Shown in pieces: positions 1-64,000 of a stretch of 64,000 nt of DNA (positions are counted from its first letter, which is position 1; each line of letters begins with the position of its first letter). The stretch covers positions 3,038,001-3,102,000 of the forward strand of contig NZ_LT629781.1 of the NCBI RefSeq assembly GCF_900105685.1, written 5' to 3'. The notes beneath the pieces are model-generated. The model was given only the letters and a program-made list of their open reading frames with translations. It had not been told where the DNA came from and made no database searches. The position numbers and the translations under genes were made by a program. The stretch is from Verrucomicrobium sp. GAS474. Lineage in GTDB: Bacteria; Verrucomicrobiota; Verrucomicrobiia; Methylacidiphilales; GAS474.

Positions 1-1179
1 GTCTCCCTCAGCGTCGCCCTCTCCCTCCCCTTCATGCTCCGCCTCGGGGGTTCGAGGGAACGTCCCTCCCAGCTTCTCTCCGGGCAGCTTACCGCCGCCT
101 GCCTCTTTGCCGTCTCGCTGAACGGCGGCACCCACAGCACCGCCCTCGTCCCCTGCCTCGCCAGCATCCCCCTCTATCTCCTCCTCCTCTGCCCCGACTG
201 GGTCGCCGATCTCTGGAGCGCCTGCTGCGGCCTCGGCCTCCTCCTCTTCGGCCTCTTCGCCCTCCTCCATCCCCAGCTCCCGCCCCTCCAGCTCGCCTGG
301 ATCGAAAGGGCCAGCGGTTCCCTCTACCTCAGCGGGATCCTTCTCTTCTCCCTCGTCGGCATCCTCTTCGAGATGCGCCGCCGGAAGGCCGTCGCCGAGA
401 TGCAGCAGGCTCTCGCCGCCCTCCATGCCGCCCACAGCCAGCTCATCCGCCTCAACAGGGAAAAGGACGAATTCCTCAGCATCGTCACCCACGACCTGAA
501 GAGTCCCCTCACCACCATCACCGGCTACACCGAGATCATCCTGGAAGAGATCGAGACCCACCCCGAGATCGCCCGGGAATGGTGCGGCCAGATCCTCGTT
601 TCCTCGAAGCAGATGATGAACCTCATCACCAACCTGCTGAACACCCACTCGATCGAGTCGGGCCATGCCGACTTCCGCCTGGAGGAGGCCGACCTCCGCG
701 AGATCGCGAACCGCGCCGTCGATTGCCACGCCCTGAGCGCACGGAGAAAGAACCTCGAACTGATCCGGGAAATCCCCCTCCTGCCCGCCCGCGTCCACAC
801 CGACCCGCAGGCCGCCCATCACATCCTCGACAACCTCATCTCCAACGCCGTGAAGTACTCCCCGAAGGAGGCGTCGCCGATCCGCATCCGCGTCCGGGAG
901 GAAGACGAGTGGTGCCTGACCGAAGTCTGCGATTCCGGCCCCGGCATCAGCCGGGAAGACCAGGCGCGGCTCTTCCAGAAATACACCCGCCTCTCCGCCC
1001 GGCCGACCAGCGGCGAATCGTCGACCGGGCTCGGCCTCTCCATCGCGAAGCGGATGACCGAAAAAATGGGGGGCACCCTCACCTTCGTGAGCACCCCCGG
1101 AGGCGGCTCGACCTTCACCCTCCGGCTCCCGAAAAAGGGATCCGAAGCCGCACGGAACGGAAACGGAATCGCCGTCTGA
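1..1179 (+). CDS. Membrane sensor histidine kinase (5' truncated by window edge)
   Basis: The frame is open from base 1, and the first Met codon (34) lies inside a hydrophobic stretch, so the true start is probably upstream of the window. The first ~115 residues are hydrophobic with several likely membrane helices. A short coiled coil follows, then a HisKA domain whose phospho-accepting His is in THDLKSP (codon 490-492). The HATPase domain has N box NAVKYSP, G1 DSGPGIS and G2 GLGLSIAKRM. The family autophosphorylates and passes the phosphate to a response regulator. No cognate regulator is adjacent, and the signal is unknown. Confidence 0.88.
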   Translation, partial: VSLSVALSLPFMLRLGGSRERPSQLLSGQLTAACLFAVSLNGGTHSTALVPCLASIPLYLLLLCPDWVADLWSACCGLGLLLFGLFALLHPQLPPLQLAWIERASGSLYLSGILLFSLVGILFEMRRRKAVAEMQQALAALHAAHSQLIRLNREKDEFLSIVTHDLKSPLTTITGYTEIILEEIETHPEIAREWCGQILVSSKQMMNLITNLLNTHSIESGHADFRLEEADLREIANRAVDCHALSARRKNLELIREIPLLPARVHTDPQAAHHILDNLISNAVKYSPKEASPIRIRVREEDEWCLTEVCDSGPGISREDQARLFQKYTRLSARPTSGESSTGLGLSIAKRMTEKMGGTLTFVSTPGGGSTFTLRLPKKGSEAARNGNGIAV

Positions 1180-1226
1180 CGGATTAAAAAAGGGGGGGAA
1201 GCAGGGCCGGAAACGGGAAGGAAGGC

Positions 1227-1253
1227 TCGGGGGAACAGGGAAAAATCCCCCGA
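1227..1253 (-). terminator. Hairpin just 3' of tRNA-Leu, possible terminator or processing stem
   Basis: A perfect 8-bp inverted repeat (TCGGGGGA / TCCCCCGA) with an 11-nt loop lies immediately downstream of the tRNA on its strand. No U-run follows it directly, although a T-rich tract lies ~35 bases further on, so intrinsic termination is uncertain. Confidence 0.3.
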
Positions 1254-1256
1254 AAA

Positions 1257-1342
1257 TGGTGCCGGCGGTCGGACTCGAACCGACACTTACTTGCGTAAAA
1301 CAGATTTTGAGTCTGTCGCGTCTGCCATTTCGCCACGCCGGC
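1257..1342 (-). tRNA. tRNA-Leu (anticodon CAA)
   Basis: Read on the minus strand, a 7-bp acceptor stem (GCCGGCG / CGCCGGC) is followed by a D arm, an anticodon stem ACAGA/TCTGT around loop CTCAAAA (anticodon CAA, reads UUG), a long class II variable arm, a T arm with GGTTCGAGTCC, discriminator A and encoded CCA. The long variable arm and the CAA anticodon identify it as leucine. Length is 86 nt including CCA. Confidence 0.96.
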
Positions 1343-1448
1343 AAAGGAGAGGGAAGGGCGACTGTATCGGTATGCTTCCCTCTTTCGAGGAAAAAATTGC
1401 TTTTATGAGAAACTAGACTATTAGTTAAACAAAGAGTCGATCCAATAC

Positions 1449-1462
1449 AATCCATGTGGATT
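1449..1462. promoter_or_regulatory. Perfect palindrome upstream of RHH-like gene, candidate operator
   Basis: AATCCA-TG-TGGATT is a perfect 6-bp inverted repeat with a 2-bp centre, 53 bases before the next start codon. It lies in an AT-rich stretch (1380-1500) that contrasts with the GC-rich surroundings. Ribbon-helix-helix proteins commonly bind such short palindromes in their own promoters, so autoregulation is a reasonable guess. Confidence 0.35.
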
Positions 1463-1514
1463 CATATTATTTGACTTTTAAAACCTCCCACGTGAACCTT
1501 TAGTTCCTTAACTG

Positions 1515-1844
1515 ATGAAGAAAGAAAAAGCAGGATTCTGGTGTCCCGGAGATGTCGATGACGGCATCCGCACGCTGGTCGAACAGGGCTCCTATCAAGA
1601 TCGTTCCAAGGCGATTGTCGGACTGCTCCGCAAATCGCTCGACGAAAAGAAGAACCTCCCCCGCGACCTTCAAAAGCGGGTCGACGCCCTCGCCTCCTAC
1701 CTTCAGCGTGATGCTGATGTGATTGTTCGTCAATGTGTTGAGGGCATTCTCGAAATGATCGACTCCGGCGAGCCGATGACCCCGCTCATCGTCGAGGAAG
1801 TCCGCCTCCGTCAGGAACGGACCCAAAAACCCGCCAATCGGTAG
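1515..1844 (+). CDS. Small protein with possible ribbon-helix-helix N-terminus, function unknown
   Basis: This 109-residue soluble protein has residues ~8-43 (FWCPGDVDDGIRTLVEQG, then a basic helix ending LLRKSL) that read like a strand-helix-helix RHH DNA-binding unit. The remainder is predicted helical. No membrane segment or enzyme motif is seen. The gene stands alone between the tRNA and an intrinsic terminator, with an AT-rich promoter region and a palindrome upstream. A DNA-binding regulator or an orphan antitoxin are both possible. No toxin-like gene overlaps it. Confidence 0.6.
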   Translation: MKKEKAGFWCPGDVDDGIRTLVEQGSYQDRSKAIVGLLRKSLDEKKNLPRDLQKRVDALASYLQRDADVIVRQCVEGILEMIDSGEPMTPLIVEEVRLRQERTQKPANR

Positions 1845-1893
1845 AATAAATCACACGGGTAACTTTCGCTCCGATTTTTCCCCGATTTCAAGA

Positions 1894-1929
1894 AGGCCGT
1901 CTTGGGCATCCGACCAAGTCGGCCTTTTT
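1894..1929 (+). terminator. Rho-independent terminator
   Basis: Inverted repeat AGGCCG..CTTGG / CCAAG.CGGCCT with a short loop is followed by TTTTT. It is placed 50 bases after the stop of the 109-residue gene and before the next gene. Confidence 0.8.
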
Positions 1930-1979
1930 GTTTATTTTCTTCCTTTTGTTTCGATCCGCTTTGCTAACGTTTGTTCCCT

Positions 1980-2414
1980 ATGCCGCTCCCCTCGCTTGAC
2001 CAAGGACTCCTTCCCGAAGGATGCCACGAGTGTCACGTCGAGGAGGTGGAGGGCCTTTTTTGCGAAGGCGCGGTGCGGCAGGAGCTTTGGTCCGGTTTCG
2101 TCCGTTTTGCCGAATACCTCCGGGTCGCCACGTCGTTCCGCCACGTCTACCTCGACGGCCGCTTCATCAGCGCCGAGACCTGGCCCGAGACGATCGACGT
2201 CGGGATCGAGCTCCCCGAGTCGCGCCGCTACCCCTCCGACCTCCTCGTCATCGACTTCAAGTCCCGCTACGGCGTGAACCTGATCCTCTTCGCCCCCCAT
2301 CGCCCCCTGGGAGAGAACTTCCACCACGCCTTCCAGATCCCCGACTACGGCTTCGCGCAGGAGCGGAGCCTCCCGCCCCACTCCCGCAAGGGGTACCTGA
2401 GGGTCCTCCTGTGA
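1980..2414 (+). CDS. Conserved protein of unknown function, resembles DUF6932 (nucleotidyltransferase-like)
   Basis: The 144-residue protein starts at ATG 1980; a TTG nine bases upstream is less likely. It has a YLDGRFISA segment followed by an acidic DVGIEL segment. This resembles the GSF-x(8-14)-D-x-D layout of nucleotidyltransferase-like DUF6932 proteins, which fits the family from memory and was not tested. There is no signal peptide. Its stop overlaps the next start as GTGA, so the two are translationally coupled. The role is unknown; a two-gene defence or toxin-type unit is one possibility. Confidence 0.6.
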   Translation: MPLPSLDQGLLPEGCHECHVEEVEGLFCEGAVRQELWSGFVRFAEYLRVATSFRHVYLDGRFISAETWPETIDVGIELPESRRYPSDLLVIDFKSRYGVNLILFAPHRPLGENFHHAFQIPDYGFAQERSLPPHSRKGYLRVLL

Positions 2415-3445
2415 GCGGGATTCCCGATGCCGACCGCTGGTCGGAGACCCTCCTTCGCAAGGCCCGCTCGATCCACTCGGAGATCGGGGCGCTCCAGAAT
2501 TACGCCGCCCAGGGCGGGGACAACGGCGCGGCCCTCTCTCCCGAGGCGGCCGTCGGGCTCTTCCGGGGCCATTACGCCCTCCTCGACGATCTCTATCTCA
2601 ATCAACTTCCCTACGCCCTCGCCGCCGAGGGGGCCGACTTCTTCCTCGGCTACCGGGGCTTGGCGACGGTCCGGGAACGGGCCGGGCTGGGACAGATGTC
2701 CCGCCTCTTTGGCACTCTCCGCACCCAGATCGGCGGCCTCGCCCGGTCGGTCGCCCAGGCCGATCCGGGCGAGTTTCCGTCCCGGGCCGCAACCGAGGAC
2801 GAGAGCGAAGAGAGCCAGGATGAGCTCGATCTCCAGGTCGGCTGCTGTCTCCCCGGCCTCTGCGTCGGCTTCACCTCCCCGGAGGGCGAGGCGGGCGAGG
2901 TCTGGACCGAGACCTTCGGCCATCTCGGCTTCGCCGCCCGCAGCCTCACCGCCCAGGGGGAGGCCGACGCCAATCTCACCCTGGCTCAAGGGATCGCCGA
3001 TCCCCTGGTCCGCGACGCGGCCCTCGGCGCCCTGCGGAAGCTCTTCCCCCATCGCGACAAAGGAATCGAGGCGATCGAACTGCGCGGGCGGCTCTTCGAG
3101 TCGGCCTCGTCGCCCGCGCCCGTCCTCATCGACCGCGCCGCATGGCAGAAGGCCGGGGAGCTCCTCAGCCGTCCGCTCCAGGGCGAGGTCCCCTCCTCCC
3201 CCACCCTCTTCACCGGCCGCCTCCTCCAGATCGATTACGAGCTCCGTCGCTTCGAGCTTCGAGAGGTCGAAGGCTTTTCCGATGCAAAGCGAGTCGTCCG
3301 CTGCGCCTATCCTCCCGCCCTCGATACCCGGTGCGAGGAGGCCGCCAAAAAGCGGATCGAAGTTCGCGGACGGGCCGCATTCGCCCGGGGAGGGAAGACT
3401 CCCCGGCTCGTCGAGGTCGAGGAAATCCGGATTCTCCCAGAGTAA
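2411..3445 (+). CDS. Hypothetical protein, partner of the preceding gene
   Basis: GTG 2411 overlaps the TGA of the upstream gene by three bases. The frame is open further upstream, but that part is antisense-like coding shadow. The 344-residue product has helical residues ~1-110, an acidic linker with a run of Glu/Asp/Ser near 120-135, and a C-terminal ~100 residues rich in beta strands (LFTGRLLQIDYELRRFELRE). No known catalytic motif or membrane segment is evident. Coupling suggests it works with the DUF6932-like protein. Confidence 0.6.
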   Translation: MSGIPDADRWSETLLRKARSIHSEIGALQNYAAQGGDNGAALSPEAAVGLFRGHYALLDDLYLNQLPYALAAEGADFFLGYRGLATVRERAGLGQMSRLFGTLRTQIGGLARSVAQADPGEFPSRAATEDESEESQDELDLQVGCCLPGLCVGFTSPEGEAGEVWTETFGHLGFAARSLTAQGEADANLTLAQGIADPLVRDAALGALRKLFPHRDKGIEAIELRGRLFESASSPAPVLIDRAAWQKAGELLSRPLQGEVPSSPTLFTGRLLQIDYELRRFELREVEGFSDAKRVVRCAYPPALDTRCEEAAKKRIEVRGRAAFARGGKTPRLVEVEEIRILPE

Positions 3446-3547
3446 CCCTCCCGGGGATCGCCCCGAAATCACTTTTCAGGAACTTTCGATTGGATTTGGG
3501 CGTCAGACTGCCAAATTCCTTTCCTCTCTTAGCTATTGTCCTCCTGA

Positions 3548-6500
3548 ATGACTTTATCCGATCTCTCCATCCGCCGCCCCGTCTTTGCCTGGATGCTCAT
3601 GGCGGGGCTCATCGTGTTCGGGGCCATCGGCCTCAGCCGCCTCGGCATCAGCGAACAGCCTGACGTCGACTTCCCCGTCCTCACCGTCAACGTCGCCTGG
3701 ACCGGCGCCGCGCCGACGGTCATGGAGACCGCCATCGTCGACCCGCTCGAGTCGACCCTCATCTCGACCGAGGGGATCCGGACCATGTCGTCGAACATCC
3801 AGCTGGGGCAGGCCTCGATCACCCTCGAATTCGACCTGAGCCGGAACATCGACTCGGCGCTGACCGAGGTCCAGTCGAAGATCAGCTCGGTCCGCCTCCC
3901 CATCGGCGCGCAGCAGGCGACGATCGACAAGACCAATCCCGAGGACGAGCCGATCGTGATCCTCGCCGTCTCGGGCGGCCCCGACCGGAGCCTCCACGCC
4001 CTCACCGCCTACATCGAGGAGACGCTGGCCGACAAGTTCAAGACCCTTCCCGGCGTCGGCCAGGTCGTCCTCGGCGGCTACGACGCCCGCAACCTCCGCC
4101 TCTGGGTCGACAACGAGAAGCTGAAGGCCTACGAGCTCACCATCCTCGACGTCCAGACCGCGCTGACGAACGAGCACCTGGAGACCGCCGCCGGCTACCT
4201 CGAGAACAACCGGCGGCAGATGAACATCCGGATGATGGGCGAAGGGATGACCGCCGACGAGGTCGGCGCGATCCGCATCCGCGCCCGGGGCGGCGAGACG
4301 ATCTACAACTCCGACCTCCGCATCCGGGACGTCGCCCGGGTCGAGGACGGCCTCGACGACATCCGCCACCTGGGCCTCGCCAAGGGCAAGGAGAGCCTCG
4401 CCATCGCCATCAAGAAGCAGCGCGGGGCGAACGCCGTCGCCGTCGGCGACGCCGTGAAGGCCCGCCTCGTCGAGATCGCCCCCGGCCTCCCCTCGGACAT
4501 CCACATCGAGCCGGTCTTCGACACCACCCACTTCATCCGGGACGCCATCCACGAGACCCTCTTCACCCTCGTCCTCTCGGGCCTCGTCACCGGCCTCGTC
4601 TGCTACCTCTTCCTCGGCTCGTGGACCTCGACGCTCAACGTCCTCCTCTCGATCCCGACCTCGGTGATGGGGACCTTCGTCGTCATCTACTTCCTCGGCT
4701 TCACGCTGAACTTCTTCACCCTCCTCGGCCTCTCCCTCGCCATCGGCATCATCGTCGACGACTCGATCATGGTGCTGGAGAACATCGTCCGCCATGCCGA
4801 GCAGGGGAAGGACCGCGTCACCGCCTCGCGGGACGGGGCGCGGGAGATCACCTTTGCCGCCGTCGCCGCCACGGCCGCCGTCAGCGCCATCTTCCTTCCC
4901 GTCGCCTTCATGTCGGGGATCATCGGGAAGTTCTTCTTCCAGTTCGGCGTCACCATCTCCGCCGCCGTCCTCCTCTCCCTCATCGAGGCGATCACGATCA
5001 CCCCGATGCGGTGCTCCCGCTTCCTCACCGTCGGGAAGAGCACCAGCCGGATGGTCCGCTACGTCGACGACCTCTTCCACCGCTCCGCCGTGACCTACCG
5101 GAAATACCTCGGCCTCGCCCTCGACCGCCGCTGGCTCGTCATCGCGGCCTCGGTCGGCGTCCTCCTCCTCTCGCTGATCCCGGCCTATCTCCTGCGGAAG
5201 GAATTCACCCCCCCGCAGGACCAGTCGGCCTTCCTCATCCACGTCGAGACCCCGATCGGCTCCTCGATCGAATACACCTCGCAGAAGCTCACCGAGGCCG
5301 AGAAGATCCTCGAATCCCATGCCGAGATCGCCCACTACTTCGCCGTCGTGGGCGGCTTCAGCCTCACCGGCGGGGCGAACGAGGGCGACCTCTCGGAGAA
5401 CCAGATCAACGTGGCGACGATCTACGTCACCCTCGTCCCGAAGGGAAGCCGATCCCTCGGCCAGTTCGAGGTCATGAACAAGCTCCGCCAGGAACTCGGC
5501 ACTATCACCGACCTCAAGGCGGTGCCGCAGGACCTCGCCTCCCGCAGCTTCACCTCCGGCCGGGGCTTCCCCATCGAGATGAACATCCGGGGCGACGACT
5601 ACGCCGTCCTCGAATCGCTCTCGAACTCGATCATCGCCCGCCTGCAGGCCTCGGGCGAGATGGCCGACTTCAACACCGACCTCCGCAACGGGATGAACGA
5701 GATCCGCCTTTATCCGGACCGCCAGGAGGCGGCCAAGAGCGGCGTCACCGTCGCCACCATCGTGAACACCGTCTCCGCCGCCATCGGCGGGGTGGCCCAG
5801 GGCCAGTTCACCAACGGCGACCGCCGCTACGACGTCCGCCTCCGGCTGGAGGGGACCCAGCGGGCGAACTCCGACGACCTCCTGAAGCTCCAGGTCCGCA
5901 CCTCCGGCAACGAGCTGATCCCGATCACCCGGGTCGTCCGCCTCGAAGATGTCCGCACTTACCAGACCCTCACCCGCGAGATGCGGGAACGTTCCGTCAC
6001 GATCTACGCGAACGTCACCGACAAGACCTCCCAGTCCCGCGCCATGCAGACGGCCCAGCGCGTCGCCTGGGAGGAGATCGCGAAGCTTCCCAAAGACGGG
6101 AAAAACTACCGCCTCTTCTTCGGCGGCGGGGCCGAGACCTTCCAGGAAACCTTCTCCAGCCTCACCTTCGCCTTGTGGCTCGGCATCATCGTCGCCTACA
6201 TGATCCTCGCGGCCCAGTTCAACAGCTTCATCCACCCCCTCGCCGTCCTCCTCGCCCTTCCCTTCAGCCTCAGCGGGGCCTTCATCGCCCTCTACGTCAC
6301 CGGCCAGTCCCTGAACATGTACAGCATGATCGGCCTCGTCCTCCTCATGGGCATCGTGAAGAAGAACTCGATCCTCCTCGTCGAGTTCTCGAACCGGAAA
6401 CGCTTCGTCGAGGGCCTTCCCCTGCGCGAGGCGATCCTCGAGGCGGGGCCGGTCCGTCTCCGCCCGATCCTCATGACCTCCCTGGCTACCCTCGCCGCCG

Positions 6501-6667
6501 CCCTCCCCCCCGCCCTCGCCATCGGGCCGGGCGCCGAGAGCCGGATCCCGCTCGCCGTCACCGTCATCGGCGGCGTCATCGTCTCGACTTCCCTCACCCT
6601 CTTCGTCGTCCCCTGCGCCTACAGCCTCATGGCGTCGCTGGAGGGGAAGGACAAGGACGTCGAGTAG
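3548..6667 (+). CDS. RND-family efflux permease (AcrB/MdtB-like), copy 1
   Basis: The 1039 residues match the usual RND pump length. It begins MTLSDLSIRRPVFAWM, typical of HAE1-type pumps, with twelve predicted membrane helices and two large periplasmic loops. The proton-relay Asp pair lies in IVDDSIMVLEN (residues 404-405) and the TM10 Lys pair in GIVKKNSILLVEF (938-939), so it should be proton-driven. Such pumps export drugs, bile-like compounds or lipids through a membrane-fusion protein and an outer-membrane channel. Neither is encoded nearby. The second copy starts 42 bases downstream, so the two may form a heteromeric pump like MdtBC. Confidence 0.95.
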   Translation: MTLSDLSIRRPVFAWMLMAGLIVFGAIGLSRLGISEQPDVDFPVLTVNVAWTGAAPTVMETAIVDPLESTLISTEGIRTMSSNIQLGQASITLEFDLSRNIDSALTEVQSKISSVRLPIGAQQATIDKTNPEDEPIVILAVSGGPDRSLHALTAYIEETLADKFKTLPGVGQVVLGGYDARNLRLWVDNEKLKAYELTILDVQTALTNEHLETAAGYLENNRRQMNIRMMGEGMTADEVGAIRIRARGGETIYNSDLRIRDVARVEDGLDDIRHLGLAKGKESLAIAIKKQRGANAVAVGDAVKARLVEIAPGLPSDIHIEPVFDTTHFIRDAIHETLFTLVLSGLVTGLVCYLFLGSWTSTLNVLLSIPTSVMGTFVVIYFLGFTLNFFTLLGLSLAIGIIVDDSIMVLENIVRHAEQGKDRVTASRDGAREITFAAVAATAAVSAIFLPVAFMSGIIGKFFFQFGVTISAAVLLSLIEAITITPMRCSRFLTVGKSTSRMVRYVDDLFHRSAVTYRKYLGLALDRRWLVIAASVGVLLLSLIPAYLLRKEFTPPQDQSAFLIHVETPIGSSIEYTSQKLTEAEKILESHAEIAHYFAVVGGFSLTGGANEGDLSENQINVATIYVTLVPKGSRSLGQFEVMNKLRQELGTITDLKAVPQDLASRSFTSGRGFPIEMNIRGDDYAVLESLSNSIIARLQASGEMADFNTDLRNGMNEIRLYPDRQEAAKSGVTVATIVNTVSAAIGGVAQGQFTNGDRRYDVRLRLEGTQRANSDDLLKLQVRTSGNELIPITRVVRLEDVRTYQTLTREMRERSVTIYANVTDKTSQSRAMQTAQRVAWEEIAKLPKDGKNYRLFFGGGAETFQETFSSLTFALWLGIIVAYMILAAQFNSFIHPLAVLLALPFSLSGAFIALYVTGQSLNMYSMIGLVLLMGIVKKNSILLVEFSNRKRFVEGLPLREAILEAGPVRLRPILMTSLATLAAALPPALAIGPGAESRIPLAVTVIGGVIVSTSLTLFVVPCAYSLMASLEGKDKDVE

Positions 6668-6709
6668 ACATCCGATCGCTCTCGCAATAGCTCCGGTTCG
6701 AGTCTGGCC

Positions 6710-9700
6710 ATGACCCTCTCCGATCTCTCCATCCGCCGTCCGGTCTTCGCCTGGATGATCTTCGCCGCGTGCGTCGTCTTCGGGAGCATCGGGTTCTCCC
6801 GCCTCGGCGTCAGCCTCCTGCCCGACATCACCGCCCCCATCGTCACCGTCAGCGTCTCGTGGGCCGGGGCCTCCCCGCAGGTCATCGAGACCGGGGCCAT
6901 CGACCCCCTCGAGCAGGCGATCATGGAAGTCCAGGGGGTGAAAAGCCTCGAATCGACCTGCTACCAGGGCTCCGGCCGCATCAAGATCGAGTTCAACCTC
7001 GACCGCAACATCGATGCCGCCCTCCAGGAGGTGAACGCGAAGATCCGCTCCGTCACCCTGCCGACCGACGTCGATCCGCCGACGATCTACAAGATGAACC
7101 AGGATGCCAATCCGATCATCTGGCTCGGCCTCACCTCGAACGGCACCTTCCACGACCTCATCGAGTACGCCGACCTCCACCTCACCGACAAATTCTCCGT
7201 CGTCCCCGGCGTCGGAAACATCATCCTCGGCGGGTGGTCGAGCCGGACGATGCGCGTCTGGATCGACAACGAGAAGCTCCGCAAATACGAGCTGACCGTC
7301 GTCGACGTCCGCAACGCCCTCCAGAACGACTACCAGGAGACCGCCGCCGGCTACCTGGAGGACCCGAAGAAGGAATCGAACCTCCGCATGATGGGCGAGG
7401 CCGACTCGGCCAAGGAGATCGGCGACCTCCTCCTCGGCAACCGCGCCGGGGCCCAGATCACCGACTCCCAGATCCACCTCCGGGACGTCGCCTACATCGA
7501 GGACGGCCTGGCCGACCTCCGCAACTTCTCCCGCTCCAACGGCAAGATCAGCCTCGGCCTCGGGGTCCAGAAACTCCGCGGCTACAACGAAGTCGAGGTC
7601 GCCGACCAGGTCAAGGCCCTCGTCGACAAGATCAACCCGACCCTGCCTCCCGGGATGAGCATCGTCGTGAACTTCGACACCACGAAGTTCACCCGGGACT
7701 CGATCCACGAGACCGAGATGACCCTCGTCCTCTCCGCCATCGTCACCGGCCTCGTCTGCTGGGCCTTCCTCGGCTCGTGGACGTCGACCCTCAACGTCCT
7801 CATCTCGATCCCCACGTCGATCATCGGCACCTTCCTCTGCCTCTACGCCTTCCATTTCACCCTCAATTTCTTCACCCTCCTCGGCCTCTCCCTCGCCGTC
7901 GGCATCGTCGTCGACGACGCCATCATGGTGCTGGAGAACATCTCCCGCCACTACGACATGGGGAAGACCCGCCGCCAGGCCTCCCTCGACGGGGCGCGGG
8001 AGATCACCTTCGCCGCCGTCGCCGCCAGCCTCTCCGTCGTCGCCATCTTCCTCCCCGCCCTCTTCGTGAGCGGGCCGATCGGCACCTTCTTCTTCCAGCT
8101 CGGCATCACGATCTCCTGCGCGGTCCTCCTCTCCCTCCTGGAGTCGATCACCCTCACCCCGATGCGGTGCTCCCGCTTCATGCGGAAGAAGGAGGCGGAG
8201 AACGCCTTCACGCGGCGCGTCGACGCGCTCTTCTCCCGCCTCGCCGGGCATTACCGGAAGACCCTCGAATGGTGCCTCCGGCATCCGTGGAAGGTCGTCC
8301 TCATCTCCCTCGGCCTCTTCGCCCTCTCCCTCTTCATCTTCCCGCAGCTGAAGAAGGAGATGTCCCCGCCGCAGGACTCCGGCACCGTCCTGATGCGCGT
8401 CCGGGGCCGGCCCGACGCCTCGCTCGAATACACCGCCCGCTCCGTCGCCCAGCTCGAGGACTTCCTCAACGCCCAGCCGGAGGTCCTCCACACCTCGTCG
8501 AACATCGGCGGGGCCAACGACGTCTCGACCACCCAGATCTTCATCACACTCGTCGACCGGAAGAAGCGGGACAAGCAGCAGGCGATCGTCGAGCGGTGGC
8601 GCGACAAGTTCAAGACGATGAAGGGGATGCGGATCCAGATCATCGACGTCGCGCAGGGGGCCTTCAGCAGCCGCCGGGGGACGAACATCGAAATCAGCAT
8701 CCAGGGGCCGGAATACACGGTCATGCGGGACAAATCGGAGGAGATCATCAAGCGGATGGAGGCGACGAAGGAGTTCTCCGACATGGATACCGACTACATC
8801 GAGGGAGCCCGCGAATACCGCATCTACCCCGACCGCGAGGCGGCGGCCCGGCGGGGCGTGAGCGTCCAGGCGATCTCCCAGACCGTGAACGCCGCCGCGG
8901 CCAGCATCCGGCAGGGCTACTTCACCAACGGCGACCGCCGCTACGACATCCGGCTGAAGTTCCTCCCCGAACAGCTCAAGGCCCCGTCCGACCTGAAGAA
9001 CCTCCAGATCCGGACCGACAACGGGGAACTGATCCCCCTCAGCGAGGTCACGACGGCCAAGGAGGAAAAGACGAGCCTCACCATCACCCGGAACAACCGC
9101 CAGCGGGCCATCACCCTCTACGCAAACAACACGCCGAGCACCGCCCAGGACAAGGCGATCAACGACGCCCTGAAGATCTGCCGGGAAATCCTCCCCGACG
9201 GCTACAGCGCCTATCCGACGGGGGCCTCCCAGACGCAGAAGGAATCGCTCGGCGCCCTGCCCGGGATGCTCTGCCTCGGCCTCCTCGTCGCCTACATGAT
9301 CCTGGCCGTCCAGTTCAACAGCTTCGTCCACCCGATCACCGTCTTCCTCGCCCTCCCCTTCACCTTCACCGGGGCGTTCCTCTCCCTCTATCTCAGCCAC
9401 AATTCCTTCAACATCTACAGCGGCATCGGCATCCTCCTCCTGATGGGGATCGCCAAGAAGAACTCGATCCTCCTCGTCGAGTTCTTCAACAAGCAGCGCC
9501 AGGAATACGGGCTGGCCCTCCACGAGGCCGTCCTCACGGGGGCGCCGATCCGGCTCCGTCCGATCCTGATGACCTCGGCGGCGACGATCGCCGCCGCCTT
9601 CCCCGCCGCGCTCGGCCTCGGGCCGGGGGCCGAGGTGCGGATCCCGCTCGCCATCGTCGTCATCGGGGGGGTCGCGGTCTCGACGGCGTTCTCCCTGCTC

Positions 9701-9817
9701 GTCATCCCCTGCGCCTACATCCTCTTCGCCCGGTGGGAGAGGCACGTCCCCGGCGCGCCCTCGGACGAAGTCCGGCCTCCCCAGCCCGCTACGATTCCTT
9801 CCGGACCTGCGCGATAA
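6710..9817 (+). CDS. RND-family efflux permease (AcrB/MdtC-like), copy 2
   Basis: This 1035-residue paralogue of the preceding gene has nearly the same N-terminus (MTLSDLSIRRPVFAWM). The proton-relay Asp pair is at residues 402-403 (VVDDAIMVLEN) and the TM10 Lys pair at 916-917 (GIAKKNSILLVEF). Local sequence differs widely from copy 1 in the periplasmic loops, which suggests an old duplication with different substrate surfaces. It is probably co-transcribed with copy 1. The last 29 bases overlap the convergent receiver-HPt gene. Confidence 0.95.
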   Translation: MTLSDLSIRRPVFAWMIFAACVVFGSIGFSRLGVSLLPDITAPIVTVSVSWAGASPQVIETGAIDPLEQAIMEVQGVKSLESTCYQGSGRIKIEFNLDRNIDAALQEVNAKIRSVTLPTDVDPPTIYKMNQDANPIIWLGLTSNGTFHDLIEYADLHLTDKFSVVPGVGNIILGGWSSRTMRVWIDNEKLRKYELTVVDVRNALQNDYQETAAGYLEDPKKESNLRMMGEADSAKEIGDLLLGNRAGAQITDSQIHLRDVAYIEDGLADLRNFSRSNGKISLGLGVQKLRGYNEVEVADQVKALVDKINPTLPPGMSIVVNFDTTKFTRDSIHETEMTLVLSAIVTGLVCWAFLGSWTSTLNVLISIPTSIIGTFLCLYAFHFTLNFFTLLGLSLAVGIVVDDAIMVLENISRHYDMGKTRRQASLDGAREITFAAVAASLSVVAIFLPALFVSGPIGTFFFQLGITISCAVLLSLLESITLTPMRCSRFMRKKEAENAFTRRVDALFSRLAGHYRKTLEWCLRHPWKVVLISLGLFALSLFIFPQLKKEMSPPQDSGTVLMRVRGRPDASLEYTARSVAQLEDFLNAQPEVLHTSSNIGGANDVSTTQIFITLVDRKKRDKQQAIVERWRDKFKTMKGMRIQIIDVAQGAFSSRRGTNIEISIQGPEYTVMRDKSEEIIKRMEATKEFSDMDTDYIEGAREYRIYPDREAAARRGVSVQAISQTVNAAAASIRQGYFTNGDRRYDIRLKFLPEQLKAPSDLKNLQIRTDNGELIPLSEVTTAKEEKTSLTITRNNRQRAITLYANNTPSTAQDKAINDALKICREILPDGYSAYPTGASQTQKESLGALPGMLCLGLLVAYMILAVQFNSFVHPITVFLALPFTFTGAFLSLYLSHNSFNIYSGIGILLLMGIAKKNSILLVEFFNKQRQEYGLALHEAVLTGAPIRLRPILMTSAATIAAAFPAALGLGPGAEVRIPLAIVVIGGVAVSTAFSLLVIPCAYILFARWERHVPGAPSDEVRPPQPATIPSGPAR

Positions 9818-11123
9818 AGGCCTCGACGGCGACGCGGAAGTCCTCGAAATGGACGGGGATCGCGGCGATCAGCTCCTTCGCCTCGTCGTGCTGCCCGGCC
9901 TTGGTGCAATCGCCGATCGCCCGGCAGAGGAGGGCGAGGAGGCGGGCGCCCATGACGTCGAAGTTCCCCGTCAGCTGATGGATCTCGTGCCGGAGGGTCA
10001 TCTCGTTCGCCGTCCGGGAGGCCTCGCGGACCTTGTCGAGGGAATCGGACATCTCCCGCTGCAGCGCCTCGAAGAGATCCTCCAGCAGCGTCGAGAGGCG
10101 GCCGCCCGGCATCTCCCAGAGGGTCCGCAACGTCGTCTCGTCGGCCACCGGGGCTTCCCGCCACGGCGTCATCGGCTTCTGCGCCGCCCCCGGCACCGCC
10201 CGGAGCGGGCGCTGCGAGAGGGTGCGGATCGACTGGGCCAGCTCGACGGGGCGGCACGGCTTCGTGAGGAAATCGGACATCCCCGCGTCGATGCAATGGT
10301 TCCGCTCCACATCGGAAATCTCGGCCGTGAGCGCGACGACGGCGGGGCGGGTGTCTTTCGGCCGCGTGGCGAAGATCTCCCGCATCGTCTCGACGCCGTC
10401 CATGTCGGGCATCCGGAGGTCCATGAAGATCACGGAGAACTTCCGCTCCCGCGCCTGCCGGAGGGCGTCCTTGCCGTTGTGGGCCTGGGCCGGGTCGTAG
10501 CCGAGGTTCTTCAGGATCTGCACGGTCAGGCGGCGGCCTACTGCGCTGTCGTCGACGACGAGGACGTCGTGGGGGTATTCCTTCGCGAACTCCTCGTCGC
10601 CCGTGCCATGATAGGGCTCGGCGGGCAACGACTCGGTCGGCAGGGAGGAGGGGAACGAAATCCGCCAGCCGCACATCCCCTCCTCGCGGAGAAACTCGAG
10701 CGTCTGATTTCCGTTCGGGTTGCCCTGCCCCTTTTTCCCCCGGAAGCGGGAGGCCAGCACCCCCTCGATCTCCGAGCGCCGCGCGGCGTCGCCGAACAGG
10801 CAGAGGGAAAGCTCGAAGGTATCGCCGTCGCCCGGGAAGGCCTTCTGGGCGTCGAGGCCGATCTCCAGCCCGCACCCCTCCCCGTGCTCCAGCACCTCCT
10901 CCAGCACAGCCCGCATGATCGAGCGGCCCCAGGCGAAATCGACCGGCATCGCCATCGGCAGCCCGGCCGACACCCGGCTGCTTAACCCGATAACCCGGGT
11001 GCGGAACGATTCCCGGACCCGGCTGATTTCCTCACGGATTTCGATGCGGAGATGGGAAAACCCTTCCAATGCCTTTTCCGGCAGCAGCGTGGTATCCGGG
11101 GAAACGGGAATCGGGCTTGCCAT
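9789..11123 (-). CDS. Receiver-HPt phosphorelay protein with a degenerate N-terminal region
   Basis: The 444-residue protein starts at ATG 11123. Residues ~187-305 form a receiver domain with acidic pair VVDDS, phospho-acceptor in FMDLRMPDMDG, and LTKP containing the conserved Lys. Residues ~330-440 form an HPt domain with the His in HEIHQLTGNFD. The first ~170 residues contain a weak VLEEVLEHG segment and a C-terminal ISFPSSLP. These are laid out like the N box and last strand of a histidine-kinase ATPase domain, but no G boxes are recognisable. It therefore looks like the tail of a hybrid kinase whose catalytic half has decayed or been replaced. Confidence 0.82.
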   Translation of the reverse strand: MASPIPVSPDTTLLPEKALEGFSHLRIEIREEISRVRESFRTRVIGLSSRVSAGLPMAMPVDFAWGRSIMRAVLEEVLEHGEGCGLEIGLDAQKAFPGDGDTFELSLCLFGDAARRSEIEGVLASRFRGKKGQGNPNGNQTLEFLREEGMCGWRISFPSSLPTESLPAEPYHGTGDEEFAKEYPHDVLVVDDSAVGRRLTVQILKNLGYDPAQAHNGKDALRQARERKFSVIFMDLRMPDMDGVETMREIFATRPKDTRPAVVALTAEISDVERNHCIDAGMSDFLTKPCRPVELAQSIRTLSQRPLRAVPGAAQKPMTPWREAPVADETTLRTLWEMPGGRLSTLLEDLFEALQREMSDSLDKVREASRTANEMTLRHEIHQLTGNFDVMGARLLALLCRAIGDCTKAGQHDEAKELIAAIPVHFEDFRVAVEAFIAQVRKES

Positions 11124-11338
11124 GGTTACATTAAAACAGGAAAAAAGGAAAAGAGCCGGAGAAGGAGGAAATCGGATCTTTTTCTTTTCTTAGACTCAGT
11201 GAAACGTCATTGCATTTTAACTCATTCACGATTAAAAACATCTATTAAATCTTCCTAGGTATCTTAGGTAGTTTCCACACGTTTTCGTAAGTTCGCGACG
11301 ACAGATCAATACAGTTCCCTAGTTCTCCCCCCTCACAC
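11124..11338. other. AT-rich divergent intergenic region
   Basis: These 215 bases between two divergent signalling genes should hold both promoters. There is an AT-rich core at ~11210-11260 and a CCTAGGTATCTTAGG near-palindrome around 11255. No clear -35/-10 pair with standard spacing could be assigned. Confidence 0.4.
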
Positions 11339-12046
11339 ATGTCCACCAAGCAAGGAAGCAGCGGCAAGGATTTAAAGGATTCCAAAGACGTTAAAGACGC
11401 GAAGGACTCAAAAAAGACGCGGGTCCTGGTCGTCGACGACCAGACCATGCTGCGCCAGCTGATCGTCGCGGTCCTCAAGCCGCTCGACCACTTCACCGTG
11501 ATCGGCGAGGCGAGCAACGGCGAGGAGGCGATCCAGAAGAGCCTCGAACTCCAGCCCGACATGCTGGTCCTCGACGTCATCCTCCCGAAGATCCCCGGCG
11601 CCGAGGTGCTCCGCCAGATCCTGCCGAAGATGCCCGCCCTCCGCGTCCTCGCCATCTCGGCCCACGACGATCCCGCCCTCCTCAAGGAAATGCTCGCCTG
11701 CGGCGCCCACGGCTTCGTCGAGAAGAGCGCCCCGCTCGACATCTTCAGCGAGGCCCTCCGCGAGGTCGCCGAGGGGAAGAGCTTCTTCGGCCCCCGGATC
11801 ACCGAGGTCCTCCGCGAGCACCTGCTGAACCCGACCCACGACCGTCCCCACCTCACGACGCGGGAACGGGAGATCATCCAGCTCGTCGCCCAGGGCCTCA
11901 GCTCGAAGGAAATCGCCTCCCAGCTCAACGTCAGCGCCCGCACGGTCGAAAACCACCGGGCGAACATCATGAACAAGCTGAACATCCGGGACGCCGTCGG
12001 CCTCACCCGGTATGCGATCAAGGCGGGCCTGGTCTCCCCGGCCTAA
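11339..12046 (+). CDS. NarL/FixJ-type response regulator (REC-HTH_LuxR)
   Basis: The 235-residue protein opens with a Lys/Asp/Ser-rich tail of ~26 residues built from KD-type repeats. A receiver domain follows (VVDDQTMLRQ, phospho-acceptor in LVLDVILPKIPG, VEKSA in place of the common KP). The C-terminal LuxR HTH (residues ~165-225) has LTTREREIIQLVAQG and SARTVENHRANIMNKL. It should act as a DNA-binding regulator phosphorylated by a histidine kinase, possibly via the divergent HPt protein. No kinase gene is adjacent. Confidence 0.93.
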   Translation: MSTKQGSSGKDLKDSKDVKDAKDSKKTRVLVVDDQTMLRQLIVAVLKPLDHFTVIGEASNGEEAIQKSLELQPDMLVLDVILPKIPGAEVLRQILPKMPALRVLAISAHDDPALLKEMLACGAHGFVEKSAPLDIFSEALREVAEGKSFFGPRITEVLREHLLNPTHDRPHLTTREREIIQLVAQGLSSKEIASQLNVSARTVENHRANIMNKLNIRDAVGLTRYAIKAGLVSPA

Positions 12047-12107
12047 GCCGGGCCCTCCCTCGCTCTTTTTCGTGACCTCGGTCGCCGTTCCCGCGTCAGG
12101 CTGGAAC

Positions 12108-13064
12108 GTGCGACGTTTTCCTCCCCTCTCCCGCCCGCTCTGGATCCTCGCCTTTTTCCTCCTCGGCATCTGGGCCATCGCCTCGGTCTTCGCCGAGTCC
12201 CCCGCCTCCGGCATCGCCCCGGTCACCGACCTGACCTGGCACGACGACGCCCGGAACCGCGACGTCCCTGTCCGCATCTACTCTCCCGCCTCGGGGACGC
12301 CCCCCTTCCCCGTGATCGTCTTCTCCCACGGCCTCGGCGGCTCGCGGGAGGGTTATTCCTACCTCGGCAAGTATTGGGCCGCCCACGGGTACGTCTCGGT
12401 CCACGTCCAGCACCTCGGCTCCGATAGCGCCGTCATCCACTCGGCCGCCGCGCTCCAGGAATCGATCTCGAACGTCGACAACTTCGTCAACCGCCCCAAG
12501 GACATTTCCTTCGCCCTCGACCGGCTCACCGCCCTGAACCAGACCGACGGCCCGTGGCGAAACCGCCTCGACCTCGCCCGCATCGGCGTCGCCGGTCACT
12601 CCTTCGGGGCCTACACCACGATGGCCATCGCCGGGGCGACCTTCGCCGTCCCCCGCCTCTCCGGACTCTCCGATCCCCGCGTGAAGGCCGTCGTCGCCAT
12701 GAGCGTCCCGAACGTCCCCGGAACCCGGTTCGATTCGATCACCCTCCCCGCCCTCCACTTCACCGGCACCTTCGACGAGATCGCCATCCAGCATTCGCCC
12801 GTGAAGGACCGGCGGATTCCCTACGACCAATCCCGGGGGCCCGGCACCTACCTCGTCATCTTCCAGGGAGGGGACCATATGGTCTTCTCCGGCCGCCTCG
12901 CGAATCCGCGCGAGCACGACGTCCTCTTCCAGGACCTCGTCTGCCAGGGAAGCACCGCCTTCTGGGACGCCTACCTGAAGGACGACGCCGCGGCCAAAGG
13001 CTGGCTCAACAGGGGCGGTTTCGAGACGGCCCTCGGTTCCTCGGCCACGCTCGAGAAAAAGTAG
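12108..13064 (+). CDS. Exported alpha/beta hydrolase (dienelactone hydrolase / PAF-acetylhydrolase-like)
   Basis: GTG 12108 is preferred because it gives a clean signal peptide (RRFPPLSRP, then a hydrophobic core ending ASVFAES). An ATG at 12012 is in frame but overlaps the upstream gene. The mature protein has oxyanion-loop segment VFSHGLGGSREG, nucleophile Ser in GVAGHSFGAY, and a C-terminal His in GGDHMVFSG. It is therefore a serine hydrolase of the periplasm or cell surface, probably an esterase. The substrate cannot be told. Confidence 0.83.
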   Translation: MRRFPPLSRPLWILAFFLLGIWAIASVFAESPASGIAPVTDLTWHDDARNRDVPVRIYSPASGTPPFPVIVFSHGLGGSREGYSYLGKYWAAHGYVSVHVQHLGSDSAVIHSAAALQESISNVDNFVNRPKDISFALDRLTALNQTDGPWRNRLDLARIGVAGHSFGAYTTMAIAGATFAVPRLSGLSDPRVKAVVAMSVPNVPGTRFDSITLPALHFTGTFDEIAIQHSPVKDRRIPYDQSRGPGTYLVIFQGGDHMVFSGRLANPREHDVLFQDLVCQGSTAFWDAYLKDDAAAKGWLNRGGFETALGSSATLEKK

Positions 13065-13151
13065 GGGCAAGGAGGCAAAAAGCCCTCCCCCGGCGGGACT
13101 CGACAGCGGGGCGGAACCTGCTTGAATGAGGGTTCCCCATTTCCAATTCAT

Positions 13152-14597
13152 ATGCCCATCGACCTGAAGGAAATCGTCGCGGCCCGCCTCGGCGAAAATT
13201 ACGATCTCCACGACAAATACCTCAACAAGACGCTGGTGAAGGTCCAGCGCATGATCGGGTACGACAAAGTCTACACCCGCGCCTCGGGGGCCTACCTCTA
13301 TGACAAGGAGGGGAACGACTACCTCGACTTCCTTTCCGGCTTCGGCACCTTCAACGTCGGCCGGAATCATCCCGTGGTGAACAAGGCGATCCGGGACATC
13401 CTCGACCTCGACCTCCCGAACATGGTCCAGATGGACTCGGCCCTCCTGAGCGGCCTCCTCGCCGAGGCCCTCGTGAAGCGGCTCGCCAAGCAGGGGGCGC
13501 CCCACCTCGACTCGGTCTTCCTCTGCAACAGCGGCACCGAGGCCGTCGAGGGAGCGATGAAGTTCGCCAAGGCCGGGACCGGCCGCCCCCGCATCCTCTC
13601 GCTGAAGAACTCCTTCCACGGCCTGACGCACGGCTCCCTCTCCGCCACCGGGAACCCCTACTTCCACGAAGGCTTCGGCCCGCTCGTCGGCGGCGTCTCC
13701 TCGATCACCCTCGACGACCTCGGCGTCCTCGAATACGAGCTGAAGAAGGGCGACGTCGCCGCCCTCATGGTCGAGCTCGTCCAGGGCAAGGGCGTCTTCT
13801 ACTACAAGGACGACACCTACCGCCGCGCCCAGGAACTCTGCCGGAAGTACGGCACCCTCTTCATCTGCGACGAAGTCCAGACCGGCCTCGGCCGGACGGG
13901 CAAGTGGTTCGCCTTCGAGCATTGGGGCCTCGAGCCCGACATCGTCACCCTCGCCAAGGCGCTGAGCGGCGGCTACGTCCCCGCCGGGGCGATCATCACC
14001 CGGCGCTCGATCTACCAGAAGACCTATTCCCGCCTCGACCGCTGCATCGTCCACTCGACGACCTTCGGCCGGAACAACCTCGCCTGCGCCTGCGGCCTCG
14101 CCGCCCTCACCGTCCTCGAGGACGAGGGCCTCGTCGAGAATGCCGCCCAGCAGGGCTTCGCCCTCGAGCGCCAGCTCAATGCCCTCAAGGCGAAGCACGA
14201 GGTCATCAAGGACGTCCGCGTCAAGGGCCTCATGTGCGCCGTCGAGTTCGCCGAGCCCTCCGGCTTCTCGCCGAAGATCCTCGCCGTCCGCGCCGGATGG
14301 AAGGCGATCCACGCCCTCGACAGCAGCCTCTTCCCGCAGCTCATCGTCACCCCGCTGCTGAGCAAACACCGGATCCTCTCCCAGGTCGCCGCGAACAACA
14401 CCGACATGATCAAGATCCTCCCCGCCCTCGTCGTCGGGGAGAAGGAGATCACCCGGTTCGTCACCGCCCTCGACGACGTCCTCGACGGGATGAAGAAATT
14501 CCCCGGCCCGATCTGGGAAATGGGAGGCAACTTCGTCAAGGCGATGAAGGCCGGAGCCCCCAAGGACGCCAACGCCGAAGCCGAGGCGGTCGCCTAG
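13152..14597 (+). CDS. Class III PLP-dependent aminotransferase
   Basis: The 481-residue protein starts at ATG 13152 (an in-frame TTG at 13122 is less likely). It has the class III fold-type I landmarks FLCNSGTEAVEGAMKFA, FICDEVQTGLGRTGKWFAF and the Schiff-base Lys at ~269 in LAKALSGGYVPAG. Relatives use omega-amino groups of ornithine, putrescine, diaminobutyrate or acetylornithine. The long N-terminus and NMVQMDSALL segment do not clearly mark one of these. It is a single gene ended by a hairpin. Confidence 0.88.
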   Translation: MPIDLKEIVAARLGENYDLHDKYLNKTLVKVQRMIGYDKVYTRASGAYLYDKEGNDYLDFLSGFGTFNVGRNHPVVNKAIRDILDLDLPNMVQMDSALLSGLLAEALVKRLAKQGAPHLDSVFLCNSGTEAVEGAMKFAKAGTGRPRILSLKNSFHGLTHGSLSATGNPYFHEGFGPLVGGVSSITLDDLGVLEYELKKGDVAALMVELVQGKGVFYYKDDTYRRAQELCRKYGTLFICDEVQTGLGRTGKWFAFEHWGLEPDIVTLAKALSGGYVPAGAIITRRSIYQKTYSRLDRCIVHSTTFGRNNLACACGLAALTVLEDEGLVENAAQQGFALERQLNALKAKHEVIKDVRVKGLMCAVEFAEPSGFSPKILAVRAGWKAIHALDSSLFPQLIVTPLLSKHRILSQVAANNTDMIKILPALVVGEKEITRFVTALDDVLDGMKKFPGPIWEMGGNFVKAMKAGAPKDANAEAEAVA

Positions 14598-14625
14598 TCC
14601 TCCCCCCATCTTTCGGACCGATCCT

Positions 14626-14659
14626 GCGGCAAGGCCCCCGTCCCGGCGGGCCTTGCCGC
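14626..14659 (+). terminator. Hairpin terminator after aminotransferase gene
   Basis: A perfect 12-bp GC-rich inverted repeat (GCGGCAAGGCCC / GGGCCTTGCCGC) with a 10-nt loop is followed by ATTTCATT. The U-run is weak, but stem strength and position support termination. A TTG in-frame with the helicase gene lies inside this stem, arguing against that start. Confidence 0.65.
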
Positions 14660-14688
14660 ATTTCATTCAGGCCCCTTCCTCCCTTCCC

Positions 14689-16524
14689 GTGAAACTGAAC
14701 CCCTCCCAGCAAGCCGTCGTCGCCGCCCGCGGCGAGCGGATCCTCGTGCTGGCCGGGGCCGGGACCGGGAAGACGGCGACGAGCGTCCATTGGGTCGCCG
14801 ACCTGATCAAGGGCGGTTCCCGGCGGAGCCAGATCCTGATGATCACCTTCACCCGCAAGGCGGCCAACGAGATGGCCAAGCGGATCGAGAGCCTCATCTC
14901 CCACGTCCCGAAATTCGGCTCCGGGGACAAGATCACCGTCGGCACCTACCACGCCGTCGCCAGCATCCTGCTGCGGAGCGAGGGGGAGGCCTTCGGCCTT
15001 TCCAACAACACCTTCTCCACCCTCGACGAGTCGGAGTGCCAATCGATCTGGAAGTCGGCGCTGAAGCAGTGCGGCATCGAAGGGAAGCACGCCCTCTTCG
15101 TCCCGAACCGCCTCCAGCAGATGCTCTCCTTCTCCCGGAACACGGGACGCCCGATGTCGGAGACGCTCGACGAGAACTTCGGCAAGCACGCGAAGAAGAT
15201 GGCGAAGGTCGTCCGCACCTACGAGGAGCTGAAGCGGGCCGCGAACGTCGTCGACTACGACGATCTCCTCGTCCTCTGGCTCGAGCGGATGCGGAAGGAT
15301 CCCGCCTACGCCGCAAAGCTGCGGGAACGGTGGCACTACGTCCTCGTCGACGAGATGCAGGACAACAACCAGCTGAACCAGGCCCTCCTCGACGCGCTGA
15401 ACCCGAAGACCCTCCTCGTCGTCGGCGACGCCAACCAGTCGATCTACAGCTTCCGGGGCTCCGACGTCTCCCTCATCCGCCAGTTCGCCACGAAGCGGAG
15501 CGACACCGTCACCTACCGCCTCGAAAGCAATTACCGGAGCGGCCAGGGGATTCTCGACCTCGCCAACGCCGTCGTCGCCGGAACCCCCTCCGCCCTCGTC
15601 CTCCAGAGCGCCCGGACCCTCGAGGCCGCGATCGACTACCACTGCTACGGCGGCACCGGGGCCGAGGCCAACGGCGTCATCCAATGGATGCAGGCCCGGA
15701 TCAAGGCGGGGGCGAAGCCGTGCGAGAACGCCGTCCTGGCCCGCTCCTCGAAGGCGCTCAGCGAGCTCGAGGTCGCCCTGAACGCGAACCGGATCCGCTA
15801 CAAGAAATACGGCGGCCAGACCATCGCCGACGCCGCCGAGGTGAAGGACTTCATCTCCTTCCTCCGCGTCTCCCACAACCTCCAGGACAAGATCGCCCTC
15901 CTCCGCGCCCTGATGCAGTTCCCCGGCATCGGCGAGGGGACGGCGGCGAAGGTCATCTCGGAGCATCAGGGCAGCCTCTTCGGCGCCGACTACTGGCCCG
16001 AACCGGCGAAGGAACTCCCCCTCTGGATCGAGGAGATCCAATCGGTGAAGGAGCTCCCCTCCAAGGCCCGCATTCTCGAGGACCGGATCAAGCCCCTCAT
16101 CCTCCACAACTACCCGAAGGACGGCGAAGAGCGGCTCGGCACGCTCCACGCCCTCGTCACCTCGACCGAAGGCGAGGCGCTGGCAAACACCTCTCTCGTC
16201 GACTTCCTCGACGGCTTCGCCCTGAGCCGCTCGACGAACGATTTCCATCCCGACGACGCCGTCGTCCTCTCGACGATCCATTCCTCGAAGGGGCTGGAGT
16301 GGGACGGCGTCTGCCTCATCGGGAGCGGCTCGTGCCAGATCCCCCATCCCCGCTCCCTCGACAGTGGCGACATCGAGGAGGAACGCCGCCTCTTCTACGT
16401 CGCCGTCACCCGTGCCCGGCAGGATCTCCTCCTCACCTTCCCAAAGGCGACCGACCGGGGACAGGACCAGAAGCCCTCCCCCTTCGTCCCTCCCGAGACG
16501 AAATGGAAGTTCTTCTTTTCCTAA
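14689..16524 (+). CDS. UvrD/Rep-family superfamily 1 DNA helicase
   Basis: GTG 14689 gives VKLNPSQQAVV, the usual Q-motif start, and avoids the terminator stem. At 611 residues it is shorter than UvrD/PcrA (~720). Motif I is LAGAGTGKT, motif II is VLVDEMQD (most relatives have DEFQD), motif III GDANQSIYSFRG, motif IV ESNYRSGQGIL, motif V TIHSSKGLEWDGVCLIG and motif VI EERRLFYVAVTRARQ. It is expected to unwind DNA 3'-5' with ATP in repair or replication restart. The C-terminal region after motif VI is short. Confidence 0.93.
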   Translation: MKLNPSQQAVVAARGERILVLAGAGTGKTATSVHWVADLIKGGSRRSQILMITFTRKAANEMAKRIESLISHVPKFGSGDKITVGTYHAVASILLRSEGEAFGLSNNTFSTLDESECQSIWKSALKQCGIEGKHALFVPNRLQQMLSFSRNTGRPMSETLDENFGKHAKKMAKVVRTYEELKRAANVVDYDDLLVLWLERMRKDPAYAAKLRERWHYVLVDEMQDNNQLNQALLDALNPKTLLVVGDANQSIYSFRGSDVSLIRQFATKRSDTVTYRLESNYRSGQGILDLANAVVAGTPSALVLQSARTLEAAIDYHCYGGTGAEANGVIQWMQARIKAGAKPCENAVLARSSKALSELEVALNANRIRYKKYGGQTIADAAEVKDFISFLRVSHNLQDKIALLRALMQFPGIGEGTAAKVISEHQGSLFGADYWPEPAKELPLWIEEIQSVKELPSKARILEDRIKPLILHNYPKDGEERLGTLHALVTSTEGEALANTSLVDFLDGFALSRSTNDFHPDDAVVLSTIHSSKGLEWDGVCLIGSGSCQIPHPRSLDSGDIEEERRLFYVAVTRARQDLLLTFPKATDRGQDQKPSPFVPPETKWKFFFS

Positions 16525-16525
16525 G

Positions 16526-18715
16526 CTAGGGAGCAAGGGAAACCGAGGGAGTGCCTCCCCCGGGCCGCAAGGCGAGGTTGTCTTCCCCGCCGTCGGGACG
16601 ACGGACGGTCAGGAGCCACTTCCCCTCTTTTTTCTCCGCCTTCACCACCCGATAATCGGGCGGCGTCCCCTCCCCCGGCACCAGGAGCCAGGCAAAGCAC
16701 TTCGGCGCGGCGGGGGTTGCCACATCGGGCGAGGCCGATTCGTAGAGCGCGACGGGCGCCGGGAGCTTCACGTTATAGGACGGGCTCCACCAGCCCTGGA
16801 CGAGAGGCTTGCTCTCTCCCATGACGATGCGGGGAGGCCTCCACGCGATCACGCCCGGCAGGGGGATCGGGACAATGCGGAGATTGCCCGCGCCGAGATC
16901 CCGATCGCGGTCGGCCACATTGGCCGTTTCGATCTCGTTCCCGTTCACTGACACCCTCGTGCATTTGGGATCGAAATGCCACGGCACCGTGATCCGGTGG
17001 GCCCCGTCCATGAAGACCTCGTCGAGGACCACCGCGTAGGCGTCCCGGACGTAGAGAAGGGAGCGGCGATGGCGCGCCCGGTCGGGGAGGCCGTAGCCGG
17101 TCGCCGAGCCCGCATTGAGCCGGAGCGTCGCCATGCCGGAGACGAAGTCGTAATCCGGACGATGGAGGTAGGTCGTCGCCGCCGCCTGCCGCGCCCGGCG
17201 GGGCGGGTCCTCGATCTCGGCGCTGCCGCCCGCGTCGGCATCGAAGAGAACGACGTTATGCCCGCGCTGCCCGGTGAAGTAACGCCGCCACCGCCCCGGC
17301 TTGTACGTGTAGCGCCCCGCGTCGACGAGGAGATCGCGCCCGCCCGAATAGACGGAGAGATGGAGCGTGTCCTGGTGCTCGTGCGCCGTGCCGAGGGGGC
17401 CGGTGTCGAAGAAAAACCAATCGGCCTCCCTCCCCCGCGAGGCGCTTCCCCGCACGATCGCCAGACCGGACCACGGGAAGTAGACCGACTCGAGGCCCTG
17501 CGGGTCCCGCGCGACTTTCCCGATCCCCCCCGCGACCTCGACGCCGCGGGCCGCCGTCCATTCCTTCAACGTCCCGATCTGGGACCAATTCGATTCGGCG
17601 TCGCCGTCGTTGTTCAGCGAGCCGTTCCCGTCCGGCTTCATCGTGAGACGGATATAGGACCAAAGCTTCTCCGCATCGTCCTCGAACTCCGTCGCCGCCG
17701 GGTGGCCCGCCAGGGTCAGGAAGGTGGCGACCTTCTGGTAGGCCGTCGCCACGTCGATCTGGTAGTGATCGGAAAGTTCCATCTGCGCCCCGTCGGGATA
17801 GACCCGGTTGGCATACTCCCGCCGCAGCCGCGCGACCGAGGCGTCGAGCCACGCCGGGGCGTCCCGGAACTCGGGCCAGTAGGCCGCCGCCGCCGCCAGG
17901 CCGAGGCACTCGGTATTCAGATGATTCCCGCGCGGCGTCGGATGAAGGAGGCACGAATCGGCCTGCAGGGCGATGCTGGCCAACATCCGCATCCGGGTGG
18001 CGGGACGGAAATCGGCGCTTCCGGCAAAACCGTAGAAGGCGGCGGGCCACGTTTCCAGGAGCCGCCGCCCGATCTCGAGCGAGCGCCAGGCGGGGGAATC
18101 ATGGCTGTTCCCCGAGGGGGCGGAGGGATGGGCGACGATCCAGTCGGTCACCTGCGCGTCGAAGGCCCGGACGTAGCGCCCGTCATGGGTGATCGACCAG
18201 CTGGCGAGGTAATCGAGGAACCACGCCTGCCGGTTCAACATCCAGGCCCACTCGGGGTCCTTCCTCGGGCCGTAATGATTCCAATCGATCCCGCCCGAGG
18301 CGGTCCGCTGCTGCGTCCCCGTCACCCCCTGAAGGGTGAAGGTCCCGTGGAGCGCCGCCTCGGCTTCTTCCCGCTGACCCTCCGTTTCGGCCTGGAAACG
18401 TTCCGCGCCCAGCCACGGAAACCGTTTCACCCCCGCCCCGGCATAGTAGGCGAGGAGCGCCTCCCCGGCGGCGACGGTCTCCCCGTGGAGGCGATGTTCC
18501 TTGACCGCCTCCAGCCCGGGGCGGGAGAGATCGACCTCTCCCAGCACCGTGGCGATCAGGCCGGGCTCCGCCGCCTCCAGCTCGGCCAGCGTGCCGGGAG
18601 AGGAAGCGGGCTCCGCCTCGACCGGAAGGAGAGAAAGCAAGGCGAGGAACAGCGCCCCAAGACCACGGCCCAGAAGGACCGGGAAAACGGGAACGTTATT
18701 CCCGCGAAAGCCCAT
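16526..18715 (-). CDS. Heparinase II/III-family polysaccharide lyase, exported
   Basis: The 729-residue protein starts at ATG 18715, giving a signal peptide (MGFRGNNVP, then a Leu/Ala-rich core ending PVEAEP). Residues ~60-400 form an alpha/alpha-toroid region (DWIVAHPSAPSG, PRGNHLNTECLGLA). A beta-sandwich half follows with GTAHEHQDTLHLSVYSGG and LLVDAGRYTYKPG, the heparinase II/III signature. The family cleaves uronic-acid polysaccharides (heparin, alginate) by elimination. The substrate here is not predictable. It overlaps the small upstream membrane-protein gene by 20 bases, so the two are probably co-transcribed. Confidence 0.9.
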   Translation of the reverse strand: MGFRGNNVPVFPVLLGRGLGALFLALLSLLPVEAEPASSPGTLAELEAAEPGLIATVLGEVDLSRPGLEAVKEHRLHGETVAAGEALLAYYAGAGVKRFPWLGAERFQAETEGQREEAEAALHGTFTLQGVTGTQQRTASGGIDWNHYGPRKDPEWAWMLNRQAWFLDYLASWSITHDGRYVRAFDAQVTDWIVAHPSAPSGNSHDSPAWRSLEIGRRLLETWPAAFYGFAGSADFRPATRMRMLASIALQADSCLLHPTPRGNHLNTECLGLAAAAAYWPEFRDAPAWLDASVARLRREYANRVYPDGAQMELSDHYQIDVATAYQKVATFLTLAGHPAATEFEDDAEKLWSYIRLTMKPDGNGSLNNDGDAESNWSQIGTLKEWTAARGVEVAGGIGKVARDPQGLESVYFPWSGLAIVRGSASRGREADWFFFDTGPLGTAHEHQDTLHLSVYSGGRDLLVDAGRYTYKPGRWRRYFTGQRGHNVVLFDADAGGSAEIEDPPRRARQAAATTYLHRPDYDFVSGMATLRLNAGSATGYGLPDRARHRRSLLYVRDAYAVVLDEVFMDGAHRITVPWHFDPKCTRVSVNGNEIETANVADRDRDLGAGNLRIVPIPLPGVIAWRPPRIVMGESKPLVQGWWSPSYNVKLPAPVALYESASPDVATPAAPKCFAWLLVPGEGTPPDYRVVKAEKKEGKWLLTVRRPDGGEDNLALRPGGGTPSVSLAP

Positions 18716-18935
18716 GAAGCAGCCAGCGTGCAAGGTTCCGGCTCAGGAAGATCACCGCCGCGCCGGTGAAGAACAGAACCGTCGGCGGCACCAGCCGGGC
18801 GCGGAAAAAGAGATCGATATAGATCGCGTCGATTTCGCCGAGGGCCTGGAGGAGGTTCCCCGCCCCCAGCGCGAAACCGGCCAGGGCCAGGAAAAGACCG
18901 ATCAGGCGCACCGCCACTGTCACATTGCGTTCCAT
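18696..18935 (-). CDS. Small two-helix membrane protein, function unknown
   Basis: This 79-residue protein starts at ATG 18935 (MERNVTVAVRLIG). It has two hydrophobic helices, residues ~6-28 and ~53-72, joined by a short loop with charged residues, so it should span the inner membrane twice. The stop overlaps the heparinase-family gene start. In-frame upstream sequence to 19022 looks non-coding. No family is recognised. Confidence 0.6.
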   Translation of the reverse strand: MERNVTVAVRLIGLFLALAGFALGAGNLLQALGEIDAIYIDLFFRARLVPPTVLFFTGAAVIFLSRNLARWLLHGLSRE

Positions 18936-19051
18936 AGGATGTTGTCCCTTCACATCGCATAATTCCCACCGGGGAGCGAGACGCTTTTTTCCCGCCCGGG
19001 AATCGATCCGAAAATGGAGCACGTATTCCTTCTGGACACCAAGTATCTCCC

Positions 19052-20062
19052 ATGGGAATTTCCTCCTCGATGCCCCCCACCCTCCTCCAGAACCTGAAAG
19101 CCAAAGCCATCGAGAAAGCGAAGCGCGCCTCCGTCGTCTTCGCCGTCCTCGCCGCCCTCCTCATCCCCTCCTACTTCACGCTGAAGACCGTCCGGGTGGC
19201 GAATGCCATGGTCCCGCCGAACCTCGATCCCTCCCCCCTCGGCTACACCTGGAGCCTTCTCCTCTTCATCGTCCCGACGCTCTTCATCCTCATCTGGCTC
19301 CACGCCAACCCCGCGCGCTCCTTCCCCCGGAAGGCCTTCTACATCACCGTCGGGATCATCACCCCGCTCGGCTTCCTCCTCGATCTCCTCTTCGGGGAGA
19401 TCTTCTTCACCTTCAACAACACCCAGGCCGTCCTCGGGATCTACCTCCCCGGCTTCGATCTCTATACGTGGAAGTGGGTGACCGGGGCGCTCCCCATCGA
19501 GGAGTTCGCCTTCTACCTCGTCGGCATCATCGCCGTCCTCCTGATCTATGTCTGGGCCAATGAATCGTGGCTCTCCGCCTACGCCGCCCGGAGCAAGCAC
19601 CTCTCCAAGGCCGCCGCCAAGGTGCAGCTCCAGCCGAGGAACCTCCTCAAGCCGACCCATCTCCACTGGGTCTCGATCATCTGGGGCCTCCTCGCCATCG
19701 TCGCCGCCGACCTTTATTACCAGACCCACAGCGGCTACCACAGCTTCCCCGGCTACATCACCTTCATCATCGTCGCCGCCATCGTCCCGAGCGGCCTCTT
19801 CTATCCCGTCGCGAAGCCCCGGATCAACTGGCAGGCCTTCAGCTTCACCCTCCTCTTCATCCTCCTCGTCAGCCTCCTGTGGGAGGCGAGCCTCGCCGCC
19901 CCCTACCAGTGGTGGGGCTACCAGCGGCAGCAGATGGTCGGCCTCTTCATCGACGGCTGGTACGGCCTCCCCATCGAGGCCGTCCTCATCTGGCTGATGG
20001 TCACCTTCACGACCGTCATCATCTACGAGGTGATCAGCGTCGTCGTCGCGAAGGATAAATAG
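19052..20062 (+). CDS. Lycopene-cyclase-like membrane protein (CrtYc/CrtYd type, two fused halves)
   Basis: The 336-residue polytopic membrane protein has ~8 hydrophobic helices. Residues ~120-165 contain FTFNNTQAVLGIYLPG, then ALPIEEFAFYLVG, the (L/P)PxEE motif of heterodimeric lycopene cyclases. The second half repeats the layout (a Trp-rich APYQWWGYQRQQMVG, then YGLPIEAVLIW) but has Ala where the second Glu is expected. The family cyclises the ends of lycopene. Whether this copy is a cyclase or a related protein is uncertain, and no other carotenoid gene lies in the window. Confidence 0.78.
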   Translation: MGISSSMPPTLLQNLKAKAIEKAKRASVVFAVLAALLIPSYFTLKTVRVANAMVPPNLDPSPLGYTWSLLLFIVPTLFILIWLHANPARSFPRKAFYITVGIITPLGFLLDLLFGEIFFTFNNTQAVLGIYLPGFDLYTWKWVTGALPIEEFAFYLVGIIAVLLIYVWANESWLSAYAARSKHLSKAAAKVQLQPRNLLKPTHLHWVSIIWGLLAIVAADLYYQTHSGYHSFPGYITFIIVAAIVPSGLFYPVAKPRINWQAFSFTLLFILLVSLLWEASLAAPYQWWGYQRQQMVGLFIDGWYGLPIEAVLIWLMVTFTTVIIYEVISVVVAKDK

Positions 20063-20093
20063 GAGGGGAAAGGGAGCCGCTTCTCCCGCGCTC

Positions 20094-20930
20094 TCAGCCC
20101 CGCCGCGTCGAGGTCGCCGTCCGGCGGTAGCTGAGCGGGGTGACGCCGACCCGCTCCTTGAAGGCGTAGCAGAAGGCGGCGGCGCTGCCGAAGCCGCAAT
20201 CGGCGGCGATCCGCTTGATCGGCTGGTCGGTCGCCGCCAGCCGCTCCCGCGCCCGCTGCATCCGGCTGCGGAGGGATATCTCGTGGGGCGTCGTGTTCAG
20301 GCGGGTCCGGAAGACCTCGTGAAGGTAGGGAAGCGACCAGCCGACGCGGCGGGCCACCTCGCCGAGGCGGAGGGCCTTCCCCTCCTCTCCCGACTCCAGG
20401 AGGGAGAGCGCCTGGCGCAGCGGCTCCGGCAGGGCGTCCTCCTCCCGCACCTGCGTCCTCGCCGAGAGCCGGGACTGGAAAAGGAGCCTCCCGTAAATGT
20501 AAGCCAGCAGCCCGGTCCGGTCGACCCGGTCGTCGACCGACCAACGGACCACCTCGTCGGTGAAGCGGTTGACCTCCTCGACGTCGTGCCACCAAGCGAC
20601 CCGGGGGGCGCGGCGGAGGCCCCGCAGGTAGGGCGTCGCAATCTCGACGGCGAGGCAGCGGTAGGGATTGTCCCAGTCGCTCCGGGCAATCGTCTGGTCC
20701 CCCTCGACCTGCCAGATCAACGCCCCCGCCGTGACCTCGACCCACTTCCCTTCGACCGAAACCCAACCCCGCCCTCCGGTGACGAGCTCGATCAATTCCC
20801 GCCCGAAACGGATCGTCTCGAAGAGCGGCTCGCACCCCGCGGGTTGGTGATAATGGCCGACCCGGACCAAAGAACGGGGGTAAGCAACGTCCTCCTTCCA
20901 CTCTTCCGACTTTTTGGCAACGATTCCCAC
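20094..20930 (-). CDS. AraC-family transcriptional regulator
   Basis: GTG 20930 gives 278 residues. The N-terminal ~150 residues are cupin-like (FETIRFGRELIELVTGGRG, IWQVEGDQT) and probably sense a sugar. The C-terminal ~100 residues carry two HTH motifs: LRLGEVARRVGWSLPYLHEVF and IKRIAADCGFGSAAAFCYAFK, followed by the family end GVTPLSYRR. It is divergent from the beta-mannosidase gene with 111 bases between them, so local control of mannoside use is likely. Confidence 0.92.
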   Translation of the reverse strand: MGIVAKKSEEWKEDVAYPRSLVRVGHYHQPAGCEPLFETIRFGRELIELVTGGRGWVSVEGKWVEVTAGALIWQVEGDQTIARSDWDNPYRCLAVEIATPYLRGLRRAPRVAWWHDVEEVNRFTDEVVRWSVDDRVDRTGLLAYIYGRLLFQSRLSARTQVREEDALPEPLRQALSLLESGEEGKALRLGEVARRVGWSLPYLHEVFRTRLNTTPHEISLRSRMQRARERLAATDQPIKRIAADCGFGSAAAFCYAFKERVGVTPLSYRRTATSTRRG

Positions 20931-21041
20931 TTTTTCTATATTAGATAGGATTGAAGATTAATTTAAAAGGGGATTAATGAATGGAATACGATTTTTTCTT
21001 AATCGATAAACCACCCTCCAACGCTTTTACCTTCGCCAACC
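20931..21041. promoter_or_regulatory. Divergent promoter region between araC-type gene and beta-mannosidase
   Basis: The 111 bases are much more AT-rich than the flanks (for example TCTATATTAGATAGGATT near 20937 and TTAATTTAAAAGGGG near 20960). An AraC-type activator would be expected to bind here. No direct repeat pair could be defined with confidence. Confidence 0.45.
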
Positions 21042-23531
21042 ATGCCTTATTCCCTCGCCCTGACGTCCAAATGGCAATTGCTCGAACCGGCTTCCAAGCA
21101 GTGGATCGAAGCCGTCGTTCCCGGTTGCGTCCACACCGATCTCCTCCGCCATAAGCTGATCGCCGAGCCGTTCTGGGGACGGAATGAACAGGACCTCCAG
21201 TGGATCGAGGAGCAGGATTGGACCTACCGCTGCACCGTCGAAATCGCCCCCGCCCTCCTCCGCGAGGAACACGTCGAGCTGGTCGCCGAGGGGCTCGACA
21301 CCATCGCCGAGTTAAAGTTGAACGGAAAAAAGATCGGCGCCTCGGAGAACATGTTCGTCGCCCATCGCCTCGACATCGCGAAGACGGCCCGCCCGGGAGA
21401 GAACCTCCTCGAGATCCGGTTCACCAGCCCGATGAAATACATCCGCGCCCGGATGGCCGCGAACAAGGAGAAGGTCGCCGACCTCGTCGAGTGGAACGAT
21501 CCGATCGGCGGCAGTTCCCGCATCCGGAAGCAGGCCTGTTCCTTCGGTTGGGATTGGGGCCCCCGTTTCGCCACCTCGGGCATCTGGATGCCAATCCGGA
21601 TCGAGGCCTGGAGCGAGAAGCGGATCGAATCGGTCCGCGTCGTCCAGAAGCACGCGAAAAAGCAGGACCGGGTCGAGCTCGCCTTCGATCCCGTCCTCTC
21701 CGGAAAGGGGAAGGGAACGAAGATCACCGGAACCGTCTCGCTCGACGGCAAGGTCGTCGCCGAGGTGAAGGGAAACAAGGCGACGATCGCGAAACCGGCC
21801 CTCTGGTGGCCGAACGGCCTCGGAGCCCAGCCCCTCTACACCGTCGCCCTTGAACTCCGCGACGCGCAGGGAACCGTCCTCGACACGTGGACGAAACGGA
21901 TCGGCCTCCGCACCATCGTCCTCGACCGCCACAAGGACCGGTTCGGCGAGAGCTTCCAGTTCGTCGTCAACGGCCGGGTGATCTTCGCCAAGGGGGCGAA
22001 CTGGGTCCCCGCCCACGCCTTCATCACCGAGTGCGGGCGCGACCTCTATGACGACCTCCTCACCTCGGCCGTCGAGGCGAACATGAACATGATCCGCGTC
22101 TGGGGCGGGAACGTCTACGAGAAGACCGAGTTCTACGACCTCTGCGACGAGAAGGGCCTCCTGGTCTGGCAGGACTTCATGTTCGCCTGCGCCCAGTATC
22201 CCGGGGACAAGGCCTTCCTCGAACAGGTCCGCCTCGAGGCCGACCACCAGGTGCGCCGCCTCTCCCATCACGCCTCCCTCGCCCTCTGGTGCGGCAACAA
22301 CGAGATCGAGCAGATGCCGAACGAGATCGTGAAGACGCCGAAGCGGAAGAAAGCCTACGAGGATGTCTTCTACAGGATCCTTCCCGACGCGGTGGCACGC
22401 CGCGACGGCACGACCCCCTATTGGCCCTGTTCCCCCCACAACCCCGAGGGTTACGAGAAGGGCCACAACAACGAACGCGCCGGCGATTGCCACTTCTGGG
22501 AAGTCTGGCACGAGCGGAAGCCGGTGAAGCGGTACGAGGAGAAAAACTTCCGCTTCTGCTCCGAGTTCGGCATGCAGTCCTATTGCTCGCCCGAGGTCGC
22601 GGCGACCTTCTGCGATCCGAAGGATTTCAACGCCTTCGGCCCCGAGATGGAGAACCACCAGAAGAACGGCGCGGGGAACCAGATCATCCTCGACTACGTC
22701 TCCCGGCTCTACCGCTTCCCGAAGGACTACGCCTCCCTCGCCTACCTCTCCCAGCTGAACCAGGCCTACTGCATGAAGGTCGGCGTCGAGCACTTCCGCC
22801 GCTCGATGCCCCGCACCATGGGGGCGCTCTATTGGCAGCTGAACGACAACTGGCCCGTCGCCTCCTGGAGCAGCATCGAGTTCGGCGGCACCTGGAAGGC
22901 CCTCCACTACGAGGCGAAACGCTTCTTCGCCCCCCTCCTCGTGAGCGCCCACGTCCCGGGCGACGAGATCATCGGCAAGTGCAACACCGTGACGAGCACC
23001 ATCGGCCGGGTCGACCTCTACTCCGTCTACGACGGCGCGAAGCCGACGACGGGGACGCTCAGCTGGTCGCTGGAGCACCTCGCAAAGGGAACGCTGCGCA
23101 AGGGGAGCAAGGCGGTGAAGCTCGCCTGCGTCAAATCGGTCCGGGAACTGAAGCTCGATTTCACGAAGGAAATGGCGCAATACGGCGCGCGTTTCCTCTA
23201 CCTCCGCGTCGTCCTCCAGGCGGCCTCGGGCGAGATCTCCCGGCAGACGGTCTTCCTGACCGCGCCCCGCAACCTGCCGCTGCCGCAGGGGAAGATCGGG
23301 ACGGAACTGAAGCAGCTCGATCCGTTGCGGTGGGAATTGAAGCTGACCTCGCCGGTCTACCAGCACGCGGTCCTCTTCCACTTCCGCAAGGTCGCCTACC
23401 GGGCCGAGGACAATTTCTTCGACCTCTTCCCCGGCGATGCCCGCACCGTGATCGTCCGGACGGAGAAGCCGGTTTCGGAAGCCGTCCTCGCGAAGGCCCT
23501 CGAAGTCGGCTCCCTCGTCGACACCTACTAG
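21042..23531 (+). CDS. Beta-mannosidase, glycoside hydrolase family 2
   Basis: The 829 residues match the length of GH2 beta-mannosidases. The N-terminal jelly-roll includes VVPGCVHTDLLRHKLI and WTYRCTVEI, and the central TIM barrel has IRVWGGNVYE. The acid/base Glu is at ~421 in WCGNNEIEQ and the nucleophile Glu at ~508 in FCSEFGMQS. YWQLNDNWPVASW is the usual substrate-side motif. It hydrolyses terminal beta-mannose residues of manno-oligosaccharides. There is no signal peptide, so it acts in the cytoplasm on imported oligosaccharides. No transporter is adjacent. Confidence 0.95.
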   Translation: MPYSLALTSKWQLLEPASKQWIEAVVPGCVHTDLLRHKLIAEPFWGRNEQDLQWIEEQDWTYRCTVEIAPALLREEHVELVAEGLDTIAELKLNGKKIGASENMFVAHRLDIAKTARPGENLLEIRFTSPMKYIRARMAANKEKVADLVEWNDPIGGSSRIRKQACSFGWDWGPRFATSGIWMPIRIEAWSEKRIESVRVVQKHAKKQDRVELAFDPVLSGKGKGTKITGTVSLDGKVVAEVKGNKATIAKPALWWPNGLGAQPLYTVALELRDAQGTVLDTWTKRIGLRTIVLDRHKDRFGESFQFVVNGRVIFAKGANWVPAHAFITECGRDLYDDLLTSAVEANMNMIRVWGGNVYEKTEFYDLCDEKGLLVWQDFMFACAQYPGDKAFLEQVRLEADHQVRRLSHHASLALWCGNNEIEQMPNEIVKTPKRKKAYEDVFYRILPDAVARRDGTTPYWPCSPHNPEGYEKGHNNERAGDCHFWEVWHERKPVKRYEEKNFRFCSEFGMQSYCSPEVAATFCDPKDFNAFGPEMENHQKNGAGNQIILDYVSRLYRFPKDYASLAYLSQLNQAYCMKVGVEHFRRSMPRTMGALYWQLNDNWPVASWSSIEFGGTWKALHYEAKRFFAPLLVSAHVPGDEIIGKCNTVTSTIGRVDLYSVYDGAKPTTGTLSWSLEHLAKGTLRKGSKAVKLACVKSVRELKLDFTKEMAQYGARFLYLRVVLQAASGEISRQTVFLTAPRNLPLPQGKIGTELKQLDPLRWELKLTSPVYQHAVLFHFRKVAYRAEDNFFDLFPGDARTVIVRTEKPVSEAVLAKALEVGSLVDTY

Positions 23532-23537
23532 ATAGGG

Positions 23538-23780
23538 CTATTGACGGGGCCAGCGGACCGAGGCCCCGTCGGACTGCTCCCACATCCAGACCAACGTGGC
23601 CAGGGCCTCGTAGTAGTCGGATTGGGCGCAGTTCAGCGGGGAATCGGGCCGGTCGGCGGCAGCCAGGCGGGCCAGCACGGCCTTGGCCTTGGCGCATTCC
23701 TCCTCGTTGCGAATGGTGCGGAGATCGCAGAGATCCCGCAGGCCGCGCTCATTCAGCGGCAGATCGATTGAAGCTAGCAT
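23538..23780 (-). CDS. Small protein resembling the N-terminal part of HigA-type antitoxins
   Basis: This 80-residue protein has a C-terminal half (EEECAKAKAVLARLAAADRP, then SDYYEALATLVWMWEQ) that resembles the helical segment before the HTH in COG5499 HigA-like antitoxins. The HTH itself is missing. It follows the acyltransferase gene on the same strand with a 32-base overlap. It could be a truncated antitoxin remnant or a small independent protein; no toxin gene is beside it. Confidence 0.4.
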   Translation of the reverse strand: MLASIDLPLNERGLRDLCDLRTIRNEEECAKAKAVLARLAAADRPDSPLNCAQSDYYEALATLVWMWEQSDGASVRWPRQ

Positions 23781-24840
23781 ATATACCCTTGTGTCCTACT
23801 CTTTCCCCCCACTGCTTTCCAAAAAGGATACAAGGTTCCTCGACGAATCTCCAGCTAAAATAGGCGGCAAAAAGGACGAGAACCAGGGAGGCAATCCCCT
23901 GTAATCCGCCCGGGAGGACGGGGTGGGCCAGCAGGGTCTTCAGGATCGGATAATGAAGCAGGTAGATGCTGAAGCTGATCCGCCCCACCCCCCGCAGGGT
24001 TCCCGCCGCGAGCCCGCTCAGCACCGGCATCGGCAGGTTCCGCCCATGGGTCAGGCCGAAGGCCAGCACCGACGACCACAGCACCGCCAAGAGCGGGCTC
24101 CACACATAGAGCCGGGGCATCGTCACCGTCGTCGAATGGCCGAGGATGCAGAAGAGCGGAACGAGGAGGAGGATCAGCGCCCCCGCCGTCATCCCCCGCG
24201 AACCCCAGAAACGGAAGAGCTTCGGCGGCATGACCGCCAGCAGCGATCCAACGGCGAAGATCGCGAAATAAGGCCAGAGCAGGAGGGTGTTCTTGTTCCC
24301 CGCGTCGAGGGCCCAATGCCACGAACAGCCCAGGGCGATCCCTCCCAGCACCGCCAACGCCGGGACGAAGCGCCGCCGCCAGAGGAAGACGTGGAGGAGG
24401 CAGAACAGCGGCATCACCGCGTAATATTTCACCTCGACCGGGATGACCCAGAACTCCCGGTGCCCCTCCAGCAGCAAGGCATTCCGCCAAAAGAAATACC
24501 ACATCCCCTCCCCGCCCCGTCCCAGCCAAAGCGCATGTCCGAAGACCACCAGGAGATAGAGAGGGAAGATGCGGCAGAGCCGATGGATCCCGTAACGGAC
24601 CAGGATCGTCCCCACCGGGGCCTTCCCGGCGTCGAATTCCTCCACCAGCCGCCGCGTCAGGAGGAACGCGCTCAGGACAAAGAAAAGCCAGACCCCCATC
24701 TTGCCCACCCCTTGGAGATGGAGCCCGGGGACGATGTCGTGATGCTCGTTGCTGGCGTGGGAGAAGACGACGATCAGGACCGCCACGCCCCGGAGAGCGT
24801 CGAGATAAAAGTTTCTCTGGTGATCGGGTCTTTCAATCAC
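23749..24840 (-). CDS. Acyltransferase 3 family membrane protein (O-acetyltransferase type)
   Basis: GTG 24840 gives 363 residues; GTG 24852 is equally possible. The protein has about ten hydrophobic helices. RNFYLDALRGVAVLIVVFSHA is the family start with its catalytic-type His, and VWLFFVLSAFLLTRRL and ISFSIYLLHYPI are further landmarks. These proteins transfer acyl groups to sugars of surface glycans, peptidoglycan or small metabolites. The gene is divergent from ffh, and no glycan gene adjoins it. Confidence 0.87.
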   Translation of the reverse strand: MIERPDHQRNFYLDALRGVAVLIVVFSHASNEHHDIVPGLHLQGVGKMGVWLFFVLSAFLLTRRLVEEFDAGKAPVGTILVRYGIHRLCRIFPLYLLVVFGHALWLGRGGEGMWYFFWRNALLLEGHREFWVIPVEVKYYAVMPLFCLLHVFLWRRRFVPALAVLGGIALGCSWHWALDAGNKNTLLLWPYFAIFAVGSLLAVMPPKLFRFWGSRGMTAGALILLLVPLFCILGHSTTVTMPRLYVWSPLLAVLWSSVLAFGLTHGRNLPMPVLSGLAAGTLRGVGRISFSIYLLHYPILKTLLAHPVLPGGLQGIASLVLVLFAAYFSWRFVEEPCILFGKQWGERVGHKGIYASFNRSAAE

Positions 24841-24939
24841 ACGCTGGAGCACGGGTAGGTTATAGATCGTGCTCCATTTCCCCGTCCATTCCTTTCGCTT
24901 TCCCTCGAGGGAGCGGTTGTGCCATCCTTTTCCCTTCCC

Positions 24940-26277
24940 ATGCTCGAATTTCTCCAGGAAAAGGTCGAATCGGTCGTCAAGAACCTGCGCGGTTACGGCA
25001 AGCTCTCCGAGAGCAACGTCGCCGACGCCGTCCGCGAGGTCCGCCTCGCCCTCCTCGCCGCCGACGTCAACTACCAGATCGCGAAGGACCTCTGCGACGA
25101 GGTCAAGAAGAAGTGCCTGGGCGAGGAAGTCCTGAAAAGCATCCAGCCCGGCCAGCAATTCGTCAAAATCTTCCACGATGAGATGCTCCGCCTCTTCTCC
25201 GAGGGGAACCCGGAGCTCTCCTCCGCCCGCCCCCTCCGCATCCTCCTCACCGGCCTCAACGGCGCGGGCAAGACCACCACGGCCGCGAAGCTCGCCCTTC
25301 ATTTCCGCAAGCGGGTGAAGGAACACCGCATCGCCCTCGTCGCCGGGGACATCACCCGGCCCGCCGCCGTCCAGCAGCTCCAGACCCTCGGCAAGAGCAT
25401 CGACATCCCCGTCTGGTTCTGGCCGGAGGAGAAGACCCCCGCCGACCTCGCCCGCCGGGCCCGGGCCGAAGCCGAGAAGGAACGGATCGCCGTCCTCATC
25501 TTCGACGCCGCGGGCCGCCTCGACCTCGACGAGGCCCTCCTGGCCGAGCTGAAGGAAGTCTCCGCCATCATCGAGCCCCAGGAAACCCTCCTCGTCGCCG
25601 ACTCCGCCACCGGCCAGAGCGCCGTGAAGATCGCCCAGGCCTTCAAGGAGCACGTCCCCCTGACCGGCATCGTCCTCAGCAAGTTCGACGGCGATGCCCG
25701 GGGCGGTGCCGCCCTCTCGATGCAGCGGACCGCCGGAATCCCGGTGAAATTCCTCGGCGTCGGCGAAAAACCGGACGCCTTCGAGGTTTTCGACCCCGAA
25801 CGGCTCGTCGGCCGCATCCTCGGCATGGGCGACATCGTCGGCCTCGTCGAAAAGGCCCAGGAAGCCTTCGATGCCGACTCGATGGTCAAGATGGAGGAGA
25901 AATTACGTAAAAACTCCTTCGACCTCCAGGACTTCATCGATCAGATGCGGTTCATGCGAAAACTGGGCCCCATGGAGAATTTGCTTGGCATGATCCCCGG
26001 GATGCCTAAGGTGGCCAGTTCCGGCTTTGACGAAAAGCGAATGAGGCGCGTGGAGGCAATGGTGCTTTCCATGACTCCCCAGGAGCGTCGCAAACCGGAC
26101 ATACTCAATGCGAAGCGCAGGCAACGCATCGCCCGCGGAAGCGGGACGAGCGTGACGGAGTTGAACGACGTCGTCCATCGCTTCGAGGAGATGAAGAAAA
26201 TGATGAGCCGTTTTTCCCGAGGGAAAGGCGGCGGCCCGGAGAAAATGCTTTCCCGCATGATGGGAAAGCGGGGCTAG
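24940..26277 (+). CDS. ffh: Signal recognition particle protein Ffh (SRP54)
   Basis: ATG 24940 gives MLEFLQEKVESVVKNLRG, the normal Ffh start, and 445 residues; an upstream GTG at 24919 is unlikely. The N domain is followed by the G domain with P-loop LTGLNGAGKTTTAAKLA, then an M domain with GMIPGMPK and RIARGSGTSVTELN. The GTPase motifs differ from the usual: DITRPAA, DAAGRL instead of DTAGR, and SKFDG instead of TKxDG. GEKPDAFEVF is standard. It delivers nascent membrane proteins to FtsY. It heads the cluster with rpsP, khpA, trmD and rplS. Confidence 0.95.
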   Translation: MLEFLQEKVESVVKNLRGYGKLSESNVADAVREVRLALLAADVNYQIAKDLCDEVKKKCLGEEVLKSIQPGQQFVKIFHDEMLRLFSEGNPELSSARPLRILLTGLNGAGKTTTAAKLALHFRKRVKEHRIALVAGDITRPAAVQQLQTLGKSIDIPVWFWPEEKTPADLARRARAEAEKERIAVLIFDAAGRLDLDEALLAELKEVSAIIEPQETLLVADSATGQSAVKIAQAFKEHVPLTGIVLSKFDGDARGGAALSMQRTAGIPVKFLGVGEKPDAFEVFDPERLVGRILGMGDIVGLVEKAQEAFDADSMVKMEEKLRKNSFDLQDFIDQMRFMRKLGPMENLLGMIPGMPKVASSGFDEKRMRRVEAMVLSMTPQERRKPDILNAKRRQRIARGSGTSVTELNDVVHRFEEMKKMMSRFSRGKGGGPEKMLSRMMGKRG

Positions 26278-26321
26278 AAGAGAGAAAAAGTCAGTCAGAA
26301 GAAAAAGGACAGAGAAAGATT

Positions 26322-26579
26322 ATGGCAGTTTCCATTCGGATGCGTCGTGAAGGTACCACGAACCGGCCCTATTACCGGATCGTCGTCGCCGACAAGCAGA
26401 GCCCCCGTGACGGCAAGTTCATCGAACAGGTCGGCACCTATGATCCCACCAAGAAGACCAACGTCTCGACCCTCAAGGTCGACCGCGTCGAGTTCTGGAT
26501 CAAGAACGGCGCCCAGCCCAGCGAGACCGTCGCCAGCCTTCTGAAGAAGACGAAGAAGGCCGCCGCCGCCGCTGCTTAA
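26322..26579 (+). CDS. rpsP: 30S ribosomal protein S16
   Basis: The 85-residue protein starts MAVSIRMRREGTTNRPYYRI and contains VVADKQSPRDGKFIEQVGTY, the S16 signature. The C-terminus ends in a Lys and poly-Ala tail. A purine-rich leader (AAGGACAGAGAAAG) precedes the start. It assembles early in the 30S body. It lies 44 bases after ffh in the standard ffh-rpsP-khpA-trmD-rplS order. Confidence 0.97.
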   Translation: MAVSIRMRREGTTNRPYYRIVVADKQSPRDGKFIEQVGTYDPTKKTNVSTLKVDRVEFWIKNGAQPSETVASLLKKTKKAAAAAA

Positions 26580-26638
26580 GTTATTTCAAGCGTTCCAAGC
26601 GAACGCCGCGGATCGTCCAGAGAAGAAAGGCCCGAACA

Positions 26639-26881
26639 ATGCGTTACTTCCTTGAATTGGTTCTCCAGCGTCTCATCCGTCATCCCGACGATGTCGACCT
26701 GCGCCAGATCGAGGAAACGGGCCATACGACGTTCCAGATTTCGGTCCACCCCGAGGACATCGGACGGGTGATCGGACGGAACGGCAAGACGATCAACGCG
26801 ATCCGGGGAGTGCTGAACGCGGCAGGTTCCCGGAGCGATACGCGGGTCACGGTCCAGCTGTTCGAGAACAGCGCGGCCTGA
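26639..26881 (+). CDS. khpA: KH-domain RNA-binding protein KhpA
   Basis: The 80-residue protein is a single type II KH domain with the GxxG loop in IGRVIGRNGKTINAIR. This is the small KH protein that usually lies between rpsP and the ribosome-maturation/trmD genes. In other bacteria it binds many RNAs, often as a dimer with KhpB. An AAAGG leader lies before the start. Confidence 0.92.
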   Translation: MRYFLELVLQRLIRHPDDVDLRQIEETGHTTFQISVHPEDIGRVIGRNGKTINAIRGVLNAAGSRSDTRVTVQLFENSAA

Positions 26882-26968
26882 TCGAGGTCCGAAAGAGCGG
26901 GTCAAACCCTCTTCGGAACGATTTTAGAATTTGTTCTTTGTCAGTTTAGAGAAAGAGAGCGAAGCACG

Positions 26969-27655
26969 GTGAGGATCGATGTCATCACCCTGTTTCCCGG
27001 CATGCTCGAAGGAGCCTTGCAGGAGACGATCTTGGGCCGGGCGCAGCAGGCCGGATTGGTTGAGGTTCATCTCCACCAGCTCCGCGACTATGCGACCGAC
27101 AAGCACCGGATCGTCGACGACCGTCCCTACGGGGGCGGTCCCGGCATGGTCCTGAAGTGCGAGCCCCTCTTTGCCGCCGTCGAGGATGTCCGCTCCAAGG
27201 ATCCCCGGCCCGGCAAGGTGGTGCTGATGTCCCCCGGCGGGAAGGTCTTCAGGCAGGCCGTCGCGCAGGAGTGGAGCAACCAGGAACGGCTGATCCTGAT
27301 CTCGGGCCACTACGAAGGGCTCGACGAAAGGATCATCGAGCATCTGGTCGACGAGGAAGTGAGCATCGGCGATTACGTCCTGACCAACGGGACCGTTGCC
27401 GCCATGGTCGTCATCGACGCCGTCGTCCGCCTCCTGCCGGGAGTCCTCGGCAACGGAGAATCGGCCGGGAGCGATTCGTTCTCTGATGGATTTTTGGAAG
27501 GACCCCAGTATACTCGGCCTCCCGAGTTCAGGGGTTGGAAAGTGCCGGAGATATTGCTCTCCGGCGACCACGCGAAGATAGCCGCGTGGAGACAAGATTG
27601 TGCAGTGCGCAAAACCGCGCGGGTTCGACCTGACCTGAAACAGGCAAAAACGTAG
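26969..27655 (+). CDS. trmD: tRNA (guanine-N1-)-methyltransferase TrmD
   Basis: GTG 26969 (MRIDVITLFPGMLEG) gives 228 residues. SPOUT trefoil-knot motifs are DDRPYGGGPGMVLK, LISGHYEGLDERI and SIGDYVLTNGTVAAMVVIDA, followed by LPGVLGN. It methylates G37 next to the anticodon using S-adenosylmethionine and acts as a dimer. In most TrmD proteins the knot loop reads TGGE where this one has TNGT. It sits 8 bases... within the ribosomal operon, directly before rplS. Confidence 0.95.
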   Translation: MRIDVITLFPGMLEGALQETILGRAQQAGLVEVHLHQLRDYATDKHRIVDDRPYGGGPGMVLKCEPLFAAVEDVRSKDPRPGKVVLMSPGGKVFRQAVAQEWSNQERLILISGHYEGLDERIIEHLVDEEVSIGDYVLTNGTVAAMVVIDAVVRLLPGVLGNGESAGSDSFSDGFLEGPQYTRPPEFRGWKVPEILLSGDHAKIAAWRQDCAVRKTARVRPDLKQAKT

Positions 27656-27666
27656 AGAGAAAAGAT

Positions 27667-28002
27667 ATGTCGAAGTTAATCGAAAAAATCGAAAGCGAGC
27701 AGTTCAAGGCGGCCCCCAGCGAGTTCACCATCGGTGACGACGTGAAGGTCCATACCCGCGTCAAGGAAGGCGAAAAGGAGCGGACCCAGATCTTCGAGGG
27801 TACCGTCATCGCCCGCAAGGGCCGTGGCCTCAACGCCATGTTCACCGTCCGCAAGATCAGCTACGGCGAAGGCGTCGAGCGCGTCTTCCCCCTCCACTCG
27901 CCCCGCGTCGAGAAAGTCGAAGTGAAGCGTTCCGCCACCGTGCGCCGCGCCAAGCTCCACTTCCTCCGCACCCGCAAGGGCAAGAACGCCCTCGCGCTCT
28001 AG
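27667..28002 (+). CDS. rplS: 50S ribosomal protein L19
   Basis: The 111-residue protein contains FTIGDDVKVHTRVKEG, ERTQIFEGTVIARKG and ERVFPLHSPRVEKVEV, the L19 signature. It lies at the 30S-50S interface. It starts 11 bases after trmD with a GAGAGAAAAG leader. Confidence 0.97.
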   Translation: MSKLIEKIESEQFKAAPSEFTIGDDVKVHTRVKEGEKERTQIFEGTVIARKGRGLNAMFTVRKISYGEGVERVFPLHSPRVEKVEVKRSATVRRAKLHFLRTRKGKNALAL

Positions 28003-28035
28003 TTCGTAGTTCGCTCCGCCGACTGGAACCGGGTT

Positions 28036-28785
28036 ATGGGCCTCAAACCCAAAGCCGTTTCCAAAGGCAAAGCGAAAGACAAGGCGGCACTCCGCCAGGC
28101 CGATTTGCTGGGAGATCCCTCGGATCTCCCTTCCGAAACGCCTGGGGAGTGCCGCTTTTCGTTGCGTTTTCAATTCGAGATCGCCCTCCGCCGCCGGGGC
28201 TATGCCCTCGTCGCCGGGATCGACGAGGCGGGACGGGGCCCCCTCGCCGGCCCCGTGGTCGCCGCCGCCGTGATCCTTCCCGACGAGGGGTTCGACCATC
28301 CCCTCCTCGACGACTCGAAGAAGCTCTCCGCCCCCCACCGGGCCGAGGTCGCCGCCGCCCTCCGCGCCCATCCCGGCGTCCGCTTCGCCCTCGCCGAGGC
28401 GACACCGGAGGAGATCGACACCCACAACATCCTCCGCGCCACCCTGCTGGCCATGCGCCGCGCCGTCGAGGCCCTTTCCCCCCTCCCCCACTACCTCCTC
28501 ATCGATGGCCGGGACTGCCCTCCCGTCAACATCCCGGGCAAGGCGATCATCAAGGGGGATTCCAAGGTCCCCTCGATCTCCGCCGCCTCGATCCTTGCCA
28601 AAGAGGCCCGGGACGCCACGATGATCGCCTGGGCGGCGACCCATCCCGAGTATGGCTTCGAGATCCACAAGGGCTACGGTACCGCCCAGCACCTCGCCGC
28701 CCTGAGACGCCATGGCCCTACGCCGCTTCATCGCCGCTCTTTTGCCCCCGTCGGATCGGAAGCCGACCCCGGCCTTCTTCTTTGA
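28036..28785 (+). CDS. rnhB: Ribonuclease HII
   Basis: The 249-residue protein has an N-terminal basic extension of ~50 residues. The catalytic core follows with the acidic motif VAGIDEAGRGPLAGPVV, LLDDSKKLS, LIDG, and KGDSKVPSISAASILAKE. It removes RNA from RNA-DNA hybrids, including single misincorporated ribonucleotides. The 3' end overlaps yraN by 74 bases, and it follows rplS by 33 bases. Confidence 0.95.
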   Translation: MGLKPKAVSKGKAKDKAALRQADLLGDPSDLPSETPGECRFSLRFQFEIALRRRGYALVAGIDEAGRGPLAGPVVAAAVILPDEGFDHPLLDDSKKLSAPHRAEVAAALRAHPGVRFALAEATPEEIDTHNILRATLLAMRRAVEALSPLPHYLLIDGRDCPPVNIPGKAIIKGDSKVPSISAASILAKEARDATMIAWAATHPEYGFEIHKGYGTAQHLAALRRHGPTPLHRRSFAPVGSEADPGLLL

Positions 28786-29188
28786 GGAACGCGATTCCCG
28801 CGCCATCGGGATCTACGGGGAACGGGTCGCCGCCCGTTCGCTGAAACGGAGCGGTCTCAAGATCCTGCTCCGCAACCTCAAGATCGAGAAGAACGAGATC
28901 GACCTCGTCTGCCGCGACGGCGATACCCTCGCCTTCGTCGAGGTGAAGGCCCGCCGCGACGTCCTCCACGGCCAGCCCTCCGAGGCGGTCGACCGGATGA
29001 AGCGGGCCCGTCTCGTCCGCGCCGCCCAGCTCTATCTTCGGGAGCTTCACCGGGGGAAAAACCGGAGCGCGGTGATTCTGTATCGCTTCGACATCGTCGA
29101 AGTCCTTCTTTCCCCGGCGCAGCCGCCGGAGATACGGCATATCCGCGACGCCTTCGGCACCGATCCGAACCGGGAATATCGGGCGTAG
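28712..29188 (+). CDS. yraN: YraN/UPF0102 family nuclease-fold protein
   Basis: The 158-residue protein has the UPF0102 motifs GIYGERVAARSLKRSG, KNEIDLVCRDGDTLAFVEVK and an Arg-rich helix, laid out like a restriction-endonuclease-fold nuclease. The cellular role is not settled; Holliday-junction processing has been suggested. ATG 28712 lies inside rnhB, so the two are coupled. The first ~30 residues are less conserved, so a later start is possible. Confidence 0.9.
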   Translation: MALRRFIAALLPPSDRKPTPAFFFEERDSRAIGIYGERVAARSLKRSGLKILLRNLKIEKNEIDLVCRDGDTLAFVEVKARRDVLHGQPSEAVDRMKRARLVRAAQLYLRELHRGKNRSAVILYRFDIVEVLLSPAQPPEIRHIRDAFGTDPNREYRA

Positions 29189-29496
29189 CAGGGAGGGCGG
29201 GGGGCAGTGAATGCTCCTTCGGGACCGGGCAGAGATCCTATACAGCTGAAGGCGATCCGCACGTGTTCTAAGACGCAAGAGGGGCTTGCCTCCCGGCCAT
29301 GCCAGTTAGTCTCCCCGGAAAAACGAGTGTCGCTACCGCGACGGCATTTTGCCCCTCCTGAACCTCCCCGTCTGATAGACGTGAACTGCTCTAGCCGTAC
29401 CGCATCAGGCCGTTGTCTCGGTAGAAAGGGTCCGCTAGTTCCCCTGTCCGCTTGGGAGGAATCAGGCGTCCGAGTGCTGGCCGAGACGACGCGGCC
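29189..29496 (+). ncRNA. Candidate structured RNA in a 308-base gap between convergent genes (strand uncertain)
   Basis: No credible coding frame is seen. Several nested complementary segments exist. GAGGGGC (29279-29285) pairs with GCCCCTC (29351-29357) and encloses ATGCC/GGCAT (29299-29303 with 29343-29347), which encloses GTCGC-TACC-GCGAC (29329-29342). CGTCT-GAT-AGACG spans 29369-29381. A long arm pairs AGGCCG plus GTCTCGG (29407-29421) with CCGAGAC plus CGGCCT (29481-29497). A TCC-TTCG-GGA hairpin near 29215-29225 favours the plus strand. It lacks the hallmark sequences of tmRNA, RNase P, SRP or 6S RNA. Confidence 0.45.
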
Positions 29497-30537
29497 TTAG
29501 GGTTCCACATCAATCGGCGTACCGATCCTGACCATCTTCGCCAAGGCCTCGGCGTTCCAGTTCGCCAGGCGGAAGCAGCCGTGCGATTGCGTCCGGGAGA
29601 CGTTCTCCGGCTCGGGCGTGCCGTGGATGCCGTAGGTGGGGAGGCTGAGGCCGATCCAGACGGCCCCGACGGGGTTGCGCGGGCCGGGCGGGATGATGAG
29701 GCGTCCCGTGATCCCCTCGGCCTTGGCCGCATCGGCAAAGAGCTTCGGATCGAAGGTGTAGTTCGGATGAACGGCGATGACTTTGACGGCGAGGGAGCCC
29801 GAGGGCCGCTTCTCCTTGTCCTTCGCGATGGAACATGGGAAATGGGCGACGACTTTTCCCGTGGTGTCGAGGACATCGATGCTCCGCTCGGCGAGCCGGA
29901 TGCGGACCTTCGCGGCGGAAGGAGTCGGGGCGAAGGGACGGAGGGCCGGAACGCGCAGGACCGCCCCCGCCTGGGGGGAGGGCTGCCCGGGATTCAGCGC
30001 GATGAGGAAGGAGCGTTTCGCGTGGAACTTCTCCCCCAGGAGGTCCCAGATGGCGGTGTATCCCATTGTCGGCGCGGCGGCCTTTTCCTTCCACCCGTGC
30101 GGCACCGGGACGACGGCGGCGACGTCCTCGGGCGTGACGGTGTAGGTGGTGAGCGGCGTGGAAGCCCCCTCCCCTTGCAGGGCCTGCCACGTCGCCGCAT
30201 CGGCCACGCCGGTCACCGGCAGGCCCCGGCTCTCCTGATAGGCGCGGAGGGCTTTGGTGGAGCGATCCCCGTCGGTGCCGTCGATGAAGCCGCAGGAAAA
30301 GCGGTGCCGTTCCAGGGCGACCTGGAAATCGAGGAGCGGCGGGACCACCGCGGGCACGGGAATCGGTGCCGCAGAGGGAGCGGAAACGGAAACGCTGCTG
30401 TCCGTCGAGGGTGACGGCCCATCGATCGTGGTCGCCGCCGACGGAGTGGGCGGAGAAACGGGGGCGGCGGGTTCCGCCTTGATCGGGGCGGGAGCCGGAG
30501 GGGGAACAGGAGCCTGGGCTGGAACGACGGCGGGCAC
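29497..30537 (-). CDS. L,D-transpeptidase (YkuD family) with peptidoglycan-binding domain; likely made as a frameshift fusion
   Basis: GTG 30537 is the first possible start in this frame, but it lies inside a Pro/Ala-rich linker and would give a protein with no signal peptide. The frame is open back to a stop at 30682-30684 and runs through the A9 tract at 30640-30648, where it meets the membrane-anchor gene. Domains are: linker to ~65, peptidoglycan-binding fold (CGFIDGTDGDRSTKALRAY), a LysM-like segment, and the YkuD catalytic domain with IHGTPEPENV and Cys in SHGCFRLA. It would form 3-3 cross-links or attach proteins to peptidoglycan, which must happen in the periplasm. Confidence 0.85.
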   Translation of the reverse strand: MPAVVPAQAPVPPPAPAPIKAEPAAPVSPPTPSAATTIDGPSPSTDSSVSVSAPSAAPIPVPAVVPPLLDFQVALERHRFSCGFIDGTDGDRSTKALRAYQESRGLPVTGVADAATWQALQGEGASTPLTTYTVTPEDVAAVVPVPHGWKEKAAAPTMGYTAIWDLLGEKFHAKRSFLIALNPGQPSPQAGAVLRVPALRPFAPTPSAAKVRIRLAERSIDVLDTTGKVVAHFPCSIAKDKEKRPSGSLAVKVIAVHPNYTFDPKLFADAAKAEGITGRLIIPPGPRNPVGAVWIGLSLPTYGIHGTPEPENVSRTQSHGCFRLANWNAEALAKMVRIGTPIDVEP

Positions 30538-30635
30538 CGAGGCCTTAGGCTTCGGTGCGACCGGCGGGGCGGGCGGGATCGGAGGAGCCGGAACAGGAGC
30601 AGGCGGAGGAGGAGGGGCCGAGGCCGCCGGGGTCT

Positions 30636-30938
30636 CTACTTTTTTTTTACCGCGTCGGCACCGAGTTCTTTCCCTTCGGGATTAAAGACCTCGGCGTCGG
30701 GGTTCTGGCCCGCGATCTGGCGGAGCTGCTGGGTGGTCTGCTGCGCCGCCTGCTTCGGTGCCGGGACCGCGTTGGGAAGGGGGCTGAAGAAGGGCCAGAC
30801 GACCCAGGCCAATCCTCCCGCCAGGACGGCGAGGAGGAACCACGAGAAGAGATTCTTCCCGCCTTTCTTTCCCTTGCCTCCCGATGCCTTGCCGCCTTTG
30901 GGGGCAGGCTTGGCTTTGGCGTTCGCTTTTTCGGCCAT
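30636..30938 (-). CDS. Single-pass membrane anchor protein; zero-frame product of the frameshift locus
   Basis: The 100-residue protein starts with a basic Lys/Gly/Ala-rich stretch (residues 1-28). A membrane helix follows (NLFSWFLLAVLAGGLAWVV, ~29-51), then a short Gln-rich periplasmic segment (AAQQTTQQLRQIAGQNP). It ends DAVKKK at a stop immediately after nine A residues. The -1 frame past this point continues as proline-rich linker and L,D-transpeptidase, so a shifted product of ~480 residues would be a membrane-anchored enzyme. It lies 31 bases after pilC on the same strand. Confidence 0.7.
   Translation of the reverse strand: MAEKANAKAKPAPKGGKASGGKGKKGGKNLFSWFLLAVLAGGLAWVVWPFFSPLPNAVPAPKQAAQQTTQQLRQIAGQNPDAEVFNPEGKELGADAVKKK
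30639..30645 (-). promoter_or_regulatory. Candidate -1 ribosomal frameshift heptamer A-AAA-AAG
   Basis: In the frame of the anchor gene the mRNA reads GTA AAA AAA AAG TAG. The heptamer A AAA AAG has the X-XXY-YYZ form and is the same slippery sequence used by E. coli dnaX, with the zero-frame stop directly after it. A -1 shift gives VKKKVETPAAS and continues into the L,D-transpeptidase. The nine-A run could equally support RNA polymerase slippage. A weak GGCGG/CCGCC hairpin can be drawn downstream; no Shine-Dalgarno is seen at the dnaX-like distance. Confidence 0.5.
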
Positions 30939-30969
30939 GACCGGAGGCTAAGGGAAACGCGTTCCCGAA

Positions 30970-32214
30970 TCAACCCGTCTGGTTGCCGAGGTTCTGGATG
31001 ATGCTGATGAGCGGGAGGAAGAGGGCGATGACGATGGTGCCGACGACGAAGGCGAGGCCGACGATCATGAGCGGCTCAAGGAGGCTGGTGAGGCCGCCGA
31101 CGGCGACATCGACCTCTTCGTCATAGACGTCGGCGACGCGGACGAGCATCTCGGGGAGGCGGCCGACTTCTTCGCCGACCTGGACCATGCTGACGACGAT
31201 GGGGGGGAAGATGCCCGAGGCCTCGAGGGGGCCGACGACGGTCTCGCCCTCCTTGACGCTGTCGTGAATCTTGCCGATGGCGTCCGAGACGATCTGGTTG
31301 CCCGCCGTCTCCTTCGTGATGTTGAGCGCCGCGAGGATCGAGACGCCGCTGCTCACGAGGGTGCCGAGGGTCCGGGTGAAGCGAGAGATCGCCGTCTTCG
31401 TGATGAGGTCGCCGAGGAGGGGGAGCCGGAGCTTCACCTTGTCGGTCAGCCGCATGCCGTAGGCGGTGCTCATGAAGACCTTGATCGAGACGACGACGAC
31501 CGCGAGGAAGCCGAAGATGACGATGAAGTGCTGCACCAGCATGTCGCTGAGGTCGATGACCATCTGGGTGAGCCAGGGAAGGGCCGCGCCGTTGAGCATG
31601 TCCTTGAAGATCGCCTGGAACTTCGGGACGATGAAGGCCATCAGGAAGATCAGGATGCCGAAGGCGATGAAGAGGACGACGACGGGGTAGGCCATCGCCG
31701 AGGTGATCTTGCCCTTGATCCGCTCGGACTTTTCCTGGAACTCGGACAACCGCGCGAGGACGACGTCGAGGACGCCGCCCATTTCACCGGCTTTCACCAT
31801 GTTCACATAGAGCTTGGTGAAGATGTTCGGATGGAGCGCGAGGGCCTCGGAGAAAGTGCCGCCCGATTCGACCGATTCGGCGAGGGCCTCGATCGTCGCC
31901 TTCAGGACCGGATTGCGCTCCTGCTTCCCGAGCGTCCGGAGGGCGCGAAGGAGCGGGAGGCCGGCGCTGATAAGGGTCGCGAGCTGGCGGGTGAAGACAG
32001 TGAGGACCTTCGACTTGACGGTGCCGCCGGTCTTTTTCTTCGCCTGCTTGACCGGCGCGGCGGCCGCCCCCCCTCCCCCGCCCTGGGAAATGCGGGTGGG
32101 GAAGTAACCCTGTTGCTTGATCTGCGCGGCGGCGGCGGCCTGGTCCTTGGCGTCGACCTGCCCGGTGATTTGCTGTCCCGAGCCATCGACGGCGATATAG
32201 GAGAACGTGGGCAT
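30970..32214 (-). CDS. pilC: Type IV pilus / type II secretion inner-membrane protein PilC/GspF
   Basis: The 414-residue protein opens MPTFSYIAVDGSGQQITG, typical of PilC/GspF. It has two repeated T2SSF domains, each starting with a helical bundle (FTRQLATLISAGLPLLRAL and FTRTLGTLVSSGVSILAAL), and three membrane helices, the last near the C-terminus (AFVVGTIVIALFLPLI). A Gly-rich linker and Lys-rich segment lie at ~45-70. PilC links the cytoplasmic ATPase to the pseudopilus. It follows the two PilB genes on the same strand. Confidence 0.94.
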   Translation of the reverse strand: MPTFSYIAVDGSGQQITGQVDAKDQAAAAAQIKQQGYFPTRISQGGGGGAAAAPVKQAKKKTGGTVKSKVLTVFTRQLATLISAGLPLLRALRTLGKQERNPVLKATIEALAESVESGGTFSEALALHPNIFTKLYVNMVKAGEMGGVLDVVLARLSEFQEKSERIKGKITSAMAYPVVVLFIAFGILIFLMAFIVPKFQAIFKDMLNGAALPWLTQMVIDLSDMLVQHFIVIFGFLAVVVVSIKVFMSTAYGMRLTDKVKLRLPLLGDLITKTAISRFTRTLGTLVSSGVSILAALNITKETAGNQIVSDAIGKIHDSVKEGETVVGPLEASGIFPPIVVSMVQVGEEVGRLPEMLVRVADVYDEEVDVAVGGLTSLLEPLMIVGLAFVVGTIVIALFLPLISIIQNLGNQTG

Positions 32215-32282
32215 ATGATATTAAGGGGGGATGGATTTTAGATTTAGGTAAAACCGTTCCGTAAAACAAGAACGGGTTCTTC

Positions 32283-33959
32283 CTAGGTATACTTCAGGAC
32301 CTCTTCGATTGTGGTTTCCCCATCAAAGATGTTGCGCAACCCGTCGGAACGGAGCGTCACCATGCCCAATTCGATCGCCTTCTGCCGGATGACGACGGAC
32401 GGGGCCCGTTGATTGATGAGATCGCGAATCGGCTCGCTGATGTCCAGGAGCTCGTAAATACCTTTGCGTCCCTTATACCCGGTTTGATTGCATTGATCGC
32501 ACCCGGCCCCGTAATAGAAATTCTTGTCCCCGACCTCGTGCGCCGAGAGCCCGAACTGCGCGAGGACAGTCTCGGAAGGCTCGTAGGGCGTCCGGCAATT
32601 CTTGCAGATCTTCCGGACGAGCCGCTGCGCCAGCACCCCTTCGAGGGCCGAGGCGATGAGGAAGGGCTCCACGCCCATGTCGATGAGACGGGTGACGGCG
32701 CCCGGGGCGTCGTTCGTGTGGAGCGTCGTCAGCACCAAGTGACCCGTGAGGGAGGCCTGGATCGCGATCTGGGCCGTCTCGAGGTCGCGGGTTTCACCGA
32801 CCATGATCTTGTCGGGGTCCTGGCGGAGGAAGGCGCGGAGGACGCGGGCGAAGTTGAGGCCGATCCCCTCGTTGGCCGGAACCTGCATGACCCCTTCCAT
32901 CTCGTATTCGACGGGATCCTCGACCGTCAGGATCTTCGTCTCGATGCTGTTGATGCGGCGGAGGCAGGAATAGAGCGTCGTCGTCTTGCCCGAGCCGGTG
33001 GGGCCGGTGACGATGAAGATGCCGTTCGGCTTCTCGATCGCCTCGCAGATGTAGGTGTAGATGTAGGGCGGCAGGTTCAGCGCCTCGAGGTCGAGGTTCA
33101 CCGCGGAGCGGTCGAGGACGCGGAGCACGACGCTCTCGCCGAACTGGGTCGGGAGGCAGGAGACGCGGAGGTCGACCGGCTTCCCGCCGATCACCGACTG
33201 GATGCGGCCGTCCTGCGGGACGCGGCGCTCGGCGATGTTCAGGTTCGCCATGACCTTGATGCGGGAGGTGATCGGGATGGCGAGGCTCTTCGGCGGCGGC
33301 GACATCTCGTAGAGGGCGCCGTCGACGCGGTAGCGGATCTTGAAGTCGTACTCGAAGGGCTCGAAATGGATGTCGCTCGCCCGCGCCTTGATGGCCTGCG
33401 CCAGGACGGTGTTGACGAACTTGATGATCGGCCCGGCGGCCGCTCCTTCGAGGGCGAGCTTCTCGCCGTTCCCCTCGCCCGGGAGGTCGACGCCGGAGAG
33501 CTCCGAGAGGAGGTCGTCGAGCTCGGCGTTCTGCGCGCCGTAGTATTGGTCGATCTTTTCCTGGACCTCGGCGATCGGGGCGACGAGGACCTGCATCTCC
33601 CCGCCGACGGCGAAGCGGAGGTTCTCGACGATCTGGGAGTCGATCGGGTTGACGAGGGCGACGTAGAGGACGCCCTCCCCGTAGTAGACGGGGAGCGCGC
33701 CGTGGAGGCGGGCGGCCTGGGGGGTGATCCGCTCCAGGAGGTCGGGGGTGAACTGGCACGCGGCGAGGTCGACGACCGAGGTGCCGAGGTCGGAGGCGAT
33801 GATGTTGTACTGGTCGGCCTTCGAGAGGATGCCGAGGTCCTCGACGACATCGAGGACTTCCTTCCCGTGGGTCTGTTGCTCGTCGAGGACCATCTGCTTC
33901 TGGGTCTCATCGACGTAGCCGTGATGCTCCAGGAGGGAAACGTAGCTGAGCGGATCCAT
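32283..33959 (-). CDS. PilB/GspE-type assembly ATPase, copy 1
   Basis: The 558-residue protein has an N-terminal T2SSE_N-like region (~60-150, LPVYYGEGVLYVALVNPID). The ATPase follows with Walker A GPTGSGKTTTLYS, Asp box VEDPVEYEMEG, Walker B IMVGETRDLETAQIA and a His box around LTTLHTNDAPGA. A four-Cys zinc site is formed by CKNC and GCDQCNQTG. It powers pilus or pseudopilus assembly at the inner membrane. It starts one base after the stop of the second ATPase gene, so the two are co-transcribed. Confidence 0.94.
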   Translation of the reverse strand: MDPLSYVSLLEHHGYVDETQKQMVLDEQQTHGKEVLDVVEDLGILSKADQYNIIASDLGTSVVDLAACQFTPDLLERITPQAARLHGALPVYYGEGVLYVALVNPIDSQIVENLRFAVGGEMQVLVAPIAEVQEKIDQYYGAQNAELDDLLSELSGVDLPGEGNGEKLALEGAAAGPIIKFVNTVLAQAIKARASDIHFEPFEYDFKIRYRVDGALYEMSPPPKSLAIPITSRIKVMANLNIAERRVPQDGRIQSVIGGKPVDLRVSCLPTQFGESVVLRVLDRSAVNLDLEALNLPPYIYTYICEAIEKPNGIFIVTGPTGSGKTTTLYSCLRRINSIETKILTVEDPVEYEMEGVMQVPANEGIGLNFARVLRAFLRQDPDKIMVGETRDLETAQIAIQASLTGHLVLTTLHTNDAPGAVTRLIDMGVEPFLIASALEGVLAQRLVRKICKNCRTPYEPSETVLAQFGLSAHEVGDKNFYYGAGCDQCNQTGYKGRKGIYELLDISEPIRDLINQRAPSVVIRQKAIELGMVTLRSDGLRNIFDGETTIEEVLKYT

Positions 33960-33960
33960 C

Positions 33961-35622
33961 TTACTTGTCCCCCATCGTGGTGGTGATGACCTCGTCGGGG
34001 GTCGTCATGCCGACGAGGACCTTGCGGATGCCGTCCTCGCGCATCGTCCGCATGCCCAGGGCGCGCGCGCGGGCGCGGAGGATGCCGGGGGGCTGGCGGT
34101 CGTTGATCATGCTGCGGATCTCGTCGTCGATCTGGAAGATCTCGAAGATGCCGCACCGGCCCTTGAAGCCGGTGCCGCGGCAGTTGTCGCAGCCCGCGCC
34201 GCGGGAGAAGGAGGCCGATTCGATCTGGCTGGGGGTGAGGTTCAGCGCCCGGACCTCGGCCTCGGTCGGCGGATGGGGGACCTTGCACTTGGAGCAGATC
34301 TTCCGGACGAGGCGCTGGGCGAGGACGCCGCGCAGGGAGGAGGCGACGAGGAAGGGCTTGATCCCGATGTCGATCAGACGGCTGACGGCGCTCGGCGCGT
34401 CGTTCGTGTGGAGCGTGCTGAAGACGAGGTGGCCGGTGAGCGACGCGTTGATGGCGATGCCCGCGGTCTCGGCGTCGCGGATTTCACCGACCATGACGAT
34501 GTTCGGGGCCTGGCGGAGCATCGCGCGGAGGGCGGCGGAGAAGGTCATCCCGACGTCCTCGTTGACGGGGACCTGGTTGATGCCGGAGAGCTGGTATTCG
34601 ACCGGGTCCTCGACGGTGATGATCTTCCGGTCGGGCTTGTTCAGGAAGTTGAGGCAGCCGTAGAGCGTCGTCGTCTTGCCGGAACCGGTCGGGCCGGTGA
34701 CGAGGACGATGCCGTCGGAGACGCCGAGGAGGCGCTCCATGACGGTCTGGTCGTCGCTGAGGAAGCCGAGTTCGGGCAGGCCGAGGCTGAGGCTCGACTT
34801 GTCGAGAATACGCATGACGACCCCCTCCCCGTGGACGGTGGGGACGGTCGAGACGCGGAGGTCGACCTGCTTGCCGTTCTGCTGGATGATCTGGATGCGC
34901 CCGTCCTGGGGGAGCCGCTTCTCGGCAATGCTCATCTTCGACATGATCTTCAGGCGGCTGATGATCGAGCCCTGGAGCTTCTTCGGGGCATCGGGCATTT
35001 CCTGGAGGACGCCGTCGATCCGGTAGCGGACGCGGAACCGTTTTTCGAGGGGCTCGAGGTGGATGTCGCTCGCCCGGAGGGAGCAGGCACCGATGATGAG
35101 GTCGTTCACCATCCGGATGATCGGGGCGTCGCCGTCGCTGGCGGCACCCTCGACCGGCGCGCCGCCTTCGCCGCCGGGCCGGGCGACGGGGGCGTCGCCG
35201 TAATACTCGCGGATCGCCGCGTCGATCTGGGACTTCGGGACGGCGACGCTGGTGATTTCGATCCCCAGCTTTTGCTGGAGGGCGTCGACCGAATCGTAGT
35301 CGTAGGGATCGCTCGTCCCGAGGCGGAGGACGGTGCCGTCAAAGGAGATCGGGACGACGCCGTAGCGAGCCGCTTCGGCGCGAGGCAACAGGGAAATCGC
35401 CTTCGGGGAGACCGAATTGATCTCTTCCTGGAATTCGAGGCCGGCGTCGTTGGCCATCGCCTGGACGACGCTCCCCTCGTTGATTTTGCCCGATTGAATC
35501 AGGTAATCGACCGCTCCCTTGCCTTTGCCCCCGGAGGAGCCTTTCGCCTCATCGGCGTCGAAGGAGGAAATCACCCCCTCGCGGATCAGAAGTTCGAGAA
35601 TGTAATCGTCTTTGGGAAGCAC
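33961..35622 (-). CDS. PilB/GspE-type assembly ATPase, copy 2
   Basis: The 553-residue paralogue of the next gene carries GPTGSGKTTTLYG, VEDPVEYQLSG, IVMVGEIRDAETAGIA, FSTLHTNDAPSA and the zinc Cys pairs CSKC and GCDNCRGTG. Its N-terminus (MLPKDDYILELLIREG) has an extra helical segment followed by the T2SSE_N-like region. All catalytic motifs are intact in both copies. It is the first gene of the minus-strand unit ATPase 2 - ATPase 1 - pilC - anchor - L,D-transpeptidase. Confidence 0.94.
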   Translation of the reverse strand: MLPKDDYILELLIREGVISSFDADEAKGSSGGKGKGAVDYLIQSGKINEGSVVQAMANDAGLEFQEEINSVSPKAISLLPRAEAARYGVVPISFDGTVLRLGTSDPYDYDSVDALQQKLGIEITSVAVPKSQIDAAIREYYGDAPVARPGGEGGAPVEGAASDGDAPIIRMVNDLIIGACSLRASDIHLEPLEKRFRVRYRIDGVLQEMPDAPKKLQGSIISRLKIMSKMSIAEKRLPQDGRIQIIQQNGKQVDLRVSTVPTVHGEGVVMRILDKSSLSLGLPELGFLSDDQTVMERLLGVSDGIVLVTGPTGSGKTTTLYGCLNFLNKPDRKIITVEDPVEYQLSGINQVPVNEDVGMTFSAALRAMLRQAPNIVMVGEIRDAETAGIAINASLTGHLVFSTLHTNDAPSAVSRLIDIGIKPFLVASSLRGVLAQRLVRKICSKCKVPHPPTEAEVRALNLTPSQIESASFSRGAGCDNCRGTGFKGRCGIFEIFQIDDEIRSMINDRQPPGILRARARALGMRTMREDGIRKVLVGMTTPDEVITTTMGDK

Positions 35623-35909
35623 AGCGGTTGAGCGATGGGAGAAGTCGTGAAAGTCGTAAAACGAGTCTACTTAGTTACCTAAAAATAGCAATCATGCCAA
35701 GCGATTACTTAAAACCGTTAAAAAGTCGGCCAAAAGTGACGGAGCCGTTCCAAGGAGTTCTTTTTTAGCATGCCTCCTTTTCCCTCTTCCAACCTAAATC
35801 GATCTTTTCTTGTAGGATAAACGAGGACAGTGCTTTACCCCAAAACAGGACAGAAAAGAGCACACCATTATGGCAGGCTGGGCAGAACCGAAAAAACGGA
35901 CGCCGCCGC
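35623..35909. other. Divergent intergenic region
   Basis: The 287 bases between the pilus ATPase and the PAS kinase should hold both promoters. AT-rich patches lie at 35675-35715 and 35790-35820. A short open frame beginning ATG 35870 overlaps the kinase in another frame and is not credible. No clear promoter pair or operator was identified. Confidence 0.4.
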
Positions 35910-37553
35910 ATGCCCTCCCCCTCGCTCCCCCCTTCGTCCGCCGTCGGTACCGGCACGGTCTTGCGCGAGGATCGTCCCGAAGATCAGTTGATCGCCGTCC
36001 TCGGGGAACTCCGGGACATCCAGGCGGCCCTCGACGAGCACTCGATCGTCGCCATCACCGACGCCACCGGAAAGATCACGAGGGTTAACGACCGGTTCTG
36101 CGCCCTTTCCAAATACTCCCGCGAGGAACTCATCGGCCAGGACCACCGGATCATCAATTCCGGGCATCATCCGAAGTCGTTCTTCACCGACCTCTGGAAG
36201 ACCATCGCCCGGGGCCATATCTGGCACGGCGAGGTCCTGAACCGGGCCAAGGACGGGAGCCTCTATTGGGTCGACACCACGATCTTCCCCCGCCTCAACG
36301 CCGAGGGAAAGCCGACCCAGTACGTCGCCATCCGCACCGACATCACCCAGCGGAAGGCGAACGAAGGCCAGCTCATCTCGGTCCTCGGGGAGCTCCGGGA
36401 CATCCAGGCGGCCCTCGACGAGCACTCGATCGTCGCCGTCACCGACGCCACGGGGAAGATCACGAAGGTCAACGACCAGTTCTGCGCCCTTTCCAAATAC
36501 TCCCGCGAGGAGCTCATCGGCCAGGACCACCGGATCATCAATTCGGGACATCATCCGAAGTCGTTCTTCACCGACCTCTGGAAGACCATCGCCCGGGGGA
36601 AGGTCTGGCGCGGCGAAGTGCTGAACCGGGCCAAGGACGGCAGCCTCTATTGGGTCGACACCACCGTCTTCCCCCGCATGAACGAGGCGGGGAAGCCGAC
36701 CCAGTACGTCGCCATCCGCACCGACATCACCGAGCGGAAGGCGAACGAGAAAAAGCTGATCCAGGTCGCCCAGGATCTGACCGACCGGAACAAGGAGCTG
36801 GAGATGATCGTCTACACGATCTCCCACGACCTCCGCTCCCCCCTTGTCAACATCCAGGGCTTCGGCAAGCAGCTGGAACGGTCGTGCGATACCATCCGGC
36901 AGAGCATCTACGCCGCCCGGGACGGGCAGATCCCGGCCGAGGTCGTCCAGCGTTCCGCCGAGAGCGTCATCCCCCAGGCCCTCCATTTCATCAACGCCAG
37001 CGCCAACAAGATCGACATCCTCCTCTCCGGCATCCTCCGCTATTCCCGCCTGGGCCGGGCGACGATCCAGGTCGAGCCCCTCGACATGAACGTGATGGTC
37101 GCCGAGATCGTCGCGGCGATGAAGTTCCAGGTCGACGAGATGGGGGCCCGGATCGACCTCATCACCCTCCCCCCCTGCCTCGGGGACCGGCCCCATACCG
37201 GGCAGGTGATCGCGAACCTCATCGACAACGCCCTGAAATACCGCTCCCCCGACCGCCCCATGCGGATCGTCGTCGGGGGGAAGAGGGAGGAGGAGGAAGG
37301 CCGGGTGCTCTACTGGATCTCCGACAACGGCATCGGCATCGCGCCCGAGCACCAGGCGAAGGTCTTCGAGATCTTCCACCGCCTCAACCCCGAGAGCGTC
37401 GGCGGCGAGGGCCTCGGCCTGACCATCGCCCAGCGGATGCTCGAGCGGCAGGACGGCAAGATCTGGGTCGAAAGCGCCGTCGCCCAGGGGACGACCTTCT
37501 ACATCTCGCTCCCCGCGGTGCCCGTCGAAAAACCGGAACCCTCCGTCGCATGA
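35910..37553 (+). CDS. PAS-PAS sensor histidine kinase, soluble
   Basis: The 547-residue protein has two PAS domains at residues 27-154 and 155-282 that are almost identical. A HisKA domain follows with the His at ~306 in YTISHDLRSPLVN, then HATPase with LIDNALKYRSP, DNGIGIAPEHQ and GEGLGLTIAQRM. No membrane segment is present, so it senses a cytoplasmic cue. The ATGA overlap with the next gene, a single receiver, makes that its probable partner. The DNA duplication is described separately. Confidence 0.93.
   Translation: MPSPSLPPSSAVGTGTVLREDRPEDQLIAVLGELRDIQAALDEHSIVAITDATGKITRVNDRFCALSKYSREELIGQDHRIINSGHHPKSFFTDLWKTIARGHIWHGEVLNRAKDGSLYWVDTTIFPRLNAEGKPTQYVAIRTDITQRKANEGQLISVLGELRDIQAALDEHSIVAVTDATGKITKVNDQFCALSKYSREELIGQDHRIINSGHHPKSFFTDLWKTIARGKVWRGEVLNRAKDGSLYWVDTTVFPRMNEAGKPTQYVAIRTDITERKANEKKLIQVAQDLTDRNKELEMIVYTISHDLRSPLVNIQGFGKQLERSCDTIRQSIYAARDGQIPAEVVQRSAESVIPQALHFINASANKIDILLSGILRYSRLGRATIQVEPLDMNVMVAEIVAAMKFQVDEMGARIDLITLPPCLGDRPHTGQVIANLIDNALKYRSPDRPMRIVVGGKREEEEGRVLYWISDNGIGIAPEHQAKVFEIFHRLNPESVGGEGLGLTIAQRMLERQDGKIWVESAVAQGTTFYISLPAVPVEKPEPSVA
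35988..36371 (+). repeat. Tandem PAS duplication, unit 1 (384 bp)
   Basis: This unit encodes kinase residues 27-154. It is followed directly by a second 384-bp unit in the same frame with about 14 amino-acid differences out of 128 and long identical DNA runs, such as the stretch around 36090-36200. Confidence 0.9.
36372..36755 (+). repeat. Tandem PAS duplication, unit 2 (384 bp)
   Basis: The second copy of the PAS unit encodes kinase residues 155-282. The differences from unit 1 cluster at a few positions (for example GHIWH versus GKVWR), which suggests a recent duplication or ongoing gene conversion. Confidence 0.9.
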
Positions 37554-38011
37554 GCCCCGCCCATTCCACCCCCCTCCCCGTCATCCTCATCGTCGAGGAC
37601 GACGACGGCCACGCCATCCTGATCCGGCAGAACCTGGAGGAATCGGGCCTCGCCAATCCGATGCTCCACCTGCGCAACGGCCAGGAAGCCCTCGATTTCC
37701 TCTATCGCCGCCATGCCGATCCCCGGGCGAACCGCGATCCCGACAAGAGCTATCTCCTCCTCCTCGACATCCGGATGCCGAAGATCGACGGGATCGAGGT
37801 GTTGCGCCAGGTGAAGGGCGATCCCGAGCTCCGCAGCCTCCCCGTCATCATGCTGACCACGACCGACGACTCCCGGGAGGTGGAGAAGTGCTACGGCCTC
37901 GGCTGCAGCGCCTACCTCCGCAAGCCGCTGAACTACGAGAAATTCATCGCCGCGATCCGCTGCCTCGGCCTCTTCATCGGAGTGATCCAAATCCCCTCGC
38001 CCCAACCCTGA
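37550..38011 (+). CDS. Single-domain response regulator (Rcp1/CheY-like)
   Basis: ATG 37550 overlaps the stop of the kinase gene as ATGA. The 153-residue receiver has IVEDDDGHAILIRQNLEESG, phospho-acceptor in LLLDIRMPKIDG, TTTDDSRE and the Lys in YLRKPLNYEKF. The long loop before the acceptor (RRHADPRANRDPDKSY) is typical of Rcp1-like receivers that partner PAS/phytochrome-type kinases. There is no output domain, so it probably passes phosphate on or acts by protein contact. Confidence 0.93.
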   Translation: MSPAHSTPLPVILIVEDDDGHAILIRQNLEESGLANPMLHLRNGQEALDFLYRRHADPRANRDPDKSYLLLLDIRMPKIDGIEVLRQVKGDPELRSLPVIMLTTTDDSREVEKCYGLGCSAYLRKPLNYEKFIAAIRCLGLFIGVIQIPSPQP

Positions 38012-38016
38012 CCGAC

Positions 38017-40161
38017 ATGATCCCCACGACCTCCATCCTTTCGACGATCGCCCCCGGCGCGCCGTCCCCCACCCGGATCGACCGCGCCCGCGTCATCCTC
38101 ACCGTCGACGACGAGCCGGGCTTCCGCCTCCTCGTCTCCGACACCCTGCGCGAGGGCGGCTACAAGGTCTTCACCGCCGCCTCGGGCAACGAGGCCCTCG
38201 CTTGGCTCAAGGAGAACGAGGCCGACCTCATCCTCCTCGACATGGGCCTCCCCGACATCGACGGCGCCGAGGTCACCCGCCGCCTCCGCGCCGAGGCGCG
38301 GCAGACCCCCTTCATCGTCGTCTCGGGCTGCGAGGACGGGAAGAAGATCGTCGAGATGATGCGCCAGGGCGCGCAGGACTACCTCATCAAGAACGGGACC
38401 CTGATCGACCTCCTCCCCCGCGTCGTCGCCCGGACCTTCGTCACCCTCGACCGCCAGCGCGACCTCGCCGAGGCACAGCGCCGCATCCGCGAGAGCGAGG
38501 CCCGCCTCAACTCGGCCCTCACCGCCACCCAGGACGGCATCTGGGAATGGAACATCGCCGACGACACCCTCTACGTCTCCCCCCGCTGGAAGGAGATCTT
38601 CGGCTACCTGCCCGACGAGGTCAGCACCCGCGCCCAGTGGGAGGCCCGGATCCATCCCGAGGATCGCAGCCGCTTTTTCGACCACCTCCACGAGTGCCTC
38701 GCCTCCAGCCGCAACCGCATCCGCATCGAATACCGCCTCCGGGACCGGGAAGGCCACCACCGCTGGGTCCTCTCCCACGGCCTGATCGAGCGCGACGCCT
38801 CGGGGAAGGCCCTCCGCATCGTCGGGGCCTCCTCCGACCAGACGGAGCGGCTCGAGATGGAAATGCAGCTCCGGCAGATGCAGAAGATGGAGGCGATCGG
38901 CAAGCTCGCCGGAGGCGTCGCCCACGACTTCAACAACATCCTGGCCACCATCCAGGGCCATCTGTGGATCCTCGAAAAGGGAGATTCCGACGAACATGCC
39001 GACTCCCTCAACGAGATCTCCCTCGCCACCCAGCGGGCCGCCAGCCTCACCCGACAGCTCCTCCTCTTCAGCCGGAAGCAGGTCATGCAGCGCCGGGACC
39101 TCGACCTCAACGTCCTGATCGCCGACATGGGGAAGATGCTCGCCCGCAGCCTGGGCGAGGATGTCCGCCTCCTCCTCGCCCTCTCCCCCGAACCGGCCTT
39201 CCTCCACGCCGATTCGGGGATGATCGAGCAGATCCTCCTGAACCTGGCGATCAACTCCCGGGACGCCATGCCGGACGGGGGAAAGATCACCTTCTCCACC
39301 CGGCAGGTCACCTTCGGTCCCGACAGCGCCTCCGAGGGGCCCGACCGGACTCCCGGTTCCTACATCTGCCTCGAAGCGGTCGACACCGGTTGCGGCATGT
39401 CCGAGGAGGTCTGCTCCCGGGTCTTCGAGCCGTTCTTCACGACGAAGGAAATGGGCAAGGGGACCGGCCTCGGGCTGGCGACGGTCCACGGGATCGTGAA
39501 GCAGCACCACGGCTGGATCGAGGTCTCCAGCATCGTGGGCGAAGGGACGACCTTCCGCATCTATTTCCCCCTCTGCCGGGAGGCCGCCCGTCCGCTCGTC
39601 GGGCTGGAGGGAGGAGCGAAGCACGAGGCGGGAGGACGCGAGACGATCTTCCTCGTCGAGGACGATGTGGCCGTCCGTGCCCCGCTGCGGGCCTTCCTGA
39701 GCCACCTCGGCTACCAGATCGTCGAGGCGGGATCGGGGGCGGAGGCGATCTCCCTCTACGACAGCATGCATCCCCGAATCGACCTCCTCCTCACCGACAT
39801 GATCATGCCCGGGGGGATCAACGGGAAGGATCTGGCCGGACTCATGACCGCCCGCATCCCCGGCCTGAAGACGATCTTCACCAGCGGCTACGACATGGAC
39901 CTGCTGACCCCGGAAATGGCGCTGAAGGAGGGCTTCAACTTCCTCCAGAAGCCGGTCCCTCCCCGCCTCATGGCGGCGACGATCCGCAAGCTCCTCGACC
40001 TCGCCCCCGCTGCGGGAGGCCCGCAGGCGGCGAGGGAGGGCCGGCGGGAGGAACCGGCCCCCGCGATGGCTACGGCAGCTCCGACAGCTTCCTTACGAGA
40101 ATCTCGTCAATCACCTTCGGGTTGGCCTGTCCCTTTGTCGCCTTCATTACGTACCCCTTGA
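38017..40161 (+). CDS. Hybrid kinase: REC-PAS-HisKA-HATPase-REC
   Basis: ATG 38017 gives 714 residues. The first receiver (TVDDEPGFRLLVSD, LILLDMGLPDIDG) is followed by a PAS domain with PAC end (~165-290), then HisKA with His at ~303 in GGVAHDFNNILAT, HATPase with NLAINSRDAMPDGG, DTGCGMS and GTGLGLATVHGI, and a C-terminal receiver (LVEDDVAVRAPLRAF, LLLTDMIMPGG). It starts 5 bases after the receiver gene, so all three form one unit. The tail after ~685 is low-complexity and overlaps convergent gatB by 92 bases. Confidence 0.92.
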   Translation: MIPTTSILSTIAPGAPSPTRIDRARVILTVDDEPGFRLLVSDTLREGGYKVFTAASGNEALAWLKENEADLILLDMGLPDIDGAEVTRRLRAEARQTPFIVVSGCEDGKKIVEMMRQGAQDYLIKNGTLIDLLPRVVARTFVTLDRQRDLAEAQRRIRESEARLNSALTATQDGIWEWNIADDTLYVSPRWKEIFGYLPDEVSTRAQWEARIHPEDRSRFFDHLHECLASSRNRIRIEYRLRDREGHHRWVLSHGLIERDASGKALRIVGASSDQTERLEMEMQLRQMQKMEAIGKLAGGVAHDFNNILATIQGHLWILEKGDSDEHADSLNEISLATQRAASLTRQLLLFSRKQVMQRRDLDLNVLIADMGKMLARSLGEDVRLLLALSPEPAFLHADSGMIEQILLNLAINSRDAMPDGGKITFSTRQVTFGPDSASEGPDRTPGSYICLEAVDTGCGMSEEVCSRVFEPFFTTKEMGKGTGLGLATVHGIVKQHHGWIEVSSIVGEGTTFRIYFPLCREAARPLVGLEGGAKHEAGGRETIFLVEDDVAVRAPLRAFLSHLGYQIVEAGSGAEAISLYDSMHPRIDLLLTDMIMPGGINGKDLAGLMTARIPGLKTIFTSGYDMDLLTPEMALKEGFNFLQKPVPPRLMAATIRKLLDLAPAAGGPQAAREGRREEPAPAMATAAPTASLRESRQSPSGWPVPLSPSLRTP

Positions 40162-41542
40162 GGGCGTTGACGGCGGTGAGCTTGCCGCTCTTGTAGTCGG
40201 CGACGCCGCGGGGATTCCCGGCGATCGCCTCGTCGCAGAATTTCTCGAGCGCGCCGGTGTCGCTCACCTGCTCGAAGCCCTTCTCGGTCACGATGACCGC
40301 GGGGGCCTTCTTCTCCGCGAGCATGAAGCCGAAGACCTCCTTCGCCTGCCGGTTGTTGATCTTGCCGTCCTCGAAGAGGTTCGCCAGCTCGGCGAAGTAC
40401 TCGGCGGGGACGGGGATTTCGTCCTCGGCGTTCGCGACGGCGAGGTACTCGTTGATCAGGTAGTTGGCGACGACGCCCTTGCCCTTTTCACTCTTCGCCA
40501 GCCCGGCGGCCTTCTCGTAGAAGAGGCTGAGGGTGACCTCGGCGGCGAGGACGCTGGCGTGGTAGTCGGAGAGGCCGTAGGTCGTGGCCAGGCGGGCCTT
40601 CTTCGCCTCGGGCAGCTCGGGCATCGCGGCCTGGGCCGTGGCGAGGAGGCTCGGGGAGCCGATGTCGGTGCGGAGCGGGAGGATATCGGGATCGGGGAAG
40701 TAGCGGTAGTCGTGGGCCTGCTCCTTCGAGCGCATCGGCGTGGTCTGCCCCTTCGGGTCGTCCCAGCGGCGGGTTTCCTGCTTCTGGGGGACGCCGGTCT
40801 TCGCGTTCTCGATCTGGCGCTCGATCTCGTAGATGAGGGCCCGGCGGACGGCGCTGATCGAATTGACGTTCTTCACCTCGACCTTCGTGCCGAATTCCTT
40901 CTGGCCGACGGGGCGGACCGAGACGTTGACGTCGCAGCGGAGCTGGCCCTTCTCCATGTCGGCGTCGCTGACGCCGCCGTAGATCAGGATCTGCTTCAGG
41001 GCGGTGAGATAGGCGAAGGCCTCCTCGGGAGTGCGGAGGTCGGCCTCGCTCACGATCTCCATGAGGGGGGTCCCGGCGCGGTTGAAGTCGACACCGCTCT
41101 GCGTCTCGTAGTGGGCCGACTTCGCGACGTCCTCTTCCAGGTGGATGCGGGTGAGGTTGATCACCTTCCCGGCGAGGGCCTGGGGCTCCTTCTGCACGTC
41201 CTTCGGGAAGGCGAGCGTGTTCAGCCGCACCCCGCCGCCGAGGCAGAGGGGCTCGTCGTACTGTGAGATCTGGTAGTTCTTCGGCATGTCGGCGTAGAAG
41301 TAATTCTTCCGGTCGAACTTGCAGCGCGGGGCGATGTTGCACCCGAGCATGAGGCCGGTGAGGATCGTCTTCTCGACGGCGGTCTGGTTCGGCACCGGCA
41401 GCGCGCCGGGGAGGCCGAGGCAGACGGGGCAGAGATGGGTGTTTTGCGCGGCCCCGTACTCATTCTTGCACCCGCAGAACATCTTGGTCTGCGTGTTGAG
41501 CTGGACGTGGACTTCAAGTCCGATGACGGCTTCGTATTCCAT
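40070..41542 (-). CDS. gatB: Aspartyl/glutamyl-tRNA amidotransferase subunit B
   Basis: The 490-residue protein begins with EAVIGLEVHVQLNTQTKMFC, then has PVCLGLPGALPVPN, CKFDRKNYFYADMPKNYQIS and the C-terminal tail domain ending VIDEILVRKLSELP. Cys residues of the zinc site are visible near CGCKNEYG. GatB binds the misacylated Glu-tRNA-Gln or Asp-tRNA-Asn and activates it for amidation. It lies directly after gatA in the order gatC-gatA-gatB. Confidence 0.97.
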   Translation of the reverse strand: MEYEAVIGLEVHVQLNTQTKMFCGCKNEYGAAQNTHLCPVCLGLPGALPVPNQTAVEKTILTGLMLGCNIAPRCKFDRKNYFYADMPKNYQISQYDEPLCLGGGVRLNTLAFPKDVQKEPQALAGKVINLTRIHLEEDVAKSAHYETQSGVDFNRAGTPLMEIVSEADLRTPEEAFAYLTALKQILIYGGVSDADMEKGQLRCDVNVSVRPVGQKEFGTKVEVKNVNSISAVRRALIYEIERQIENAKTGVPQKQETRRWDDPKGQTTPMRSKEQAHDYRYFPDPDILPLRTDIGSPSLLATAQAAMPELPEAKKARLATTYGLSDYHASVLAAEVTLSLFYEKAAGLAKSEKGKGVVANYLINEYLAVANAEDEIPVPAEYFAELANLFEDGKINNRQAKEVFGFMLAEKKAPAVIVTEKGFEQVSDTGALEKFCDEAIAGNPRGVADYKSGKLTAVNALKGYVMKATKGQANPKVIDEILVRKLSELP

Positions 41543-41563
41543 GGAAAGTTCCCGGTTCGAGAA

Positions 41564-43003
41564 TTAGAGATTGGGACGGCGGCTGTGCCAGTCGGTCGAA
41601 CGCTCGTAGGCGTCGGCGGTGCGGAAGAGCGTTTCCTCGCCCCAAGCCGGCCCGATCATCTGGAGGCCGATGGGAAGGCCCGAGGCGGTGAACCCGCACG
41701 GGAGGGAAATGCCCGAGATCCCGGCGAGGTTGACGGCGATGGTGAAGATGTCGGCGAGGTACATCTGGAGCGGGTCGGCGACCTTCTCGCCGATCTTGAA
41801 GGCGGCGGTCGGCGAGGTCGGCGTGAGGATCACGTCGCACTTCGTGAAGGCGGCCTCGAAGTCCTGGCGGAGGAGTTGCCGAACCTTCTGCGCCCGGTTG
41901 TAGTAGGCGTCGTAGTAGCCGGAGCTAAGGACGTAGGTGCCGAGGATGATCCGGCGCTTCACCTCGGGGCCGAAGCCCTCGGCGCGGGTCTTCCCGTAAA
42001 GCTCGATGACGTCCTTGGCATCCTTCGTGCGGCGGCCATAGCGGACGCCGTCGAAGCGGGCGAGGTTCGCCGAGGCCTCGGCGGTCGCGATGATGTAATA
42101 GACGGCGATGGCGTATTCCGTATGGGGAAGGGAGACCTCGACCAACTCGGCCCCCTGGGCCTGGAGATGGGCGATGGCGGCGCGGACCGACTTCTCGATC
42201 TCGGGATCGGTGCCGGGGACGAAGTATTCCTTCGGGACGCCGATGCGGAGCCCCTTCACCTCGCCGGTCAGGGCCTTCGTGTAGTCGGGGACCTCGCAGC
42301 GGGCGCTGGTGTTGTCGTTGCCGTCGTGGCCGGAGAGGACGTTGAGGAGGAGGGCCGAGTCGGCGACGGTCTTCGTGAACGGCCCGATCTGGTCGAGGCT
42401 CGAGGCGAAGGCGGTGAGGCCGAAGCGGGAGACACGCCCGTAGGTCGGCTTCAGGCCGACACAGCCGCAGAGGGCGGCGGGCTGCCGGATCGAGCCGCCG
42501 GTGTCGGAGCCGAGGGAGGCGAAAGCCTCGTGGCCGCCGACGACCGCGGCGGAGCCGCCGCTACTGCCGCCGGGAATGCGGTCGAGGTCCCACGGATTGC
42601 GGGTGACGCCCCAGGCCGAGTTCTCGGTCGAAGAGCCCATGGCGAATTCGTCCATGTTCGTCCGCCCGAGGAGGATCGCACCGGCCTCGCGGAGCTTCGC
42701 GATGACGGTGGCGTCGTAGGGGGCGATGTAGCCCTGGAGGATCTTCGAGGCGCAGGTGTTGGGATCGCCCTTCACGTTGATGACGTCCTTGATCGCGATC
42801 GGGACGCCGCCGAGGGGCTTCGTGATATCGGCCGCCTTCGCCTGGGCGAGGGCCGCCTCGGGGTTGAGGTAGTTGTAGGCGTTCAGCTTCGGGTCGACCT
42901 GGCTGATTCGCTCGAGGAGGGCCTCCGTCACCTCGACGGGGGAGACCTCCTTCGAGGCGAGCTTTTTGCGGAGGGAAACGATGTCGTCGTAAACAAGACT
43001 CAT
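41564..43003 (-). CDS. gatA: Aspartyl/glutamyl-tRNA amidotransferase subunit A
   Basis: The 479-residue amidase-signature protein has catalytic Lys in [13 protein letters not shown], Ser in [13 protein letters not shown] and the nucleophile region [15 protein letters not shown]. It releases ammonia from glutamine and channels it to GatB. It lies between gatC (20 bases upstream) and gatB (21 bases downstream). Confidence 0.97.
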
Positions 43004-43023
43004 GGGAAAAAGGGGAAAAGGGG

Positions 43024-43311
43024 TTAGTCGACCATCCGGGGGACGACGAAGAGGTCGTTCGCGCTCTGGGGGGCGTTGGAGAGGGCCTCGGCGGCGGTGA
43101 AGCTCGGCTTCTCGACGTCGGCGCGGAGGTTGTTGCGGAAGTCGGGCGCGTCGGCGGTCTGGACGACGCCGGAGACATCGGCCTTCTGGAGCTCGGCGAC
43201 GTGGGAAAGGATGTCGCCCAGCTGCTTCTGGAAGAGGGCCGTTTCCTCGGGGCTCAGTTGGAGGCGGGCCAGGTGGGCCACGTAAGAGACGTCGATGGGG
43301 GATTCGGCCAT
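43024..43311 (-). CDS. gatC: Aspartyl/glutamyl-tRNA amidotransferase subunit C
   Basis: ATG 43311 gives 95 residues: a helical start ([17 protein letters not shown]), [17 protein letters not shown] and an extended C-terminus with [11 protein letters not shown] and LFVVPRMVD. It wraps between GatA and GatB and stabilises the complex. It is the first gene of gatCAB; the frame upstream to 43431 is non-coding. Confidence 0.94.
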
Positions 43312-43429
43312 AAAAGAGGGGGTGGTTGGAAAACCATTATGGTTAGGTTTTGCGAAGGAGAGCGGCAAGCCCTTTTTCCATCCTGACTTGACGCCAAGGC
43401 CCCCGGCGCGGATTCTAAAACCTCCCCTC

Positions 43430-44533
43430 ATGCCCGCCCCCCTCGAAATCCCCGTCGCCCTCGGCCCCCGTTCCTACGTCGTCCGCATCGCCCCGAAGGG
43501 CCTCACCATGATCGGCTGCCAGCTCAACGAGATCAAGGCGGGGCCGAAGGTCGCCCTGATCTCCGACGAATCGGTCCATTCCCTCTACGGCGAGGCCGTC
43601 CTCGCCTCGATCCGCTCCTCGGGACGCGAGGCCTACTCGATCACCGTCCCGCCGGGAGAGGCGTCGAAGGACCTCGCCCGCCTCGGCCCCCTCCTCTCCT
43701 TCCTCGCCCGGAGCGGCCTGGGGCGGAAGGACACCGTCCTCGCCCTCGGCGGCGGCGTCATCGGCGATCTGGCCGGGTTCCTCGCCGCCTCCTACCTGCG
43801 GGGCGTCCCCTTCGTCCAGGCCCCGACCTCCCTCCTGGCGATGGTCGACAGCAGCGTCGGCGGCAAGACCGGGGTCAACCTTCCCGAGGGAAAGAACCTC
43901 GTCGGTGCCTTCCACCAGCCCCGCCTCGTCGTCATCGACACCGAGACCCTCGCCACCCTCACCCCCCGGGAACGCTCCGCCGGGATGGCCGAGGTGATCA
44001 AGTACGGCCTCATCGCCGACGCCCCCTTCTTCCGCTCCCTGCGGCACGGCATGCCCGAGGATTTCGGCCCGATCATCCGCCGCTCGGTCGAGATCAAGGC
44101 CGAGGTCGTCTCGAAGGACGAGTTCGAGACCACCGGCCTCCGCGCCACCCTGAACTTCGGCCACACCCTCGGCCATGCCATCGAGAACGCGGCGGGTTAC
44201 GGCGTCTTCCTCCACGGGGAGGCGATCTCGATCGGCATCCGGGCCGCCGCCCATCTCTCCCACAAGAAACTCGGCCTCCCCCTCGCCGACGTCCGGGAGA
44301 TCGAGGCGACCCTCGCCGCCTCGGGCCTCCCCCTCCACGCCCCGCAGGTTTCCGACCCCCTTACCCGGACGAAGATCCTGAGCGCGATGAAACTCGACAA
44401 GAAGGCCGAGGGCGGCGTCAACCGCTGGATCCTCCTTCCCGCCATCGGCCAGACTGTCGTGACCGACCACGTCAGCCTCGACGACGTCGAGGCGCTCCTC
44501 TCCCTCATCGCCACCCCGCCGGGCCAGTTCTAA
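43430..44533 (+). CDS. aroB: 3-dehydroquinate synthase
   Basis: ATG 43430 gives 367 residues. The NAD-binding region contains LALGGGVIGDLAGFLAASYLRG, followed by QAPTSLLAMVDSSVGGKTGVN. Metal ligands lie in GMAEVIKYG (Glu) and NFGHTLGHAIEN (His). The enzyme converts DAHP to dehydroquinate in the shikimate pathway. A candidate -35 (TTGACG at 43388) and TCTAAA near 43414 lie close to the start, which would give a very short leader. dprA follows after 18 bases. Confidence 0.96.
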   Translation: MPAPLEIPVALGPRSYVVRIAPKGLTMIGCQLNEIKAGPKVALISDESVHSLYGEAVLASIRSSGREAYSITVPPGEASKDLARLGPLLSFLARSGLGRKDTVLALGGGVIGDLAGFLAASYLRGVPFVQAPTSLLAMVDSSVGGKTGVNLPEGKNLVGAFHQPRLVVIDTETLATLTPRERSAGMAEVIKYGLIADAPFFRSLRHGMPEDFGPIIRRSVEIKAEVVSKDEFETTGLRATLNFGHTLGHAIENAAGYGVFLHGEAISIGIRAAAHLSHKKLGLPLADVREIEATLAASGLPLHAPQVSDPLTRTKILSAMKLDKKAEGGVNRWILLPAIGQTVVTDHVSLDDVEALLSLIATPPGQF

Positions 44534-44551
44534 GCTCCCGCCCCTTCCGCC

Positions 44552-45652
44552 GTGACGCCCCTCGAAGCCACCCTCACTCTCTCCCTTCTTCCCCACATCG
44601 GCCCGGTTCGAGCACGGCGCCTGCGGGAACGCTTCGGCGACGCCCCGGCCATCTTCACCGCCACCGAGCGGGACCTCCAGCAGGTCGAGGGGATCGGCCC
44701 GGAGTCGGCCCGCTCCATCCGCAACGGGGCCGACGGCGGGGCCGCCGCCGCGGAGATCGAGAAGGCCGAGGCCCTCGGCGTCACCCTCCTCCATGCCGAC
44801 GACGACCGCTATCCCGAGGCCCTGAAGGAGATCTACGATCCCCCCCTCATCCTCTACGTCCGGGGGACGCTTCCCGAAACGTGGAAGCAGGGGGTCGCCC
44901 TCGTCGGGTCCCGCGTCACCAGCCATTACGGCTTGGAGACGGCGAAGAAGCTCGGCTACCAGATCGCCTATGCCGGGGTCCCGGTCATCTCCGGCCTCGC
45001 CCGGGGAATCGACACCGCCGCCCACATGGGGGCCTTGGCGGCGAAGGGGCCGACCTGGGCCGTCCTCGGCACCGGCGTCGACCATATTTACCCGGCTGAA
45101 AATGCCTCCCTGGCCGAGAAAATCGCCGAAACGGGATGCCTGATTTCCGAATTTCCCCTCGGCACGAAGCCCGAGAAGCAAAATTTCCCGATGCGGAACC
45201 GGATCGTCAGCGGCCTCAGTTTCGGGGTCCTCGTCGTCGAGGCGGGGCTCGGCAGCGGGGCCTTGATCACGGCCAAGCAGGCCCTCGAACAGGGCCGCCA
45301 GGTCTTCGCCGTCCCGGGCCGGATCGATACCCCCCACTCGAAGGGGTGCCACCAGCTTTTGAAAGAGGGGGCCCGCCTCGTCGAGGACGTGAACGACATC
45401 CTCGGGGAGATGGAATTCCTCTTCCCGCCGAAGGAGATGACCGCCCTCGGCTCCTCCCGCCCCGCCCCGGCCGATCTGACGCCGGAGGAGGCCCTCCTCT
45501 TCGAGACCTTGGGGACCGAGGAAGTCCCCATCGACACCCTGATTGCAAAAAGCGGTTTGCCATCGGGGAAAGTCTCTTCTACGTTGCTCCGCCTTGAAAT
45601 GAAGCGGTTGGTCCGGCAACTCCCGGGCAAGCTCTTCGTACGCACAGGTTAA
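44552..45652 (+). CDS. dprA: DNA-processing protein DprA
   Basis: GTG 44552 gives 366 residues. The N-terminal helix-hairpin-helix region (LLPHIGPVRARRLRERFG) is followed by a Rossmann-like core with VALVGSRVTSHYG, VISGLARGIDTAAHMGAL and FPMRNRIVSGLSFGVLVVEA. A C-terminal winged-helix-like domain (~300-366) completes it. DprA loads RecA on incoming single-stranded DNA during transformation. The PilB/PilC genes elsewhere in the window could serve the uptake side. Confidence 0.95.
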   Translation: MTPLEATLTLSLLPHIGPVRARRLRERFGDAPAIFTATERDLQQVEGIGPESARSIRNGADGGAAAAEIEKAEALGVTLLHADDDRYPEALKEIYDPPLILYVRGTLPETWKQGVALVGSRVTSHYGLETAKKLGYQIAYAGVPVISGLARGIDTAAHMGALAAKGPTWAVLGTGVDHIYPAENASLAEKIAETGCLISEFPLGTKPEKQNFPMRNRIVSGLSFGVLVVEAGLGSGALITAKQALEQGRQVFAVPGRIDTPHSKGCHQLLKEGARLVEDVNDILGEMEFLFPPKEMTALGSSRPAPADLTPEEALLFETLGTEEVPIDTLIAKSGLPSGKVSSTLLRLEMKRLVRQLPGKLFVRTG

Positions 45653-45676
45653 GTAGTTACTTCACATAATTAATAA

Positions 45677-48250
45677 ATGGGCAAAGGTCTGATCATCGCG
45701 GAGAAACCGAGCGTCGCCAACGACATCGCCAAAGCCCTCGGCAAGTTCACTAAAAAAGACGAATACCTCGAGAACGACGAGTGGGTGATCTCCTCCGCCG
45801 TCGGCCATCTCCTCGAGCTCTGCCTCCCCGTCGACATCCAGAAGAAGCACCGCAGCTGGAAGTTCGAGAGCCTCCCGATCCTCCCCGACCATTTCGACCT
45901 CAAGCCGATCGAGAAGAGCAAGAGCCGCCTCGTCGTCCTGAAGAAGCTCCTCGCCCGCCCCGACGTCGACCACCTCGTCAACGCCTGCGACGCCGGGCGG
46001 GAAGGCGAACTGATCTTCCGCTACATCATCCAGCACTGCAAATCGAAGAAGCCGACGCAGCGCCTCTGGCTCCAGTCGATGACCCAGGACGCCATCCGGC
46101 AGGGCTTCGAGAAGCTCCGCCCCGGCAAGGACCTCGACCCCCTCGCCCAGGCCGCCGTCTCCCGCTCGGAGAGCGACTGGCTCATCGGCATCAACGGCAC
46201 CCGCGCCCTCACCGCCCTGAACTCGAAGGACGGCGGCTTCATCCTGACGACGGTCGGGCGCGTCCAGACGCCGACCCTCGCCCTCATCGTCGAGCGCGAC
46301 CTGAAGATCCGCGACTTCAAGTCCCGCGCCTACTGGGAAATCCATGCCGCCTTCGGCGCGAAGGCCGGGACCTACGACGGCCGCTGGTTCGACGAGAACT
46401 TCAAGAAATCGGACAAGGAAGAGGACGAGGGAGCCCGCCCCGAGCGCGTCTGGGACCAGGCGAAGGCCGAGGCGATCCACGCCAAGTGCGAGGGGAAGCC
46501 CGGCGTCGTCACCGAGGAGCGGAAGCCGAGTTCCCAGGCCTCGCCCGGCCTCTTCGACCTCACCACCCTCCAGCGCGAGGCCAACGGCCGCTTCGGCCTC
46601 TCGGCAAAGCGGACCCTCCAGATCGCCCAGGCGCTCTACGAGAAGCACAAGGTCCTCACCTACCCCCGTACCGATTCCCGGCACCTGCCCGAGGATTACC
46701 TCTCCAACGTCCAGGCGACGCTCAAGGGGATGGATTCCCCCTCCCTCGCCCCCTTCGCCAGGCAGGCCCTGAAGGAAGGATGGGTGAAGCCGACGAAGAA
46801 GGTCTTCGACAACACGAAGATCTCCGACCACTTCGCGATCATCCCCACCGGCACCTCGCCCGACAAGCTCGACGACTTCGAGTTCAAGGTCTACGAACTG
46901 GTGGCCAAACGCTTCATCGCCGTCTTCTTCCCTCCCGCCCAGTTCGAGACCCTGACCCGGATCACCCGCGTCGAAGGGGAAGCCTTCAAGACCGAGAACA
47001 AGGTCCTCGTCGTCCCCGGCTGGCTCTCCATCTATGGGCGGCAGCCGAATACCGCTGACGACGACAGCCAGATCGCGCCCGTCGAGGCCGGCGAAACGGT
47101 GAAGACCGAGGTCGTCGAGGTCCGCGCCTTCGACACCAAGCCTCCCGCCCACTTCACCGAAGCGACCCTCCTCTCCGCGATGGAAGGCGCGGGCAAGCTC
47201 GTCGAGGACGAGCATCTCCGCGAGGCGATGGGCAAGAAGGGCCTCGGCACCCCGGCCACGCGCGCCTCGATCATCGAGGGGCTCCTCGCCGAGAAATACC
47301 TCCAGCGCGAGGCGCGGGACCTCCTGGCGATGCCGAAGGCCTTCGCTCTCATCGAAATGCTGCGCGCCACCGGCATGCCCGTCCTCACCTCGCCCGAGAT
47401 GACCGGCGAGTGGGAGTTCAAGCTCCAGCAGATGGAGCAGGGCGCGATCAAGCGGGACGACTTCATGAAGGAGATCGTCGACCTCACCACGAAGATCGTC
47501 GACAAGGCGAAGGGCTTCGAGGAGACCGAGACCCACGCGAAGCCCTACGCGGGCAAGGGGCCGAACGGCGAGGCGATGGTCGAGACGATGCGCTACTACC
47601 AGACGCCCGACGGCTCGTTCAAGCTCTCCAAGTACATCGCCGGCCGGATGCTCGAGCCCCACGAGGCCGCCGAGCTGATCGAGAAGAAATTCATCGGGCC
47701 GCTCCAGGGCTTCCGCTCGAAGATGGGCCGTCCCTTCGTCGCCGCGCTGAAGTTCAACGCCGAGAACAAGGTCGAATTCGTCTTCGAGGACTCCGCCGCT
47801 ACCGCCGGAACCGAGGCCGTCGACGTCGAGACCGCCATCCCCGTCGGCCCCTGCCCCGTCGACGGCGCCCGGGTCTTCGAGGGAACCCTCTCCTTCATCT
47901 GCGAGCACGGCCTCATCGACCCGCCGACCTGCAAGTTCCGGATCGGGAAGAAAATCCTCGGCAAGGACATCACCCGCGAGCAGGCGGAGAAGATCCTCAA
48001 CCAGAAGAAGTCCGACCTCCTTCCCGGCTTCATGTCCCAGCGGACGAAGCGCCCCTTCTCCGCCTACCTCGTCATCAAGCCCGACGAGAGCAAGGTCAGC
48101 TTCGAGTTCGAGCCCCGCGGGCCGAAGGCCCCGAAGCCCCCCGGCGCGACCAAGGGCAAGAAGCCGGTCGGCGCGGGCAAGGCGGGCTTCGTCCGCCGCG
48201 CGGTGACGCCGAAGAAATCGGACGCCGGAGCCGAATCGTCGGAATCGTAA
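45677..48250 (+). CDS. topB: DNA topoisomerase III (type IA)
   Basis: The 857-residue protein has a TOPRIM domain with LIIAEKPSVANDIAKALG and NACDAGREGELIFRYI. The type IA core carries VGRVQTPTLALIVER, FGLSAKRTLQIAQ and the catalytic Tyr at ~329 in LTYPRTDSR. The C-terminal ~220 residues carry repeats of the topoisomerase C-terminal type (GFRSKMGRPF, GFMSQRTKRPF) without zinc Cys clusters and a basic tail. It relaxes negative supercoils and resolves catenanes. A CATAAT lies only 7 bases upstream of the start. Confidence 0.94.
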   Translation: MGKGLIIAEKPSVANDIAKALGKFTKKDEYLENDEWVISSAVGHLLELCLPVDIQKKHRSWKFESLPILPDHFDLKPIEKSKSRLVVLKKLLARPDVDHLVNACDAGREGELIFRYIIQHCKSKKPTQRLWLQSMTQDAIRQGFEKLRPGKDLDPLAQAAVSRSESDWLIGINGTRALTALNSKDGGFILTTVGRVQTPTLALIVERDLKIRDFKSRAYWEIHAAFGAKAGTYDGRWFDENFKKSDKEEDEGARPERVWDQAKAEAIHAKCEGKPGVVTEERKPSSQASPGLFDLTTLQREANGRFGLSAKRTLQIAQALYEKHKVLTYPRTDSRHLPEDYLSNVQATLKGMDSPSLAPFARQALKEGWVKPTKKVFDNTKISDHFAIIPTGTSPDKLDDFEFKVYELVAKRFIAVFFPPAQFETLTRITRVEGEAFKTENKVLVVPGWLSIYGRQPNTADDDSQIAPVEAGETVKTEVVEVRAFDTKPPAHFTEATLLSAMEGAGKLVEDEHLREAMGKKGLGTPATRASIIEGLLAEKYLQREARDLLAMPKAFALIEMLRATGMPVLTSPEMTGEWEFKLQQMEQGAIKRDDFMKEIVDLTTKIVDKAKGFEETETHAKPYAGKGPNGEAMVETMRYYQTPDGSFKLSKYIAGRMLEPHEAAELIEKKFIGPLQGFRSKMGRPFVAALKFNAENKVEFVFEDSAATAGTEAVDVETAIPVGPCPVDGARVFEGTLSFICEHGLIDPPTCKFRIGKKILGKDITREQAEKILNQKKSDLLPGFMSQRTKRPFSAYLVIKPDESKVSFEFEPRGPKAPKPPGATKGKKPVGAGKAGFVRRAVTPKKSDAGAESSES

Positions 48251-48265
48251 ACCGGTCCCGCCCAC

Positions 48266-48296
48266 AAAAAACCCCGTCCTGAGGACGGGGTTTTTT
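48266..48296. terminator. Strong bidirectional rho-independent terminator
   Basis: AAAAAA-CCCCGTCC-TGA-GGACGGGG-TTTTTT is a perfect 8-bp GC stem with a 3-nt loop flanked by A and T runs. It can terminate topB on the plus strand and the convergent lacI-type gene on the minus strand. Confidence 0.93.
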
Positions 48297-48310
48297 GCTT
48301 TGGGGCCGGG

Positions 48311-49408
48311 CTAATTCTTCGGCGGGAGCGATTCCCCGTCGACCCACTTGCCCTCGATCACCGAGGTGATGCCGTAGGGGGGGAAGCCCTTCTTCCGCAG
48401 CCGGACCAGGGAGATCAGCGTCCGGACCGCCACCTGCCCGATCGTCTCCATCTGGGGGCAAATCCCGGCGTCGGAGGTCCCGTCGTTGACGTTCATCGCC
48501 GCCAGGCCGATGTCGCGGGGCGCTTCGAGGCCGACGAGGCGAAGCATGTCCCGGATGCCGGGAGCGGCGGAGAGGATCGCGTCGGGCCGGTTCGCCCGGA
48601 GCCAATCGACGAAGCGTTCCTGCACCTCGGCGGGCGCGGCCCCCTCGGAAATCCAGAAGGGAGGCATGACCGATTCGGGACTCATCTCTCCCTGCGCCAG
48701 CATCGTGCCGGAGTAATTCAGGTAGGCCAGCTGGGAGGTGTAGCCGGTGGCCGGGCGATCGTGCCCCGTCTGCTGCGTCCGCCACTGGCCGACGAAGCCG
48801 ACCCGCTTGTAACCCCGCGCCCGGATCGATTCCATGGCGAGGATGCCGTCGTGGATGTAGTTCGCGTCGATCTTGTGGAGCGGAAGGGCGAAGCCCTGGC
48901 CGACGCAGACGGCGGAGAAGTGGTTCCAGTCGAAGCCCGCCCAATCATGCTCCCGCTCGTGCGGCGGCAGGAGGATCGCCTGGATGCCCCGCGTGGCGAG
49001 GATCTGCTCCATCCGGGCGGGGGAACAGGTCTCGTCCCAGGCGACTTCCTCGAGGCGGTAGCCCTGGGCCTCGGCCTCGGCGAACGCACCCTTCCAGTAG
49101 GCGCGGATCTCGGAACGGGCGAGGAGGCTGGTCCGCTCGGCGCGGTTCCAGCGGGTGATCCATGCCATGCCGGAAACGACGGGGACGGGCGACTTCTGGT
49201 GCCGGTATTCGGCCAGGGCCGCGAGCATCGGATCGGGGCGATAGCCCATCTCCTTGGCGATTTTCTGAACTTCCTCCCGTCGCTTCGCGGAGATCCGGGG
49301 ATGGTCTCTCAGGGCCAGGGAGACCGTGGCGTGGGAAACGTTGAGCCGCTTGGCGATGTCTCGAAGAGTTACTAAGCCGCTGGTGGAAGAAGTGAAATGT
49401 GAGATCAT
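48311..49408 (-). CDS. LacI-family transcriptional regulator
   Basis: The 365-residue protein has the LacI HTH at residues ~13-35 (VTLRDIAKRLNVSHATVSLAL), followed by hinge KEMGYRPDPMLAALAEYR. The periplasmic-binding-type core includes SIRARGYKRVGFVG and NRPDAILSAAPGIRDMLR. It probably represses a sugar-use gene and is released by a sugar. No catabolic gene adjoins it. An inverted repeat lies 5-24 bases upstream of its start, suggesting autoregulation. Confidence 0.92.
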   Translation of the reverse strand: MISHFTSSTSGLVTLRDIAKRLNVSHATVSLALRDHPRISAKRREEVQKIAKEMGYRPDPMLAALAEYRHQKSPVPVVSGMAWITRWNRAERTSLLARSEIRAYWKGAFAEAEAQGYRLEEVAWDETCSPARMEQILATRGIQAILLPPHEREHDWAGFDWNHFSAVCVGQGFALPLHKIDANYIHDGILAMESIRARGYKRVGFVGQWRTQQTGHDRPATGYTSQLAYLNYSGTMLAQGEMSPESVMPPFWISEGAAPAEVQERFVDWLRANRPDAILSAAPGIRDMLRLVGLEAPRDIGLAAMNVNDGTSDAGICPQMETIGQVAVRTLISLVRLRKKGFPPYGITSVIEGKWVDGESLPPKN

Positions 49409-49412
49409 TGTC

Positions 49413-49432
49413 GTCTAGTTTTTCGACTAAAC
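49413..49432. promoter_or_regulatory. Inverted repeat before lacI-type gene, candidate operator
   Basis: GTCTAGT-TTTTCG-ACTAAAC forms a 7-bp inverted repeat with one mismatch, just upstream of the regulator start. It lacks the central CG typical of many LacI-family sites, so it is only a candidate. Confidence 0.35.
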
Positions 49433-49468
49433 CAAATTAATCCCCCCCTGATGGTTCGGTACCAATGG

Positions 49469-52237
49469 TTACGCTATTTTCTTGCGAATGCAAGCAGCGA
49501 TTCCCTCGAGGATCGAACTGTCTTCCAATTTCTTTCCAACGCCGTCGGTGAGATAGAAGGTGTCGAGCGCCGCGCCGCCTTCGGTGGTGATGCGGGCATA
49601 CGCGATGTCGACGCCGAAGTCGTTCAGGCATTCCGAGACGTCGTAGAGCAGTCCGGGACGATCGGGCGTCTGGAGATCGAGGACGGTGTACTCGGGATGT
49701 TCCTTCAGGTTGAAGGCGAGCCGGTGGGGGAAGCTCTCCGCGTCGAGGCCCTGGAAGGAGCGCCGCGCCTTGCGGTCGAAGAATTTCTCGCAGTCGAAAT
49801 CGTCCTCGCCGAGGGCGCGCTCGAGGATCTCGGAGAACTTCTTCTTGTCGCGCTCGTCGGTCACCGCCTCGTAGCGGGGCGTGCAGAAGCGGAAGGTGTC
49901 GATGACGATATTGTCGTCGCGGGTGTAGATGTCGGCGCTGAGGATCGAGCAGCCGATGGCGGCGACGGCCCCGGTGATCTTCGAGAAGATCCGCTCCCGA
50001 TCCCACGAGATGAAGACAACCTCGGAGTAGCCCTCCTGCGGGAAGTCCCTCCACTCGATGAACGGGGCGAGGCCCGATTCCCCGCCGAAGATCTGGCGGC
50101 AGAGGAACTCGTGGATGTAGCCGATGTGATCGGCGATGATCTCGTCCGGGATGGAGCGGAAGTAGCGGGGCGGCAGCTTCGAGAAATGGGCGTCGACCTC
50201 GCCCGGATCGATGTCCTTCCCGACGAGGGCGAGGACCTTCCCCTTCAGCTCGTCGAGGGTCTTCCGGGCGGCGGCCTGGAACTCCCCTTCCCCGGCGAGG
50301 ACCGAGGTCGTCTTCCGGTACATCTGCCAGAGGAGGAGCTCCTTCCAGTCCGACCACTGCTTCGAGGAGCCGGTCCCCTCGCTGTCGGCGAAGGTGAGGA
50401 GCATGAGGAGGTCGAGCCGTTCCTGGCTCTCGACGATCCGGGCGAAGTAGATGATCGTCTCCTCGTCGTCGGGATTCTTCTTCCGCGCCGTCTCGGCCAT
50501 CGTGAGGTGGTGGTCGACGAGGAAGACGAGGGTGGCGAGGTCCTGCGGGGAGAACTTGAACCGCCGGGCGACCTTCACCGCGTTGACGGCGCTCTCGTCG
50601 CTGTGATGGCGGCTGTTGGCCGATTTCCCCGTGTCGTGGAGGAGCATCGCGAGGTAGAGGACGTGGGGCTTGTCGATCTTCTGGAGGAGGGCCGTGTAGC
50701 GGTTGAACGGGGCCTCCTTCGCGTCGAGGATGCGGTCGAGCATCTCGAGGCAGACGAGGGTGTGCTCGTCGGCGGTGTAGCGGTGGAAGAACTCGTGCTG
50801 GACGAGGCAGGTGAGCGGGGCGAATTCGGGGAAGAGCCGCCCGAGGACGCCGAGCTCGTGCATCCGGCGGACGATCCGGCCGACCTTCCCCTTGCTGCGG
50901 AAGATGGCGAGGAGGATCTCCCGGACCTCCTTCCGGTAGCGGAAGATGCGGTCGATGTGGCGGAGGCGGCGGCGGATGCGGAGGGCGAGGCGCGGCCCGA
51001 TCTCGGCGTCGTGCTGCTGGGCGATGAGGAAGACGCGGACGAGGAGGAGCGGGTCGGCGCTCAGCTCCTCGGGATCGGCGATCTCGAGCTCGCCGTTCTT
51101 CAGCGTGAAGACGTCGATCTTCTGCGTCCGCCCGTCGCGCCGGAGGAACGACCACTTCGACTTCTTCGGCACCGCCTCGGCATCGACCCCGGAGATGCGC
51201 CGGGCGAGGGAATTGCAGATGAGGTAGATATTGTGGGAGTGGCGGTAATACTCCTTCATCAGCGCCTCGGTGCGGAGGAGGATGTTCGCCTGGGGATAGC
51301 GGAGGCTGTTCGCCACGCGGCCCTGGAGCTCGAGGGTCAGCTGGTCCCCGGCCCGCTTCTGGAGGTAATGCATCTCCGTCCGGATGCGGTGGATGAAGTC
51401 GTAGGCGCTCTCGATCTGCTTCCGCTCCGAGGGATAGAGGAGCTTCGCCTCCTGGAGGCCCGCCATGGTGCGGATGCCGCGGGAGACGTTGGCCACCCAG
51501 AGGAGATTCTGGAAGTCGCGGAGGCCGCCGCAGCCGTTCTTCACGTTCGGCTCCTGGACGAAGACAGTGCCGCCGAATTTCTCGTGGCGGGAGTTCTGCT
51601 CGTGGACGCGCCAGGTGAGGTACTGCTCCTGGTGGCCCTTGATGCACTCCTTCACCAGGACCTTCTCGAAATTGCGCCACAGCTTCTCGTCGCCGCAGAG
51701 GAAGCGGCACTCCAGCAGGGAGGTCTTCGTCTCGAGGTTCGCGTTGGCCTCCTCGACGAGCTCGTCGAGGGTCCGCACGGCATGGCCGACCTTGAAGCCG
51801 ACGTCCCAGAGCATGTAGAGGACCTGCTCGACCATCGCCTCGACGACCTTGTACTCGGTCTTCCGGCCCTTCGTGTAGAGGAAGAGGATGTCGACGTCGC
51901 TGCCGGGGTTGAGCTCCCCGCGCCCGAAGCCGCCGACGGCGGAAAGGAGCATCTCGGGGTTCTTCGCGCCCTCGCCGAACTGCGCTGCGTCGCTAACGTG
52001 CTGGACGGCCCGCTGCCAGACCTCGCGCAGGAGGATCGTGATGAGCTGGGCGCGGCGGCGGCTGATCTCGCGGCCGCTCTCGCCCGAGGCGTGGGCAAGC
52101 TTGAGGCGGTGTTCCTCCAGCTTGAGGAAGCGGCGGTAGAGGTCGAGCCGGTCGGTCGGCTTCTTCTTTCCCTCGGTTTCGGCCAGGAGCTTTTTCTCGG
52201 CGTGTCGGAGAACTTTTTCGAGATAACTCAGGGCCAT
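49469..52237 (-). CDS. glnD: [Protein-PII] uridylyltransferase / uridylyl-removing enzyme
   Basis: The 922-residue protein matches GlnD length. The nucleotidyltransferase domain has VGGFGRGELNPGSDVDIL, GlnD-specific EPNVKNGCGGLRDFQ follows, the HD hydrolase has LLHDTGKS and VDHHLTMA, and two C-terminal ACT domains (~735-815 and ~845-920) bind glutamine. It uridylylates PII proteins under nitrogen limitation and removes the group when glutamine is high. No glnB or amtB gene is adjacent. It is divergent from pdxJ. Confidence 0.95.
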   Translation of the reverse strand: MALSYLEKVLRHAEKKLLAETEGKKKPTDRLDLYRRFLKLEEHRLKLAHASGESGREISRRRAQLITILLREVWQRAVQHVSDAAQFGEGAKNPEMLLSAVGGFGRGELNPGSDVDILFLYTKGRKTEYKVVEAMVEQVLYMLWDVGFKVGHAVRTLDELVEEANANLETKTSLLECRFLCGDEKLWRNFEKVLVKECIKGHQEQYLTWRVHEQNSRHEKFGGTVFVQEPNVKNGCGGLRDFQNLLWVANVSRGIRTMAGLQEAKLLYPSERKQIESAYDFIHRIRTEMHYLQKRAGDQLTLELQGRVANSLRYPQANILLRTEALMKEYYRHSHNIYLICNSLARRISGVDAEAVPKKSKWSFLRRDGRTQKIDVFTLKNGELEIADPEELSADPLLLVRVFLIAQQHDAEIGPRLALRIRRRLRHIDRIFRYRKEVREILLAIFRSKGKVGRIVRRMHELGVLGRLFPEFAPLTCLVQHEFFHRYTADEHTLVCLEMLDRILDAKEAPFNRYTALLQKIDKPHVLYLAMLLHDTGKSANSRHHSDESAVNAVKVARRFKFSPQDLATLVFLVDHHLTMAETARKKNPDDEETIIYFARIVESQERLDLLMLLTFADSEGTGSSKQWSDWKELLLWQMYRKTTSVLAGEGEFQAAARKTLDELKGKVLALVGKDIDPGEVDAHFSKLPPRYFRSIPDEIIADHIGYIHEFLCRQIFGGESGLAPFIEWRDFPQEGYSEVVFISWDRERIFSKITGAVAAIGCSILSADIYTRDDNIVIDTFRFCTPRYEAVTDERDKKKFSEILERALGEDDFDCEKFFDRKARRSFQGLDAESFPHRLAFNLKEHPEYTVLDLQTPDRPGLLYDVSECLNDFGVDIAYARITTEGGAALDTFYLTDGVGKKLEDSSILEGIAACIRKKIA

Positions 52238-52408
52238 TGCAGGATCGTTTTTGGATCGTTTCGCCTACCAAAGTAAACGACTCTCCCTGATCCGAAAGCG
52301 TAAAATGCATTCGTTTTGCCTCCTTTGGACATCCTTTGGGCGGGAAGCCCCCGAAAAGGCGCTTTCCCCTTTAAAAATAGACGAAAGCTTCTATCGTGAA
52401 CCTCTTCC

Positions 52409-53179
52409 ATGATCCGCCTCGGACTCAATATCGACCACGTCGCCACGCTTCGGCAGGCCCGCTACCGCCATGAATCGGATTCCGCCCATGCGGAGCCCGA
52501 TCCCGTCCCCCTCGCCCTCCTCGCCGAGAAGGCCGGAGCGAAGGGCATCACCGTCCACCTCCGCGAGGACCGCCGCCACATCCAGGACCACGACGTCCGG
52601 CGCCTGCGGAAACAGATCAAAACCGTCCTGAACCTCGAGATGGCCGTCACCCCGGCGATGGTCGCCTATGCGCTGAAGCTGAAGCCGGAAGAGGCCTGCC
52701 TCGTCCCGGAGAACCGGCAGGAAATCACGACCGAAGGGGGCCTCGACCTCCTCGGCTCGGAGCGCCGCGTCGCCAACGCCGTCGCCCGGCTGGTGAAGGG
52801 CGGCATCGTCCCGAGCCTCTTCATCGATCCCGATCCCGGGCAGATCGACGCCGCCGCCCGGATCGGCGCGCCCTGCATCGAGCTCCACACCGGGGCCTAT
52901 GCCAATGCCCGGACCGCCGCCGCGATCAGGCGGGAGCTCGAACGCCAGTGGGCCGCCGCCGAGCAGGCCCACGCCCTCGGCCTCCAGGTGAACGCCGGTC
53001 ACGGCCTCCATTACCGGAACCTCGCCCCCTTCATCGAGACCGTCCCCCATCTCCACACGCTGAACATCGGTCACTCCATCGTCGCCCGCGCCGTCGAGGT
53101 CGGCATGGCCGCCGCCGTGAAGGAAATCGTCGCGATCCTGAAGGCCAAGGCCCAGGTCAAAGCCAAAGCTCGGAAGTAA
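52409..53179 (+). CDS. pdxJ: Pyridoxine 5'-phosphate synthase
   Basis: The 256-residue TIM barrel opens LGLNIDHVATLRQARY and contains GITVHLREDRRHIQDHD, LVPENRQEITTEGGLD and NAGHGLHYRN, all PdxJ signatures. It condenses 1-deoxyxylulose 5-phosphate with aminoacetone phosphate to give the vitamin B6 precursor. The C-terminus has a Lys/Ala tail. The next gene, a PLP enzyme, starts 3 bases later. Confidence 0.96.
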   Translation: MIRLGLNIDHVATLRQARYRHESDSAHAEPDPVPLALLAEKAGAKGITVHLREDRRHIQDHDVRRLRKQIKTVLNLEMAVTPAMVAYALKLKPEEACLVPENRQEITTEGGLDLLGSERRVANAVARLVKGGIVPSLFIDPDPGQIDAAARIGAPCIELHTGAYANARTAAAIRRELERQWAAAEQAHALGLQVNAGHGLHYRNLAPFIETVPHLHTLNIGHSIVARAVEVGMAAAVKEIVAILKAKAQVKAKARK

Positions 53180-53182
53180 GCC

Positions 53183-54322
53183 ATGAAAGTCCCCCTCCTC
53201 GACTTCTCCCGCCAGGACGCCGCCCTCACCGGCGACCTCCGCGCCGCCTTCGAGCGGGTCCTCGCCAGCGGCCAGTTCATCATGGGACCCGAGGTCGAGG
53301 CCCTCGAGCGGGAATGCGCCTCCTACCTCGGCGGAGGCGTCGAGGCCATCGGCCTCTCCTCGGGGACCGACGCGATCCTCCTCGCCCTCATGGCGCTCGG
53401 GATCGGCCCGGGCGACGAGGTGATCTGCCCCGCCTACACCTTCTTCGCCACCGCCGGATGTGTCTCCCGGACGGGGGCGACGCCGGTCTTCGTCGACGTC
53501 CTTCCCGGCTGCTTCACCATCGACCCGTCGCAGGTCGCCGCCCGGATCACGCCGAAGACGAAGGCGATCATCCCCGTCCACCTCTTCGGCCAGTCGGCCG
53601 ACCTCGAGGCGACCCTCGAGATCGCCAACCGCCACCGGATCCCCGTCATCGAGGACGCCGCGCAGGCGATCGGCACCGAGTTCGAGGGCCGGGCGGTCGG
53701 CACCCTCGGACTCATGGGGTGCTATTCCTTCTTCCCGACGAAAAACCTCGGCGCCCTCGGCGACGGCGGCCTCCTCGTCACCCCGGACCGCGCCCTCGGC
53801 AAACGCCTCCGCGCCCTCCGCAACCACGGGATGCATGTGAAATACCATCACGAGAGCGTCGGCGGGAACTTCCGCCTCGACGCCCTCCAGGCCGCCTTCC
53901 TGCGGGCGAAACTCCCCCGCCTCGACGCCGCCCACGAGGCCCGCCGCGCCAATGCCGCGCTCTACGACAAGCTCTTCGCCGAAAGCGCCCTTCCCTTCGC
54001 CTCCCTCCTCCTCCCCCGCCTCTGCCGGGGCAGCCACATCTACAACCAATACGTCATCCGCCTCCCCGCCGAAGGGAACGGCCGCAGCCGCCGGGACGCC
54101 CTCCGCCAGCACCTCGCCGACCAGGGGGTGACGACCGAGATCTACTACCCCATCCCCCTCCACCTCCAGGAGTGCTTCGCCCCCCTCGGCTACCGGCCCG
54201 GATCCCTTCCCGTCTCCGAGGCGTTGGCGCAGGAAACCCTCGCCCTCCCGATCTTCCCCGAGCTCCGGCCCGAGGAAATCGCCTTCGTCGTGAGGGAAAT
54301 CGCAACTTTCCTCAAACCGTAG
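53183..54322 (+). CDS. DegT/DnrJ/EryC1-family sugar aminotransferase
   Basis: The 379-residue PLP enzyme has VEAIGLSSGTDAILLALMALG, VIEDAAQAIGTEF and the Schiff-base Lys at ~187 in FFPTKNLGALGDGG. The family transaminates keto-sugar nucleotides to amino sugars for surface polysaccharides. Its position at the head of the glycan genes supports that role. It is coupled to pdxJ by a 3-base gap, an unusual but sensible pairing since PdxJ supplies the cofactor pathway. Confidence 0.93.
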   Translation: MKVPLLDFSRQDAALTGDLRAAFERVLASGQFIMGPEVEALERECASYLGGGVEAIGLSSGTDAILLALMALGIGPGDEVICPAYTFFATAGCVSRTGATPVFVDVLPGCFTIDPSQVAARITPKTKAIIPVHLFGQSADLEATLEIANRHRIPVIEDAAQAIGTEFEGRAVGTLGLMGCYSFFPTKNLGALGDGGLLVTPDRALGKRLRALRNHGMHVKYHHESVGGNFRLDALQAAFLRAKLPRLDAAHEARRANAALYDKLFAESALPFASLLLPRLCRGSHIYNQYVIRLPAEGNGRSRRDALRQHLADQGVTTEIYYPIPLHLQECFAPLGYRPGSLPVSEALAQETLALPIFPELRPEEIAFVVREIATFLKP

Positions 54323-54350
54323 CGTCTCGCAACGGAGAGATGAAGGAGAG

Positions 54351-55414
54351 ATGAACCCGCCCCGCCGCCTCCTGATCGTCCGCCCCGATCGCGTCGGCGA
54401 CGTCATCATCGCCTCCTCCTGCCTCGCCCACGTCGCGGCGGCCTTCCCCGAGGCCGAGGTCTTCTTCGCGGCGCGGCCCGTCATGGCCCCGCTCTTCCAG
54501 GACCATCCCAGCCTTGCCGCCGCCGGATTCTTCGCCCTCCCCGATCCGCGCGCCACCTTCGTCGAACGGGTCCTCCTCCTGCGGCGAAAGCTCAAGGAAG
54601 GCCGCTTCGACGCCGTCGTTTCCCTTCATCCCGATCCCGCCCTGAACCTCGCCGCGCAGCTCGCCGGGATTCCCCGCCGGATCGGCTATGGGAGCGGCTG
54701 GACCGACTTCGCCCTCACCGGGGCCGTCCCCGACCGCCGGAAGGAATTCCGCATGCGGGAGGCCTCCTACAACTTCGATCTCCTGAAACCGCTGGGCATC
54801 GCGGCCCCGGAGGAAGAATCGCTCCGCGCCGTCGTCTCCCTCCCCCGGGCTTCGCGGGAAACGCTCGACCAGAAGCTCGGGGAGGCCGTCGCCGGGCGGC
54901 TGAAGCACTACGTCTGCCTCCATCCCTCGGCCTTCTCCCCCATCGCGCGGTGGCCCGTCGCCCACTACCTCGACCTCGCCCTCCGCCTCCGTGCCCGGCA
55001 CGGCGCCGCCATCGTCCTCGTCGGCCACCAGTTCGACGATCCCTCCCACCGGGAGTTCCGCGCCGGAGCCCAGGCGGCGAATCTCCCCTTCGTCGACCTC
55101 ACCGGGAAGATCGACCTCGCCGAGTTGGCGTGGCTCCTGCGCGGGGCCCTCGCCCTCGTCACCCGGGACACCGGCCCCAGCCACCTCGCCGCCGCCGTCG
55201 ATTGCCCCGTCGTCGTCCTCTTCGGCCGGGTCGAGGCCCCCTACGGGCCGACCCGCTGGGCGCCCCTCGGCAACCGGGTCGAAGTCCTCCGCAGCCGCGC
55301 CGTCCGCCGCGCCGGGGAAGCCCGCGACGCCTTCTTCCGCCGCACCTTCGCCGAGATCCCCGTCGACGAGGTCGCCGGGGTCCTCGCCCGCCTCCTTCCC
55401 TCCTCCTCCCACGC

Positions 55415-55418
<4 letters not shown>
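54351..55418 (+). CDS. Glycosyltransferase family 9 (heptosyltransferase-like)
   Basis: The 355-residue protein begins [21 protein letters not shown], with [16 protein letters not shown] in the middle. The C-terminal half contains [41 protein letters not shown] and [14 protein letters not shown]9 enzymes add heptoses to the lipopolysaccharide inner core from ADP-heptose. This supports an LPS-type outer membrane. It overlaps the next gene by ATGA. Confidence 0.93.
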
Positions 55419-57595
<2,177 letters not shown>

Positions 57596-57699
57596 AAACC
57601 GACGCGCCCTTGGGGGGCCTATGCCAGAGCGCCAGTCAAAGCCAATCGCCAACATCCCAACCTGACACGCATCGAAAGCGTCAAATAAGCGTCACCACT

Positions 57700-58641
57700 A
57701 TGGCCCAATCGGACATCCTCCTCGAAGTCGGAACGAACGAGCTCGAGATCATCGAATTCACCGTCGCGGGACGCCACTACGGCATCAACGTCGCGAAGGT
57801 CAAAAAGGTCGTCCACTACCAGCCCTCGATGTTGACGCAGGTCAGCGAGGTGCCGCACGGCGTCGAGGGGATCATCTACTTCCAGGGGAAGCCGATCCTC
57901 CTCGTCAACCTCCGCTCGATCCTCTCGATCGAGGGCGAGGCCCCGCGCGACGACCGCCGCCTGGCGATCATCACCCAGTTCAACGACATCATCTCCAGCT
58001 ACCTCATCGACGGCGTGAACCGGATCCACCGCCTCTCCTGGAGCAAGCTCCAGCCCTTCGAGGACGTCATCCCCGGCTCCACCGCCTCCGTCACCGGCAC
58101 CATCACCATCGGCGACCGCGTCATCATGCTCCTCGACCTGGAGCACCTCATGTCGAAGATCGTCCCGGAGAACAGCATCCACGCCTCCTCCGCGACCGCC
58201 AAGGGGATCTCCCACCGGGGCGAGCGGAAGAACGTCCGCATCCTCTTCGCCGAGGATTCGTCGATGATCCGCAAGATGACCTCCGGCCAGCTCCACGAGG
58301 CCGGCTTCACCAACATCCAGCTCTTTGAAAACGGCAAACGGGCCTACGACCACATCTCGGCCGAAGTCTCCAAGGCGATCAGTGAGGGCAAGGACCCGAA
58401 CGGCCTCTTCGACCTCCTCCTCACCGATATCGAGATGCCGATGATGGACGGCCTCACCCTCTGCAAGAACACCCGGGAGACCCTCGGCCTGAAGACCCTC
58501 CCCATCGTGATGTACTCCTCCCTCATCAACGAGCAGATGGCCGCGAAGTGCCGCACCGTCGGCAGCACGGCCCACATCAGCAAGCCGCGGATCGACCAGA
58601 TCGTCGCCATCATCGACCAGCACTGCGGCGTCGCCGCCTGA
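57700..58641 (+). CDS. cheV: CheV-like protein (CheW domain plus receiver)
   Basis: ATG 57700 gives 313 residues. The N-terminal CheW domain (~10-160) has EIIEFTVAGRHYGINVAKVK and EGIIYFQGKPILLVNLR. The receiver (~185-313) has LFAEDSSMIRKM, acceptor LLLTDIEMPMMDG and the Lys in HISKPRID. CheV couples chemoreceptors to the CheA kinase and tunes adaptation. No cheA, receptor or flagellar gene is in the window. It ends 2 bases before the GT2 start. Confidence 0.92.
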   Translation: MAQSDILLEVGTNELEIIEFTVAGRHYGINVAKVKKVVHYQPSMLTQVSEVPHGVEGIIYFQGKPILLVNLRSILSIEGEAPRDDRRLAIITQFNDIISSYLIDGVNRIHRLSWSKLQPFEDVIPGSTASVTGTITIGDRVIMLLDLEHLMSKIVPENSIHASSATAKGISHRGERKNVRILFAEDSSMIRKMTSGQLHEAGFTNIQLFENGKRAYDHISAEVSKAISEGKDPNGLFDLLLTDIEMPMMDGLTLCKNTRETLGLKTLPIVMYSSLINEQMAAKCRTVGSTAHISKPRIDQIVAIIDQHCGVAA

Positions 58642-58643
58642 GC

Positions 58644-60287
58644 ATGGCAGCCGCCCCGGTTCCAATACCTGTACTGATCGCGGCCGACCCGAAGCAGGTC
58701 GACCTCGCTGCCTTTTCCTCCCACCTGCGGGAGAGCGCCGGGCTCCCCCTCGACATCATCCCCGTCCCCGGCGGCCCCGCCGCCGTCCGGGAAGCCCTCC
58801 TGGCCCGCCGGGGCGGCACTCCCGTCGTCGTGGTCGATCCCGCCGTCGGCATGGCGACGAAAGATTGGCTCCCCCTCTTCCTCGACCGGCTGAAGGCCGA
58901 TCCCGCCCTCGGCCTCGTCGCCCCGAAGATCTACGACCGGGTCGGCCTCATCCTCTCCTGCGGCCGGACCGTCGTCTCCGCCCTCGGCCCCCGGGACCAC
59001 TTCGCGAACATCGGCTACGGCGAATCGGAGGCCGACAGGTTCGCCCGCTTCACCGAGGTCGACGCCGTCCTGCCGTGGCTCTTCGTCATCCGTCCGGAGG
59101 CCCTCGCCGCCCTCGCCGCGACGCCCGATCCCATCGGGGCCGCCCTCGCCGGTTGCTCCGCGCCCGACGCCACCCCCTTCTCCCTCTTCGGCGACGACCT
59201 CTGCCTCAGTGTCCGGGCGGCGGGCTTCACCGTCGCCGTCGATCCGGCCGTCCTGGTCGTCAACATTCACCGGAATACCTTCGACGAGCTCAACCGCCTC
59301 CAAGTCCCCGGCACCGTCCCCGACCTCGACGAGCGGACGATCAATCTCTGGAAGAAGAAGTGGCGCTGGAACCCTTCCCATCCCGATCTCCACGCCGTCC
59401 GCGCCCGCTGGGGGGAGACCCCGATCTGCTGGAGGATCGGCAAGACCCTGCTCGACGACTGGAAAGGCCTCGACCATCCCGCCGTCGATCTCCTCATGGT
59501 CACGCGGAACAACATCCCCCTCCTCGAAAAGACCCTCGCCTCCCTCGCCGCCACCACCTACCCGGACCGCCACCTCGTCCGCCTCTTCGTCCTCCTGAAC
59601 GGCGATACCGCGGGGAGCCGCGCCCGGATCGAGGCCTTCGGGAAGCAGGGCTCCGCCCATTCCTTCCCCTTCCGGATCGAAATCATCGAGACCCCGGTGA
59701 ACCTCGGCTTCCCCGCCGCCTTCAACTGGCTCCTCTCGGCCTCCGACGCCCCCCTCGTCGCGAAGCTCGACGACGACATCGAGATCCAGCCCGACTGGCT
59801 GACCCGCATGGTCGACCGCCTGCGGGAGCACCTCTACGCCGGAGTCGTCGGCGGAAAGGTGCTGAACCACGACGATCCTGAGACGATCCAGTGGGCCGAC
59901 TACCGCCTCTGGCCCGGCGGGAGCAACAACCAGGGGACGAAGGACACCGGCCAGCACAACCACCTCACCCGCACCATCGCGAACATGGGGTGCTGCCTCC
60001 TCTACCGCCGGAAGGCCTTCGACAAGGCGGGCGGCATCGACGTCGCCCTTTCCCCCGGCTCGTGGGACGACCTCGACCACCAGATCGCCCTCCGCGCGGC
60101 CGGCTACGACGTCCTCTTCGACGGCCACATCGCCATCCGCCATCCCTTCAAGCGCCTCCGCGACCATTGCCGCCGGACGCGCGGGAACATGATGGGGAAC
60201 GGGACCAAGGTGAACCTGAAATGGGGCGTCGGAGCCTTCCAGGTCATCGACCGCGGCCTCGACGAGGCCGGACGTTTGATTCCCTAA
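58644..60287 (+). CDS. Glycosyltransferase family 2 protein with N-terminal extension
   Basis: ATG 58644 gives 547 residues. The N-terminal ~260 residues resemble a decayed GT2-like segment (VVVDPAVGMATKDWLPLF, SLFGDDLCLSVRAAGFTV), and the GT2 catalytic domain starts near 275 (VDLLMVTRNNIPLLEKTL). It contains the DxD motif in AKLDDDIEIQPDW and WDDLDHQIALRAAGYDV. It is probably cytoplasmic and adds a sugar to a lipid-linked glycan. Donor unknown. Its 3' end overlaps the convergent GT4 gene by 4 bases. Confidence 0.88.
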   Translation: MAAAPVPIPVLIAADPKQVDLAAFSSHLRESAGLPLDIIPVPGGPAAVREALLARRGGTPVVVVDPAVGMATKDWLPLFLDRLKADPALGLVAPKIYDRVGLILSCGRTVVSALGPRDHFANIGYGESEADRFARFTEVDAVLPWLFVIRPEALAALAATPDPIGAALAGCSAPDATPFSLFGDDLCLSVRAAGFTVAVDPAVLVVNIHRNTFDELNRLQVPGTVPDLDERTINLWKKKWRWNPSHPDLHAVRARWGETPICWRIGKTLLDDWKGLDHPAVDLLMVTRNNIPLLEKTLASLAATTYPDRHLVRLFVLLNGDTAGSRARIEAFGKQGSAHSFPFRIEIIETPVNLGFPAAFNWLLSASDAPLVAKLDDDIEIQPDWLTRMVDRLREHLYAGVVGGKVLNHDDPETIQWADYRLWPGGSNNQGTKDTGQHNHLTRTIANMGCCLLYRRKAFDKAGGIDVALSPGSWDDLDHQIALRAAGYDVLFDGHIAIRHPFKRLRDHCRRTRGNMMGNGTKVNLKWGVGAFQVIDRGLDEAGRLIP

Positions 60288-61519
60288 GCCTTGCGCTTGG
60301 CCCGCGCCGCTTCGATCCACTGCCCGTAGAGGGCGAAGACGGCCTCGAAGTGATACTGCTCCGCCAGCGCGCGCGCGGCCTTGCCCAGCGCCTCGCGGCG
60401 GGGCGCGTCGGCCAGCAGCTCCCGGACGCGGGGGATCAGCTCCTCTTCCCGGTCGATCATCACGGCGCTGTCGCCGTCGACCACCGGATAACCCCGCGCC
60501 CCCTCGGGCGTCGTGATCACGGCCTTGCCGTAGGAGAGGGCCTCGATGAACTTCAGGGAGCTTCCCGTCCCCGCCCGGAGCGGCACGAGGATCATCGTCG
60601 CGAGGTGATACATCGCCTGGAGTTCCCGGTCGCTGAGGACGCCGAGGGAGATGAAATTCCCGTTCCGTCCCGCGCCGCAGCAGCCCCCGGCGACGACGAA
60701 GGTGCACTCCGGCACCCGGGGAGCGATCCCCATGATGATCTCGACCGCCTTCCTGTTCGCGAACCAGGTGCCGCCGACGAAGAACGCGATCGATCCCTCG
60801 GGGAGCTTGTACTTCTCCCGCATCGCCCACAGCACCTTCTCGTTCGGCGTCTCGGCCCCCTTGCGGCAATCGATCGGGTTCGTCACCGCCTCGGCAGGGA
60901 AGCCGTCGGCGACCATCCCGGCGGCATCGGCGCGGGAGACGGCACAAAGATGGTCGGGGAAGGAGAACGCCTCGTTCTCCATCGCCTTTACCCACGGGAC
61001 GAGGCCCGGATCGGGGCAGGTCAGCGCCAGCACGTCGTACGCGGTGAGGACCGAGGTCGCCCCCGCCTTCCGGCAGAGCGGGACGATCCAGCGGGCCCAA
61101 TAGGGGTACTCGATGAAGACGATGTCGGCCCCCTCGATGATCCCGGCGATCTTCGCCATCATCGCGGGGTTGTTGAAGAGGCGGTAGAAGCTCCAGACGA
61201 TGTCGATCCCGGCCCGGGTCATCCCGATGAGCTTCAGGTCGCCCTCCTTCTTCTGGTCGGCGAGGAGGTAGAGCCGCAGCGTCACCTCGCAGAGCGCGGC
61301 GTCGACGCCCCCGCCCGGCGTCGCCTCGTTGCGCGGGGTGAGGTCGTAGGGGACGAAGTTCCAATGGACGTTTCCGTCGGTCCACTCCTTCCCCTCGTCG
61401 GGGACGAAGACCTCGAGCGAATCGACCCGCTTCCCCACGTACTCGACCATCTGGGAGAACCGGAGCGTCGCCCCGGAGGGGAACCGGGTCGTGTGGGGAT
61501 AGAGGATCGCCGCCTTCAT
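60284..61519 (-). CDS. Glycosyltransferase family 4 (GT-B fold)
   Basis: ATG 61519 gives 411 residues and overlaps the Glf stop by ATGA. The C-terminal half contains FFVGGTWFANRKAVEIIMG, FVVAGGCCGAGRN, and VPLRAGTGSSLKFIEALSYGKAVITT with the family Glu. It lies immediately downstream of UDP-galactopyranose mutase, so a galactofuranosyltransferase role is plausible but not proven. Confidence 0.88.
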   Translation of the reverse strand: MKAAILYPHTTRFPSGATLRFSQMVEYVGKRVDSLEVFVPDEGKEWTDGNVHWNFVPYDLTPRNEATPGGGVDAALCEVTLRLYLLADQKKEGDLKLIGMTRAGIDIVWSFYRLFNNPAMMAKIAGIIEGADIVFIEYPYWARWIVPLCRKAGATSVLTAYDVLALTCPDPGLVPWVKAMENEAFSFPDHLCAVSRADAAGMVADGFPAEAVTNPIDCRKGAETPNEKVLWAMREKYKLPEGSIAFFVGGTWFANRKAVEIIMGIAPRVPECTFVVAGGCCGAGRNGNFISLGVLSDRELQAMYHLATMILVPLRAGTGSSLKFIEALSYGKAVITTPEGARGYPVVDGDSAVMIDREEELIPRVRELLADAPRREALGKAARALAEQYHFEAVFALYGQWIEAARAKRKA

Positions 61520-62688
61520 GCGAGGACCTTCTCGTCGGCGATCGAGAACCGGGGCCAGGCCGCCCCCTCGCCCGCCGCCAGGAGGCGCTCCGCGTAGACG
61601 AGGCTCTCCTCGACCACCATGTGCATGTCGAGATAGCGGTAGGTGCCGAGCCGTCCGATGAAGCTCACCTTCGTCTCCCGCCCGGCCTCCTCGACGTAAT
61701 GGCGCAGGGTCGCCATGTCCCGATCGGAGCGGATCGGGTAATAGGGATCGTCGGCCGGCCCCGTCGCCTTGCTGAACTCGGTCGAGACGAGCGTCTTTTC
61801 GTGGCTCTCCCACGGGGTGTAGTGCTTGTATTCGATCTTCCGGGTGTACGGGACATCCTCGGCCGTGTAGTTGAGGCAGACCGTCCCCTGGGCGTCGCCG
61901 TCGAGGCGCTCCTGGCTCCAGTAGACCGTCCGGTAGGAAAGCCGCCCGTGCCGGAAGCCGTAGCAGGCGTCGATCGGCCCCGACCAGAAGAGGTGGTCGA
62001 ACTCGCTCCCGTTCACGACCGGGTCGCGCTCCAGCCCCTCGCCGAGGCGGACCTCGATGGCGGGATGGTCGACGATCTTCTCGATCATCGGCGTGTAGCC
62101 GTGGAGCGGGATCCCCTGGTAGATCGACTGGTAGTAATCGTCCCGGTAATTGAAGCGGAGGGGGAGCCGCTTGATGATCGAGCCGGGAAGCTCGGTCGGC
62201 TCGCAGCCCCACTGCTTTTTCGTGTAGCCGTGGAAGAAGTTCCGGTAGAGGGCCTCGCCGACGAGGCTCAGCGCGACCTCCTCGAAAGTCCGCTCGTTCC
62301 CCGTGCGGAACGGCGCGCCGAGCTCGCGGACGAAGGCCTCGGCCTCCTTCGGGGTCATGTTCTTCCCGAAGAACTGGTTGAGCGTCATCAGGTTCACCGG
62401 CAGGGAGAAGATCCCCTTCGGCGTCACCGCCCGGACGCGGTTGACGAAGGCGCCGAACTCGGTGAAGCGGTTCACGTAGTCCCAGACGGCCTTGTTGCTC
62501 GTGTGGAAGATGTGGGGGCCGTAGGTGTGGAGCATCACCCCGGTCGCCTCGTCGCGCGCCGTGTGGCAGTTGCCGCCGAGGTGGGGCCGCTTGTCGAAGA
62601 GGACGCAGCGGAACCGCCCCGTGTCGGCCAGCTGCCGGGCCAGGACGGCGCTGCTCAATCCCGCACCGGCGAAGGCGATCGTTTTCAT
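61516..62688 (-). CDS. glf: UDP-galactopyranose mutase
   Basis: The 390-residue flavoprotein begins TIAFAGAGLSSAVLARQLA (FAD site), followed by FDKRPHLGGNCHT, TYGPHIFHTSNKAVWDYV and GYTKKQWGCEPTELP. The C-terminal FAD contact is FIGRLGTYRYLDMHMVVEE. It converts UDP-galactopyranose to UDP-galactofuranose, so galactofuranose is probably part of the surface glycan. It is coupled to the GT4 gene. Confidence 0.95.
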   Translation of the reverse strand: MKTIAFAGAGLSSAVLARQLADTGRFRCVLFDKRPHLGGNCHTARDEATGVMLHTYGPHIFHTSNKAVWDYVNRFTEFGAFVNRVRAVTPKGIFSLPVNLMTLNQFFGKNMTPKEAEAFVRELGAPFRTGNERTFEEVALSLVGEALYRNFFHGYTKKQWGCEPTELPGSIIKRLPLRFNYRDDYYQSIYQGIPLHGYTPMIEKIVDHPAIEVRLGEGLERDPVVNGSEFDHLFWSGPIDACYGFRHGRLSYRTVYWSQERLDGDAQGTVCLNYTAEDVPYTRKIEYKHYTPWESHEKTLVSTEFSKATGPADDPYYPIRSDRDMATLRHYVEEAGRETKVSFIGRLGTYRYLDMHMVVEESLVYAERLLAAGEGAAWPRFSIADEKVLA

Positions 62689-62719
62689 CGATGGAAAAAC
62701 TAGTCGAGATGAACGGGCT

Positions 62720-63712
62720 TTAATCGGCGTAATGGATCAGCCGGGTTCCCTCTTCCTCGAAGCCGAAGGGCACATGCATCAGGCCCGGCAGGCTCGCCTT
62801 CACCGCCTCCTGCTTCTCCGGGGGAACGAAGAGGAGGAGGAAGCCGCCGCCGCCCGCGCCGAGGAGCTTCCCGCCGATGGCCCCCTGTTCCCGGGCCGTG
62901 GCGTAGGCGGTGTCGATCAGGGAGTTGCTGACCCGCGAGGAGAGGCCCCGCTTCAGCATCCAGCCCTCGTGGAGGAGCTCGCCGAAGGCGCGGATGTCGT
63001 GCTTCGCGTCGCAGAGGATCTCTCCCCCTTCCCGCGCCTGTTCCCGCATCCGCGCGAGGGAGGCGCCGTTGACGGCGACCTTCGCCTCCTGCTCGCCCAG
63101 GATCTCGTTCGCCGAGCGGGAGATGCAGGTGAAGAAGAGCATCAGGTGGGAATGGAGGAACGCCTTCCGCTTCGGGCAGACGGGGAGGCGGTCGACCCGG
63201 AAGGTCGTCTCCTTGTTGAAATGGATGTGATTGAGCCCGCCGATGGCGGCGACGACCTGGTCCTGGCTGCCGACCCGCTCCCCGATCACCTTCTGCTCGA
63301 TATGGATCGCCTCGCGGGCGAGGAAGTCATTGCTGACCAGCTCGTGCTTGAAGGCGTGGAGGCCGTGGAGGAGGCCGACGGTGAAGGCCGAGCTCGAGCC
63401 GAGGCCGGTCCGCGCGGGCAGGTCGGCCATGGCGAAGATCTCGACCCCCGACGCGATGCCGAGGTGCTGCAGGCAGCACCGGGCGCTCGGGTGCTCGATC
63501 TCCGCCACTTCCTTCACCAGTTCCGACTTCGAGTACCCGATATGGATGCGGTGCTCGAAGAACGCGGTAAGGCGGTTGACGGTGATGTAGATGTACTGGT
63601 CGATCGCGGTGCTCAGCACCTCGCCGCCCTGGTCGTTCTCCTCGTAATAATTCGGATAATCGGTGCCGCCTCCGAAGAAGCTGATCCGGAGGGGAGTGCG
63701 GGAAATAATCAT
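62720..63712 (-). CDS. GHMP-family sugar kinase (heptose 7-phosphate kinase-like)
   Basis: The 330-residue protein starts IISRTPLRISFFGGGTDYPNY, has ATP-binding motif ARTGLGSSSAFTVGLLH, SQDQVVAAIGG and the C-terminal GKLLGAGGGGFLLLF. These match the HddA / L-fucokinase-like branch that phosphorylates D-glycero-D-manno-heptose 7-phosphate or related sugars at C1. With a GT9 nearby, a heptose pathway is the best guess. It lies upstream of glf on the same strand with a 31-base gap. Confidence 0.9.
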   Translation of the reverse strand: MIISRTPLRISFFGGGTDYPNYYEENDQGGEVLSTAIDQYIYITVNRLTAFFEHRIHIGYSKSELVKEVAEIEHPSARCCLQHLGIASGVEIFAMADLPARTGLGSSSAFTVGLLHGLHAFKHELVSNDFLAREAIHIEQKVIGERVGSQDQVVAAIGGLNHIHFNKETTFRVDRLPVCPKRKAFLHSHLMLFFTCISRSANEILGEQEAKVAVNGASLARMREQAREGGEILCDAKHDIRAFGELLHEGWMLKRGLSSRVSNSLIDTAYATAREQGAIGGKLLGAGGGGFLLLFVPPEKQEAVKASLPGLMHVPFGFEEEGTRLIHYAD

Positions 63713-63760
63713 CGTCGTGCCTTTGCTGGGTGCGGAGTGGTTTGGAAATGAGGGGAAACC

Positions 63761-64000
63761 TTAGGAAGCCGGGGGAAGGACCTTTTCCTTGTTGTCGAGG
63801 AACCAGCCGATCGTCTTCCGCAGGCCCGTCTCGAGGGGGGTCTGGGTCCAGCCGGGATGGATGCCCTTCAGCTTGTCGATATCGAGGCACTTCGACTTCG
63901 CCCCGACGTAGCGGGAGGTGTCGTAGGAGATCTTCGCGGCGTCGTAGCCGACCTCCTCGCAGATGAGCCCCGCGAAGTGGCGGATCGGATACTCGATCCC
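63761..64000 (-). CDS. NAD-dependent epimerase/dehydratase, C-terminal part (truncated by window edge)
   Basis: The minus-strand frame is open from base 64000 and reads GIEYPIRHFAGLICEEVGYD, then DTSRYVGAKSKCLDIDKLK and a tail GLRKTIGWFLDNKEKVLPPAS before a TAA at 63761. The Gly-Leu-Arg-x-Thr-Ile-x-Trp ending is typical of short-chain sugar-nucleotide epimerases and GDP-fucose synthase-like reductases. Its catalytic region is outside the window, so the substrate is unknown. It sits 48 bases upstream of the GHMP kinase on the same strand. Confidence 0.85.
   Translation of the reverse strand, partial: GIEYPIRHFAGLICEEVGYDAAKISYDTSRYVGAKSKCLDIDKLKGIHPGWTQTPLETGLRKTIGWFLDNKEKVLPPAS

Follow-up and report, generated by a model that had tools for sequence, protein, structure and literature searches.

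How is a putative L,D-transpeptidase made and brought to the cell wall when its reading frame has no start codon ahead of an internal linker and opens, one base out of register, at the very end of a small membrane-protein gene? This question is raised by a locus on the minus strand of the window, by which we mean the whole stretch of 64,000 nucleotides of Verrucomicrobium sp. GAS474 DNA that was analysed. An earlier note on the same DNA had proposed a programmed -1 frameshift on a slippery site of the dnaX type. Here, we examine the locus and its homologues and argue that the frameshift is very well supported but that the ribosome is probably not the machine that slips.

Two reading frames meeting at nine A

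The upstream frame, ORF1 (30636..30938), encodes an anchor protein of 100 aa with a Lys/Ala-rich N-terminus, one hydrophobic segment, an NPDAEVF motif (30684..30704) and a KKK-stop end. The hydrophobic segment, LFSWFLLAVLAGGLAWVVWPFF (30786..30851), is a probable transmembrane helix judging from the reading of the sequence and from the aligned homologues, in which a hydrophobic segment is found at the matching position. The NPDAEVF motif is found in all lineages of the homologue alignment, and its P, A and E are invariant. Searches of Pfam and NCBIfam with ORF1 gave no match. The 3' end of ORF1 reads GTA AAA AAA AAG TAG with exactly nine A (30640..30648, T9 on the plus strand), and the TAG stop (30636..30638) is located one base past the run.

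In the -1 frame, ORF2 (29497..30639) is open for 380 aa after the run and consists of a Pro/Ala-rich linker, a peptidoglycan-binding domain (PG_binding_1, 30178..30327; Pfam, E=8.9e-11, over the cut-off), a middle region and a YkuD L,D-transpeptidase domain (29506..29907; Pfam, E=1.4e-14, with 55.3 bits against a cut-off of 23.4). The YkuD domain carries the HG...SHGC.R catalytic motif, as IHGTPEPENVSRTQSHGCFR, and among solved structures the one closest to ORF2 by sequence is 8da2, from the L,D-transpeptidase family (E=1.5e-45, residues 21-342). The first ATG, GTG or TTG of this frame past the run is a GTG at 30537, which lies 102 nt downstream, within the linker, and is preceded by a weak SD-like AAGG. 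A product started at this GTG would have neither a signal peptide nor a TM segment. A shift at the run would give a fused product of 100 + 380 = 480 aa, and the predicted peptide at the fusion junction, around GADAVKKKVETPAAS, has identical residues whether the polymerase or the ribosome shifts. The earlier note had described the A9 and the codons around it, the open frame with its domains, the missing start and signal peptide, and a 100-residue anchor beside a fusion of ~480 residues; all of these were borne out.

We counted homopolymers by pattern search of the 3.76-Mb one-contig genome. A10 is absent from this genome and A9 occurs three times on both strands together; the other two A9 are intergenic, and the junction run is the only one within a coding region. 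In a 2.6-Mb genome of the same genus, this junction is one of two A9. Since the genome has no A10 and just three A9, and since the junction recurs in 35 genomes, A9 at this position is more than chance.

Conservation and selection across seven families

The earlier note had suggested aligning homologous loci from related genomes. Homologues of the transpeptidase were sought in 62 genomes of the order, by protein, and in a collection that covers 84,980 species; the class was searched with an ORF1 profile. A pattern search for the motif with T9 in 388 genomes of the phylum, among which the order's other families are hardly sampled, returned the window only. From these searches, 35 genomes were counted, which are distinct species with the junction readable on both sides and are not 35 independent lineages. 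The A-run and the two-frame arrangement persist in every one of them. The run is unbroken in 35/35 (A9 in 28, A10 in 7), and the transpeptidase is in the -1 frame in all 35 and in frame in none; in the A10 loci, the phase differs so that the enzyme again falls in the -1 frame. ORF1 carries P-x-A-E throughout, plus the TM segment where the N-terminal part is present, and its stop lies 1-24 nt beyond the run. The two-frame loci belong to seven families, namely f1, f2, f4, f6, f7 and f9 of the order and f93 outside the order (L084, L092), between which the enzyme identity is ~43-57%. Most of the 35 assemblies are fragmented metagenome bins. The same run is also found at or near contig ends in L167, L171 and L172 (genera g14 and g4).

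Two observations concern the surroundings of the run. In L173 (G450), a second A9 lies within ORF1 on the minus strand, at about 2823, ~60 nt upstream of the junction run. In f4 loci (e.g. L026, L028, L121), the run is always preceded by GAT and never by GAC, though these genes use both codons. The T of this GAT creates a TAA stop in the -1 frame that overlaps the start of the run, so that a fusion could result only from shifts within the run.

Both ORF1 and ORF2 are under purifying selection. In twelve gene pairs, pN is well under pS in either frame, with pN/pS of about 0.07-0.42 for ORF1 and 0.05-0.32 for ORF2; in the L028/L030 pair, for example, pN and pS are 0.06 vs 0.57 in ORF1 and 0.06 vs 0.54 in ORF2. 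The catalytic Cys is present in every complete homologue. The His ahead of Gly-Cys is replaced in L024 (SSGCFR) and L027 (SLGCFR) as compared with SHGCFR.

Probable transcriptional slippage and its alternatives

The observations described above, that is, the conserved two-frame structure, the run length, the purifying selection and the catalytic motif, are the basis of our explanation. We propose from sequence comparison that one gene gives rise to two membrane proteins by a programmed frameshift at the A9/A10 run, most likely through transcriptional slippage. RNA polymerase would slip on the run, so that a part of the transcripts gains one A (a net change of +1 base, or -2). Transcripts copied faithfully would be translated into the bare anchor, ~70-100 aa in most lineages and 100 in the window, with its one TM segment, the NPDAEVF motif and C-terminal lysines. 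The mRNA with one additional A would give the ~480-aa protein, in which the same anchor is followed by the Pro-rich linker, the peptidoglycan-binding domain and the L,D-transpeptidase domain, and the enzyme domains would be held in the periplasm. We infer that both products are made and that the polymerase is the slipping machine; that one of the two machines, polymerase or ribosome, shifts at this junction is highly probable.

Transcriptional slippage is supported by the conserved length of the run and by precedent. A 9A run that is length-conserved among homologues has been considered very likely to reflect purposeful transcriptional slippage (Baranov et al. 2005, PMC1088944), nine being the length at which a large share of bacterial genomes shows evident selection against slippage (PMC1088944). 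In Citrobacter rodentium tssM1, A11 transcriptional slippage is proven at 20-25%, and ribosomal stimulators are also absent (PMC4256274). Runs of about 9 or more A/T are prone to slippage; at the loci studied here, the run is an uninterrupted A9 or A10 and conserved in length, and the long product requires a shift.

The phase of the run relative to ORF1 points in the same direction. It varies (NNA AAA AAA AAG; AAA AAA AAA; NAA AAA AAA AAG/C), and the length is never below 9. Wherever the run starts within the codon before it, the third base of that codon is always A. The usage of A-ending codons in these genes is 0-20% of Val for GTA (mostly under 10%), 5% of Thr for ACA, 35-85% of Glu for GAA and 38% of Gln for CAA. 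The first A of the run is required by no slippery heptamer, yet it is kept where the codon is a rare synonym.

The earlier note had favoured a dnaX-type -1 shift by the ribosome. In a shift of this kind, two tRNAs slip on A AAA AAG or A AAA AAA while the mRNA is normal, and the same proteins result. The note's programmed frameshift from anchor to transpeptidase is now strongly supported by 35 genomes; the ribosomal mechanism is not the best supported. A AAA AAG is found in the window and in most lineages of phases 2 and 3, a stop follows immediately behind the slip site in many loci, and this motif is among the most efficient in E. coli given stimulators (PMC4066793). Moreover, every heptamer observed is a potential ribosomal -1 site, where ribosomes could conceivably shift even unstimulated. 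However, the heptamer varies, being A AAA AAA in f4 and g13 and A AAA AAC in L013 and L092, while the run of 9-10 A does not. A heptamer needs just 6-7 A, yet the run never drops below 9, and its extra 5' A persists in spite of codon bias. The X XXY YYZ heptamer before the stop is thus present, but the stem-loop and the internal Shine-Dalgarno about 10 nt upstream that go with dnaX-type sites are not. Downstream stem-loops were not enriched at the junction in any of three folding intervals (mean z -0.26, -0.32 and -0.14, with a control of +0.19), and the downstream region of many f4 loci is unstructured, with MFE near 0. No conserved RNA fold was found upstream of the junction, and the 20 nt ahead of the run contain only short scattered SD-like matches, none of them consistent. 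Since the run is at least 9 in any phase, the extra A is retained although codon bias disfavours it, and no stem-loop or internal Shine-Dalgarno is conserved, we rank transcriptional slippage, which the note had listed as a mere alternative, above the ribosomal shift, which we consider unlikely.

It could also be supposed that the locus holds two independent genes, with the transpeptidase starting inside the linker, at the GTG of the window with its AAGG or at the ATGs of f4 linkers. That this is very improbable comes from L002 (a sister species) and L024, where the stretch from the run to the enzyme domains contains no ATG, GTG or TTG, and from the linker start positions, which are not conserved between lineages. 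Besides, the product of a linker start, having no signal peptide or TM segment, would stay in the cytoplasm, and the conserved run would be left unexplained.

Phase variation, with replication slippage on the run toggling the enzyme on and off, has even less to commend it. Homopolymers of 9 A mutate readily, and surface or envelope genes are typical phase-variable genes, but about one third of the genomes would then be expected in frame, as against 0/35 (one genome per species), and the off-frame phase is maintained by differing run lengths (9 or 10) in differing contexts. The sequencing error or decayed gene that the note had entertained is excluded, since an error would be a single homopolymer difference in one assembly, whereas the same junction stands in 35 separate assemblies with both ORFs under purifying selection and the catalytic Cys intact.

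Transcriptional slippage would also allow a more speculative and rather doubtful idea, that the rate of slippage is itself regulated and more than a means of expression. An envelope complex might require bare NPDAEVF anchors and anchored transpeptidases in a ratio that is fixed or depends on conditions. If this is true, length-guarded A9/A10 slippage would have set that ratio across several families, and a lineage losing the run would have had to split the gene in two.

Split genes, neighbours and known systems

In the enzyme-domain tree, the two-frame genes all fall within one clade (support 100/99), which also holds single-frame members from f3, f5 and f9/g12; the branches of f93 and f5 are long and their exact placement is unsure. 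Parsimony on this tree requires a minimum of 4 changes. The simplest reading is one origin followed by three losses, gain and loss not being separable by the tree alone.

In f3 (G012, G017), a stand-alone ORF1 comes after pulE-pulF as in the window (L165 of G017, ~3.2 kb; L166 of G012, ~2.9 kb; minus strand) and ends in ENPDAEVFEVKSEKAEK and a stop, with no A-run. An unrelated gene follows it, and the transpeptidase is encoded elsewhere in a single frame with its own hydrophobic N-terminus. Weaker stand-alone relatives of ORF1 (E about 1e-7 to 1e-8 with the ORF1 profile) are found in f95 (L168 = G455, L169 = G470); these read IRENPAAEVL and have neither an A-run nor an adjoining transpeptidase. 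That the anchor persists alone suggests that it has its own function, and its survival in f3 without the run, with the transpeptidase encoded elsewhere, suggests that both products are wanted. A family in which the run is gone and both parts are separate genes provides a natural control.

Judging from sequence features, the short product would be a small protein that crosses the inner membrane once and has its tail outside, and the long product would use the same anchor to hold a peptidoglycan-binding, putative L,D-transpeptidase at the cell wall. The genome encodes five YkuD proteins including ORF2, which rules out that ORF2 is its sole YkuD L,D-transpeptidase. As there are four other YkuD loci, the transpeptidase of the window is probably specialised.

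Upstream of ORF1, on the minus strand, are genes for T2SSF, the platform protein F of type II secretion or type IV pili (30970..32214), and for T2SSE, a secretion/pilus ATPase with an MshEN domain (32283..33959). T2SSF is the same neighbour in f1 and by the stand-alone ORF1 of f3. Ahead of pulF, the window has a tandem pair of GspE/PilB-type ATPase genes (32283-35622, minus strand). We dropped the idea of ORF1 as a general pilus or secretion partner, as pulE-pulF are neighbours in f1 and f3 only and other genes lie upstream elsewhere; a role with the pilus or type II secretion machine is only a lead.

To our knowledge, few conserved chromosomal bacterial genes depend on programmed slippage. 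Many described cases are limited to one species, to mobile elements or to AT-rich endosymbionts. The junction described here sits in mostly GC-rich genomes, deep across seven families, and offers a testable case of selection guarding the length of a homopolymer. Ordinary gene calling would make the transpeptidase look truncated or cytoplasmic. Our literature search, which covered mainly openly available main texts, so that an earlier mention is possible, returned no paper in which programmed slippage or frameshifting of such a gene is linked to L,D-transpeptidases or to Verrucomicrobia. Only four Verrucomicrobia genomes were part of the 2013 GeneTack survey, and peptidoglycan enzymes are unmentioned in its main text. 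The locus is a new, unusually well conserved case of a known type of recoding, for which we found no published description.

Single-frame proteins with TM, linker, PG_binding and YkuD parts in other Verrucomicrobiota (e.g. f9/g12, Pedosphaera) share the enzyme and the topology at ~40-57% identity, but their frame is continuous with no A-run, and NPDAEVF is absent from the N-termini read. E. coli dnaX shares with the window the A AAA AAG heptamer of its -1 ribosomal frameshift and a stop close behind; here, the internal Shine-Dalgarno and downstream stem-loop are missing, and the shift lengthens the protein rather than shortening it. Thermus thermophilus dnaX makes two products per gene by transcriptional slippage on an A9 of equal length, but there the DNA encodes the long form in one frame and slippage yields the shorter one, whereas the long form here requires slippage. 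Transposase orfA-orfB fusions at 9A runs (PMC1088944) likewise join two overlapping ORFs, in mobile elements rather than in a chromosomal cell-wall enzyme gene. C. rodentium tssM1 is alike in that its A-run lies close to the end of an ORF for a membrane protein and that a shift by one base yields a longer protein with an extra C-terminal domain; both forms are needed there (PMC4256274). That case is known from one species, with Yersinia tssM3 as the reverse case; here, the conserved run extends over seven families, and what is appended is an enzyme of the cell wall.
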